Shown here piece after piece: positions 1 to 37,655 of a stretch of 37,655 nt of DNA. Origin of the DNA: Nocardioidaceae bacterium (GTDB taxonomy: Bacteria > Actinomycetota > Actinomycetes > Propionibacteriales > Nocardioidaceae); assembly GCA_029266455.1 (NCBI GenBank), contig JAQSWV010000028.1, forward strand, positions 1 through 37,655. Reading direction: 5' to 3'. The translations under genes and the position numbers were made by a program. Positions within the stretch are counted from its first letter, which is position 1. Each line of letters begins with the position of its first letter. The notes under the pieces were generated by a model. That model was not told the origin of the DNA. It saw only the letters and a list, made by a program, of their open reading frames with translations, and did no database searches.

Positions 1-813
1 GGCGCCGATGCGGTCCAGCACCCCGGTGGCGGCGTAGTTGCGCAGCCAGTGGGTCACCTGGTCCGGTGACGGCGCCTCCTCGGAGATCTCGAGAGCCAGC
101 ACGGCGCCGTCCCAGGCGTCCGCTCGCGGCCAGACCGCCGTGCCCTTGGCCATCTCCAGCACATCCATGCACCCGCCCAGCAGCGGCCCCTCGACCACCT
201 GGTCCCCCTGCATCCAGGTCCAGCCGGGGTGGGGCCAGAACCGCCGGCGGCGCTGTTGCAGGGCCGGGTCCGCCCAGTCGAGCATGTCCTCGCTCCACTC
301 CGGCGCCGGTTCCAGCGCGAACGGCCTCGCGGTGAACACGGCGGCGCGCACGGCGTGCTCTGTATAGGGATGGATCCCGCGGTTCTCCGCGAGGTCGGCA
401 AGCACGGAGGGGCCGTAGAAGGTGACCACTCCGGCGGCAAGGTTCGCCAGGTGCTGCACGGTCGAGTCGGAGAAGCCGAGGAACACCTTGGGGTGCCGGC
501 CGATCAGATCGAGGTCGAGGAGCGGCACCGTGCGGATGGAGTCGTCGCCTCCGATCGCCGAGACGATGCCGGCGACGCTGTCGTCGGTGAGCGCCCAGTG
601 CAGGTCGTCGGCGCGGGCCTCGGGGTGGGCCTGCAGCCACGCCGAGTCGCACAGGGCATGTGGTGCGTCGATCACGCGCACGCCGAAGGTCTCCTCCAGC
701 TGCCGCTTGCCGGCGGCGTACCGGTGGGGCAGCTCGGCCGCCAGCCCGGACGACAGCGCCACCACCGCGACCGTGTCGCCGGCGGCAAGCGCCGGCGGCT
801 TGTGCCATTCCAT
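1..813 (-). CDS. LD-carboxypeptidase / MccF-like peptidase (S66), 3' end outside window
   Basis: Reading leftwards from the ATG at 813 there are 271 codons without a stop, so the C-terminal part lies beyond base 1. The N-terminal half has the S66 layout: a start like PPALAAGDTVAVVALSSG, a segment VAGIVSAIGGDDS, and the nucleophile elbow GFSDS with Ser near residue 115. The region near residue 240 (LALEISEEAP) matches the part that carries the catalytic Glu in this family; the catalytic His would be in the missing part. S66 enzymes cleave an L,D peptide bond of murein tetrapeptides (LdcA) or detoxify microcin C-type peptidyl-nucleotides (MccF). The GG-D-D-S segment and the long insertion rich in W and P look more MccF-like, but this is a judgement from memory of the family. 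It is divergent from dusB with a 69-base gap. It would not be found by a caller that requires a stop codon. Confidence 0.85.
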   Translation of the reverse strand, partial: MEWHKPPALAAGDTVAVVALSSGLAAELPHRYAAGKRQLEETFGVRVIDAPHALCDSAWLQAHPEARADDLHWALTDDSVAGIVSAIGGDDSIRTVPLLDLDLIGRHPKVFLGFSDSTVQHLANLAAGVVTFYGPSVLADLAENRGIHPYTEHAVRAAVFTARPFALEPAPEWSEDMLDWADPALQQRRRRFWPHPGWTWMQGDQVVEGPLLGGCMDVLEMAKGTAVWPRADAWDGAVLALEISEEAPSPDQVTHWLRNYAATGVLDRIGA

Positions 814-882
814 GGCGACGACCCTGGCAGCAGGGGGAGGCGGAGGGCAACGGCGCCGCTGCCGACCTGGGACACTGGGAGC

Positions 883-2013
883 ATGCCCGTGCCGACCACG
901 CTGACCCTCGGCGGCCTCGAGGTGGCCCCGCCGGTCGTGCTCGCGCCGATGGCAGGAGTGACCAATGCCGCCTTCCGCCGTCTGTGCAGAGAGCAAGGGG
1001 CCGGGCTGTACGTCTGCGAGATGATCACGTCCCGCGGCATCGTCGAGCGCGACCGCCACAGCACGGCGATGCTGCACTTCGACGTCACCGAGCAGGTCAG
1101 GTCGGTGCAGCTGTACGGCGTCGACCCGGTCTACGTCGGCAAGGCCGTCGAGATCCTGTGCGGCGAGCACGGCGTCGATCACGTGGATCTCAACTTCGGC
1201 TGTCCGGTGCCCAAGGTGACCCGCAAGGGGGGCGGCGCCGCGCTGCCGTGGAAGCGGCGGCTGCTGGCCGACATCCTCGCCGCCGCCGTCCGGGCCGCCG
1301 CGCCGTACCGGGTGCCCGTGACGATGAAGACCCGGATTGGCATCGACAGCGCGCATCCGACATATCTCGATGCGGGCCGGATCGCAGCCGAGAGCGGGTG
1401 CGCCGCGATTGCCCTGCACGGACGTACCGCCGAGCAGCACTACTCCGGCAGCGCCGACTGGGACGCTGTCGGCGAGCTGGCGGCCGCCGTCGACATCCCG
1501 GTCCTCGGTAACGGCGACATCTGGGAGGCTGCCGACGCGGTGCGCATGGTCGAGGACACCGGGTGCGCCGGAGTGGTGGTCGGGCGCGGGTGCCTGGGAA
1601 GACCGTGGCTGTTCCGCGACCTCGCAGCGGCGTTCGCGGGGGAGCCGGTACGCACGCTGCCGACCCTCGGCGAGGTGGCCGCCGTGATGCGACGGCACGC
1701 CGTGCTGCTGTGCGAGCAGTACGGCGAGACCAAGGGCTGCATCGAGTTCCGCAAGCACGTCGCCTGGTATCTCAAGGGATTCGCGGCTGGGGGGTACGTG
1801 CGCTCCCGCCTCGGGCAGGTCTCGTCGCTGGCCGCGCTCGACACGCTGCTGGACGACCTCGACCCGTCCGAGCCGTATCCGACCAGGGTGCTCGGGAGTC
1901 CTCGCGGTCGCCAGGGCACCCCCAAGCGGGTGGCGCTTCCGGACGGCTGGCTGGCCGACCGGGACATCGGCGGTGTCGAGGCCGGGGCCGAGCTCGGTGT
2001 CTCCGGAGGCTGA
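883..2013 (+). CDS. dusB: tRNA-dihydrouridine synthase, DusB-like
   Basis: An FMN-dependent TIM-barrel enzyme that reduces uridine to dihydrouridine in tRNA D-loops, in the cytosol. Of 376 residues, the N-terminus has APMAGVTNAAFR (FMN phosphate/strand 1). The catalytic motif is LNFGCPVPKVTRKGGG with Cys at about residue 107. TMKTRIG and ALHGRTAEQHYSG supply FMN and substrate contacts, and PVLGNGDIW plus VVVGRGCLGRPWLF form the C-terminal barrel strands. The final 80 residues are the helical RNA-binding domain. The reading frame stays open upstream to 229, but homology starts at the ATG at 883. A GACACT box at 871-876 sits six bases before that ATG and there is no clear Shine-Dalgarno site, so a leaderless mRNA is possible. 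Family assignment is certain; DusB rather than another Dus subgroup is likely because actinobacteria usually carry this type. Confidence 0.95.
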   Translation: MPVPTTLTLGGLEVAPPVVLAPMAGVTNAAFRRLCREQGAGLYVCEMITSRGIVERDRHSTAMLHFDVTEQVRSVQLYGVDPVYVGKAVEILCGEHGVDHVDLNFGCPVPKVTRKGGGAALPWKRRLLADILAAAVRAAAPYRVPVTMKTRIGIDSAHPTYLDAGRIAAESGCAAIALHGRTAEQHYSGSADWDAVGELAAAVDIPVLGNGDIWEAADAVRMVEDTGCAGVVVGRGCLGRPWLFRDLAAAFAGEPVRTLPTLGEVAAVMRRHAVLLCEQYGETKGCIEFRKHVAWYLKGFAAGGYVRSRLGQVSSLAALDTLLDDLDPSEPYPTRVLGSPRGRQGTPKRVALPDGWLADRDIGGVEAGAELGVSGG

Positions 2014-2085
2014 GCACCCCCGCTCGTCGCCGATCTGGCCGGTGCTCCGGGAGCACGGGCAGCAGGTCGACAGCCGGACGGGCTC

Positions 2086-3321
2086 CTACGTGGTGGAGGT
2101 GCGTCTCTCCCCGGAGCGGTCGCCACCGGCGGGGGGAGGCCGCACCTGACCCGCGGTGACCATGCCGACCAGGAGCGCCATCAGCACCACCAGCAGTGCA
2201 CGACGGATGCCGACCGCGTCGGCGAGGAAACCCACCAGCGGCGGGCCGGCGAGGAACGCGACGTAGCCGATCGACGCGACCACCGACACCCGGCCGGCGG
2301 CGCGGTCCGGCTCGTCGGAGGCGGCACTCATGCCGACGGGGAACCCGAGCGATGCGCCGATGCCCCAGACGAACGCGCCGACCAGCGCCCATCCGGCGTC
2401 AGGCCCTGCCACCACCATCAGCAGACCCACCACCGCCATCAGCGCCTGGGTGCGCAGCACTGCCACCCGTCCCCACCGATCGAGCACCGAACCGCCCACC
2501 GTGCGGCTCAGCGTCATCGCGACCACGAACGCGCCGAAGCCCAGCGCTCCCGTTGCCTCTGAGCTGCCGTGGCCGTCGACGAGCGCGACCGCCAGCCAGT
2601 CGTTGGCCGTTCCCTCGGTGAAGGCGAATGCCAGCACCATCAGACCGATGACCAGCGTCCGGGGCTCCCGCCAGCTTCCCAGCGCCTCCGACAGGCCGGA
2701 GATCGGCCCGTCAGGTGGCGGCCCCGACCCGGACACGAACGCCGAGACGCCGACGAGGATGCCGGTGAGGATCAACGCCGCCGTGACGGCGAGCTGGACG
2801 GCGACGTGAACGCCGGCGAGCGCGCAGCCGGCCCCCAGCAGCGCACCGGCCACCGTGCCGAGGCTGAAGCCGGCATGGAACCGAGGCATCAGCGTGCGGA
2901 GGAGCCGGCGCTCGACGTCGGCGGCCTCCACGTTCATCGCGACGTCCCAGGCGCTGCTGCCCAGCCCCACCGCCAGCAGGGCCAGCCCGGTGACCGGCAC
3001 CACCTGGAGATGCACGCCGACGGCCATCACGACGAGTCCGGCGGAGACGAGCAGCCCGCCGATCAGCACCGTGCGCCGGGGGCCGAAGCGGTGCACCAGT
3101 GGACCCGACAGGGGGAGTCCGCACACGGCCCCGATGGACATGCAGACCAGCAGCAGGCCGAGCCCGGCAGACGTCAGCTCGAGCTGGTCGCGCACGGCGG
3201 GCGTGCGGGACAGCCAGGACGCGAGGGCCAGCCCGTTGAGCGCGAATACCAGCGCCACCGCCTGCCGCGCACGTTCCGTGCGTGGCTCGGCGCCATGGCG
3301 GCGGGTGGACGGGAGAAGCAC
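2086..3321 (-). CDS. MFS transporter (12-TM permease)
   Basis: A polytopic major facilitator protein of about 411 residues. It starts AVALVFALNGLALASWLSRTPAVRD, followed by the typical A-loop region GPLVHRFGPRRTVLIGG between helices 2 and 3, and about 11-12 hydrophobic segments follow. A second loop, GGSVLDRWGRVAVLR, marks the repeat in the C-terminal half. The pattern resembles the YbjJ/fucose-permease-like MFS group; the substrate cannot be told from sequence. The frame is open to 4590 on this strand, but everything upstream of 3321 is the shadow of dgt. I chose the GTG at 3321, the first start that precedes the hydrophobic domain; a later GTG at the QAVAL segment is possible. It is divergent from dgt, with 45 bases between the start codons. 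The short arginine- and glycine-rich tail is cytosolic. Confidence 0.88.
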   Translation of the reverse strand: MLLPSTRRHGAEPRTERARQAVALVFALNGLALASWLSRTPAVRDQLELTSAGLGLLLVCMSIGAVCGLPLSGPLVHRFGPRRTVLIGGLLVSAGLVVMAVGVHLQVVPVTGLALLAVGLGSSAWDVAMNVEAADVERRLLRTLMPRFHAGFSLGTVAGALLGAGCALAGVHVAVQLAVTAALILTGILVGVSAFVSGSGPPPDGPISGLSEALGSWREPRTLVIGLMVLAFAFTEGTANDWLAVALVDGHGSSEATGALGFGAFVVAMTLSRTVGGSVLDRWGRVAVLRTQALMAVVGLLMVVAGPDAGWALVGAFVWGIGASLGFPVGMSAASDEPDRAAGRVSVVASIGYVAFLAGPPLVGFLADAVGIRRALLVVLMALLVGMVTAGQVRPPPAGGDRSGERRTSTT

Positions 3322-3352
3322 CCGGTCAGCCTGGCAGAGACGCGGGCGGGGG

Positions 3353-3358
3353 TAGCGT
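3353..3358 (+). promoter_or_regulatory. -10 box TAGCGT of dgt, leaderless type
   Basis: TAGCGT fits the actinobacterial TANNNT consensus and lies eight bases before the dgt ATG at 3367. CTGGCA at 3331-3336 could be a weak -35 with a 16-base spacer. Transcription would start at or next to the A of the ATG. No Shine-Dalgarno site is present. Confidence 0.6.
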
Positions 3359-3366
3359 GCGCGTCG

Positions 3367-4605
3367 ATGGCCACCGAGACCGCACCTTCCGGCTACTCGT
3401 CGGCAGACGTCACCCGGGTTGTGGACGAGGAGGGCAAGCGCAGCGGGCGCTCGGCGTTCGGGCGGGACCGCGCCCGCGTGCTGCACGCTGCCTCGCTGCG
3501 CCGGCTGGCCGCCACCACCCAGGTGGTCGGACCCGGGTCTCACGACTTCGTGCGCAACCGGCTCACCCACTCCCTCGAGGTCGGCCAGATCGCCCGTGAG
3601 CTCGGCCAGGCGATCGGCTGTCACCCCGACCTCGTCGAGACCGCGGCGCTGGCCCACGACCTTGGTCATCCGCCGTTCGGGCACAACGGTGAACGGGCCC
3701 TCGACGAGCTCGCCGAGCCGTGCGGCGGCTTCGAGGGCAACGCGCAGACCCTGCGCATCCTCACCCGGCTCGAGGCGAAGACAGCCACTGCCGACGGTCG
3801 CAGCGTGGGCCTGAACCTCACCCGAGCGGCCCTGGACGCGACCATCAAGTACCCGTGGCCACGAGCCGGCGTGGGAGGCAAGTTCGGCGTGTACGCCGAC
3901 GACACGGACGCCTTCACATGGATTCGCGACGGCGTCGCCGGGACCCGGCGCTGCGTGGAGGCGCAGGTGATGGATCTCGCCGACGACGTGGCGTACTGCG
4001 TGCACGACGTCGAGGACGGAGTGGTGGCGGGCCGCATCAACCTGCGCCTGCTGGCAGATCCCGCCGAGCGAACGGCGGTCTTCGATGTCGTTCGCGACTG
4101 GTATCAACCCGACAGCGACGATGCGGCCTTGGATGCGGCACTCGAGCGATTGCGAGCGCTGCGCATATGGCCGGAGGAGGACTTCGACGGCACCCGAGCG
4201 TCGCTGGCGTCGCTCAAGCGCCTCACCTCCGGCCTGATCGGTCGCTTCTGCGAGCTGACGCAGGCGGCCACCCACGACCGGTTCGGCGGGGGGCCGCTGG
4301 TGCGCCATGCCGCCGACCTCGTGGTGCCGGAACCGGTCCGGGACGAGATCGCCGTCCTCAAGGGGGTGGCCGCTCACTACGTGATGCGCGCGCATGACCG
4401 GCAACCGGCGATGGAGGTGCAGCGGGCTCTGCTCACCGAGCTCACGACGGGCCTGCTCCGGGACGCGCCGGGCTCGCTGTCGCCGGTGTTCCACGGCGAC
4501 TGGGCGGCTGCCCGCGATGACGCGCAGCGATTGCGGGTCGTTGTCGACCAGGTGGCCTCGCTCACCGACGTCTCCGCCGGGGCGTGGCACGAGCGCTGGG
4601 CGTAG
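3367..4605 (+). CDS. dgt: dGTP triphosphohydrolase (dGTPase, HD domain)
   Basis: Hydrolyses dGTP (and often other dNTPs) to the deoxynucleoside and triphosphate, controlling dNTP pools. Its 412 residues carry the HD metal site: RNRLTHSLEV (His at about 68), ALAHDLGHPPFGHNGE (His 97-Asp 98, then the GHNGE substrate-side motif), and the distal Asp in MDLADDVAYCVHDVEDG. The N-terminus RSAFGRDRARVLHAASLRRLAATTQV is typical of Dgt proteins. The frame is open far upstream, antisense to the MFS gene, so I placed the start at ATG 3367 where the homology begins and a -10 box precedes it. It is followed after 11 bases by the reductase gene. dGTPase beside dnaG is a frequent actinobacterial arrangement, consistent with a replication-linked cluster. 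Confidence 0.94.
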   Translation: MATETAPSGYSSADVTRVVDEEGKRSGRSAFGRDRARVLHAASLRRLAATTQVVGPGSHDFVRNRLTHSLEVGQIARELGQAIGCHPDLVETAALAHDLGHPPFGHNGERALDELAEPCGGFEGNAQTLRILTRLEAKTATADGRSVGLNLTRAALDATIKYPWPRAGVGGKFGVYADDTDAFTWIRDGVAGTRRCVEAQVMDLADDVAYCVHDVEDGVVAGRINLRLLADPAERTAVFDVVRDWYQPDSDDAALDAALERLRALRIWPEEDFDGTRASLASLKRLTSGLIGRFCELTQAATHDRFGGGPLVRHAADLVVPEPVRDEIAVLKGVAAHYVMRAHDRQPAMEVQRALLTELTTGLLRDAPGSLSPVFHGDWAAARDDAQRLRVVVDQVASLTDVSAGAWHERWA

Positions 4606-4608
4606 GGT
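4603..4608 (+). promoter_or_regulatory. -10 box TAGGGT inside the dgt stop codon
   Basis: TAGGGT begins with the TAG stop codon of dgt and ends eight bases before the ATG at 4617. The stop codon of one gene therefore seems to be reused as part of the -10 element of the next. The next gene has no Shine-Dalgarno site. Confidence 0.5.
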
Positions 4609-4616
4609 TCCGGTTC

Positions 4617-5864
4617 ATGTCAGCAGGGTCACCAGGGTCAGCCGGGCACGTGATCGTCGGTGGAGGGGTGTCTGCCGTCCGTGCGGTCGAGACGCTCCGC
4701 GAGGAGGGCTACGACGGCTCCCTGACGGTGCTGTCTGCCGAGCCGCGACTTCCCTACGATCGGCCGGCGCTGTCCAAGCAGGTGCTCAAGGGAGATGACA
4801 AGCCGGACAGCGTGACCTTCCACGACGAGAGCTGGTACGTCGACCGAGACATCGACGTACGCCTCGGTGTCCGGGCCGTCTCCCTCGACCCTGCCGAGCA
4901 CCTCGTCAAGACGGCTGACGGCCAGGACGTGACGTACGACAAGGTGCTGCTCGCCACCGGTTCGCGGGGGCAGCGACTGGGAGTCCCGGGCACCGACCTC
5001 GATGGGGTGGTGGCGCTGCGAACCCTTGACGACTCGGTGGCGCTGCGCGACCGCTTCGCGACCAGGCCGCGCGTCGTCGTGATCGGTGCCGGGTGGATCG
5101 GGATGGAGGCGGCCGCGGCAGCCCGCTCGTACGGCTGCGAGGTGAAGGTGGTGTCGCCGGCGGCTCCACTGATCCGGGCCCTCGGGGACCCGATGTCGAG
5201 GGTCTTCGCCCGAGCCCATCGCGACAACGGGGTCGACCTGATTCTGCACGCCGGCATCCAAGAGCTGCGGGGCGCCACCACAGTGGAGTCGGTCGTCACG
5301 ACCGACGGCAGGGTGTTCGAGGCCGACCTGGTGCTGGTCGGCATCGGTGTGCTGCCCAACGCCGACATCGCCGCGGCGGCCCGACTCGAGGTCGACGAGA
5401 CGATGGCCGGCGCTGTCGTGGTCGACGCGTCGCTGCGCACGTCCGACCCTGACGTGTTCGCCGCCGGCGACGTGTGCGCCTGGCCCTGCGCCCCGCTCCG
5501 CAACCGCCGCATCCACGTCGAGCACTGGGCCAACGCCTACGACGGCGCGCCGGTGGCCGCCCGGAGCATGCTCGACGGCGAGGCGACGCACGACGCGCTG
5601 CCGTTCTTCTGGTCCGACCAGTTCGACATCGGCATGGAGTACGCGGGCCACGTCGCCGACCCGGCGACCGCCCAGCTGGTCACCCGCGGCGACGTCGAGG
5701 GACGCGAGTTCATGGCGTTCTGGCTGGTGGACGGCCGGCTCGAGGCGGGTATGCACGTCAATGTCTGGGACACCATCGAGGACGTGCAGGCTTTGATCCG
5801 TTCCGGCCGGACCCTCGAGCCTGCGCGCCTCGGCGATCCGGACGTGCCTCTCAACGAGGTCTGA
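4617..5864 (+). CDS. FAD-dependent ferredoxin/rubredoxin-type reductase
   Basis: A 415-residue pyridine nucleotide-disulfide oxidoreductase fold that moves electrons between NAD(P)H and a ferredoxin-like partner. FAD site: HVIVGGGVSAVRAVETLR, with the family signature RLPYDRPALSKQVLKG just after it. NAD(P) site: VVVIGAGWIGMEAAAAARSYGCEV in the middle. Second FAD motif: TSDPDVFAAGDVCAWP. The C-terminal 85 residues (PFFWSDQFDIGMEYAGH) form the reductase C-terminal domain of rubredoxin/BphA4-type reductases. No ferredoxin or P450 gene lies next to it, so the partner is unknown. The start at ATG 4617 was preferred over the open upstream frame at 4584, which overlaps dgt. The first glycine motif has V-S-A where many relatives have L-A-G, a mild deviation. 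Confidence 0.9.
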   Translation: MSAGSPGSAGHVIVGGGVSAVRAVETLREEGYDGSLTVLSAEPRLPYDRPALSKQVLKGDDKPDSVTFHDESWYVDRDIDVRLGVRAVSLDPAEHLVKTADGQDVTYDKVLLATGSRGQRLGVPGTDLDGVVALRTLDDSVALRDRFATRPRVVVIGAGWIGMEAAAAARSYGCEVKVVSPAAPLIRALGDPMSRVFARAHRDNGVDLILHAGIQELRGATTVESVVTTDGRVFEADLVLVGIGVLPNADIAAAARLEVDETMAGAVVVDASLRTSDPDVFAAGDVCAWPCAPLRNRRIHVEHWANAYDGAPVAARSMLDGEATHDALPFFWSDQFDIGMEYAGHVADPATAQLVTRGDVEGREFMAFWLVDGRLEAGMHVNVWDTIEDVQALIRSGRTLEPARLGDPDVPLNEV

Positions 5865-5926
5865 AGCGGGGCGTCGTTGGCCTCCGGGCCGCATGGTGCA
5901 TCGCGGCTGGGTCACCGGTGACGACC

Positions 5927-5932
5927 TAGACT
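5927..5932 (+). promoter_or_regulatory. -10 box TAGACT of dnaG, leaderless type
   Basis: TAGACT lies seven bases before the GTG at 5940, which fixes that GTG as the start. No recognisable -35 is seen 16-18 bases upstream, and no Shine-Dalgarno site exists. Confidence 0.65.
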
Positions 5933-5939
5933 CGCCGCC

Positions 5940-7823
5940 GTGGCCGGCCTGATCCGCGACGAGGACATCGCCCTCGTCCGTGAGCGCGCCCGCATCGACG
6001 AGGTCGTCGAGCAGTATGTCTCCTTGCGCACCGCAGGCGGGGGCTCGCGCAAGGGACTGTGCCCGTTCCATGACGAGAAGACCGCGTCGTTCACGGTGAC
6101 GCCGGCCCGGCAGTACTGGTACTGCTTCGGCTGCGGTCGGGGTGGTGACGTCATCTCGTTCCTCCAGGAGATCGAGGGGCTGGCGTTCGCCGAGGCTGTT
6201 GAGCGACTGGCCGGGCGCGTGGGCGTCGACCTGCGCTATGCCGAGGGCGGAGGGCCCGCGCGGCACGGTGAGCGTGGTCAGCGTCAGCGCCTGGTCGAGG
6301 CGCACCGGATCGCGGCGGAGTTCTACTCCTCGCAGCTGGAGGAGTCGCCTGACGCGGTGGCCGGTCGCGAGTTCTTGTCCGTGCGCGGCTTCGACCGTGA
6401 CGCGGCGGAGCCCTTCGGGGTCGGGTTCGCCCCGCGTGCTGGTGATGCACTGCTGCGCCACCTGCGCGGCCGCGGCGTCCGGGACGAGGACGCGGTCGCG
6501 GCGGGGCTTGTCGGGCAGAGCGCGCGGGGCCCGTACGACCGGTTCCGTGGCCGGCTGGTGTGGCCGATCCGCGAGCTGTCCGGCGAGGTGGTGGGCTTCG
6601 GGGCCCGCCGGTTGTTCGACGATGACAGGATCGAGGCCAAGTACCTCAACACCCCTGAGACACCGATCTACAAGAAGAGCTCCCTGCTCTACGGCGTCGA
6701 CCTGGCTCGTCGGGACATCGCCAGGTCCTCGCAGGCGGTCGTGGTCGAGGGGTACACCGACGTGATGGCCTGCCACCTGGCAGGGGTGCCCACCGCCGTC
6801 GCGACCTGCGGTACGGCTTTCGGACCTGATCACACGCGCATCCTGCGCCGGCTGCTGCTCGACCACGACGAGTTCCGCGGAGAGGTCATCTTCACGTTCG
6901 ACGGCGACGAGGCCGGGCAACGAGCGGCCCTGCGGGCCTTCGAGGGTGATCGCGAGTTCGGCGGCCAGACCTACGTGGCGGTGGAGCCCGACGGCCTCGA
7001 TCCCTGTGACCTTCGCTTGCAGAAGGGCGATGCCGCGGTGCGCGAGCTGGTGGCCCGCCGGGTGCCGCTGTACCGGTTCGTGCTGCGCAACGTCGTCGAC
7101 CGCTACGACCTCGACCGCGCCGACGGCCGCATCGACGCTGTCCGCGCCGCGGCCAAGCTGGTGACCAGCGTCCGGGACCGGTCCAAGGTGTCGGCGTTCG
7201 TGCGCGAGCTGTCCGACATGGTGGGCGTCGACCCAGACGACGTGCGGGACGAGATCCGCCGGGGTGGGGGCCATGTGACGTCCCGCGGTGGACGGCTGAC
7301 CCGGCCGGCAGAGCCTGACCCGGGTGCAGCGACGCTCGACGAGGTGCCTGACGTACGTGATCCGCGGTTCGCCGACGAGCGCGAGGCGTTGAAGGCGGTC
7401 GTTCAGCACCCTCAGCTGGCCTCTGGGGTGACGGCTCTGGACGGCTCCGACTTCGGCCACCCGCTGCTGCGTCTGGTGTGGGAGGCCATCACCGCCGAGC
7501 CGCTTCCCACGGGTGGGGATCAGGCGTGGCTGACCCGGCTGGCACAGCGGCTACCCCAGCAGGCCCAGCCGGTACTGGCGGGGCTCGCCGTCGACCCGCT
7601 GCCGACCCACGGCGAGGTCGAGGCACGTTACGTCGACGCGCTGCTGGCGCGACTGCAGGAGATCACGGCCGCGCGGCGCATCGACGAGGTCAAGTCGCGG
7701 CTGCAGCGTACGAACCCGATCGAGCGCGAGCTCGACTACAACCGGATGTTCGGCGAGCTGGTGGCCCTGGAGCAGCACCGGCGGCAGCTGCGTGAGCGGG
7801 CCATCGGTGGCGGCGTCGCATGA
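5940..7823 (+). CDS. dnaG: DNA primase
   Basis: Synthesises the RNA primers for replication at the fork, with DnaB helicase. The 627-residue protein has all three parts. The N-terminal CHC2 zinc ribbon uses C41, H44, C62 and C65 (CPFHDEK...YWYCFGCGRGGD). The primase core follows with a Toprim fold: VVVEGYTDVMACHLAG (catalytic Glu), ATCGTAFGPDH, and FTFDGDEAG (DxD metal site). A C-terminal helical region after residue 450 should bind DnaB. The GTG start at 5940 is supported by a -10 box seven bases upstream. It is followed by a sigma-70 family gene, which recalls the classical rpsU-dnaG-rpoD macromolecular synthesis order. Confidence 0.97.
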   Translation: MAGLIRDEDIALVRERARIDEVVEQYVSLRTAGGGSRKGLCPFHDEKTASFTVTPARQYWYCFGCGRGGDVISFLQEIEGLAFAEAVERLAGRVGVDLRYAEGGGPARHGERGQRQRLVEAHRIAAEFYSSQLEESPDAVAGREFLSVRGFDRDAAEPFGVGFAPRAGDALLRHLRGRGVRDEDAVAAGLVGQSARGPYDRFRGRLVWPIRELSGEVVGFGARRLFDDDRIEAKYLNTPETPIYKKSSLLYGVDLARRDIARSSQAVVVEGYTDVMACHLAGVPTAVATCGTAFGPDHTRILRRLLLDHDEFRGEVIFTFDGDEAGQRAALRAFEGDREFGGQTYVAVEPDGLDPCDLRLQKGDAAVRELVARRVPLYRFVLRNVVDRYDLDRADGRIDAVRAAAKLVTSVRDRSKVSAFVRELSDMVGVDPDDVRDEIRRGGGHVTSRGGRLTRPAEPDPGAATLDEVPDVRDPRFADEREALKAVVQHPQLASGVTALDGSDFGHPLLRLVWEAITAEPLPTGGDQAWLTRLAQRLPQQAQPVLAGLAVDPLPTHGEVEARYVDALLARLQEITAARRIDEVKSRLQRTNPIERELDYNRMFGELVALEQHRRQLRERAIGGGVA

Positions 7824-7881
7824 TTGCGCGCCTCATCCACAGCGCGGCGGGATGATCGGGCAGGGTGCCCAAGCACCGGCC

Positions 7882-7887
7882 GACACT
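7882..7887 (+). promoter_or_regulatory. Possible -10 box GACACT of the sigma gene
   Basis: GACACT ends seven bases before ATG 7895, the same hexamer and nearly the same spacing as in front of dusB. It departs from TANNNT at the first base, so it is a weaker candidate than the others. Confidence 0.35.
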
Positions 7888-7894
7888 GAGGCGT

Positions 7895-8833
7895 ATGGGC
7901 GCACACACACAGGCCGTCGGCATCGGGGACTCGTGGACGCGTTACCTCGCAGAGGTGGGGAGGGTCGCGCTCCTCGAGCCCGACGAGGTGCGGGAGCTCG
8001 CACACTGCGTCGAGGTCGGCGTGCTGGCACGGGAGCGATTGACGCAGCTGGCCGAGGGAACCGCCGGTGGGGACGACCAGGGACTGCTCGCTGACCTCCA
8101 GACGCTGGTCGCAGAAGGCAACGCCGCCCACCGACGGCTGGTGTCGGCGAATCTGCGACTGGTGGTCGCCGTCGCCAGGCGGGCGCGCCGGCACAGCATG
8201 CCGCTGGCCGACCTGGTGCAGGAGGGCGCGCTCGGCCTGATGCGCGCCGTCGAGAAGTACGACCACCGGCGCGGGTTCGCCTTCTCGACGTACGCCGTGT
8301 GGTGGATCCGGCAGGCGGTCACCCGTGCCCTGGCCGAGCAGTCCCGCGCGGTCCGCGTGCCGGTGCACGTCCATGACCAGGTCGTCGCCTGCGTGCGCGC
8401 CCGGGACGAGATCGGCGACCAGAGTGGGCGGGAGGCGACCACCATCGAGGTGGCGACCCGCAGCGGCGTCGATCCGACGAGGGTCGCGCTGCTGCTGCGG
8501 TCGTCGACGCCCGCGCTCTCGCTGCACGCCGAGGTCGCCGGAGGCACGATCGACGGCGCCCTGGTGGCGGACCTGCCCGACCCGGTCGACGCGCTGGCCG
8601 CCGCGGACGCGCACGAGCTGCTGGACGCGGCGCTGCAGCAGCTCCCCGACCAGCACCGTCAGGTGATGACAGCACTGGTGGGCTGGCACGACGGCCGGCC
8701 GAGGAGCCGGCGTGCCGTCGCCGAGGAGACCGGCTTGTCGCGCGGTGTCGTGCAGCGTCTCGAGGCGGAGGCGCGAGAGATGCTCCGCACGATGCCCACC
8801 GTGGCCGGGCTGGACGACCCCGGCGACGGCTGA
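7895..8833 (+). CDS. RNA polymerase sigma factor, sigma-70 family, diverged group 2/3
   Basis: A 312-residue sigma factor. Region 2 is well kept: VSANLRLVVAVARRARRH (2.1), MPLADLVQEGALGLMRAVEKYD (2.2), and RGFAFSTYAVWWIRQAVTRAL (2.3-2.4, with the aromatic melting residues F, Y, W, W). Region 3 is diverged (TIEVATRSGVDPTRVALLLR). Region 4 is shortened, LPDQHRQVMTALVG followed by a helix-turn-helix TGLSRGVVQRLEAEAREMLR. There is no acidic region 1.1, so it is not the primary sigma. In region 4, the usual ERER-VI-RFG-L segment is replaced by a GWHDGRPRSR stretch, so -35 recognition may differ. The frame opens at GTG 7865; I prefer ATG 7895 because of the upstream GACACT box. It lies 71 bases after dnaG. 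The sigmulon is unknown. Confidence 0.88.
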   Translation: MGAHTQAVGIGDSWTRYLAEVGRVALLEPDEVRELAHCVEVGVLARERLTQLAEGTAGGDDQGLLADLQTLVAEGNAAHRRLVSANLRLVVAVARRARRHSMPLADLVQEGALGLMRAVEKYDHRRGFAFSTYAVWWIRQAVTRALAEQSRAVRVPVHVHDQVVACVRARDEIGDQSGREATTIEVATRSGVDPTRVALLLRSSTPALSLHAEVAGGTIDGALVADLPDPVDALAAADAHELLDAALQQLPDQHRQVMTALVGWHDGRPRSRRAVAEETGLSRGVVQRLEAEAREMLRTMPTVAGLDDPGDG

Positions 8834-8859
8834 CCACAGGGACCGGCGACCGCCCTTGG

Positions 8860-8865
8860 CACAAT
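8860..8865 (+). promoter_or_regulatory. Possible -10 box CACAAT, leaderless type
   Basis: CACAAT ends six bases before ATG 8872. The sequence CACAATGGG recurs at 21671 upstream of the DUF3145 gene. It matches only the A...T part of the consensus. Confidence 0.35.
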
Positions 8866-8871
8866 GGGCTC

Positions 8872-9390
8872 ATGCCCCCGTGGACGCGATCGCACGGCGT
8901 CCCCGCACAGGTGCGCACGCAACTGGATCTGGCGCCCGGTGAGCGGGTGCTGGCCGGAGCAGCTGACACCGACGGGGCGTGGGTCGTCGGCACTGACCGT
9001 GCGCTGCACGTGGGGGTGGGGCAACCGACGCGGAAGCTCCCATGGGAGCAGATCGACCAGGCGAGCTGGCACGACGAGACCGAGCGACTGGTGATCGTGG
9101 AGGTCGCTGACTTCGGGATGCCGCAACCACGTCACGAGCTGGCCGTGCGGGACCCACGGCGGCTGCTCGACCTGGTTCGTGAACGGGTGACGGCGAGCGT
9201 GCTGCTGACGCGTCACGTGCCCGTGGCCGGCAGCAGGGGCCTCAAGGTCGTGGCACGTCGATCTCCCACCAGGCAGGGGGAGATCCTGTGGTCGACCTGG
9301 CTCGGTGACGGGCTCGATCCGGCCGATCCGGAGGTCCGACGGGCTGTCGACGAGGGACTGGCGGCGGCCCGGGCTGAGCTGGGGCAGTGA
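8872..9390 (+). CDS. Conserved actinobacterial protein of unknown function
   Basis: A 172-residue soluble protein with no signal peptide or membrane segment. It begins MPPWTRSHGVPAQVRTQLDLAPGERVLA, then alternates short beta-like stretches (GAWVVGTDRALHV, RKLPWEQIDQASW, RLVIVEV) that look like a PH-like or small beta-barrel fold, and ends in a helix rich in Ala and Arg (VRRAVDEGLAAARAELGQ). The pattern of deciding whether a value is displayed through GTDRAL...PWEQID is common in actinobacterial proteins with a bacterial PH-like domain, but I cannot name a family with certainty. It sits 38 bases after the sigma gene and ahead of tRNA-Asn, so it may be the end of the dnaG transcription unit or have its own promoter. 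Confidence 0.8.
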   Translation: MPPWTRSHGVPAQVRTQLDLAPGERVLAGAADTDGAWVVGTDRALHVGVGQPTRKLPWEQIDQASWHDETERLVIVEVADFGMPQPRHELAVRDPRRLLDLVRERVTASVLLTRHVPVAGSRGLKVVARRSPTRQGEILWSTWLGDGLDPADPEVRRAVDEGLAAARAELGQ

Positions 9391-9433
9391 TCGGCCCTTG
9401 CTAGTCTGTGCGGCTCGGGCTGCTGTCCGACGA

Positions 9434-9506
9434 TCCCGTGTAGCTCAATCGGCAGAGCAGCCGGCTGTTAACCGGCAGGTTCCTGGTTCGAATCCAGGCG
9501 CGGGAG
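9434..9506 (+). tRNA. tRNA-Asn (anticodon GTT)
   Basis: A 73-base cloverleaf. The acceptor arm TCCCGTG pairs with CGCGGGA (one G-T pair), the D-arm is AGCTC...GAGC, the anticodon arm is CCGGC-TGTTAAC-CGG with GTT at 9467-9469, and the T-arm is CCTGG-TTCGAAT-CCAGG. The discriminator is G and no CCA is encoded. It forms the left border of a region rich in accessory genes. Confidence 0.97.
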
Positions 9507-9884
9507 CTGTAACGGTGCAGGTCAGGGGCCATTTCCAGGTACTCGCAACTGCCTCCGTGCCATTGACTTGCCACCCGGTCAAGAATTCGTCGAGCCGGTC
9601 GGTGACCACATGATCGTCGCCGCATGTGGGTGGCGGACGCACTTGCCCGTGTTGGCCACTACGTGCTGCACCAGGAGCCTCCTCGGCGGGTTGCGCCTCC
9701 GGGTGGAACCCCGCCGCGAGGACCATTCTGCGGCGTCGAGACCACCAGCGCCCGTCTGACACCTGTCCATGAGCGCGACCGGTGAGGACCCCTGGTCCGA
9801 GAAGCCGATGAACGCTGCCTTTGCAGCCCTGTCAACCGTGCCATGGACCGGGCAAGCATCGAGCAGACGTCCGGAAGGCATCTC
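9507..9884. other. Intergenic region after tRNA-Asn, no gene seen
   Basis: No open frame here has convincing coding character. GTGCCATTGAC at 9557-9567, followed ten bases on by GTCAA at 9578-9582, copies the left half of the ArsR operator at 10857. A purine-rich GGAAGG site at 9873-9878 serves the next gene. Confidence 0.5.
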
Positions 9885-10592
9885 ATGAGGCACAGAATCC
9901 CCACTGTCCTAGTGGCGGCGACCGCCGTGGTGGCGCTGCCGTCGACTGCATCTGCCGCCCTGGTGGCGGACTGGAAGATGGATGAGGAAGGCCCCGCTGA
10001 CGCTACCGTCGTGATGGAGGACTCGGCGGGAACCAATGACGGCACCACGCACAGCGTGATCACTGGAGTCCCGGGACTCGTTACTGGAAGTGCGCGGGCC
10101 TACCGGTTCGACGGAACCACGTCCTGGGTCGAGGTGCCTGACAGTCCGACACTGGATCCGGAGAGCGCGGACTTCGCGGTCAAGGCGACCGTTCACGTGG
10201 AGGACGGACAGATTCTCGACGACAGCTACGACGTCATTCGGAAGGGCGATACCAAGACGGCGGGTGGCTTCTGGAAGATGGAGATTCACCGCGTCGCCAG
10301 CAACACGACGGTCGGCAAGCTCCGCTGCGCGTACAAGGGCATCCTTCCCGATGGAACCCGGTCGTTGGCATCCAAGCAGGCGACCCCCGACATCGTTGAT
10401 GGCCGCACGCACACGCTGCAATGCAAGCGGATCGGCAACACCGTGAGCGCCGTCGTAGATGGGACGTCATACTCCCTGACGAAGTCGACCGGCAGAGTAG
10501 ACAACAACTCGATCGTGATGGTCGGCTCGAAGGTTGCAGGCGACGACGTGCTTCAGGGCGACATCGACGAAGTCAGTATCGATAAGGGTTGA
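9885..10592 (+). CDS. Secreted LamG/concanavalin A-like domain protein
   Basis: A 235-residue exported protein. The signal peptide is MRHRIPTVLVAATAVVALPSTASA, with cleavage expected after ASA near residue 24. The mature part is a single jelly-roll domain: LVADWKMDEEGP at the start, ARAYRFDGTTSWVEVPDSPTL (the LamG edge strand), DFAVKATVHVE, and QGDIDEVSI at the end, the typical closing strand of LamG domains. It probably binds a glycan or a wall polymer; no catalytic residues are evident and there is no membrane anchor. The start at ATG 9885 has GGAAGG six bases upstream; the frame is open from 9843. It is a lone gene between tRNA-Asn and the ArsR gene, so its partner is unknown. Confidence 0.82.
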   Translation: MRHRIPTVLVAATAVVALPSTASAALVADWKMDEEGPADATVVMEDSAGTNDGTTHSVITGVPGLVTGSARAYRFDGTTSWVEVPDSPTLDPESADFAVKATVHVEDGQILDDSYDVIRKGDTKTAGGFWKMEIHRVASNTTVGKLRCAYKGILPDGTRSLASKQATPDIVDGRTHTLQCKRIGNTVSAVVDGTSYSLTKSTGRVDNNSIVMVGSKVAGDDVLQGDIDEVSIDKG

Positions 10593-10856
10593 TTCGGATC
10601 ACGAGACCAGGGCGAGCAGCGACGCCATTCACGGAGTGACGGGCCAGCTATCCGCCACCGACGACGACCGGCTCGACCTTCCCCGTTCACCTACACGGTC
10701 ACAGCCAGCGGACCACCCGTCACGCGCTGCTGGCGCAGCTCGATCAGCGTGGAGCCGGCCTCGTCGAGCGGGCGATGTGCGCGGAGTCGGGCACGTTCAT
10801 CTGGGCAGTCGTAGGTGTTCACGATGCAGGTCCACGGCACGACGGCGAGCACTGGA

Positions 10857-10888
10857 GTGCCATTGACAAAAAATCTTGTCAATGGCAC
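10857..10888. promoter_or_regulatory. Perfect 13-bp inverted-repeat operator upstream of arsR-type gene
   Basis: GTGCCATTGACAA at 10857-10869 and its exact reverse complement at 10876-10888 are separated by AAAATC. The left arm holds a perfect -35 hexamer TTGACA at 10863-10868; seventeen bases later CACGGT at 10886-10891 could be the -10, and it ends six bases before ATG 10898. A repressor bound here would cover both promoter elements. An autoregulatory site for the adjacent ArsR protein is the simplest reading. Confidence 0.8.
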
Positions 10889-10897
10889 GGTCGCAGC

Positions 10898-11476
10898 ATG
10901 CAGGACGTCGTGGTCATCGAAAGCGCGGAGGCAGCCGCCGCCGCGCTGGATCCGGTCCGGACCCGGCTGCTCGGCGAGTTGGCCGTTCCGGCCTCCGCCG
11001 CCGGGCTTTCCGCCCGAGTCGGCATCGCGCGCCAGAGAATCAACTACCATCTCAAGGCGCTCGAGGCGCACGGCCTGGTGGAGCTGTCCGAAGAACGGCG
11101 GCACGGGGGCATCACCGAGCGCGTTCTGCAGGCGTCGGCGGCGTCGTACGTCGTGTCGCCGGCGGCTGTCAGCGCGTCCGCGGCCGACCCAGACGCCAAC
11201 GCCGACCACCTCTCGGCGGGCTACCTCGTCGCGCTGGCCGGTCGGCTGGTGCGCGAGGTCGGCGCCTTGGCGCGCCGGGCCGGCGCGTCCGGCAAGCGCC
11301 TGCCGACGCTGACCATCGACACGCAGATCGGCTTCCGGTCGGCCGTGGACCGGGCTGCCTTCGCGGACGACCTGACCGCCGCGGTGCTCGACCTGGCCGC
11401 TCGCTATCACCACGACGACGGGCGCCCGCACCGGCTCGTCGTCGCCGCTCACCCCCTTCCTGAGGAGAACGTATGA
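10898..11476 (+). CDS. ArsR-family winged-helix transcriptional regulator
   Basis: A 192-residue helix-turn-helix protein. The wHTH spans about residues 15-85: ALDPVRTRLLGELAVPASAAGLSARVGIARQRINYHLKALEAHGLVELSEERRHGGITERVLQ, with recognition helix IARQRINYHLKALE. The C-terminal half (residues 90-192) has no metal-binding Cys or CxC motif, so it is not a classical metal sensor, and may sense a small molecule or act with its partner. It overlaps the next gene by four bases (ATGA), the common ArsR plus SRPBCC pair. ATG 10898 was chosen because the DNA upstream is the operator; the frame opens at 10775. The gene is likely autoregulated through the inverted repeat immediately before it. Confidence 0.9.
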   Translation: MQDVVVIESAEAAAAALDPVRTRLLGELAVPASAAGLSARVGIARQRINYHLKALEAHGLVELSEERRHGGITERVLQASAASYVVSPAAVSASAADPDANADHLSAGYLVALAGRLVREVGALARRAGASGKRLPTLTIDTQIGFRSAVDRAAFADDLTAAVLDLAARYHHDDGRPHRLVVAAHPLPEENV

Positions 11477-12264
11477 GCACGACCCCGAACGTCCCGTACC
11501 GCCTGGAGTTCAGCGTCGAGGTCCCGGGCACCCCGGAGCAGGTCTGGCACGCCATCGCCACGGCAAGGGGCATGAGCGCCTGGTTCCTGCCGACCGAGAT
11601 GGAAGAGCGCGAGGGCGGCTCCTTGCACTTCACCATGGGCCCCGAGATGGGCTCGGACGGCCATGTCACCGGCTGGGACCCGCCGCGCCGCCTCGTGTAC
11701 GAAGAGGACTGGGCCGCCCTCATGGGCAAGGATCCGGATGCGCTGAGCCCGCTGACCTCGGAGTTCCTCGTCGTGGCCAGGTCCGGCGGCACCTGCGTCG
11801 TGCGCGTCACCAGCAGTGGCTTCGGGACCGGCGCGGCCTGGGAGTCGGAGTTCTGGGACGAGATGGGGTCCGGCTGGATCCCGTTCTTCGACAACCTGCG
11901 CCTCTACCTGTCGCACTTCCCCGGTCAGGAGGCCACGCAGCTGGAGGTCACGGCCTCCCACCCGGGCGACGCCGAGACGCTCTGGTCCACACTGCACGAC
12001 GCCCTTGGTCTGGGCGACGAGGGCGCGATGGTCGAGGTGCGCGGCGCCACCGGCACGGTCGAGCGCGTCGGCGAACGGCAGACGCTGGTCCGGCTCACTG
12101 CGCCGGTGCCCGGGATGCTCAGCGTCTTCGCGTTCGGCGAGGGCGACGGCAAGGCGATGGCGGGCGTACGCGCCTACCTGTTCTCCGCCGACGCCGCAGA
12201 CTACGTACGGCGCGAGGAGCCTGCCTGGCAGGCCTGGCTGCAGGGGCTCATCGTCCCGGCCTGA
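11473..12264 (+). CDS. SRPBCC (AHSA1/START-like) domain protein
   Basis: A 263-residue protein translationally coupled to the ArsR gene. The first domain is a typical AHSA1-type SRPBCC fold: FSVEVPGTPEQVWHAIATARGMSAWFLPTEM, then VTGWDPPRRLVYEEDW, and ends with a C-terminal helix WDEMGSGWIPFFDNLRLYLSHF. A second, less clear half follows (TQLEVTASHPGDAETLWSTLHDALG...AGVRAYLFSADAADYVRREEPAWQAWLQGL), which may be a degenerate second SRPBCC copy. Such proteins bind hydrophobic ligands in a central cavity. ArsR-SRPBCC pairs are common in actinobacteria; the ligand and role are unknown here. No signal peptide is seen, so it acts in the cytosol. The ATG overlaps the previous stop codon, which supports the start. 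Confidence 0.88.
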   Translation: MSTTPNVPYRLEFSVEVPGTPEQVWHAIATARGMSAWFLPTEMEEREGGSLHFTMGPEMGSDGHVTGWDPPRRLVYEEDWAALMGKDPDALSPLTSEFLVVARSGGTCVVRVTSSGFGTGAAWESEFWDEMGSGWIPFFDNLRLYLSHFPGQEATQLEVTASHPGDAETLWSTLHDALGLGDEGAMVEVRGATGTVERVGERQTLVRLTAPVPGMLSVFAFGEGDGKAMAGVRAYLFSADAADYVRREEPAWQAWLQGLIVPA

Positions 12265-12381
12265 TCGTCTGCGCGCATCCGGTGCGGCGGGACCGCTGCT
12301 CCCCCCCGAGCCGTGAGAACCAGACCGGCGTACTGGCCCGCTCCCGGTGGTGGCGACGGCGCGCAGCCGGCATCGCCACTG

Positions 12382-13260
12382 CTAGGTCCGGGCTGCGGCG
12401 CTTTCCGCGTCACCTGCTCGCCCGGTTCGGGCGTGGGTGCTGGCCCATTCAAGCGCCTTGTCGGCGACCTGCTCCCAGCCCGGCTCTGCGCAGGTCCAGT
12501 GGGAGCGACCGGGGAAGTCGTAAGTCTCGGTGAGCGAGGACGACTTGCGGTAGTGCTTCGCGTTGGAGTGGTTCACCGAGGGCGGCATGATGTGGTCGGA
12601 CCCACCGGTGATGAACAGTAGCGGTGCCCGGTTGTCGTTGCTGTAGTCAACCCACGTCTCCTGGTGACCCGGTTTGAAGTTGGCGATCAGGCCGTAGGCC
12701 CAGACCCAGCTGCCTGGGGCTGGGATGTGGTAGCGGTGGTAGGCCCTGTCCGAGTCCTCTCGGCTGAGCGTGTTGGTGAAGGCGTAGTGGAACTGCTCGG
12801 GGGTGAATCCGGCGGCCTTGTGCCGCTTCGAGGGGTTGTTGAGAATCGGCAGCAGCGACTTGATCTGTGAGGGCGGGTTGACTCGGACTCCTTCGGTCGG
12901 GGCGGAGTCGATAGCGACGCCCGCAGCTCCCAGTCCGCGGGCAAGCAGCAGTTGGGTGAGGGTACCCCCGAAAGAGTGGCCGATGATTATCGGTGGCTTG
13001 TCGAGGCTCTCGATGACGCCGGCGAGGTGCTCAATGGTCTCGGGCACCGTGGCGTCCGCGATCACCTGTGGGTTCTCCCGCAGGGCCTCGACCTCGACCT
13101 CGAAGCCCGGGTAGCCGGGAGCGAGGACGCGGTAGCCGCGGGCCTCGTAGTGGGTCACCCAGTGCTCCCAGGAGCGGGGTGTCATCCACAGTCCGTGGAC
13201 CAAGACGATGGTGTCGAGAACACTGTCGCCCGGTCGCTGGTTGTTTCGCTCTGTACTCAT
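12382..13260 (-). CDS. Alpha/beta hydrolase
   Basis: A 292-residue soluble alpha/beta hydrolase. The oxyanion motif VHGLWMTPRSWEH lies near residues 21-33, the nucleophile elbow GHSFGG has Ser at about 96, the acid Asp is in TGGSDHIMPP, and the catalytic His is in GRSHWTC. No signal peptide is visible. The start ATG 13260 has AGGAAGGG about six bases upstream; the ATG at 13266 lies directly against that site, so 13260 is better. The family covers esterases, lipases and dehalogenase-like enzymes, and the substrate is unknown. It lies next to an AraC regulator on the same strand, 267 bases away, which may control it. It uses AAC and AAG codons more than its housekeeping neighbours, a hint of transfer. 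Confidence 0.86.
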   Translation of the reverse strand: MSTERNNQRPGDSVLDTIVLVHGLWMTPRSWEHWVTHYEARGYRVLAPGYPGFEVEVEALRENPQVIADATVPETIEHLAGVIESLDKPPIIIGHSFGGTLTQLLLARGLGAAGVAIDSAPTEGVRVNPPSQIKSLLPILNNPSKRHKAAGFTPEQFHYAFTNTLSREDSDRAYHRYHIPAPGSWVWAYGLIANFKPGHQETWVDYSNDNRAPLLFITGGSDHIMPPSVNHSNAKHYRKSSSLTETYDFPGRSHWTCAEPGWEQVADKALEWASTHARTGRAGDAESAAART

Positions 13261-13527
13261 GATCATCCCTTCCTGGGTGAACCCTCGGGGTTCAGATCCT
13301 GAGAGGTTCGACTAGTCGATGAACGACTGCTCTTGTGGTCGGGTGATGCCCTGCGGCGCACCGGCGTAATCCTTGAGTGGAGCACCCTTGACGCCCCCGC
13401 CGACTTCTCCCATCTGAGCTCGAACGGGCGACCTGACAAGTCAGGGTGGCCTCCATCGATGGCGTTGATGCCTGACGTTGCCACCGATCCGCGTCCTCGC
13501 ATGTGCTGTGCCTGCACGGCTGTTGCG
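13261..13527. promoter_or_regulatory. 267-bp gap with two short palindromes upstream of the hydrolase
   Basis: No gene is supported. TGAACCC/GGGTTCA with a TCG centre lies at 13278-13294, only 18 bases upstream of the hydrolase ATG. CCTGAC-AA-GTCAGG lies at 13432-13445. The first sits where an operator or a 5' leader hairpin would act; the second could be an operator or part of the terminator for the AraC gene. Which protein binds is unknown. Confidence 0.4.
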
Positions 13528-14520
13528 TCAGTGTGCACACACGCGATCGACGTGCTCGGCTCCAGACCGATCCAGGTGGTCCCCGAGCTGCTGCCACTCT
13601 CGTGGAGGCAGCCCGTAGGCCTCACGAAACCGGTGAGCGAAGTGCGAGGGATTGCTGAATCCCCACTTGGCCGCGACGGCGGCAATGGTGCGCCCCCGGC
13701 TGCTCGCCTTGGCGAGGTCCACCCTGGCGGCCTCGAGGCGCTGGAAGATGATCCACGACTCCAGTCGCATTCCCCCGGCTGCGCAGACCTTGTAGAGGTG
13801 GCGTTGCGACACATGGTGGGCTGCCGCGATGGTCGCCGCATTGAGCTTCCGGTCCTGCAGGTTGCTGCGGATGTAGGCCCTGACTCTCAGTAGCAACGTG
13901 TCCGCAAGGGCTTCTCGGACGAGGGGATCGTCCATGGCAGACGCGAGAAGCGCCCGTGTCAGCTGAAGGGTCGCGGGTTCGATCAGTCCCGCCGTGGGCA
14001 CGTCGACGAGCTGATCAGCCTGGTCCACCAGCGCCCGCACGTGTTGGAGGAACAGACTTGTCACGGGCGTGGTGTTGAGGCGCGAGCGCGCCTGCGCCAC
14101 CCGCTCAAGCGGAAGCCCGAGATCATCAGCGCGAACCAGGACGGTCAGAGCCCGGGTAGGTCCTGTGCTCACATGCTGGTATGGGCGGGTGACCTCCATG
14201 CCATAGACCGTCGTCGGGCCCAGTGCGGTGGCTTCGTCGTCTTGGATCTGCCTGCCCGCCCTGGCACCCATGACGCCGATCGAGATCAACGACTCGTCGT
14301 CCCGGGCGGTCTGACGGCGGGTTCGCGTGACCGTCACCCCCGAGATCGCCATCTTGACCAGGGTCATGGAGCCGAACTGCCACTGGGACATCCGCAGGTA
14401 GACGTCGGACTCGGGATCCTCGTGCACGACGTGACTCGCCAGTGCAGCCTCCCGCATCACCGAGACGATCGCGTGCGCGCGGTCCCGCCTCTCGAGATCC
14501 GCTGTGTCGAAGGTCAGCAT
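13528..14520 (-). CDS. AraC-family transcriptional regulator (FeaR-like layout)
   Basis: A 330-residue regulator. Residues 1-220 form an AraC_binding-type domain (SDVYLRMSQWQFGSMTLVKMAISGVTVTR at the start). The C-terminal 100 residues carry two helix-turn-helix motifs: NAATIAAAHHVSQRHLYKVCAAG and the signature IAAVAAKWGFSNPSHFAHRFREAYGLPPREWQ. The frame is open to 15027 on this strand but that is the antisense of the HxlR gene; ATG 14520 is where homology begins, with GAGGGA upstream. It is divergent from the HxlR gene across 147 bases and lies upstream of the hydrolase on the same strand. It probably activates a local catabolic or detoxification function. The inducer is unknown. Confidence 0.9.
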   Translation of the reverse strand: MLTFDTADLERRDRAHAIVSVMREAALASHVVHEDPESDVYLRMSQWQFGSMTLVKMAISGVTVTRTRRQTARDDESLISIGVMGARAGRQIQDDEATALGPTTVYGMEVTRPYQHVSTGPTRALTVLVRADDLGLPLERVAQARSRLNTTPVTSLFLQHVRALVDQADQLVDVPTAGLIEPATLQLTRALLASAMDDPLVREALADTLLLRVRAYIRSNLQDRKLNAATIAAAHHVSQRHLYKVCAAGGMRLESWIIFQRLEAARVDLAKASSRGRTIAAVAAKWGFSNPSHFAHRFREAYGLPPREWQQLGDHLDRSGAEHVDRVCAH

Positions 14521-14667
14521 GACGGGTGTCCCTCGCGAGTGATGAGGCGTAGCACGAGTGAAAGGCTCCGGGACGGTTTGCGTAAGTACCGAATGAAGAC
14601 TGAGTCTTACAGGGGAGTACTGGCCTGAGTCAATCCTCAAGGCAAACTGAGTTGCTAAGGTGTACTC
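14521..14667. promoter_or_regulatory. Divergent promoter region between araC-type and hxlR-type genes
   Basis: TGAGT occurs three times in direct orientation (14601-14605, 14626-14630, 14648-14652), close to two or more helical turns apart. An inverted pair GAGTAC (14615-14620) and GTACTC (14662-14667) brackets the HxlR start, and GTAAG...CTTAC forms another pair. TAAGGT at 14656-14661 is a clear -10 box six bases before ATG 14668. These could be binding sites for HxlR and AraC proteins controlling both genes. Confidence 0.45.
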
Positions 14668-15192
14668 ATGAAGCGCAATCTCTCGGCCTGGCCCTGCTCC
14701 GTTGCGCGGTCTCTGGAGCTCGTCGGCGACGCCTGGAGCGCCTTGATCCTTCGGGATGCTTTTCATGGACTCCGACGCTTCGACGACTTCCACAACTCCC
14801 TCGGACTCGCAAGGAACACGTTGTCCGATCGCCTGAACAAGCTGGTCGAGGGGGGCCTCCTGTCCAGGAGGCCGTACCAGGACAACCCCCCGCGCAACGA
14901 GTACGTGCTGACGGAGAAGGGCAAGGACTTCTTCCCGGTGCTCGCAGCTCTGCTCGCGTGGGGTGACCGCTGGCTGGACGGCGGCGACGGCGCGCCGGTC
15001 ACCCTCCATCACAAGGCCCACCTCCACCCGCTCCGCGTCAGCATGGTGTGTGGGGACTGCGGCGAGTCAGTCGGCAGTGACGACGTCGAGTTCCGCCTTG
15101 GACCGGGCTACCCGGATGATCCTGTCGAACCCGCACGGGACATCCGGTCACGACTAGCCCCGGCGGCCATCACCAGGGCGGCCGTCGGTTGA
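14668..15192 (+). CDS. HxlR-family winged-helix regulator
   Basis: A 174-residue regulator. The HxlR domain covers about residues 5-105: CSVARSLELVGDAWSALILRDAFHGLRRFDDFHNSLGLARNTLSDRLNKLVEGGLLSRRPY, then the wing NEYVLTEKGKDFFPVLAALLAWGDRW. The first Cys (W-P-C-S) is at the position of the redox- or aldehyde-sensing cysteine in several HxlR proteins. The C-terminal tail has MVCGDCGES, half of a zinc ribbon, as in some actinobacterial members. The start at ATG 14668 is supported by a -10 box six bases upstream, implying a leaderless mRNA. It is divergent from the AraC gene. The target genes are unknown. Confidence 0.92.
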   Translation: MKRNLSAWPCSVARSLELVGDAWSALILRDAFHGLRRFDDFHNSLGLARNTLSDRLNKLVEGGLLSRRPYQDNPPRNEYVLTEKGKDFFPVLAALLAWGDRWLDGGDGAPVTLHHKAHLHPLRVSMVCGDCGESVGSDDVEFRLGPGYPDDPVEPARDIRSRLAPAAITRAAVG

Positions 15193-15499
15193 CCGACTCC
15201 ACCTCGCGTCGATTCCTCACTTGTGGGTCCCCATCGCAGCCGGTCCGGCGGCGAAGGATCGGGATGGGTCGAACGGAGCGTTGGCGCACCGATCGGGGGC
15301 GGTCGGGCGTCGTCCGGAGTTCCGTCTTCATCGTTTGGTCACGTTGAGTGATCGCCTTCGAGAAGTCAGCGCAGCGCTGAACACGTCGCTTCCGTCCCAT
15401 CTTGGACCGGTTTAGCGGGCCAGATCACCCCTGCGGGGAGTGCACAGAGCGGATATCTCCGGTTTTGGTGTAACGCTGCGTAGCCATAGCGTCACGGGT
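15193..15499. other. 307-bp intergenic region carrying the RTX-gene promoter
   Basis: No gene is seen. Near its end TAGCGT at 15487-15492 lies seven bases before ATG 15500, and TTGGTG at 15465-15470 is a plausible -35 with a 16-base spacer. The rest shows no repeats or hairpins that I could identify. Confidence 0.5.
15487..15492 (+). promoter_or_regulatory. -10 box TAGCGT of the RTX gene, leaderless type
   Basis: TAGCGT lies seven bases before ATG 15500 and TTGGTG at 15465-15470 is a plausible -35. No Shine-Dalgarno site exists between them and the ATG, so the start codon is probably the first codon of the mRNA. Confidence 0.6.
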
Positions 15500-16351
15500 A
15501 TGGACATCCTCTCCCGCCGGACCACCCTTCGCTTGGTCGGAATGCCGACACTCGCCCTTCTCGCCGCGTCGGCCATGACCGCCGTGACCCTGGGAACTGC
15601 TGCAGGCGGCGAGCCGCCAGCGGGCGCCAACGCCGGCCCCCCCTACCCCTTCGTCACCGAGCTGATGGGCGAGCCGGGGACCGCGGAACCGCTCAAGAAC
15701 CAGGCCGTCATCGACAAGTCGCGGCACGGCTACCAGTTCCGCAGCGGCCAGCAGAACGGTCACCTCGTGGTGGCCCCCGTGAGCGGCGGGATCCGCTTCG
15801 CCGACAGGAACACCGAGGCGTGGAAGAAGCTGGCGCCAGCCTGCAACCGGCAGAAGGTGGCGGTGGGCGTCGCCGCAGTGTGCAAGGTGCCGGGCGGCGT
15901 CACCAAGAGCTCCCCGCTACTGGTCGAGATCTGGCCCAGGCTCGGCAACGACTTCACCGACGCCTCCGCCCTGCCTGCCACGGTCGCCGCGACCGTGCTG
16001 GGCGACAGGGGAAAGGACACCGCCTACTTCGGCGCAGGTGACGACTTCTTCAACGGGTTCACCGGTAACGACGTCGTCCGGGGCGGCGCCGGCAACGACT
16101 GGATCAGGTCGGGGGTCGACAGCGACAGGGTCAACGGCGGGCCCGGCAACGACGACGTCGTCGCCAAGGAGGGTCATGACACCGTGGGCGGCGGGCCCGG
16201 CAACGACCGGCTCTGGGGCGGCGACGGCGACGACGCGCTGAGGGGCGAGGATGGTGACGACTACCTCTTGTGCGGTAACGGCCGCGACAGCGCCATCCTC
16301 GACTCAGGCGAGCGCAGATTCCCCAACTGTGAGTCGGTCAGCTATCGCTGA
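15500..16351 (+). CDS. Secreted RTX (hemolysin-type calcium-binding repeat) protein
   Basis: A 283-residue exported protein. The signal peptide has a twin-arginine-like start, SRRTTLRLVG, and a long hydrophobic stretch to about residue 35. An N-terminal part (about residues 36-165) has few recognisable features and contains two cysteines (ACNRQ, VCKVPGG). The C-terminal part (DNA 15998-16314) has RTX nonapeptides that bind Ca2+: FFNGFTGND, GGAGNDWIR, GGPGNDDVV, GGPGNDRLWGGDGDDALRGEDGDDYLLCG. The protein is likely folded by calcium outside the cell. The two Cys near the end (LLCGNGRD, FPNCESV) may form a disulfide. No T1SS genes are nearby, which suits Sec/Tat export in a Gram-positive. The function of the N-terminal part is unknown. 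Confidence 0.9.
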   Translation: MDILSRRTTLRLVGMPTLALLAASAMTAVTLGTAAGGEPPAGANAGPPYPFVTELMGEPGTAEPLKNQAVIDKSRHGYQFRSGQQNGHLVVAPVSGGIRFADRNTEAWKKLAPACNRQKVAVGVAAVCKVPGGVTKSSPLLVEIWPRLGNDFTDASALPATVAATVLGDRGKDTAYFGAGDDFFNGFTGNDVVRGGAGNDWIRSGVDSDRVNGGPGNDDVVAKEGHDTVGGGPGNDRLWGGDGDDALRGEDGDDYLLCGNGRDSAILDSGERRFPNCESVSYR

Positions 16352-16396
16352 CGCACCTCGACAATCGGGTTCCGACGCCAAGATCGCTGGTGGGGC

Positions 16397-17161
16397 TCAG
16401 CCACCCCAGCCGAGCGGGAACACCTCGAATGCGGTGGCCATCGGCACACCCATGGCCGTGCCTGTTGCGCGGGCCATTCCCTCGAGGAACTCCTCCGGAT
16501 CGAAGTGCTCCCAGCCCAGGCCGTCGATGTAGGCCTTGTGCGCAGACAGAGAGTCAACGCCGGCCTGGAAGCTCTCGGTGATCTCCACCGCGTGCCTGGC
16601 ATCGGGCGAGCTGCCGGCCCACACCTCCGTCACCCCACCCCACGGCTCCAGGCCGGCGCCCAGCTGCTCGGGGAAGACCCAACGGTTGCCGGCGTCCCGC
16701 ACGGCGTCCAGGGTGGCCTTGCCCACCGCGATGTGGTCGGCCTGGTTCAGGTTCCTGCCTCCGAACGTGTCCCGGAAGTTTCCGGTGATCACGATCTCCG
16801 GCCGGTGTAGTCGGACCACCTCGGCGATCGAACGGCGAAGGGGCACCCCGTACTCGAGGATGCCGTCGGGCAGCCTCAGGAAGTCGACGGTGTCGACACC
16901 CACGATGCGGGCCGACTCGATCTGCTCCGCCTCGCGGAGAACCCGGGACCTCGCCGGATCGATGCCGTCGATGCCGGCCTCACCACTGGTGACCATGCAG
17001 TAGACGATGTGCTTGCCCTGCCCCGTCCAGCGGGCGACCGCCGCGGCGGCCCCGAACTCCATGTCGTCGGGATGGGCCACGACCGCGAGGGCCCGTTGCC
17101 AGTCCTCTCGGAGTGGCTCCAGCACGACGGGTGACTCAGGGGCGTCTGAGGTGTCGCTCAC
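16397..17161 (-). CDS. PIG-L (LmbE-like) N-acetylglucosamine deacetylase family protein
   Basis: A 254-residue zinc-dependent deacetylase fold. The metal and catalytic site is VVAHPDDMEFG (His and Asp near residues 30-33), with GEAGIDGIDPARSRVLREAEQ, the typical arginine segment, and the distal metal His in NQADHIAVG. The family includes MshB and Mca of mycothiol metabolism and many GlcNAc deacetylases. This protein lacks the clear Mca/MshB hallmarks that I know, so the substrate is open. The GTG start at 17161 is supported by a -10 box TACGGT seven bases before it (17174-17169 on this strand). The gene points towards the RTX gene and converges with it across 45 bases. Confidence 0.88.
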   Translation of the reverse strand: MSDTSDAPESPVVLEPLREDWQRALAVVAHPDDMEFGAAAAVARWTGQGKHIVYCMVTSGEAGIDGIDPARSRVLREAEQIESARIVGVDTVDFLRLPDGILEYGVPLRRSIAEVVRLHRPEIVITGNFRDTFGGRNLNQADHIAVGKATLDAVRDAGNRWVFPEQLGAGLEPWGGVTEVWAGSSPDARHAVEITESFQAGVDSLSAHKAYIDGLGWEHFDPEEFLEGMARATGTAMGVPMATAFEVFPLGWGG

Positions 17162-17168
17162 GCTGGCG

Positions 17169-17174
17169 ACCGTA
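17169..17174 (-). promoter_or_regulatory. -10 box TACGGT of the PIG-L gene, leaderless type
   Basis: On the minus strand TACGGT lies seven bases before the GTG at 17161. No Shine-Dalgarno site separates them. Confidence 0.6.
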
Positions 17175-17210
17175 CCCTGCGTCGGGACGGTTATCCTGCG
17201 GGTCGACTGC

Positions 17211-17284
17211 GGGGCGGTAGCTCAGTCGGTCAGAGCAAGGGGCTCATAACCCCTGGGTCGCGGGTTCGAGCCCCGCCCGCCCCA
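17211..17284 (+). tRNA. tRNA-Met, elongator type (anticodon CAT)
   Basis: A 74-base cloverleaf. The acceptor GGGGCGG pairs with CCGCCCC, the D-arm is AGCTC...GAGC, the anticodon arm is AGGGG-CTCATAA-CCCCT with CAT at 17245-17247, and the T-arm is GCGGG-TTCGAGC-CCCGC. The discriminator A is at 17284. The first pair is G-C, so it is not initiator tRNA. A CAT anticodon could also belong to tRNA-Ile2 when modified, but the sequence looks like the elongator. TATCCT at 17192-17197 is a plausible -10. Confidence 0.95.
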
Positions 17285-17292
17285 CTGGTTCC

Positions 17293-17345
17293 GGCAGGCC
17301 GGCGCAGAGGCCGGATACGGCCTGCCCTCCCGGTGGCCTCTGCGC
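17293..17345. other. Two interleaved perfect stems (pseudoknot-like) after tRNA-Met
   Basis: Stem A pairs GGCAGGCCG (17293-17301) with CGGCCTGCC (17318-17326). Stem B pairs GCGCAGAGGCC (17302-17312) with GGCCTCTGCGC (17335-17345). The order is A, B, A', B', so the stems can form an H-type pseudoknot or compete as alternative hairpins. It follows the tRNA by eight bases and may act as a terminator or a processing structure. Confidence 0.5.
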
Positions 17346-17415
17346 ACCGGTCGCCTGTCGGAGACAAGCTGATCACGTGGCCAGCCACGCCCCTCGGATA
17401 CGCCGGGGAGAGTCA

Positions 17416-17872
17416 CCCGCCGAGGAGCTCGCCGGCCGCCTGGACCGTCCGATGGGCCTCCTCGTGCTCCCGTTCCTGCGTTTCGCCGTGCACTGACCCT
17501 GCTGCGCACAGCGAGGCTCGGTGGCGTCCTGTCGTCCACCCTGCGCGGCTCGCGCTCGGCCGGCCGCCTGCTGAGCGGTCGGCTCGGATGGCTCGGAGTC
17601 GTCACCGCAGTGGTGGTGATGGGCGCGAGTCAGCTGTCTTCGTCGCCGAGACCTTCACCGACTACGGCCGCGCCCTGCACGGCGCAGCCCTCGCCACGGT
17701 GACCGGCGAGCCACCGGCAGCCGACGGTGCAGTGGCGCGAGTTCTCGAGGTCGTCCTCGCGATCTACTCCGTCGTGGTGTTCGCCACGCTGGCGGGTGCC
17801 CTTGGCGCGTTCTTCCTGCAGAAACGCGGCTCCGGGGCAGCGCCCGGCCGATTCGGCCGCGACGGACGATGA
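17416..17872 (+). pseudogene. Potassium-channel-like gene remnant, frameshifted
   Basis: Three adjacent reading frames in order read as one ion-channel protein. Frame 1 (from 17416 to about 17490) gives LAGRLDRPMGLLVLPFLRFAV. Frame 2 (about 17490 to 17640) gives ALTLLRTARLGGVLSS, then SGRLGWLGVVTAVVVMGASQL. Frame 3 (from about 17635 to 17872) gives FVAETFTDYGRALHGAALATVTGE, then ARVLEVVLAIYSVVVFATLAGALGAFFLQK. The order of amphipathic segment, hydrophobic helix, pore-like TVTGE and final helix follows voltage-gated/two-pore potassium channels, where the filter would be T-V-G or T-I-G. Two frame changes are needed, and TGA at 17494 ends the first frame. It is short compared with the about 250-residue family. 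I am confident it is coding-like decay, less so of the channel assignment. Confidence 0.55.
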
Positions 17873-17949
17873 GGATCAGGATGGGGATGGGGCCCCGTCT
17901 AGTCTCCAGTGAGTGAGGATGCGACCGGAGTCTCCGGCGGGGCGCCGCG

Positions 17950-18150
17950 GTGCCTGCTGACGCGAGAGCCACAGCGTCCAGGCGTAGCGTCCTGCTGGCA
18001 GGTCTGGTCAGCGTCGCCGCGGCGTGTGGGGTCGAGGAACCGGGGGATCCCCTGGTAGCGGGGGAGTGTGGACGAGTCCGGACATCCGGACGGCAAGGCT
18101 GGGTCAGGTCAGCCTCGGTGGACAGTTGTCGAGGGATACCGGCTGTCTAG
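17950..18150 (+). CDS. Truncated lipoprotein-like fragment
   Basis: A 66-residue frame that starts MPADARATASRRSVLLAGLVSVAAACGVEEPGDP. It reads like the N-terminus of an exported lipoprotein: RRSVLLAGL followed by a lipobox ending AAAC|G, with Cys about residue 26. The rest (AGECGRVRTSGRQGW...) is short and not recognisable, so the gene is probably truncated or decayed. The start is uncertain; TAGTCT at 17900-17905 could be a promoter element. It overlaps the stop of the minus-strand gene at 18147 by a few bases. Confidence 0.35.
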   Translation: MPADARATASRRSVLLAGLVSVAAACGVEEPGDPLVAGECGRVRTSGRQGWVRSASVDSCRGIPAV

Positions 18151-18533
18151 TCCCCGAACAGCTGCTGCCAGGGGTGAGCCGTCTGGATCACCACCTTGGT
18201 GCCGCCGCACAAGGTGTCGAACGCCACCACGGCATTGAGACGCGAGCCCCCCGTCTCGGATGCGAATCGGTGTGCGAGGTCGCGGTCACCGACGTCCGTT
18301 CCGGGCCAGAGGAGGACGGCGACCTGACTGTTGAGCCAGTCACACGCGGCGTCTCCTGATCTGAGCAGCCGCTCGGGACGGTTCTCAGCCAGTTGAGGTC
18401 TGTGCTCCTCGTAGTAGGCCAGGTAGCCGTCCTCGTCCCGTGGGTTGGTGAGGAAGATGACGGCAGCCGCCACGCCCACCAGCGACACGGTGATCACCAG
18501 CAGGTACGCGAGGCGCTTGAGCCATGTCACCAC
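18147..18533 (-). CDS. Small single-pass membrane or secreted protein, unknown
   Basis: A 128-residue protein. An N-terminal hydrophobic segment, LAYLLVITVSLVGVAAAVIFL (residues 8-28), preceded by KR, is a signal anchor. The outer part holds two cysteines in the pattern GDAACDWL ... AFDTLCGG, which resembles small actinobacterial secreted proteins of the DUF732 kind, though I cannot assign it. The start GTG at 18533 (followed directly by another GTG) has no clear Shine-Dalgarno site. The gene lies on the opposite strand to the neighbouring remnants, and its 3' end meets the lipoprotein fragment. Confidence 0.7.
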   Translation of the reverse strand: MVTWLKRLAYLLVITVSLVGVAAAVIFLTNPRDEDGYLAYYEEHRPQLAENRPERLLRSGDAACDWLNSQVAVLLWPGTDVGDRDLAHRFASETGGSRLNAVVAFDTLCGGTKVVIQTAHPWQQLFGD

Positions 18534-18828
18534 CTCATGATGAAGGCATGACTGCGCGGAGCGGGCGATATGACGCCGGCAGGCGGCCGCCGCAGCTCAA
18601 GTGCGCGAACCGAGCAGGCACGCAGTGGTTGCGCTGCTGATCGGCTGGTGCGAGCGTACCGAGTACAGCGACACGCCCGAGCCGGCCTACGCCTTCGCGG
18701 GGCGGACGTGCGCATCGACCTTCTCCGGCCGTCCACATCGCCGCCACCGCGTCAGCCCTTCTCCTTCCTGCCCGAGGGACCGGTGGCCCAGTGGTTCGAT
18801 CTCGCGCTGCCAGGTCGCACCGTTCCGC

Positions 18829-19248
18829 ATGCCCAGCAGCCGTCGCGTCGTCGTGTCACTGAACGGAACCGTGCTGGCCGACAGGCGCGAGCCAGTTGTG
18901 CTGTTCGAGACCGACCTCCCCACCCGGTACGACGTGCCCCGTGCCGATGTGAACTTCGATTCTCTGTCGCCCACTGCCAACCACAGCCTCTGTCCTTACA
19001 AGGGGTCAGCGGACCTGTACTGGGACGTCATCGGGCATCCGGACGCCACGAACGCGGCCTGGTCGTACCCGTCGCCGGTACCCGCGGTGGGCCAAATCAG
19101 GGACCGGGTCGCGTTCTACAACGAGCGGGTCGACATCGCCGTCGACGGTATTGCCCAGGAGCGGCCTGTGTCGGTGTTCAGCATCAGGGCGAACCGGCCG
19201 GTCTCCTCGTCACCGCGGGTCGATCCGTTCGGGGGCACGGGACGCTGA
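18829..19248 (+). CDS. DUF427 domain protein, N-terminal part possibly lost by frameshift
   Basis: The C-terminal domain is clear DUF427: VVVSLNGTVLADRREPVVLFETDLPTRYDV, then DSLSPTANHSLCPYKGSADLYWDVIG, NAAWSYPSPVPAVGQIRDRVAFYNERVDIAVDG. Many relatives have two such domains in about 250 residues. Upstream, in another frame (18570 onwards), RGADVRIDLLRPSTSPPP looks like part of a first copy but is out of frame with this one. So either the gene starts at ATG 18829 with one domain (139 residues), or it is a frameshifted two-domain gene. The frame itself is open from 18601. The end overlaps the converging PAP2 gene by 39 bases. The domain function is unknown. Confidence 0.65.
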   Translation: MPSSRRVVVSLNGTVLADRREPVVLFETDLPTRYDVPRADVNFDSLSPTANHSLCPYKGSADLYWDVIGHPDATNAAWSYPSPVPAVGQIRDRVAFYNERVDIAVDGIAQERPVSVFSIRANRPVSSSPRVDPFGGTGR

Positions 19249-20388
19249 CGACTCTGACGAGCCCGAGCCCGAGCCGGCGGCCGACCCGTCGCCGGTCGGC
19301 GGCAGAGCAGCACCGGAGGTCACGACCGACGAGTCCAGCCCGCCCTCATGAGCGGCGGCACCTGCCGTGTCCCCCTCCGGGGGATCGTCCGGGATGCGGC
19401 GAAGCGACCACATGCTGTGGCCGGTGGCCATGGCCCCGAGAGCGACCGAGAGATACCCGATGACGACCCCCGCGACGTCATCGACCAGGTAGTGCCAGCC
19501 GAAGTAGACGGTGGCCAGCACGGTGAACCCGGTGTAGGCCCATAGTGCGACTCGGATCCAGCGGGGCATGCCGAGTCGGTGCGCGATCAGTGCGGCGGTG
19601 ACCACGACCGACACGTGCAGGGAGGCGAAGGCAGCGATGCCATGGACGGAGCTGGTCGCGTGCGGGTCGGTGAGGACCGCGTAGCGACCCATCAGCAGAC
19701 TCTCCTGCAGCGCCGCCACACCGGTGTCGGGCAGCATGGTGAAGTCGCTGGGCTGGGCGTAGGCCGGTCCCAGGGACGGCAGGACGTAATAGCTGCCAGC
19801 GCCCAAGACCCAGTTGAGCGACAGGGCCGTGACATACCAGAAGCCCTTGCGGACGTCCCTGCTCCACACCAGTGCGACCGCCAGCGAGATCGGCACGAAG
19901 AAGAGGTAGAACACGTAGACGATGGAGAGCAGGTGCGCCGAGAAACCGACCCCCAGCAGGTCGTGCAGGACGACGGCGGGCCGGTTGCCGAAGAGCATCC
20001 ACCGGTCCAGGTCGCCCAGGAAGTCGTCATGCAGGTTGGAGTTCACGAACGGCAGGAAGCTCTTGATGTTCCGGTACGACACATAGCTGAGGTAGAAGCA
20101 GCCCAAGCCGATGACCACGAGCCGGACGCGTGCCCAGGTCCAGCGTTCGCGGATGATGACGCGGGCAGTGCTGAAGAAGTTGACCATCTTGGGTGTGCGG
20201 TACCACGCGCGCGGCACGATGTCCGCCGCCAGCGCGGCGAGCACGATGGCCGGAAGGCGGATGTAGGAGGGTCCGGCAACGCCGTCCGGGTCGCGGATGG
20301 GCAGGTCCAGCAACAGCGCCCCGACGACCGCTACCATCGCGGCCGCAACGGCGACCCAGATCACGAAGGTGTACGGACGGCGAAACAC
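19210..20388 (-). CDS. PAP2/AUR1-type membrane phosphatase or phosphotransferase
   Basis: A 392-residue polytopic membrane protein with about six hydrophobic segments. The acid-phosphatase/AUR1-type motifs are GSYYVLPSLGPAY, then HGIAAFASLHVSV (counterpart of the PSGH motif) and YFGWHYLVDDVAG (His and Asp of the C3 motif). Such enzymes remove or move phosphate or a phospho-inositol group on lipids; in actinobacteria they act on phosphatidylinositol-type or undecaprenyl lipids. The tail (last about 60 residues) is hydrophilic and low-complexity, rich in Ser, Gly, Asp and Ala. The start is GTG 20388, preceded six bases by TACCCT on this strand; the upstream frame to 20511 lacks homology. It converges with the DUF427 gene, overlapping by 39 bases. 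Confidence 0.85.
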   Translation of the reverse strand: MFRRPYTFVIWVAVAAAMVAVVGALLLDLPIRDPDGVAGPSYIRLPAIVLAALAADIVPRAWYRTPKMVNFFSTARVIIRERWTWARVRLVVIGLGCFYLSYVSYRNIKSFLPFVNSNLHDDFLGDLDRWMLFGNRPAVVLHDLLGVGFSAHLLSIVYVFYLFFVPISLAVALVWSRDVRKGFWYVTALSLNWVLGAGSYYVLPSLGPAYAQPSDFTMLPDTGVAALQESLLMGRYAVLTDPHATSSVHGIAAFASLHVSVVVTAALIAHRLGMPRWIRVALWAYTGFTVLATVYFGWHYLVDDVAGVVIGYLSVALGAMATGHSMWSLRRIPDDPPEGDTAGAAAHEGGLDSSVVTSGAALPPTGDGSAAGSGSGSSESSASRAPERIDPR

Positions 20389-20394
20389 AGGGTC

Positions 20395-20400
20395 AGGGTA
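20395..20400 (-). promoter_or_regulatory. -10 box TACCCT of the PAP2 gene, leaderless type
   Basis: On the minus strand TACCCT lies six bases before GTG 20388. It helps choose that start over an in-frame upstream ATG in the 20511 region. Confidence 0.55.
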
Positions 20401-20491
20401 CTGGCCGCTCCCCCCGGTGCGGCCGGGAGAAAGCACCCCCTGTTCTCCCGCGCACCCGCACATCGCGCCGGCGACCCAGGGGCGTCGCCGC

Positions 20492-21172
20492 TCATCGGGT
20501 GAGCGCAGCAACCGCCTCGTCGATGGGCACGTCCCCGGCCACCAGCTCGACGATCCGCCCGGTGACGGGGGCCCGGGTGAGCGCCAGCAGCACCGCGGCG
20601 ACGTCGTCGCGGCTGATCGATCCGTGCTCGACCGTTGGCGCCAGCTGCACTCGCCCGGTCGCCGGGTCGTTGCTCAGGCGACCCGGTCGGAGAATGACCC
20701 AGTGCAGGTCCCGGGCGGCGACGGCGGCATCCGCAGCTCCCTTGGCTTGGAGGTAGAGGGCGAAGACGTCGTCATCGCTGGGGTCCTCGGGCACCTGCAG
20801 GTCATGGCCGGGCTCGGGCTCGACCGCACCCATCGACGACACCAGGAGGTAACGACGAGTCCCCGCGGCGACGGCCGCGTCGGCGAGCAGCACGGCGGCG
20901 TCGCGGTCGACGGTCAGCTTCCGCGCCGCGCCGCTGCCCGGGCCGGCGCCTGCCGCGAAGACGGCGACGTCGGCCCCACTGAGCTCCTCGACGACACGGT
21001 CGAGAGCGGCCGACTCGAGGTCGAGCACGACCGGCCGGGCTCCGGCCGCGGTGAGGTCACCGACGTGATCCGGGTTGCGGACGAGGCCGACCGGCTCGTG
21101 GCCGGCCTCGGCGAGCAGCCGCAACAGCCGCAGCCCAATCGCTCCGTGACCTCCTGCTACCACCACTCGCAT
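20492..21172 (-). CDS. NAD(P)-binding atypical short-chain reductase (NmrA/SDR-a5 type)
   Basis: A 226-residue Rossmann-fold protein. The dinucleotide motif GGHGAIGLRLLRLL is at residues 7-20, with ARKLTVDRDAAVLLADAA and YLLVSSMGAVEP forming the middle strands. The YxxxK-like part is YLQAKGAADAAV, and the C-terminus has WVILRPGRLSNDP then VELVAGDVPIDEAV. It resembles YwnB/YtfG-like NAD(P)H-binding oxidoreductases; the substrate is unknown. The ATG 21172 start is preceded by a weak GAGG. It lies 55 bases after the GNAT gene on the same strand and may share its transcript. Confidence 0.87.
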   Translation of the reverse strand: MRVVVAGGHGAIGLRLLRLLAEAGHEPVGLVRNPDHVGDLTAAGARPVVLDLESAALDRVVEELSGADVAVFAAGAGPGSGAARKLTVDRDAAVLLADAAVAAGTRRYLLVSSMGAVEPEPGHDLQVPEDPSDDDVFALYLQAKGAADAAVAARDLHWVILRPGRLSNDPATGRVQLAPTVEHGSISRDDVAAVLLALTRAPVTGRIVELVAGDVPIDEAVAALTR

Positions 21173-21227
21173 CGTGTCCTCACCTCGTCAGCGCGGGCCT
21201 GTCGGTAGGGTCGGTGCCTCTCGCCGG

Positions 21228-21545
21228 CTACTCGGGCACCGTGGTGAGGCCGAACGCGGCACGCTCGGCCGAGGGCACCAGGTCGGCGTACTCCGGGTTG
21301 CGGGCGATGAACCCTGCCACGAACCGGCAGTACGGCAGCACCTGCTGGTGGCGCTGCCTGGCCGCGTCGAGAGCGGTGGCCGTCATCCGGCCGGCGAGCC
21401 CGTGACCCTGGTGTCGAGGATCCACCTCCGTGTGGGGGAACGCCACCCGGCCCTCCTCCTCGTGGTACACGAGAAAGCCGACGACCTCGTCGTCGACGAG
21501 CACCTCGAAGCGGTTGCGCGGGCGCGCCTCGCGCACGGTCACCAT
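21228..21545 (-). CDS. GNAT-like N-acetyltransferase (YjdJ type, small)
   Basis: A 105-residue protein. It has the short acetyltransferase fold: NRFEVLVDDEVVGFLVYHEEEGRVAFPHTEVDPRHQGHGLAGRMTATALD, with the acetyl-CoA loop Q-G-H-G-L-A-G, and YCRFVAGFIARNPEY near the end. This pattern (H-T-E-V-.-P-x-x-Q-G-x-G-L-A) is found in the small YjdJ-like GNAT group. The start is ATG 21545 with GGGAGG seven bases upstream; the frame is open beyond it to 21695. The acceptor is unknown. The next gene downstream is the SDR-like reductase. Confidence 0.85.
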   Translation of the reverse strand: MVTVREARPRNRFEVLVDDEVVGFLVYHEEEGRVAFPHTEVDPRHQGHGLAGRMTATALDAARQRHQQVLPYCRFVAGFIARNPEYADLVPSAERAAFGLTTVPE

Positions 21546-21746
21546 CCCTGACCTCCCGTACCTCGATCGGGGACACCCCGAACGCAATGCGTCCTGATAC
21601 GACCCTACGTGCCCGTTCCGCCGCAGACCATGCTCGTGCTGCACCTGCTGGTGCTGTTGAGGTCCATGGGGCACAATGGGGAGCCGGGACATCACCGTCC
21701 GTCCGACGAGGCCGCTGGGGAAGGCGCACCTCGAGCTCGGGAGGTC

Positions 21747-22271
21747 ATGGTGAACGTCACGACACGGGGCACGTCACGTGCCTCACGAGGCGTGGTCTAT
21801 ATCCATTCCGCGCCCTCTGCCGTGTGTCCGCACGTCGAATGGGCGATCGGCGGTGTCCTGGGTGCACCCGTCTCGTTGTCGTGGACCCCGCAGCCAGCCG
21901 CTACCGGCACCTACCGTGCCGAGCTGTCCTGGCAAGGGGCGCCCGGCACTGCGGCGCGGATCTGTTCGGCCCTGCGCGGCTGGGCACATCTGCGCTTCGA
22001 GGTGACCGAGGAGCCCACCCCCGCCAGCGAGGGCGCGCGGTACTCGTACACCCCTGGTCTCGGCGTCTTCTCGGCCGTGACCGGCCTGCACGGCGATCTC
22101 ATGATCCCCGAGGACCGGCTACGCGCAGCCGTGGCGCGAGCAGCCCTCGGCGAGGTGACCCTCGAGCACCAGATCGACCGGCTGCTCGGCCGCCCCTGGG
22201 ACGACGAGCTGGAGACGTTCCGGCACGCGGGGGAGGGCGCACCGGTGCGCTGGCTGCACCAGGTGGTCTGA
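21747..22271 (+). CDS. DUF3145 protein
   Basis: A conserved actinobacterial protein of about 174 residues with no signal peptide. The family landmarks are VVYIHSAPSAVCPHVEWAIGGVLG, then YRAELSWQGAPGTAARICSALRGW, GLGVFSAVTGLHGDLMIPEDRLR, and the end WDDELETFRHAGEGAPVRWLHQVV. The function is unknown; it is often next to accD, as here, where it converges with accD across 47 bases. GGGAGG at 21739-21744 lies two bases from ATG 21747 and five from the GTG at 21750, so GTG 21750 may be the real start. CACAATGGG at 21671 may belong to its promoter. Confidence 0.92.
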   Translation: MVNVTTRGTSRASRGVVYIHSAPSAVCPHVEWAIGGVLGAPVSLSWTPQPAATGTYRAELSWQGAPGTAARICSALRGWAHLRFEVTEEPTPASEGARYSYTPGLGVFSAVTGLHGDLMIPEDRLRAAVARAALGEVTLEHQIDRLLGRPWDDELETFRHAGEGAPVRWLHQVV

Positions 22272-22318
22272 CCGATGGAGCCGGCCGCAGGTCCCTGACT
22301 GCAGGACTGCCGCGCCGA

Positions 22319-23761
22319 TCAGAGCGGGATGTTGCCGTGCGGGCCGCGCGTGCGCCCCTGCGGGGAGTCATCGGTGAGTGCGCGGGCGAGCGCTCCAGCC
22401 AGTGCCGACCGCGTGCGACCGGGCTCCACCACCTCGTCGATGACCCCGATCTCGGCAGCCTTCTCGACTCCGCCGGCCAGCCGCTCGTGCTCGGCCGCCA
22501 GCTCGGTTTCGATCTGGGGACGGACATCGGGGGCTGTCTCGGCGAGCCGGCGGCGGTGCAGGATGCGGACAGCCGCCACCGCCCCCATGACCGCGATCTC
22601 GGCACCGGGCCACGCGAAGACCCGGGTCGCGCCCAGGGCACGGGCGTTCATCGCGATGTAGGCACCGCCGTAGGCCTTGCGGGTCACGAGGGTGACCCGC
22701 GGCACCGTTGCCTCGCCGAACGCGTGCAGGAGCTTCGCGCCCCTGCGTACGACTCCGTCCCACTCCTGGCCCACTCCAGGCAGGTAACCGGGAACGTCCA
22801 CGACGACGATGAGCGGGACACCGAACGCATCGCACATCCGGACGAACCGGGATGCCTTCTCCGCCGATGCCGAGTCGAGGCAGCCGCCGAGCCGCAGGGG
22901 GTTGTTCGCGATCACCCCTACCGCGCGGCCGCCGAACCGGCCGAGCGTGGTCGTGATGTTGGGGGCCCACCGGGCATGCAGCTCGACCCCGCTGCCACGG
23001 TCGAGTAGCTGGTCGAGCAGGGGGTGCACGTCGTAGGCGCGGCGCATGGACTCGGGGAGCGCGGCCGCCAGGTCGACGTCGGCAACGTCGTCGATGACGA
23101 GGCTGCCCTGGTCGCCGAGCAGAGACGCGAGGCGTCGAGCCTCACCGATCGCGTGCGCCTCGGAGTCGGCGAGAACGTGGACCACACCTGAGCGTCGGCC
23201 GTGTGGTTCGGGTCCGCCGAGGCGGAGCATGTCGACGTCCTCTCCGGTCACCGACCGCACCACGTCGGGGCCGGTGACGAAGATCCGTCCCTCGGGCCCG
23301 AGGATGACCGCGTCGGTCAACGCGGGACCGTACGCGGCGCCGCCGGCGGCCGGGCCGAGAACCACCGAGATCTGCGGGACCCGGCCGGAAGCGAGCGTCA
23401 TTGCCCGGAAGATCAGCCCGACGGCATGCAGTGACAGGACTCCCTCGGCCAACCGCGCCCCGCCCGAGTGCCACAGTCCGACGATCGGTGCCGAGTCGGC
23501 CATGGCACGCTCGTACGCCTCCACCACGACCTTGCAGCCGTCATGCCCCATCGCCCCGCCCATCACCGTGGGGTCTGAGCAGAAGGCCACCGTGTGCGTG
23601 CCGTCGACGGTGCCCGTGGCGGCGAGCATGCCGGACAGGTCGTCGGGAGTGATCAGCTGCAACGAGCCCTTGTCGAACAACGCGCTGAGCCGCTTGACGG
23701 GGTGCCGCGGGTCATCCTCGCGAGGCAGCTTCGCCGGCTTCACCGGGACGGTCGTGGTCAT
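22319..23761 (-). CDS. accD: Acyl-CoA carboxylase, carboxyltransferase beta subunit
   Basis: A 480-residue protein with the full carboxyltransferase pair of crotonase folds. The N-terminal half has FCSDPTVMGGAMGHDGCKVVVEAYERA, SGGARLAEGVLSL, and GPAAGGAAYGPALTDAVI. The C-terminal half has GGCLDSASAEKASRFVRMCDAFGVPLIVVVDVPGYLPGVGQEWDGVVRRGAKLLHAF and AYGGAYIAMNARALGATRVFAWPGAEIAVMGA. It transfers CO2 from carboxybiotin to acetyl- or propionyl-CoA, giving malonyl-CoA for fatty acids. The biotinylated alpha subunit is encoded elsewhere. The gene is the last of the fab cluster, 44 bases after fabF, with AAGGGG near the ATG at 23761. The exact acyl substrate cannot be decided from the sequence. 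Confidence 0.93.
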   Translation of the reverse strand: MTTTVPVKPAKLPREDDPRHPVKRLSALFDKGSLQLITPDDLSGMLAATGTVDGTHTVAFCSDPTVMGGAMGHDGCKVVVEAYERAMADSAPIVGLWHSGGARLAEGVLSLHAVGLIFRAMTLASGRVPQISVVLGPAAGGAAYGPALTDAVILGPEGRIFVTGPDVVRSVTGEDVDMLRLGGPEPHGRRSGVVHVLADSEAHAIGEARRLASLLGDQGSLVIDDVADVDLAAALPESMRRAYDVHPLLDQLLDRGSGVELHARWAPNITTTLGRFGGRAVGVIANNPLRLGGCLDSASAEKASRFVRMCDAFGVPLIVVVDVPGYLPGVGQEWDGVVRRGAKLLHAFGEATVPRVTLVTRKAYGGAYIAMNARALGATRVFAWPGAEIAVMGAVAAVRILHRRRLAETAPDVRPQIETELAAEHERLAGGVEKAAEIGVIDEVVEPGRTRSALAGALARALTDDSPQGRTRGPHGNIPL

Positions 23762-23805
23762 GCGGCCCCTTCGAGGGTCAGGCGGTCGTTGTCGGGCCGG
23801 TCGGA

Positions 23806-25041
23806 TCAGACGGTGCGGAAGGCCAGCGCAACGTTGTGGCCGCCGAACCCGAACGAGTTGTTCAACGCGGCGAGGTCACCGGCCGGCAGGTCCCGCGGCT
23901 TGGTGGCGATGTCGAGCTCCACAGCGTCGTCCACGTCGTCGAGGTTGATCGTCGGTGGGACGACCCGGTGGTGCAGGGCGAGCACGGTGGCGATCGACTC
24001 CAGGGCGCCGGCTGCGCCGAGCAGGTGACCGGTCATCGACTTGGTGCTGGTGATGACGACCGAGGCCGCGGACTCACCCAGCACCCGGTGCACCATCGTG
24101 CACTCGGCGACGTCGCCCAGGGGGGTCGAGGTCGCGTGCGCGTTGATGTGCCTGATGTCGCTGGCCGCCACCTCGCCGTCCTCGAGGGCAAGGCGCATGG
24201 CCCGCGTGCCGCCGCGGCCCTCGGGGTCGGGCTGGGCGATGTCGTGGCTGTCGGCGGTGATGCCCGCACCGACGAGCTCCGCGTACACCCGTGCGCCGCG
24301 GGCGCGGGCGTGCTCGGCCTCCTCCAGGACGACGAGCCCGGCGCCCTCGCCGAGCAGGAAGCCGTCGCGTCCCTTGTCCCACGGCCGGGATGCCGCCTCC
24401 GGGTCATCGTTGCGCTTGGACAGCGCCATCATGTTCGCGAACGCCGCCAGCGGAAGCGGGTGGACAGCTGCCTCGGTGCCTCCGGCGACGACCACGTCGG
24501 CGCGGCCGAGTCGGATCATGTCGAGTCCGAGAGCGATCCCCTCGCTGCCCGAGGCGCACGCCGAGACAGGCGTGTGCACCCCGGCCTTGGCGCCGACCAG
24601 GAGGCTGATGTTCGCCGACGGGGAGTTCGGCATGAGCATGGGGATCGCCAGCGGCGACACCCGGCGGGGACCCTTGTCGCGGAGCGCGTCGTAGTTGGCC
24701 AGCAGGGTCTGGATACCACCGATCCCGGACGCGCAGGCCACCCCGATGCGCTCGCCGTCGATGTCGGTGTCGGCGAGGCCGGAGTCGGCCCACGCCTCCA
24801 TCGCCGCGAGCAGGGCGAACTGCGCCGACCGGTCGAGACGTCGGGCCTTGACCCGGTCGAGCACCTCACTCGGCTCGACCGCGATCTCGGCCGCGATCTG
24901 CACCGGCAACGGCTCGGCCCACTCGTGCTCGAGCTTGCCGGCGCCGGATCGACCGGCGACCAACGCCTCCCAACTGGAGGCGACGTCGCCACCGACAGGG
25001 GTGGTGGCGCCGAGGCCGGTCACGACGACGGAACGAGTCAT
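23806..25041 (-). CDS. fabF: Beta-ketoacyl-ACP synthase II (FabF)
   Basis: The elongating condensing enzyme of type II fatty acid synthesis. It joins acyl-ACP and malonyl-ACP with loss of CO2. Of 411 residues, the active Cys is in TPVSACASGSEG (about residue 162), the first His in HINAHATSTPLGD, and the second His in KSMTGHLLGAAGA, which completes the C-H-H triad. The end is NNSFGFGGHNVALAF, typical for FabF. The ATG 25041 start has GAGG within a CGAGGT/ACCTCG palindrome directly upstream. It is 67 bases downstream of acpP and 44 upstream of accD. Confidence 0.97.
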   Translation of the reverse strand: MTRSVVVTGLGATTPVGGDVASSWEALVAGRSGAGKLEHEWAEPLPVQIAAEIAVEPSEVLDRVKARRLDRSAQFALLAAMEAWADSGLADTDIDGERIGVACASGIGGIQTLLANYDALRDKGPRRVSPLAIPMLMPNSPSANISLLVGAKAGVHTPVSACASGSEGIALGLDMIRLGRADVVVAGGTEAAVHPLPLAAFANMMALSKRNDDPEAASRPWDKGRDGFLLGEGAGLVVLEEAEHARARGARVYAELVGAGITADSHDIAQPDPEGRGGTRAMRLALEDGEVAASDIRHINAHATSTPLGDVAECTMVHRVLGESAASVVITSTKSMTGHLLGAAGALESIATVLALHHRVVPPTINLDDVDDAVELDIATKPRDLPAGDLAALNNSFGFGGHNVALAFRTV

Positions 25042-25108
25042 GCGAGGTCACCTCGTACGGGGGTAGTGGGTGGGGTAGTGGGCTGGTCGGAACATCTGCC
25101 CGAGCGGA

Positions 25109-25354
25109 TCAGGACAGCTGCCGTTCGATGAATGCCACGGCGTCACCGACGGTCTTGAGGTTCTTGACCTCGTCATCGGGGATCTTCACGTCGAACTTCT
25201 CCTCGGCGGCCACGACCACCTCGACCATGGACAGCGAGTCGACGTCGAGGTCGTCGACGAAGGACTTGTCGAGCTGGACGTCGTCGGCGGGGATCCCCGC
25301 TACCTCGTTGACGATGTCGGCGAGCGAGGCGCGGATCTCCTCAGTGGTGGCCAT
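25109..25354 (-). CDS. acpP: Acyl carrier protein
   Basis: An 81-residue acidic protein that carries growing acyl chains on a phosphopantetheine arm. The attachment site is Ser 40 in DLDVDSLSMVEVV. Helix 3 and the end (DEVKNLKTVGDAVAFIERQ) are typical. The ATG 25354 is preceded by AGGAGGA ten bases upstream, the strongest ribosome-binding site in the cluster, which suits its high expression. It lies between fabH and fabF. Confidence 0.97.
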   Translation of the reverse strand: MATTEEIRASLADIVNEVAGIPADDVQLDKSFVDDLDVDSLSMVEVVVAAEEKFDVKIPDDEVKNLKTVGDAVAFIERQLS

Positions 25355-25456
25355 TGTGGATGTTCCTCCTGGAGTGGATTCGGGTGTCGATGTCGGGGTG
25401 GAAGGGGGATGGATGAGCTGTGGCGTCCCGTCGTCCGTGGCGGCGCCGCATGTCGG

Positions 25457-26467
25457 CTAGGGCAGGCGCACCACCTGAGCGGCATACACCAGGCCGGCCC
25501 CGAAAGCGATGAGCAGCGCGAGGTCGCCCGGCTTGACCTGGCCGTCGGCGATCAGGCGGTGCATCGCCAGGGGGATCGACGCCGCCGAGGTGTTGCCCTG
25601 CTCGGCGATGTCGCGAGCGATCACCACGTGTGACGGCAGCTTGAGTGCACGCGCCATGGCATCGGTGATGCGCATGTTGGCCTGGTGCGGGATGAAGGCG
25701 TCGAGCTCGTCCACCGTGATGCCGGCTCGCTCGATGGCCTGCTGCGCCACCTTGGCCATCTCGAAGCTGGCCCAACGGAAGACGGGGTTGCCGTCCATGC
25801 GGAGCACGTGCGCGCCCTTCACCGACTCGGGATCGGGGTCGACCTTGGGCGGCCAGAACGCCTCCTGGCGGATGAGGTCGAAACGGGCGCCGTCGGATCC
25901 CCACACGACCGGGCTGATCCCGGCCTGGTCGGCCGGCCCGACCACCACCGCTCCCGCGCCGTCGGCGAAGATGAAAGCGGTCGACCGATCGGTGGGATCG
26001 GTGATGTCGCTCAGCTTCTCGACGCCGACGACCAGCACGTGGCGGGCCGAGCCGCCGCGCACCATGTCGGAGGCCATCGCCACCCCGTAGCAGAAGCCCG
26101 CGCACGCCGCCGAGACGTCCATCGCGGCTGCAGGCGTCGCACCGAGCTGCTCGGCGATCATCGCTGCGGCCGCCGGTGTCTGGAGCAGGTGCGACACGGT
26201 GGCGACCAGCACGCAGTCGATCTGGCCCGGGGTCAGGCCGGCCTGCTCGATCGCCTGGCGGGAGGCCTCGACCGACATGGAGACCACGGTCTCGTCGGCC
26301 TCGGCGAAGCGGCGGCTGGTGATACCGGACCGGGTGCGGATCCACTCGTCGGACGAGTCGATCAGGTGGACGATCTCCGAGTTGGGCACCTCCCGGCGGG
26401 GTCGGTACACGCCGAGGCCGAGCAGGCCGGCATGGGTGGTGCCGGTAGGCCCGGTCAGCGCGGTCAT
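25457..26467 (-). CDS. fabH: Beta-ketoacyl-ACP synthase III (FabH)
   Basis: Starts each fatty acid by condensing acetyl-CoA or a branched acyl-CoA with malonyl-ACP. The 336-residue protein has the catalytic Cys in DVSAACAGFCYG, His in AFIPHQANMR, and Asn in GNTSAASIPLA. The N-terminus LLGLGVYRPRREVPNSEI and SDEWIRTRSGITSRRF are the usual landmarks. The frame is open to 26539, but ATG 26467 was chosen because it overlaps the fabD stop codon by four bases (ATGA), showing translational coupling. FabD and FabH being coupled fits their sharing of malonyl-ACP. Confidence 0.97.
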   Translation of the reverse strand: MTALTGPTGTTHAGLLGLGVYRPRREVPNSEIVHLIDSSDEWIRTRSGITSRRFAEADETVVSMSVEASRQAIEQAGLTPGQIDCVLVATVSHLLQTPAAAAMIAEQLGATPAAAMDVSAACAGFCYGVAMASDMVRGGSARHVLVVGVEKLSDITDPTDRSTAFIFADGAGAVVVGPADQAGISPVVWGSDGARFDLIRQEAFWPPKVDPDPESVKGAHVLRMDGNPVFRWASFEMAKVAQQAIERAGITVDELDAFIPHQANMRITDAMARALKLPSHVVIARDIAEQGNTSAASIPLAMHRLIADGQVKPGDLALLIAFGAGLVYAAQVVRLP

Positions 26468-27654
26468 GAGGCTCCCTCGGGGTGCAGCCTGACCAGAGGT
26501 TGGCCGGGTGCCACCGGGTCGCCGTCCTCGACCAGCCACTCGACCACGGTGCCGCCGTGCGGAGCCATGACCGGGATGCTGTCTCCTCGGTTACGCACCG
26601 TGCCGATGATGTCGCGCGGCTGCAGCGGCTTGGCGTGGTCGAGCTGGTCGGAGAGTGTGAACGCTCCCTTGGCCGGGGAGACCAGCAGCCGCCAGGTCGG
26701 CGAGGCGTCGAGCGGTGACACATCGATGTCGGCATGCTCCTCGGCGAAGGCCCTGGCGTCGTCCAGCTGGTCGGGCGACTTCAGCGCGAAGCCGGCGACA
26801 CCCTTGAGACCACGACGCGCGATGCCGGTGAGCGTGCCGGCCGGCGGCATCTCGAGCAGACCCGTCACGCCCAGGTCGCGCATGGTGTGCATGCAAAGGT
26901 CCCAGCGCACGGGGCTCGCGACCTGACCGACGATCCGCCGCAGCACCTCTTGGCCGTCATGAACGATCTGTCCGTCGAGATTCGAGATCAGCCGGGTGCG
27001 CGGGTCGTGAGTGGACACCGCACTCGCGAGTCGGTCCAGGACTTCGACGGCTGGCTGCATGTGCGCGGTGTGGAACGCGCCGGCCACGGACAGTGGGGTG
27101 AGCCGGGCCTTGGCGGGCGGATCGTCGGCCAGGGCCGCGAGCTGGTCGACGGTGCCGGCGGCGACGATCTGGCCGGGCCCGTTGTCGTTGGCGGCGGTGA
27201 GGCCGTGCCGATCCAGCGCGGCCAGGATCTCCTCGCGGTCACCGCCGAGAACGGCGGTCATCGACGTGGCCGCGCGCCGGGAGGCGTCCGCCATGGCTCT
27301 GCCCCGCTCACGCACGAGGACCATGGCCTGTTCTGCGGAGATGACGCCCACACCCGCGGCGGCGGTGATCTCGCCGACGCTGTGCCCGCTGGCCGCGCCC
27401 ACGACGCGGAAGGCGTCGGCGGGGTGGGGGAACAGGGACACGGCGGCCACGAGCCCCGACGCCACCAGCAGCGGCTGGGCAACGGCGGTGTCGCGGATGG
27501 CGTCCTGGTCTGCCTTCGTCCCGTAGTGCGCCAGATCAAGTCCGGACACCACGGACAGCCAGTCGATCCGCTCGGCGAACACCGGGTCCTCGAGCCACGG
27601 GGCCAGGAATCCCGGGGTCTGGGCCCCCTGACCCGGGGCGACGATGACGAGCAC
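26464..27654 (-). CDS. fabD: Malonyl-CoA:ACP transacylase (FabD) with C-terminal biotinyl/lipoyl-like domain
   Basis: Transfers malonate from CoA to ACP. The transacylase part (about residues 1-300) has VAPGQGAQTPGF, the nucleophile in ASGHSVGEITAAAG, ERGRAMADAS, the NDNGPGQIVAAG segment, and the catalytic His in AGAFHTAHMQP. At 396 residues it exceeds the usual about 300-320. Residues about 320-396 form an extra domain: LLVSPAKGAFTLSDQ, then IGTVRNRGD, IPVMAPHGGTVVEWLVEDGDPVAPGQPLVRLHP. The pattern P-x-x-G-T-V...V-x-x-G-D-x-V-x-x-G-Q-P-L is that of the biotinyl/lipoyl hammerhead, but the place of the modifiable Lys (M-K-M) reads R-N-R-G, so it should not be biotinylated. The extension ends four bases into fabH. 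GTG 27654 is the start. Confidence 0.93.
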   Translation of the reverse strand: MLVIVAPGQGAQTPGFLAPWLEDPVFAERIDWLSVVSGLDLAHYGTKADQDAIRDTAVAQPLLVASGLVAAVSLFPHPADAFRVVGAASGHSVGEITAAAGVGVISAEQAMVLVRERGRAMADASRRAATSMTAVLGGDREEILAALDRHGLTAANDNGPGQIVAAGTVDQLAALADDPPAKARLTPLSVAGAFHTAHMQPAVEVLDRLASAVSTHDPRTRLISNLDGQIVHDGQEVLRRIVGQVASPVRWDLCMHTMRDLGVTGLLEMPPAGTLTGIARRGLKGVAGFALKSPDQLDDARAFAEEHADIDVSPLDASPTWRLLVSPAKGAFTLSDQLDHAKPLQPRDIIGTVRNRGDSIPVMAPHGGTVVEWLVEDGDPVAPGQPLVRLHPEGAS

Positions 27655-27721
27655 GCATCAAGGGTGCCCGTCCCGGTCCCTTCTCCTGCGGATCGCAGCG
27701 GACGAAGTTCACCCCCTGGTA

Positions 27722-27740
27722 TTTGGAGGTTTCCTACAAA
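27722..27740. promoter_or_regulatory. Inverted repeat in the fasR-fabD gap, candidate FasR operator
   Basis: TTTGGAGG (27722-27729) and CCTACAAA (27733-27740) surround TTT. Seven of eight bases are symmetric. It lies in the 97-base gap between the end of the PucR-type gene and fabD, about 70 bases before the fabD start, a good position for an activator. FasR of Streptomyces coelicolor is a PucR-type activator of the fab genes; that this is its counterpart's site is inference. It could in part be a terminator for fasR, but it lacks a T-run. Confidence 0.6.
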
Positions 27741-27751
27741 GAGAGAACGGT

Positions 27752-28945
27752 TCAGCCCGCCTCCGGACCTCGCAGCCGGCCGAGTGTCAAGGCGACACGC
27801 AAGGTGTACGCGTCCCGTGGGTGTGCCGGCGAGAGCCCGGACACTTCCTCGATCCGCCGCAGTCGGTATCGGATCGTGTTGGCGTGCACGAACAGTGAGC
27901 GAGCACTGCCCTCGATCGATGCGCCGTGCTCGAGGTAGGCCTCGAGGGTGTCGAGCAGGATGCCGTCTGAGGCCACTGGTGCATAGACAGCGGTGACCAG
28001 CTGGTGGCGCGCGTGCCCGTCCCCGGACAGCGCTCGTTCGGGGAGCAGGTCGTCGGCAGCGACGGGGCGCGGCGCCCCCGGCCAGCCGGGCGCCGCGCGC
28101 AGTCCGGCGGCGGCCGCTCGTGCCGATCGGGCGGCCACGAGCAGGTCGGACACGAGAGGGCCCATGACGACCGGGCCGGGGCCGAAATGATCGGCGATGC
28201 TCACCCCGGCCTTGTCGAGATCCTCTACCCCGCCCAGGACGACGACCAACCGGTCGCCCTGTACGGCGCAGAGCGTGTCGGCGCCTGCCTGACGAGCCGA
28301 GCGGCGCAGCTCGTCGACGGCGCCGTATGCGTCGGGGGTGTGGCCGCTGTCGACCCCGCCGTCGACGCCCTCGGGCGTCCGCCCGAGGACCACGCTGATG
28401 CCGTGCGAGGCCTGCCAGCCGAGCGCCGAGGCGCGGGAGCGCACCGCCTCGTCGGCCTCGCCTCGCAGCACCGCGTCCACTGCGAGCGCCTCCAGCCGGG
28501 CGTCCCAGGCACCGCGGACCTCGGCCGCCCGCGCGTACACCTCTGCGGCGGCGAAGGCGATGTCACGGGAGTACCGCAGCATGGCGTCACGGACGACCGC
28601 GCCGTCGTCTGGCCCCAGCAGCCGGTCGACGTCCTCCTCGACCGCGTCGATGGTCGTACGGACCAGCTCGACGGTCTGGTGCAGGCTGATCACCCGGGTC
28701 AAGGCACGGGGTGCGTGGCCGAAGACCGTGGCGGCAAGCGTGCCGACCGGCTGCGGGTCGCGGAACCAGGTGGTGAAGCTCGCGATCCCGTTCTGGGCGA
28801 TGAGGCCGATCCAGGACCGGTCCTCCGCCGACAGCTCGCGGTACCACGCGAGGTCGCGGTCCATCCGCGCGGTGGTTGCCGTCGCCAGCGGCCCCACCGA
28901 CTTCTCCAGCCGGCGGGCGAGCGCACTGCGGGAGCGTGTCGCCAC
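27752..28945 (-). CDS. PucR/CdaR-family regulator, FasR-like activator of the fab genes
   Basis: A 397-residue transcription factor. The C-terminal helix-turn-helix is typical of the PucR family: LEAYLEHGASIEGSARSLFVHANTIRYRLRRIEEVSGLSPAHPRDAYTLRVALTLGRL. The middle part (about residues 170-290) is the GGDEF-like region. The N-terminal part, SAEDRSWIGLIAQNGIASFTTWF, is a conserved landmark of FasR proteins. In S. coelicolor FasR sits just before fabD and activates the fab operon; here the order is the same (fasR, fabD, fabH, acpP, fabF on one strand), so the role is a strong inference. The GTG 28945 start is preceded six bases by TAGCGT. It is divergent from an alpha/beta hydrolase. Confidence 0.9.
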   Translation of the reverse strand: MATRSRSALARRLEKSVGPLATATTARMDRDLAWYRELSAEDRSWIGLIAQNGIASFTTWFRDPQPVGTLAATVFGHAPRALTRVISLHQTVELVRTTIDAVEEDVDRLLGPDDGAVVRDAMLRYSRDIAFAAAEVYARAAEVRGAWDARLEALAVDAVLRGEADEAVRSRASALGWQASHGISVVLGRTPEGVDGGVDSGHTPDAYGAVDELRRSARQAGADTLCAVQGDRLVVVLGGVEDLDKAGVSIADHFGPGPVVMGPLVSDLLVAARSARAAAAGLRAAPGWPGAPRPVAADDLLPERALSGDGHARHQLVTAVYAPVASDGILLDTLEAYLEHGASIEGSARSLFVHANTIRYRLRRIEEVSGLSPAHPRDAYTLRVALTLGRLRGPEAG

Positions 28946-28951
28946 GCTCCC

Positions 28952-28957
28952 ACGCTA
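28952..28957 (-). promoter_or_regulatory. -10 box TAGCGT of the fasR-like gene, leaderless type
   Basis: On the minus strand TAGCGT lies six bases before GTG 28945. The adjacent GGGAGC is too close to be a Shine-Dalgarno site. Confidence 0.55.
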
Positions 28958-29002
28958 GTCCTCCAACGGCTACTCTTCGGTAGCCGTCTTCCGGGAGCGC
29001 CT

Positions 29003-29962
29003 GTGCCGTCACCGGTCGAGGTCCCCGAGGACCTCCCCATGGACTCGCTCGTCCTGCACGGGCACCGCCGTGCGTACTACCGCTGCGGCGAAGGCCCGTT
29101 GTTGCTGCTGCTGCACGGGCTCGGGTGCGATGCCACCACGTGGCTGCCTGTGCTCCCACGGCTGGCGACCCGGTTCACCGTGATCGCCCCCGATCTGCTG
29201 GGGCACGGCCGCTCGGACAAGCCGCGGGCGGACTACTCCCTGGGCGGGTACGCCAACGGCATGCGCGACCTCATCACGGTGCTCGGTTTCGACCGGGCCA
29301 CGGTGGTCGGTCACTCCTTCGGCGGCGGGGTCGCGATGCAGTTCGCGTACCAGTTCCCTGAGCGCACCGAGCGGCTCGCTCTGGTCGCGCCCGGCGGGCT
29401 CGGGGCGGAGGTGTCCTGGGCGGTCCGGGCGCTGACCCTGCCAGGGATGGGCGCCGTCATCGGCGCAGCCACCCGACCCGTCCTGCGACCAGCGGTCGCA
29501 GGAGCGCTGCGGGGGCTCGCCCGCACCGGGCTGCCGCACACGCAGGACCTGGGGGAGGTCGCCGGCATCTACGAGCAGATGGCCGACCCGACGGCGCGCT
29601 CGGCGATCCGGCACGTGGTGCGCGCCGTGGTCGACTGGCGAGGCCAGGTGGTGACGATGACCGACCGGGCGTACCTGACCCGTCAGCTGCCGACGTGCGT
29701 GGTCTGGGGAGTCGACGATGACGTCATCCCGGTAGGGCACGCCGCTGAGGTGCGGGCGTCCGCGCCGGATGCGCAGGTGCACGTGCTGCGGGACGCGGCG
29801 CACTTCCCGCACCGCGACCATCCCGACCGGTTCGCCGAGATCATCACCGACTTCGTCGCAGGGACCAGACCGGCGTCGTACCGTCGGGCCCGGTTCCGGA
29901 GCCTGCTGGCCCGCGGTGACATCGGGCTGACGCCGGTGGCCGACCGTGCGGAGGCCGGATGA
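29003..29962 (+). CDS. Alpha/beta hydrolase
   Basis: A soluble alpha/beta hydrolase of 319 residues (307 if it starts at ATG 29039). Oxyanion motif LLLHGLGCDATTW, nucleophile elbow VVGHSFGGGV (Ser about 105), acid Asp in WGVDDDVIPV, catalytic His in DAAHFPHRDHP. The strand LIAPDLLGHGRSDKPRADYS is typical of epoxide hydrolase/haloalkane dehalogenase-like or BioH-like enzymes. The GTG at 29003 has GGGAG six bases upstream, so I used it. TACTCT at 28971-28976 is a possible -10. It is divergent from the FasR-like regulator with a 57-base gap, and the PHP gene starts 13 bases after its stop. The function in lipid metabolism is a guess from position only. Confidence 0.88.
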   Translation: MPSPVEVPEDLPMDSLVLHGHRRAYYRCGEGPLLLLLHGLGCDATTWLPVLPRLATRFTVIAPDLLGHGRSDKPRADYSLGGYANGMRDLITVLGFDRATVVGHSFGGGVAMQFAYQFPERTERLALVAPGGLGAEVSWAVRALTLPGMGAVIGAATRPVLRPAVAGALRGLARTGLPHTQDLGEVAGIYEQMADPTARSAIRHVVRAVVDWRGQVVTMTDRAYLTRQLPTCVVWGVDDDVIPVGHAAEVRASAPDAQVHVLRDAAHFPHRDHPDRFAEIITDFVAGTRPASYRRARFRSLLARGDIGLTPVADRAEAG

Positions 29963-29975
29963 TCGGGGGACGCCC

Positions 29976-30989
29976 GTGGATCCCGTAGCCGCGCTCGAAC
30001 AGATCGCGTTCTACCTGGAGCGCACGCAGGAGCCGACCTACCGGGTGCGTGCGTACCGCAAGGCCGCCTGGGCGCTGGCTGCGCTCGGGCCCGATGAGGT
30101 ACGCCGCAGAGCGGCAGCGGGCACCCTGACCGGTGTCGCCGACGTCGGGCCGAAGACCGCTCAGGTTGCCGTGGAGGCGCTCGACGCCGGCGTGCCGGCG
30201 TACCTCGAACGGCTGCGGACCGACGCGGCGCCGTTGGCGACGGGGGGCGAGAAGGTCCGTTCGGCGCTTCGCGGTGACCTGCACACGCACTCGGACTGGA
30301 CAGATGGCGGCAGCCCGCCGCACGAGATGGCTGCGACGGCGAAGGCGCTCGGGCACCAGTACACCGCGCTCACTGATCACTCGCCGAGGCTGACCGTGGC
30401 CCGTGGACTCTCGGCCGACCGGCTGCGGGAGCAGCTGGCGCTCGTGGGTGAACTCAACGAGCGACTGGCGCCGTTCCGGCTGCTCACCGGCATCGAGGTC
30501 GACATTCTCGACGATGGGTCGCTCGACCAGGACGAGGACCTGCTCGACGAGCTCGACGTCGTGGTCGCGAGCGTTCACTCGAAGCTGAAGATGGACCCAG
30601 CCGCCATGACCCGGCGGATGCTTGCCGCCGTTCGCAACCCCCGTACTGACGTGCTGGGTCACTGCACCGGCAGGCGGCTGGGCGGCGGTTCGCGTGGTGG
30701 ACGGGATCAGTCGCGCTTCGATGCGGAGCGGGTGTTCGCCGCCTGCGCCGAGGCGGGGACCGCTGTGGAGGTCAACAGCCGTCCCGAGCGCGCCGACCCT
30801 CCCGACGACCTGCTGGACGTGGCACTGGAGATCGGCTGCCTGATCAGCATCGACAGCGATGCCCATGCCCCCGGCCAGCTCGACTTCCTCGACTACGGCT
30901 GCGCCCGCGCGGCGGCCCACGAGGTGCCGCTCGAACGGGTGGTCAACACCTGGCCGCTCACCGACCTCCTGGCCTGGACCCGTCCCTGA
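29976..30989 (+). CDS. PHP-domain protein (PolX-like C-terminal phosphoesterase with HhH)
   Basis: A 337-residue protein. The N-terminal part is a helix-hairpin-helix DNA-binding region (GVADVGPKTAQVAVEAL) preceded by a Pol-beta-like helical 8-kDa-type segment (LEQIAFYLERTQEPTYRVRAYRKAAWAL). The PHP domain begins at about residue 115: RGDLHTHSDWTDG, ALTDHSPRL, GIEVDIL, VASVHSKLK, LGHCTGR, and SIDSDAHAPGQLDFL, a complete set of metal ligands. It is like the C-terminal half of family X DNA polymerase PolX, without the nucleotidyltransferase palm. Such proteins are found alone in actinobacteria and may work as a 3'-5' exonuclease or phosphoesterase in repair. The GTG 29976 start follows GGGGGA. 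It is probably cotranscribed with the hydrolase before it. Confidence 0.88.
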   Translation: MDPVAALEQIAFYLERTQEPTYRVRAYRKAAWALAALGPDEVRRRAAAGTLTGVADVGPKTAQVAVEALDAGVPAYLERLRTDAAPLATGGEKVRSALRGDLHTHSDWTDGGSPPHEMAATAKALGHQYTALTDHSPRLTVARGLSADRLREQLALVGELNERLAPFRLLTGIEVDILDDGSLDQDEDLLDELDVVVASVHSKLKMDPAAMTRRMLAAVRNPRTDVLGHCTGRRLGGGSRGGRDQSRFDAERVFAACAEAGTAVEVNSRPERADPPDDLLDVALEIGCLISIDSDAHAPGQLDFLDYGCARAAAHEVPLERVVNTWPLTDLLAWTRP

Positions 30990-31015
30990 CCCGCGCCGCG
31001 CCCCCTTCCGTTGCC

Positions 31016-31163
31016 CGATCCGCGGGTCGTGGTTGCGCGGTCCGCGGGTTGTGGTTGCGCGGTCCGCGGGTTGTGGTTGCGCGGTCCGCGGGTTGTGGTT
31101 GCGCGGTCCGCGGGTTGTGGTTGCGCGGTCAGCGGATTGTGGTTGCGTCATCCGCGCTGTGCC
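31016..31163. repeat. 22-bp tandem repeat array, about six copies, built on a palindrome
   Basis: The unit is TGCGCGGTCCGCGGGTTGTGGT cut to its core palindrome CGCGG-T-CCGCG plus the spacer GGTTGTGGTT. Exact 22-base steps appear at 31033, 31055, 31077, 31099, 31121 and 31143 (position of TTGC). The first and last copies are degenerate. 22 is not a multiple of three and the array lies between the PHP stop (30989) and the RNA methyltransferase start (31238), so it is non-coding. It resembles a minisatellite with hairpin-forming units. Confidence 0.9.
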
Positions 31164-31206
31164 GCCCAGGCGTCCCTTGAGGGGACCGAGCAGCGTCCCC
31201 TACGCG

Positions 31207-31229
31207 GATAATGGCGCCGTGGAGGGAGG
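31207..31229 (+). promoter_or_regulatory. -10 box GATAAT and ribosome-binding site of the SpoU gene
   Basis: GATAAT at 31207-31212 is a good -10 box; transcription would start near 31219. GGAGGGAGG at about 31221-31229 is a strong Shine-Dalgarno site before ATG 31238. Unlike many genes here, this one is SD-led, with a short leader that follows the tandem repeats. Confidence 0.55.
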
Positions 31230-31237
31230 GGGGCCGG

Positions 31238-32080
31238 ATGGATCTCGACCAGCTGGTGCGCGTCGGTGCCGGACACCCGAGCGTGAAGGGTGCCCTTGGC
31301 CTCGTCCGCTCCGCCGATCCGGAGGGCAAGCGGGTACTCGTCGAGGGAATCTGGGCGCACGAGGCGCTGATCGACACGGGCACTCCCGTCGACTCGACCT
31401 GGCTCTGTCCTGAGGCGATGTGGTCAGAGCGGGCCGGTGATCTCGCTGCCGTGGTGGCCGAGGTTGCTGCCGAGTCGGCGCGGATCTCCCCCCGTACCCT
31501 GCAGCGTCTGGTGGCCCGGGACCGCCCGGACGGGCTGGTCTCGGTGGTACGCCCCCGGCAGTGGCAGCCAGACGAGCTGGCCTTCGGAGATCAGGCCCTG
31601 GTGCTCGTAGCCGACGGCCTCGAGACGCCGGGAAACCTCGGCACGGTCATCCGGACCCTCGACGCTTGCGCCGCTGATGCGTTGATCGTGACCGACCGGC
31701 GTACATCGGTACTGCATCCACAGGTCTTCCGGGCAAGTCACGGCGCGAGTTTGTGTGTGCCTCACATGGACTTCGACGACACCACCGCCGCCGCCGACTG
31801 GCTCATGGGCCACGGCTTCTCGGTCCTGATCGCCGACGCCGCGGAGAACGCAGCGCCCTACCGGGACGTCGACTGGACCGGCCGGGTAGCGATCGTGCTG
31901 GGCAATGAGCGGTACGGCGTCTCTGACGCGTGGCGGCGTCTTGGGCACCCGACCGTCGCCATCCCCATGCTCGGCAGAGGCGACTCCCTCAATGCAGCCG
32001 TCGCTGCCGGACTGCTTCTGTTCGAAGCCCGCGCCGGCCAGGGCACGCCGCCTGCTCCACACGCCACAAGCTCGCACTGA
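31238..32080 (+). CDS. SpoU/TrmH-family RNA 2'-O-methyltransferase
   Basis: A 280-residue SPOUT enzyme that methylates the 2'-O of ribose in tRNA or rRNA with S-adenosylmethionine. The three SpoU motifs are present: ADGLETPGNLGTVIRTLDAC (motif 1), IVLGNERYGVSDA (motif 2), and IPMLGRGDSLNAAVAAGLLLFEA (motif 3, which forms the knot). The N-terminal 100 residues are a substrate-binding domain that begins DQLVRVGAGHPSVKGALGL. The frame also opens at 31211, but the ATG at 31238 with the strong upstream GGAGG is the better start. Target RNA and position are unknown. It is transcribed towards aceE and ends 210 bases from it. Confidence 0.92.
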   Translation: MDLDQLVRVGAGHPSVKGALGLVRSADPEGKRVLVEGIWAHEALIDTGTPVDSTWLCPEAMWSERAGDLAAVVAEVAAESARISPRTLQRLVARDRPDGLVSVVRPRQWQPDELAFGDQALVLVADGLETPGNLGTVIRTLDACAADALIVTDRRTSVLHPQVFRASHGASLCVPHMDFDDTTAAADWLMGHGFSVLIADAAENAAPYRDVDWTGRVAIVLGNERYGVSDAWRRLGHPTVAIPMLGRGDSLNAAVAAGLLLFEARAGQGTPPAPHATSSH

Positions 32081-32239
32081 GTCGTCGGTCCGACTCTTCA
32101 CGCATGACGTGTACGTCTCGGTCCGAGCCGGCACGGCACGGTGGCGCGTTGCCGAAGCGAGTCTCCACATTCGAGTGGTGTGTGCCCACTGACCGGGCGA
32201 AAGCGTCGCCTCCCGGGCGCTACAGCGCCGTACCAGTGC

Positions 32240-32267
32240 AGTTTTCGCAGCCCACCCTGCGAAAACT
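32240..32267. terminator. Bidirectional hairpin terminator between spoU and aceE
   Basis: AGTTTTCGCAG (32240-32250) and CTGCGAAAACT (32257-32267) form a perfect 11-base stem with a CCCACC loop. It lies between two convergent genes, the SpoU gene (ends 32080) and aceE (ends 32291), and can act on both strands. There is no long T-run, as is common in actinobacteria, but the stem is clear. Confidence 0.8.
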
Positions 32268-32290
32268 CCGCCCGGAGCGGCAGCCCATGC

Positions 32291-35059
32291 TCAGGCGTCG
32301 CCGCCCTCCTGCTTTACGCCGCGCACCGCGGTGGGGTCGTCGATCTTGAAGCGCTCGAAGGTGTCGGTGACGACCTCCGGCTTGACCTCGCCGCGGAGGG
32401 CTAGGGTCTGCAGCGCGGCCACGACGATGGACGGCGCGTCGATCTGGAAGTACCGGCGGGCGGCGGCGCGGGTGTCGGCGAAGCCGAAGCCGTCGGCACC
32501 CAGGGACTGCCACTGGCCGGGCACCCAGCGGGCGATCTGGTCGGGAACCGCCCGCATGTAGTCCGAGACGGCGAGCACCGGGCCTGGAGCAGTGTCGAGC
32601 AGCTCGGTCACGTACGGCTGGCGAGGCGAGTCGCCGGGATGGTTGAGGTTCCACTTCTCCGCCTCGACGGCGTCGCGGGCGAGCTCGTTCCACGACGTCA
32701 CCGACCACACGTCGGCGTCGACACCGAAGTCGTCGTGGAGCACCTGCTGTGCCTCCAGGGCCCACGGCATCGCGACGCCAGATGCCAGCAGCTGCATCCG
32801 CGGCCGCTCCTCCCCGTCGTCGCCTGGCGCCGCTGACAGGCGGTACATGCCCTTGAGCAGGCCGGCCACATCGAGGTCGTCCGGCTCGGCCGGCTGGATG
32901 ATCGGCTCGTTGTAGACGGTGAGGTAGTAGAAGACGTTCTCACCGTGCGGGTACTCGTCGGTGCCTCCGTACATGCGGCGTAGGCCGTCCTGCACGACAT
33001 GCGCGACCTCGTACGCGAAAGCCGGGTCGTAGTGCACGGCAGCGGGATTGGTGACAGCGAGCAGCGGCGAGTGGCCGTCGGCGTGCTGCAGGCCCTCGCC
33101 GGTCAACGTGGTGCGCCCCGCGGTGGCACCCACCAGGAAGCCGCGACCGAGCTGGTCAGCGAGCGCCCACATCGAGTCACCGGTGCGCTGGAAGCCGAAC
33201 ATCGAGTAGAAGAGGTAGACCGGGATCATCGGCTCGCCCTGGGTGGCGTAGGCGGTGCCGGCCGCCGTGAACGACCCGATCGCACCGAGCTCGCTGATGC
33301 CCTCGTGCAGCATCTGGCCCTGCTTCGACTCCTTGTAGGTCAGCAGCAGCTTGCGGTCGACCGACTCGTACAGCTGACCCATGGGGCTGTACACCTTGGC
33401 TGTCGGGAACATCGAGTCCATGCCGAAGGTCCGGTACTCGTCGGGCGCGATCGGCACGACGCGCTGGCCGATGTGCTCGTCCTTCATCAGATCCTTGAGC
33501 AGCCGGACGAACGCCATCGTCGTCGCCACGGACTGCTTGCCCGATCCGCGCTTGAGCTCGGCGTACATGTCGTCGCCAGGCAGCTGCAGGGGCTTGGCCT
33601 TGACCCGACGCTTGGGCACCGGCCCGCCCAGCGCCTTGCGCCGCTCGAGCATGTACTGGATCTCGTCGGAGTCCTCACCCGGGTGGTAGAAGGGGGCGAC
33701 GTCCGCGTCGTCGATGGCGGAGTCGCTGATCGGCAGGTAGAGGCGGTCCCGGAAGGTCTTCAGGTCGTCCTTGGTGAGCTTCTTCATCTGGTGGGTCGCG
33801 TTGCGGCCCTCCAGCGCGTCGATGGTCCAGCCCTTGATCGTCTTGGCGAGGATCACCGTCGGCTGGCCGGCGTGGCTGCAGGCGGACTCGAACGCCGCGT
33901 ACACCTTGCGGTAGTCGTGCCCGCCGCGAGGCAGCTTGCGCAGGTCCTCGTCGGACAGGTGCTTGACCATCTTGGACAGCCGCTGATCGCCACCGAAGAA
34001 GTGCTCACGGATGTAGCTGCCCTCTTCCACGCTGTACGTCTGGTACTGCCCGTCCGGCGTCACGTTCATGCGGTTGACGAGGACACCGTCGGTGTCGCGG
34101 GCAAGCAGCTCGTCCCACTCGCGACCCCACACGACCTTGATCACGTTCCAGCCGGCGCCGCGGAAGTACGACTCCAGCTCCTGGATGATCTTGCCGTTCC
34201 CGCGTACGGGACCGTCGAGCTGCTGAAGGTTGCAGTTGACCACGAAGGTCAGGTTGTCCAGCTCCTCGCGCGCAGCGATGCCGATCGCGCCCAGCGACTC
34301 GGGCTCGCCCATCTCCCCATCGCCGAGGAAGGCCCACACGTGCTGCTGCTGGGTATCGGCGATGCCGCGGTTGTGCAGGTAGCGGTTGAAGCGGGCCTGG
34401 TAGATCGCGTTGACCGCCGTGAGGCCCATGGAGACGGTGGGGAACTCCCAGAAGTCCGGCATCAGCCGGGGGTGTGGGTACGAGGACAGCCCTACGCCCT
34501 TGCCGTGCTGCACCTCCTGGCGGAACCGGCCGATCTGGGTCTCGTTCAGTCGACCCTCGAGATAGGCGCGGGCATAGATTCCCGGGGAGGCGTGCCCCTG
34601 GATGAACACCTGGTCGCCGCCACCGGGGTGGTCGTGGCCCTTGAAGAAGTGGTTGAAGCCGACCTCGTACAGGCTGGCCGCCGACTGGTAGGTCGCGATG
34701 TGGCCGCCGACCTCGAGGCCCTTGCGGTTGGCTCGCGACACCATGACGGCTGCGTTCCAGCGGATGAACGCGCGGATCCGGCGCTCGATGTGCTCGTCGC
34801 CCGGGAACCACGGTTCGCGCTCGGGGGTGATGGTGTTGATGTAGTCCGTGCTGCGAAGGGCCGGCACTCCGACCTGACGTTCCCGTGCGCGCTCGAGCAG
34901 CTTGAGCATGACGTAGCGGGCGCGGTCGCGACCACGCTCGTCCAGCAGCGCGTCGAGCGACTCGACCCACTCCTGGGTTTCGTCGGGGTCGATGTCGGGG
35001 AGCTGCGTGGGCAGCCCCTCATGAATCACGGGCGGGCGTCGCTCTTGAGCGGGAGACAC
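32291..35059 (-). CDS. aceE: Pyruvate dehydrogenase E1 component, homodimeric (AceE)
   Basis: Decarboxylates pyruvate and passes the acetyl group to the lipoyl arm of E2, linking glycolysis to the TCA cycle and to acetyl-CoA for the fab genes nearby. At 922 residues it is the homodimeric type. The thiamine diphosphate site is [14 protein letters not shown] ... [15 protein letters not shown], and the conserved start is [24 protein letters not shown]. The central [25 protein letters not shown] and the C-terminal [21 protein letters not shown] follow the AceE order. The start GTG 35059 has GGAAGGA seven bases upstream; the open frame to 35113 has no homology. The terminal KQEGGDA is followed by the terminator. 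E2 and E3 are elsewhere. Confidence 0.96.
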
Positions 35060-35094
35060 GAGGGTCCTTCCGTCGTACGTGGTGGAGCACATCC

Positions 35095-35118
35095 AGTGTC
35101 CCACCCGGATCATGATCC
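35095..35118 (-). promoter_or_regulatory. aceE promoter with 12-bp palindrome GGATCATGATCC
   Basis: On the minus strand GACACT (35100-35095) is a possible -10, and the exact palindrome GGATCATGATCC at 35107-35118 lies upstream in the -35/-10 spacer. A dimeric regulator bound here would block or steer aceE transcription. The binding protein is unknown. Confidence 0.45.
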
Positions 35119-35284
35119 ACCATCCCTACCTGACGGGATGGATGCACGTCGTCCAGGGGGTTGCCGTGGTCCGGCACGGGCAGGCACCGTCGACCCGGCA
35201 CGACCCCGTCCGGTGGCGGGGGCGCTCCACTAGGGTGATCCGCACTGTCCGGCTGGGTCGCGGCCGGCAACGACGAGGGAGGCA

Positions 35285-35722
35285 GTGGTGGATTCGACCG
35301 CCGGCGGCGCGGGCTCCGGCAGCCCCGTCGCGCGACTGGGTTTCCGGCCGGACATGGTGGTGCAGGAGCTGGGCTGGGACGACGACGTCGACGACGGCCT
35401 GCGCCTGGCCATCGAGGAGCTGCTGGGCGCAGAGATGGTCGACGGCGACGTCGGCGATGTGGTCGACGGGGTGCTGCTGTGGTGGCGCGACGACGACGGT
35501 GACCTCGTTGACGCTCTGGTCGACTCGCTGACGGATCTCGGCGAGGCCGGGACCATCTGGCTGCTCACGCCCAAGGTCGGCCGCAACGGCTATGTCGACC
35601 CTGCCGACATCGCTGAGGCGGCTCCGGTGGCGGGCCTGGCCACCACCAGCACTCAGACCGCCTCCGCCGACTGGTCGGCCACCAAGCTGGTGACGCCCAA
35701 GTCGGCGCGCCGCCCCCACTGA
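35285..35722 (+). CDS. DUF3052 protein
   Basis: A 145-residue small acidic protein conserved in actinobacteria. The family core is ARLGFRPDMVVQELGWDDDVDDGLRLAIEELLGAEMVDGDVGDVVDGVLLWWRDDDGDLVDALVDSLTDL, then GTIWLLTPKVGRNGYVDPADIAEAA and LATTSTQTASADWSATKLVTPK at the end. The function is unknown; it is strictly divergent from aceE in many actinobacteria, as here. TAGGGT at 35231-35236 is a -10, and GGGAGG just before GTG 35285 is the ribosome-binding site, so this gene has a leader. A second in-frame GTG at 35288 is an alternative start. Confidence 0.93.
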   Translation: MVDSTAGGAGSGSPVARLGFRPDMVVQELGWDDDVDDGLRLAIEELLGAEMVDGDVGDVVDGVLLWWRDDDGDLVDALVDSLTDLGEAGTIWLLTPKVGRNGYVDPADIAEAAPVAGLATTSTQTASADWSATKLVTPKSARRPH

Positions 35723-35735
35723 GTCGGCCACCCAT

Positions 35736-36212
35736 GTGGAGCCCACCGTGACCCCCGCCATCGCACTGCCGGCTCCCGATTTCACGCTGCGCGACCAGCA
35801 TGGCCAGTCGACCACGCTGTCGCAGTACCGCGGCAAGCAGGCTGTCGTGGTCATGTTCTATCCGTGGGCGTTCAGCCGGGTGTGCACCGGCGAGCTGTGT
35901 GACGTGCGCGACGCCATGCCGCAGTTCCAGAACCAGGGCGTGCAGCTGGTGGCGATCAGCTGCGATCCGGTCTACAGCCTGCGGGCCTACGCCGAGCTGG
36001 AGGGTCTCGACTACCCATTGCTGAGTGATTTCTGGCCCCACGGCGAGGTCGCCCAGAAGTACGGGGTGTTCGAGCCCGCACGGGGCTGCGCATTGCGTGG
36101 CACCTTCGTGATCGACCACGAGGGGGTGCTGCGCTGGAAGGTGGTCAACGCGATACCCGACGCCCGCAACCTCGACGACTACCGCGCAGCCCTCGCCGAG
36201 CTCGCCGCCTGA
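35736..36212 (+). CDS. Peroxiredoxin, AhpE-like
   Basis: A 158-residue thioredoxin-fold peroxidase that reduces hydrogen peroxide and peroxynitrite. The peroxidatic site is FYPWAFSRVCTGELC: P43-x3-S47-x2-C50, with a second Cys at 55. The fold continues with GVQLVAISCDPVYSLRAYAELEGLDYPLLSDFWPHGEVAQKYGVF and LRGTFVIDHEGVLRWKVVNAI. It fits the AhpE branch, with an Arg where many have Gly before the active Cys. The GTG 35736 start follows the DUF3052 stop by 13 bases; GTG 35748 is an alternative. It is probably in one transcript with DUF3052. The reductant is unknown; mycoredoxin is the usual partner in this group. Confidence 0.93.
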   Translation: MEPTVTPAIALPAPDFTLRDQHGQSTTLSQYRGKQAVVVMFYPWAFSRVCTGELCDVRDAMPQFQNQGVQLVAISCDPVYSLRAYAELEGLDYPLLSDFWPHGEVAQKYGVFEPARGCALRGTFVIDHEGVLRWKVVNAIPDARNLDDYRAALAELAA

Positions 36213-36271
36213 CACCAGCAGCCGGCGGCCAGGGCAGCGGCTGCCCGGACGGTTAGGCTGCGCGCCAAGTC

Positions 36272-36343
36272 GGGCGCATAGCTCAGCGGTAGAGCACCTG
36301 CCTTACAAGCAGGCGGTCACAGGTTCGATCCCTGTTGCGCCCA
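36272..36343 (+). tRNA. tRNA-Val (anticodon TAC)
   Basis: A 72-base cloverleaf. The acceptor GGGCGCA pairs with TGCGCCC, the D-arm is AGCTC...GAGC, the anticodon arm is CCTGC-CTTACAA-GCAGG with TAC at 36304-36306, and the T-arm is ACAGG-TTCGATC-CCTGT. The discriminator A is at 36343. TAGGCT at 36254-36259, 12 bases upstream, is a likely -10. A tRNA-Val in this place, after the peroxiredoxin, is common in related genomes. Confidence 0.97.
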
Positions 36344-36355
36344 CTGACAACCAGG

Positions 36356-36727
36356 TCAGCCCAGGAACCGGCTGCCGGTCGAGGCTGCGACTTGCCGGAG
36401 CCGGACTTTGCCCGACGAGTCGCGAAAAGCAAGAGTCCAGTCAGTGCGCCGTCGGTCTATCCGAGCAGTGCAGTGTGTCAAAGCGCCCTCAACGACGACC
36501 ATGACCCTCGAGTCGCAGCTGACGTTGGCTACGTCAGCATCTGGATGTTTGCGTTCGAGAGCCTGCTGGGCGATGGGCTCGACCCGCGCCCTGGCGTACG
36601 TCTCGCCACCACTCGAACCTGAGGCAGCGGTACTGGCGGAACCGTCGCCGCAACCGACCAGGCCGAAGGCGGGCACGCACAGCCAAGCAACGCCAAGTGC
36701 AGTACGTCGGCACGTGGACAGTCGCAC
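36356..36727 (-). CDS. DUF4333-like small lipoprotein
   Basis: A 123-residue exported lipoprotein. The signal is RRTALGVAWLCVPAFGLVGC, with the lipobox LVGC and lipidation Cys at about 26. A low-complexity linker (GDGSASTAASGSSGG) follows. The domain has VEPIAQQALERKHPDADVANVSCDSRVMVVVEGALTHCTAR, then WTLAFRDSSGKVRLRQV, with two conserved Cys in the manner of DUF4333 proteins. The start is GTG 36727. A perfect 12-bp palindrome lies only a few bases upstream. The function is unknown. It lies convergent with tRNA-Val. Confidence 0.8.
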   Translation of the reverse strand: MRLSTCRRTALGVAWLCVPAFGLVGCGDGSASTAASGSSGGETYARARVEPIAQQALERKHPDADVANVSCDSRVMVVVEGALTHCTARIDRRRTDWTLAFRDSSGKVRLRQVAASTGSRFLG

Positions 36728-37033
36728 AAGACAACGTTGTCACGAATGGGACAATCCGCACGGATGAGACACCGCTCGGTCCGGTGCGGCGTTCGAGACG
36801 CGGGAGAGGCCGCGCCACGAGCGCCGCGGAGGACGCCGCGCGGTGACAGCGATGCCCCACGCCGGACGCCGCGCGGTGACATCCGGTGCTCCAATCGGAC
36901 GATGCCTGGCGAAGCGAACGGTTCGTGCAAGAGCCCCAATCCGGGAGTTTCTCCGCCAACTCATTCTCAGTCGGACATCTCCATATGCACACTCGGAGTT
37001 ATCAATAAACTACCGAGAGTTGCGATCTACCTC
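36728..37033. other. Intergenic region with operator-like palindrome, direct repeats and an inverted repeat
   Basis: GACAACGTTGTC, a perfect palindrome, lies at 36730-36741, three bases upstream of the lipoprotein start. GGACGCCGCGCGGTGACA is repeated exactly at 36831-36848 and 36864-36881. ACTCGGAGTT (36991-37000) and AACTACCGAGAGT (37008-37020) form an inverted repeat with one bulged base around an AT-rich loop, which includes a TAAACT -10 candidate at 37006-37011. No protein gene is visible. Confidence 0.65.
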
Positions 37034-37655
37034 ATGGACACGACATCACCCCTTACGCCAAGCCGTCGCAGCTTCCTGCGGGGCGGTCTGGCCGCGACCG
37101 CAGTCGGTGCACTGGGCACGAGCGCCTGGCTGCCCAGTTCGGCCGCATCGGCAGCCGCTCGTGCCCCGTGGCTGCCCTATACAGCCAACTCGTTCTTCAG
37201 GTCGAAGGTCGCGGGTTCACCTGTCAACCGCGCTCGTACCCGGGCGTTCAAGCGATTCATGCGCACTCATCCCGAGCAGAAGGCCGTCTCCTGGCCGAAG
37301 GTCAACGTCAACCCGGACTGGGCCTCCACCCACTGTCTGGGCAAGGCATCCGACCCGGTCTGGAAGCTGACGGGCGGCAACACCAGCGACTCGCGGCTGG
37401 CCGTCGCCCGCACCCGGGGATTTCACATGTCTGACGCCACCGCGGCGCTGTTCCCGACCGGCACCCAGGACCGGCCCGGCGTCATGGTCGACCCGGTCTT
37501 CGGCTACACGGTGCAGTTCGCCGACGGCGTGGTGAACAAGGCCAACCGCACCATCGCCGTCTCCAACGCCGCGGTGTTCTGGCACACCTCCAACGGCCTC
37601 GACTACCGCAACCCCAAGTCCAACGACAGCCGCAACATGAGCAGCCGCGGACGCA
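37034..37655 (+). CDS. Tat-exported protein of unknown function, 3' end outside window
   Basis: Translation from ATG 37034 is open to the last base, giving 207 residues of an incomplete protein. The Tat signal is SRRSFLRGGLAATAVGALG (twin Arg at 11-12), with a likely cut after SAASA or AAR near 40. The mature part has KRFMRTHPEQKAVSWPKVNVNPDWASTHCLGKASDPVWKLTGG, then RTRGFHMSDATAALFPTGTQDRPGVMVDPVFGYTVQFADGVV. I do not recognise a family; the repeated short beta stretches and Trp/Pro/Thr content suggest an extracellular beta-fold enzyme or binding protein. The start follows an AT-rich inverted repeat. The gene is absent from stop-based ORF lists because it runs off the window. Confidence 0.75.
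   Translation, partial: MDTTSPLTPSRRSFLRGGLAATAVGALGTSAWLPSSAASAAARAPWLPYTANSFFRSKVAGSPVNRARTRAFKRFMRTHPEQKAVSWPKVNVNPDWASTHCLGKASDPVWKLTGGNTSDSRLAVARTRGFHMSDATAALFPTGTQDRPGVMVDPVFGYTVQFADGVVNKANRTIAVSNAAVFWHTSNGLDYRNPKSNDSRNMSSRGR

Follow-up and report, generated by a model that had tools for sequence, protein, structure and literature searches.

Pairs in which a gene for an ArsR-type protein adjoins a gene of COG3832 (AHSA1) were described by Makarova, Wolf and Koonin in 2009 as mobile two-gene modules whose ArsR proteins are without metal motifs, and antibiotic resistance (as the most plausible role) or stress response was proposed for them in the part of that survey dealing with these pairs (PMC2701414). 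A second close case is Rv2034 of Mycobacterium tuberculosis, an autorepressing ArsR-like protein that was insensitive to the metals tested, with a palindrome inside the protected region (approximately -30 to +8) and with a polyketide_cyc2 (SRPBCC-type) domain encoded in the next gene, which overlaps its own (PMC3338718). The layout of the locus described here is already known from the 2009 pairs, as that part of the survey presents them, and from Rv2034; what is added is the operator, the promoter and the boundary of the cassette. A search of open-licence papers found none on this operator, nor a relevant one on ArsR with SRPBCC.

In the window (the whole 37,655-nt stretch of Nocardioidaceae DNA that was analysed) an ArsR-type winged-helix gene adjoins an AHSA1-family gene on the same strand, and a perfect inverted repeat precedes the pair. 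The features are as follows, in positions of the window:

10857 to 10888, no strand: perfect inverted repeat with 13-bp arms and a 6-nt spacer
10862 to 10883, no strand: predicted ArsR dimer site, the operator core YTTGACAAN6TTGTCAAR (here ATTGACAAAAAATCTTGTCAAT), from 80/80 ortholog promoters and genome-wide pattern scans
10863 to 10868, forward strand: -35 hexamer TTGACA, coinciding with the left half-site, each position retained in at least 80 of the 81 promoters
10886 to 10891, forward strand: predicted -10 element CACGGT (nAnnnT), spacer 17 nt, starting 12 nt and ending 6 nt 5' of the ATG at 10898
10898 to 11476, forward strand: arsR gene for a 192-aa winged-helix (HTH_20) protein with neither Cys nor a metal motif, predicted leaderless
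11473 to 12264, forward strand: SRPBCC/AHSA1 gene, 263 aa, AHSA1 domain and second alpha-beta region, 4-nt overlap (ATGA) with arsR
10860 to 12281, forward strand: putative portable cassette, with nucleotide similarity to other genomes from the operator to just past the SRPBCC stop codon

The two arms of the repeat (10857-10869, GTGCCATTGACAA, and 10876-10888, TTGTCAATGGCAC) are 100% complementary across a spacer of 6 nt, the whole reading GTGCCATTGACAA-AAAATC-TTGTCAATGGCAC. This is the sole inverted repeat with arms of at least 13 and a spacer of at most 20 across the 37.7-kb window, and no such repeat occurred in 12 random windows matched to it in dinucleotide make-up. An earlier note had described a perfect 13-bp inverted repeat over a consensus -35 TTGACA, followed after 17 nt by a CACGGT ending six bases before the ATG, and this agrees with the coordinates, with TTGACA at 10863-10868 inside the left arm, CACGGT at 10886-10891 and the start codon at 10898. 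The same note had proposed a genome search for the repeat, and this found the inner 26-bp pattern once in the 3.43-Mb host genome and still once when 3 mismatches were tolerated; a second target in the host genome (at up to 3 mismatches) is unsupported, as there was one weak additional match (L083) and the reversed control gave more.

Eighty ortholog loci were fetched from many actinobacterial genera (regulator identity 57-96%), giving 81 promoters when the window is counted. Alignment on the site placed the palindrome YTTGACAAN6TTGTCAAR upstream of arsR in 80/80 fetched orthologs, with a distance of 35, 36 or 37 nt from the start of TTGACA to the start codon in every one of them, and the GTC of the right half-site was kept in all 81 promoters. 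Conservation fades approximately two bases beyond the core, pointing to a true operator of about 20-22 bp; the GTGCC/GGCAC bases that lengthen the arms in the window copy are a local extra. The exact 13-bp arms first taken to be the site were thus too long: the core TTGACAA-N6-TTGTCAA with about one flanking base per side stood, and the outer bases proved particular to this locus. The DNA further upstream of the operator is dissimilar between most loci. In distant homologs the operator has drifted, ending TTGTCGG or TTTTCGG; such drifted operators were seen upstream of L092, L093, L096, L100-L102 and L109-L111, several with an additional upstream half-site resembling CCGACAA or CCGAAAA.

The operator is predicted to cover the -35 element and the spacer of the arsR promoter. 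An nAnnnT -10 element followed TTGACA at a spacer of 17 in 55 and of 18 in 24 of the 81 promoters (79 of 81 together), compared to 0-4 of 81 at the other spacers tried, and at spacer 17 it begins 12-14 nt 5' of the start codon. The promoter went unreported in a generic sigma-70 scan, its -10 being a poor fit to TATAAT; the comparative test took the place of that scan, and the support for this predicted promoter is comparative. In leaderless bacterial genes a TANNNT signal stands approximately 12 nt 5' of the start codon, and leaderless genes make up more than a fifth of those in actinobacteria (PMC3160421). As the -10 element is placed 12-14 nt before the start codon, as in leaderless genes, the arsR-SRPBCC operon is predicted to be leaderless, with transcription expected to begin at the ATG itself.

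That TTGACA is a consensus -35, and that a single strand of the repeat is able to fold, could be read as merely a strong promoter with an RNA hairpin or terminator and no protein site at all. We find this hardly credible: the downstream half-site is conserved like the -35 half (GTC in 81/81), yet no promoter element requires it, and the repeat would lie outside the transcript if transcription starts at the ATG. The terminator or hairpin was also rejected on the lack of any terminator-like T-run 3' of the repeat and of conservation in the outer stem pairs.

Pattern searches were made without regard to genes, in approximately 430 actinobacterial genomes altogether and with the reversed pattern as control. 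The 14-base palindrome TTGACAANNNNNNTTGTCAA gave 19 sites in 395 genomes of the class (reversed control 0), 17 of which lay immediately 5' of arsR homologs (the window and 16 others); another (L125) precedes a RibD/dihydrofolate-reductase-like gene leading into an arsR-SRPBCC operon, and the last (L137), with a GC-rich spacer and no arsR nearby, was taken as chance and unrelated. For the 12-base palindrome TTGACANNNNNNNNTGTCAA there were 10 sites in 39 related genomes, again with none for the reversed control, nine of them preceding arsR homologs with identity down to approximately 40% and the tenth (L123, genome G431) preceding an SDR-type dehydrogenase gene at the same 35-nt distance to the ATG. 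Of 14 genomes carrying fetched loci, ten held a perfect site, one each and identical to the sequence of their own arsR operator, and the reversed control matched once in the 14.

Two of these neighbourhoods are recorded for themselves. The L123 site (approximately 1501, minus strand) is a perfect operator/promoter copy before the SDR-type gene and not before arsR, and is a candidate second member of the regulon. RibD_C/dihydrofolate-reductase-like genes lie between operator and arsR in L125 (G268) and just 3' of arsR in L126 (G715).

The palindrome overlaps the promoter of arsR itself, and autorepression through a promoter-overlapping operator, as first suggested by the layout, is strongly supported by the comparative evidence of operator and promoter conservation across orthologs together with the pattern searches. 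The repeat is very probably the docking site by which the repressor shuts off its own two-gene unit.

The regulator scores 39.3 bits against Pfam HTH_20 (cut-off 27), and is under the cut-offs of the direct ArsR models (HTH_5, NF033788), with 25 bits for NCBIfam HTH_metalloreg against a cut-off of 55. The first 80 or so residues of its structural model are confident and match ArsR-family structures, supporting an ArsR-like fold, and these are followed by its own C-terminal region of approximately 100 residues with pLDDT mostly 50-80. The matches include PH1932 (2cwe; Z 12.2, rmsd 4.5 A, 134 aligned) and CzrA (4ggg; Z 11.9, rmsd 4.9 A, 80 aligned). Cys is absent from 78 of 81 orthologs and neither a CxC/CxxC nor an SmtB-type alpha5 motif was found, so the absence of metal ligands asserted earlier is borne out; the regulator has neither the alpha3/alpha3N Cys nor the alpha5 Asp/His site of SmtB/ArsR metalloregulators. 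Anti-phage defence was also considered and rejected, as PADLOC matched only the winged helix of Csa3/CARF proteins and gave 0 matches for the SRPBCC protein.

The partner scores 47 bits against the AHSA1 profile (cut-off 22.1), and its confident model (pLDDT 94.8) shows the AHSA1 domain joined to a second alpha-beta region. Among the folds nearest to it are those of MLL2253, DynU16 and further AHSA1 proteins, in comparisons which barely cover the C-terminal region. The SRPBCC gene is directly 3' of arsR in 79/79 loci where the contig permits the test, mostly with the 4-nt ATGA overlap. In a few distant members the SRPBCC protein is without the C-terminal region (L074, L076, L077 and L079; 152-187 aa) or barely alike (L078, L080), and the operator is kept in all of these.

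This invariant pairing, with an overlap implying matched amounts of the two proteins, bears on whether SRPBCC is a co-sensor, contacting ArsR when loaded with ligand and lifting it off the operator. The SRPBCC fold is one with a ligand-binding cavity, and AHSA1-related domains have been reported within ArsR-family members (PMC2577659). Retention of the operator where SRPBCC is shortened or barely alike argues against a finely conserved contact between the proteins. ArsR also evolves more slowly than SRPBCC in the identity comparison below, and we regard a co-sensor as unlikely. The earlier note's proposal that SRPBCC may bind the ligand for the switch is one possibility among others: its gene invariably adjoins arsR and its fold is of a ligand-binding type, but it could just as well act as a detoxifying effector, and ArsR has a C-terminal region of its own. 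Rather unlikely too is a more extended reading, in which SRPBCC would be the ligand sensor that lifts ArsR and the cassette would in some hosts have taken further genes under its operator (the SDR dehydrogenase of G431/L123, the RibD-like reductase of G268/L125), forming small natural-product detoxification regulons.

The preferred reading, of an autorepressed and self-contained pair, also takes in how the pair is distributed. Similarity to most other carriers starts at 10858-10863 and stops near the SRPBCC stop, and no conserved third operon gene or neighbour widely common to carriers was found. Just upstream of the cassette, by eye, is a secreted-looking LamG/concanavalin-like ORF (window 9843-10592), with a tRNA-Asn (9434-9507) approximately 1.4 kb upstream; on the other side, an ORF at 15440-16351 has repeats resembling GGxGxDxxx calcium-binding motifs, again by eye. 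Of 198 genomes in the host family 22 carry the pair, and a species of the host genus, 98% complete, lacks it. Ten genome pairs were compared: amino acid identity is 92-96% for arsR (82-89% at fourfold sites), 82-94% for SRPBCC (71-82%) and 51-68% for dnaG, whose fourfold sites, at 42-51%, are near the random 41% and saturated. Silent-site identity of 71-89% between orders whose dnaG genes have reached saturation, with edges at the operator and the SRPBCC stop, is the signature of a 1.4-kb cassette that has probably spread horizontally across orders. G+C-rich codon bias does lift silent-site identity (the random expectation being 0.41), and the same values might come from unusual purifying selection on vertically inherited genes with no horizontal spread; this is quite improbable, given the low dnaG values (0.42-0.51) of the same genome pairs, the patchy carriage within the family with a near-complete sister species lacking the pair, and the differing genomic contexts of the carriers.

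No relative of the pair was found in phages, and those on plasmids were all under 60% identity. Such a patchy, mobile two-gene distribution might also suggest a toxin-antitoxin-like addiction pair autoregulated through the palindrome, with SRPBCC as the toxin, and COG3832/ArsR is named among candidate mobile pairs of this type in the relevant part of the 2009 survey (PMC2701414). The same authors judged antibiotic resistance more plausible there. With SRPBCC large (263 aa), without nuclease or other toxin signature in Pfam and without any toxin-family match in Pfam or NCBIfam, and with the pair absent from phages and only distantly related on plasmids, we consider an addiction pair very improbable.

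Considered jointly, it is highly likely, from comparison of sequences, that the repeat is the operator of an autorepressed, self-contained and horizontally spread ArsR-SRPBCC cassette. A dimer of the ArsR-type protein would bind TTGACAA-N6-TTGTCAA, whose left half coincides with the -35 hexamer and which takes up the spacer as far as the -10; bound there, it would block RNA polymerase and so repress the leaderless operon, closing a negative feedback loop around both genes. With a -10 as weak as CACGGT, ArsR might, on sequence alone, conceivably act as an activator. For the repressor, derepression would come from a non-metal signal, most likely an organic compound, which the C-terminal part of ArsR, the SRPBCC protein or both may sense, and SRPBCC might then bind, sequester or convert the inducing compound. 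This detoxification part, from the sensing of a signal to the handling of a compound by SRPBCC, is tentative and in our judgement slightly more doubtful than probable. The cassette belongs to a known type of metal-blind unit, spread among actinobacteria, with a proposed role in stress or detoxification. Pairs of ArsR and AHSA1 genes are widespread without having a settled function; a defined operator, promoter and boundary over many genera make the pair testable, and the operator pattern picks out further candidates for the regulon, the SDR gene of one genome among them, hinting at chemistry.

Compared to the described ArsR-COG3832 modules, the locus has the same stable, patchy and mobile adjacency of an ArsR-type HTH gene and an AHSA1/START gene, with metal motifs absent, and its branch has a 192-aa ArsR and a mostly 263-aa SRPBCC; the analysis here adds a predicted operator, a leaderless promoter and the edges of the cassette, none of which are given in the treatment of these pairs in the 2009 survey (PMC2701414). 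With Rv2034-Rv2035-Rv2036 it shares a metal-blind regulator, a palindrome overlapping the promoter of that regulator and an SRPBCC-type gene that overlaps the regulator gene, a likeness of layout, but the Rv2034 operator (CCGTAAGT-N4-ACTTACGG) is different, the operon there has a third gene, and Rv2034 is reported to act also on dosR and phoP (PMC3338718). The SmtB/ArsR metalloregulators (SmtB, CzrA, CadC) have the winged-helix fold and repression from a promoter-overlapping palindrome, predicted here also, whereas the window regulator has no metal-binding motifs and a longer C-terminal region. PH1932 and the Phr heat-shock regulator of Pyrococcus (1uly/2cwe, 2p4w) are the closest solved folds of similar length, but are archaeal with identity of about 18%. 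Finally, the SRPBCC protein has the helix-grip fold of DynU16/CalU16 and AHSA1 proteins (N-terminal domain against DynU16: Z 16.8, rmsd 2.3 A, 132 aligned), and DynU16 is also two-domain (PMC8488855), but identity is about 20%, no enediyne cluster was noted around the window locus, and a shared fold does not by itself establish function.
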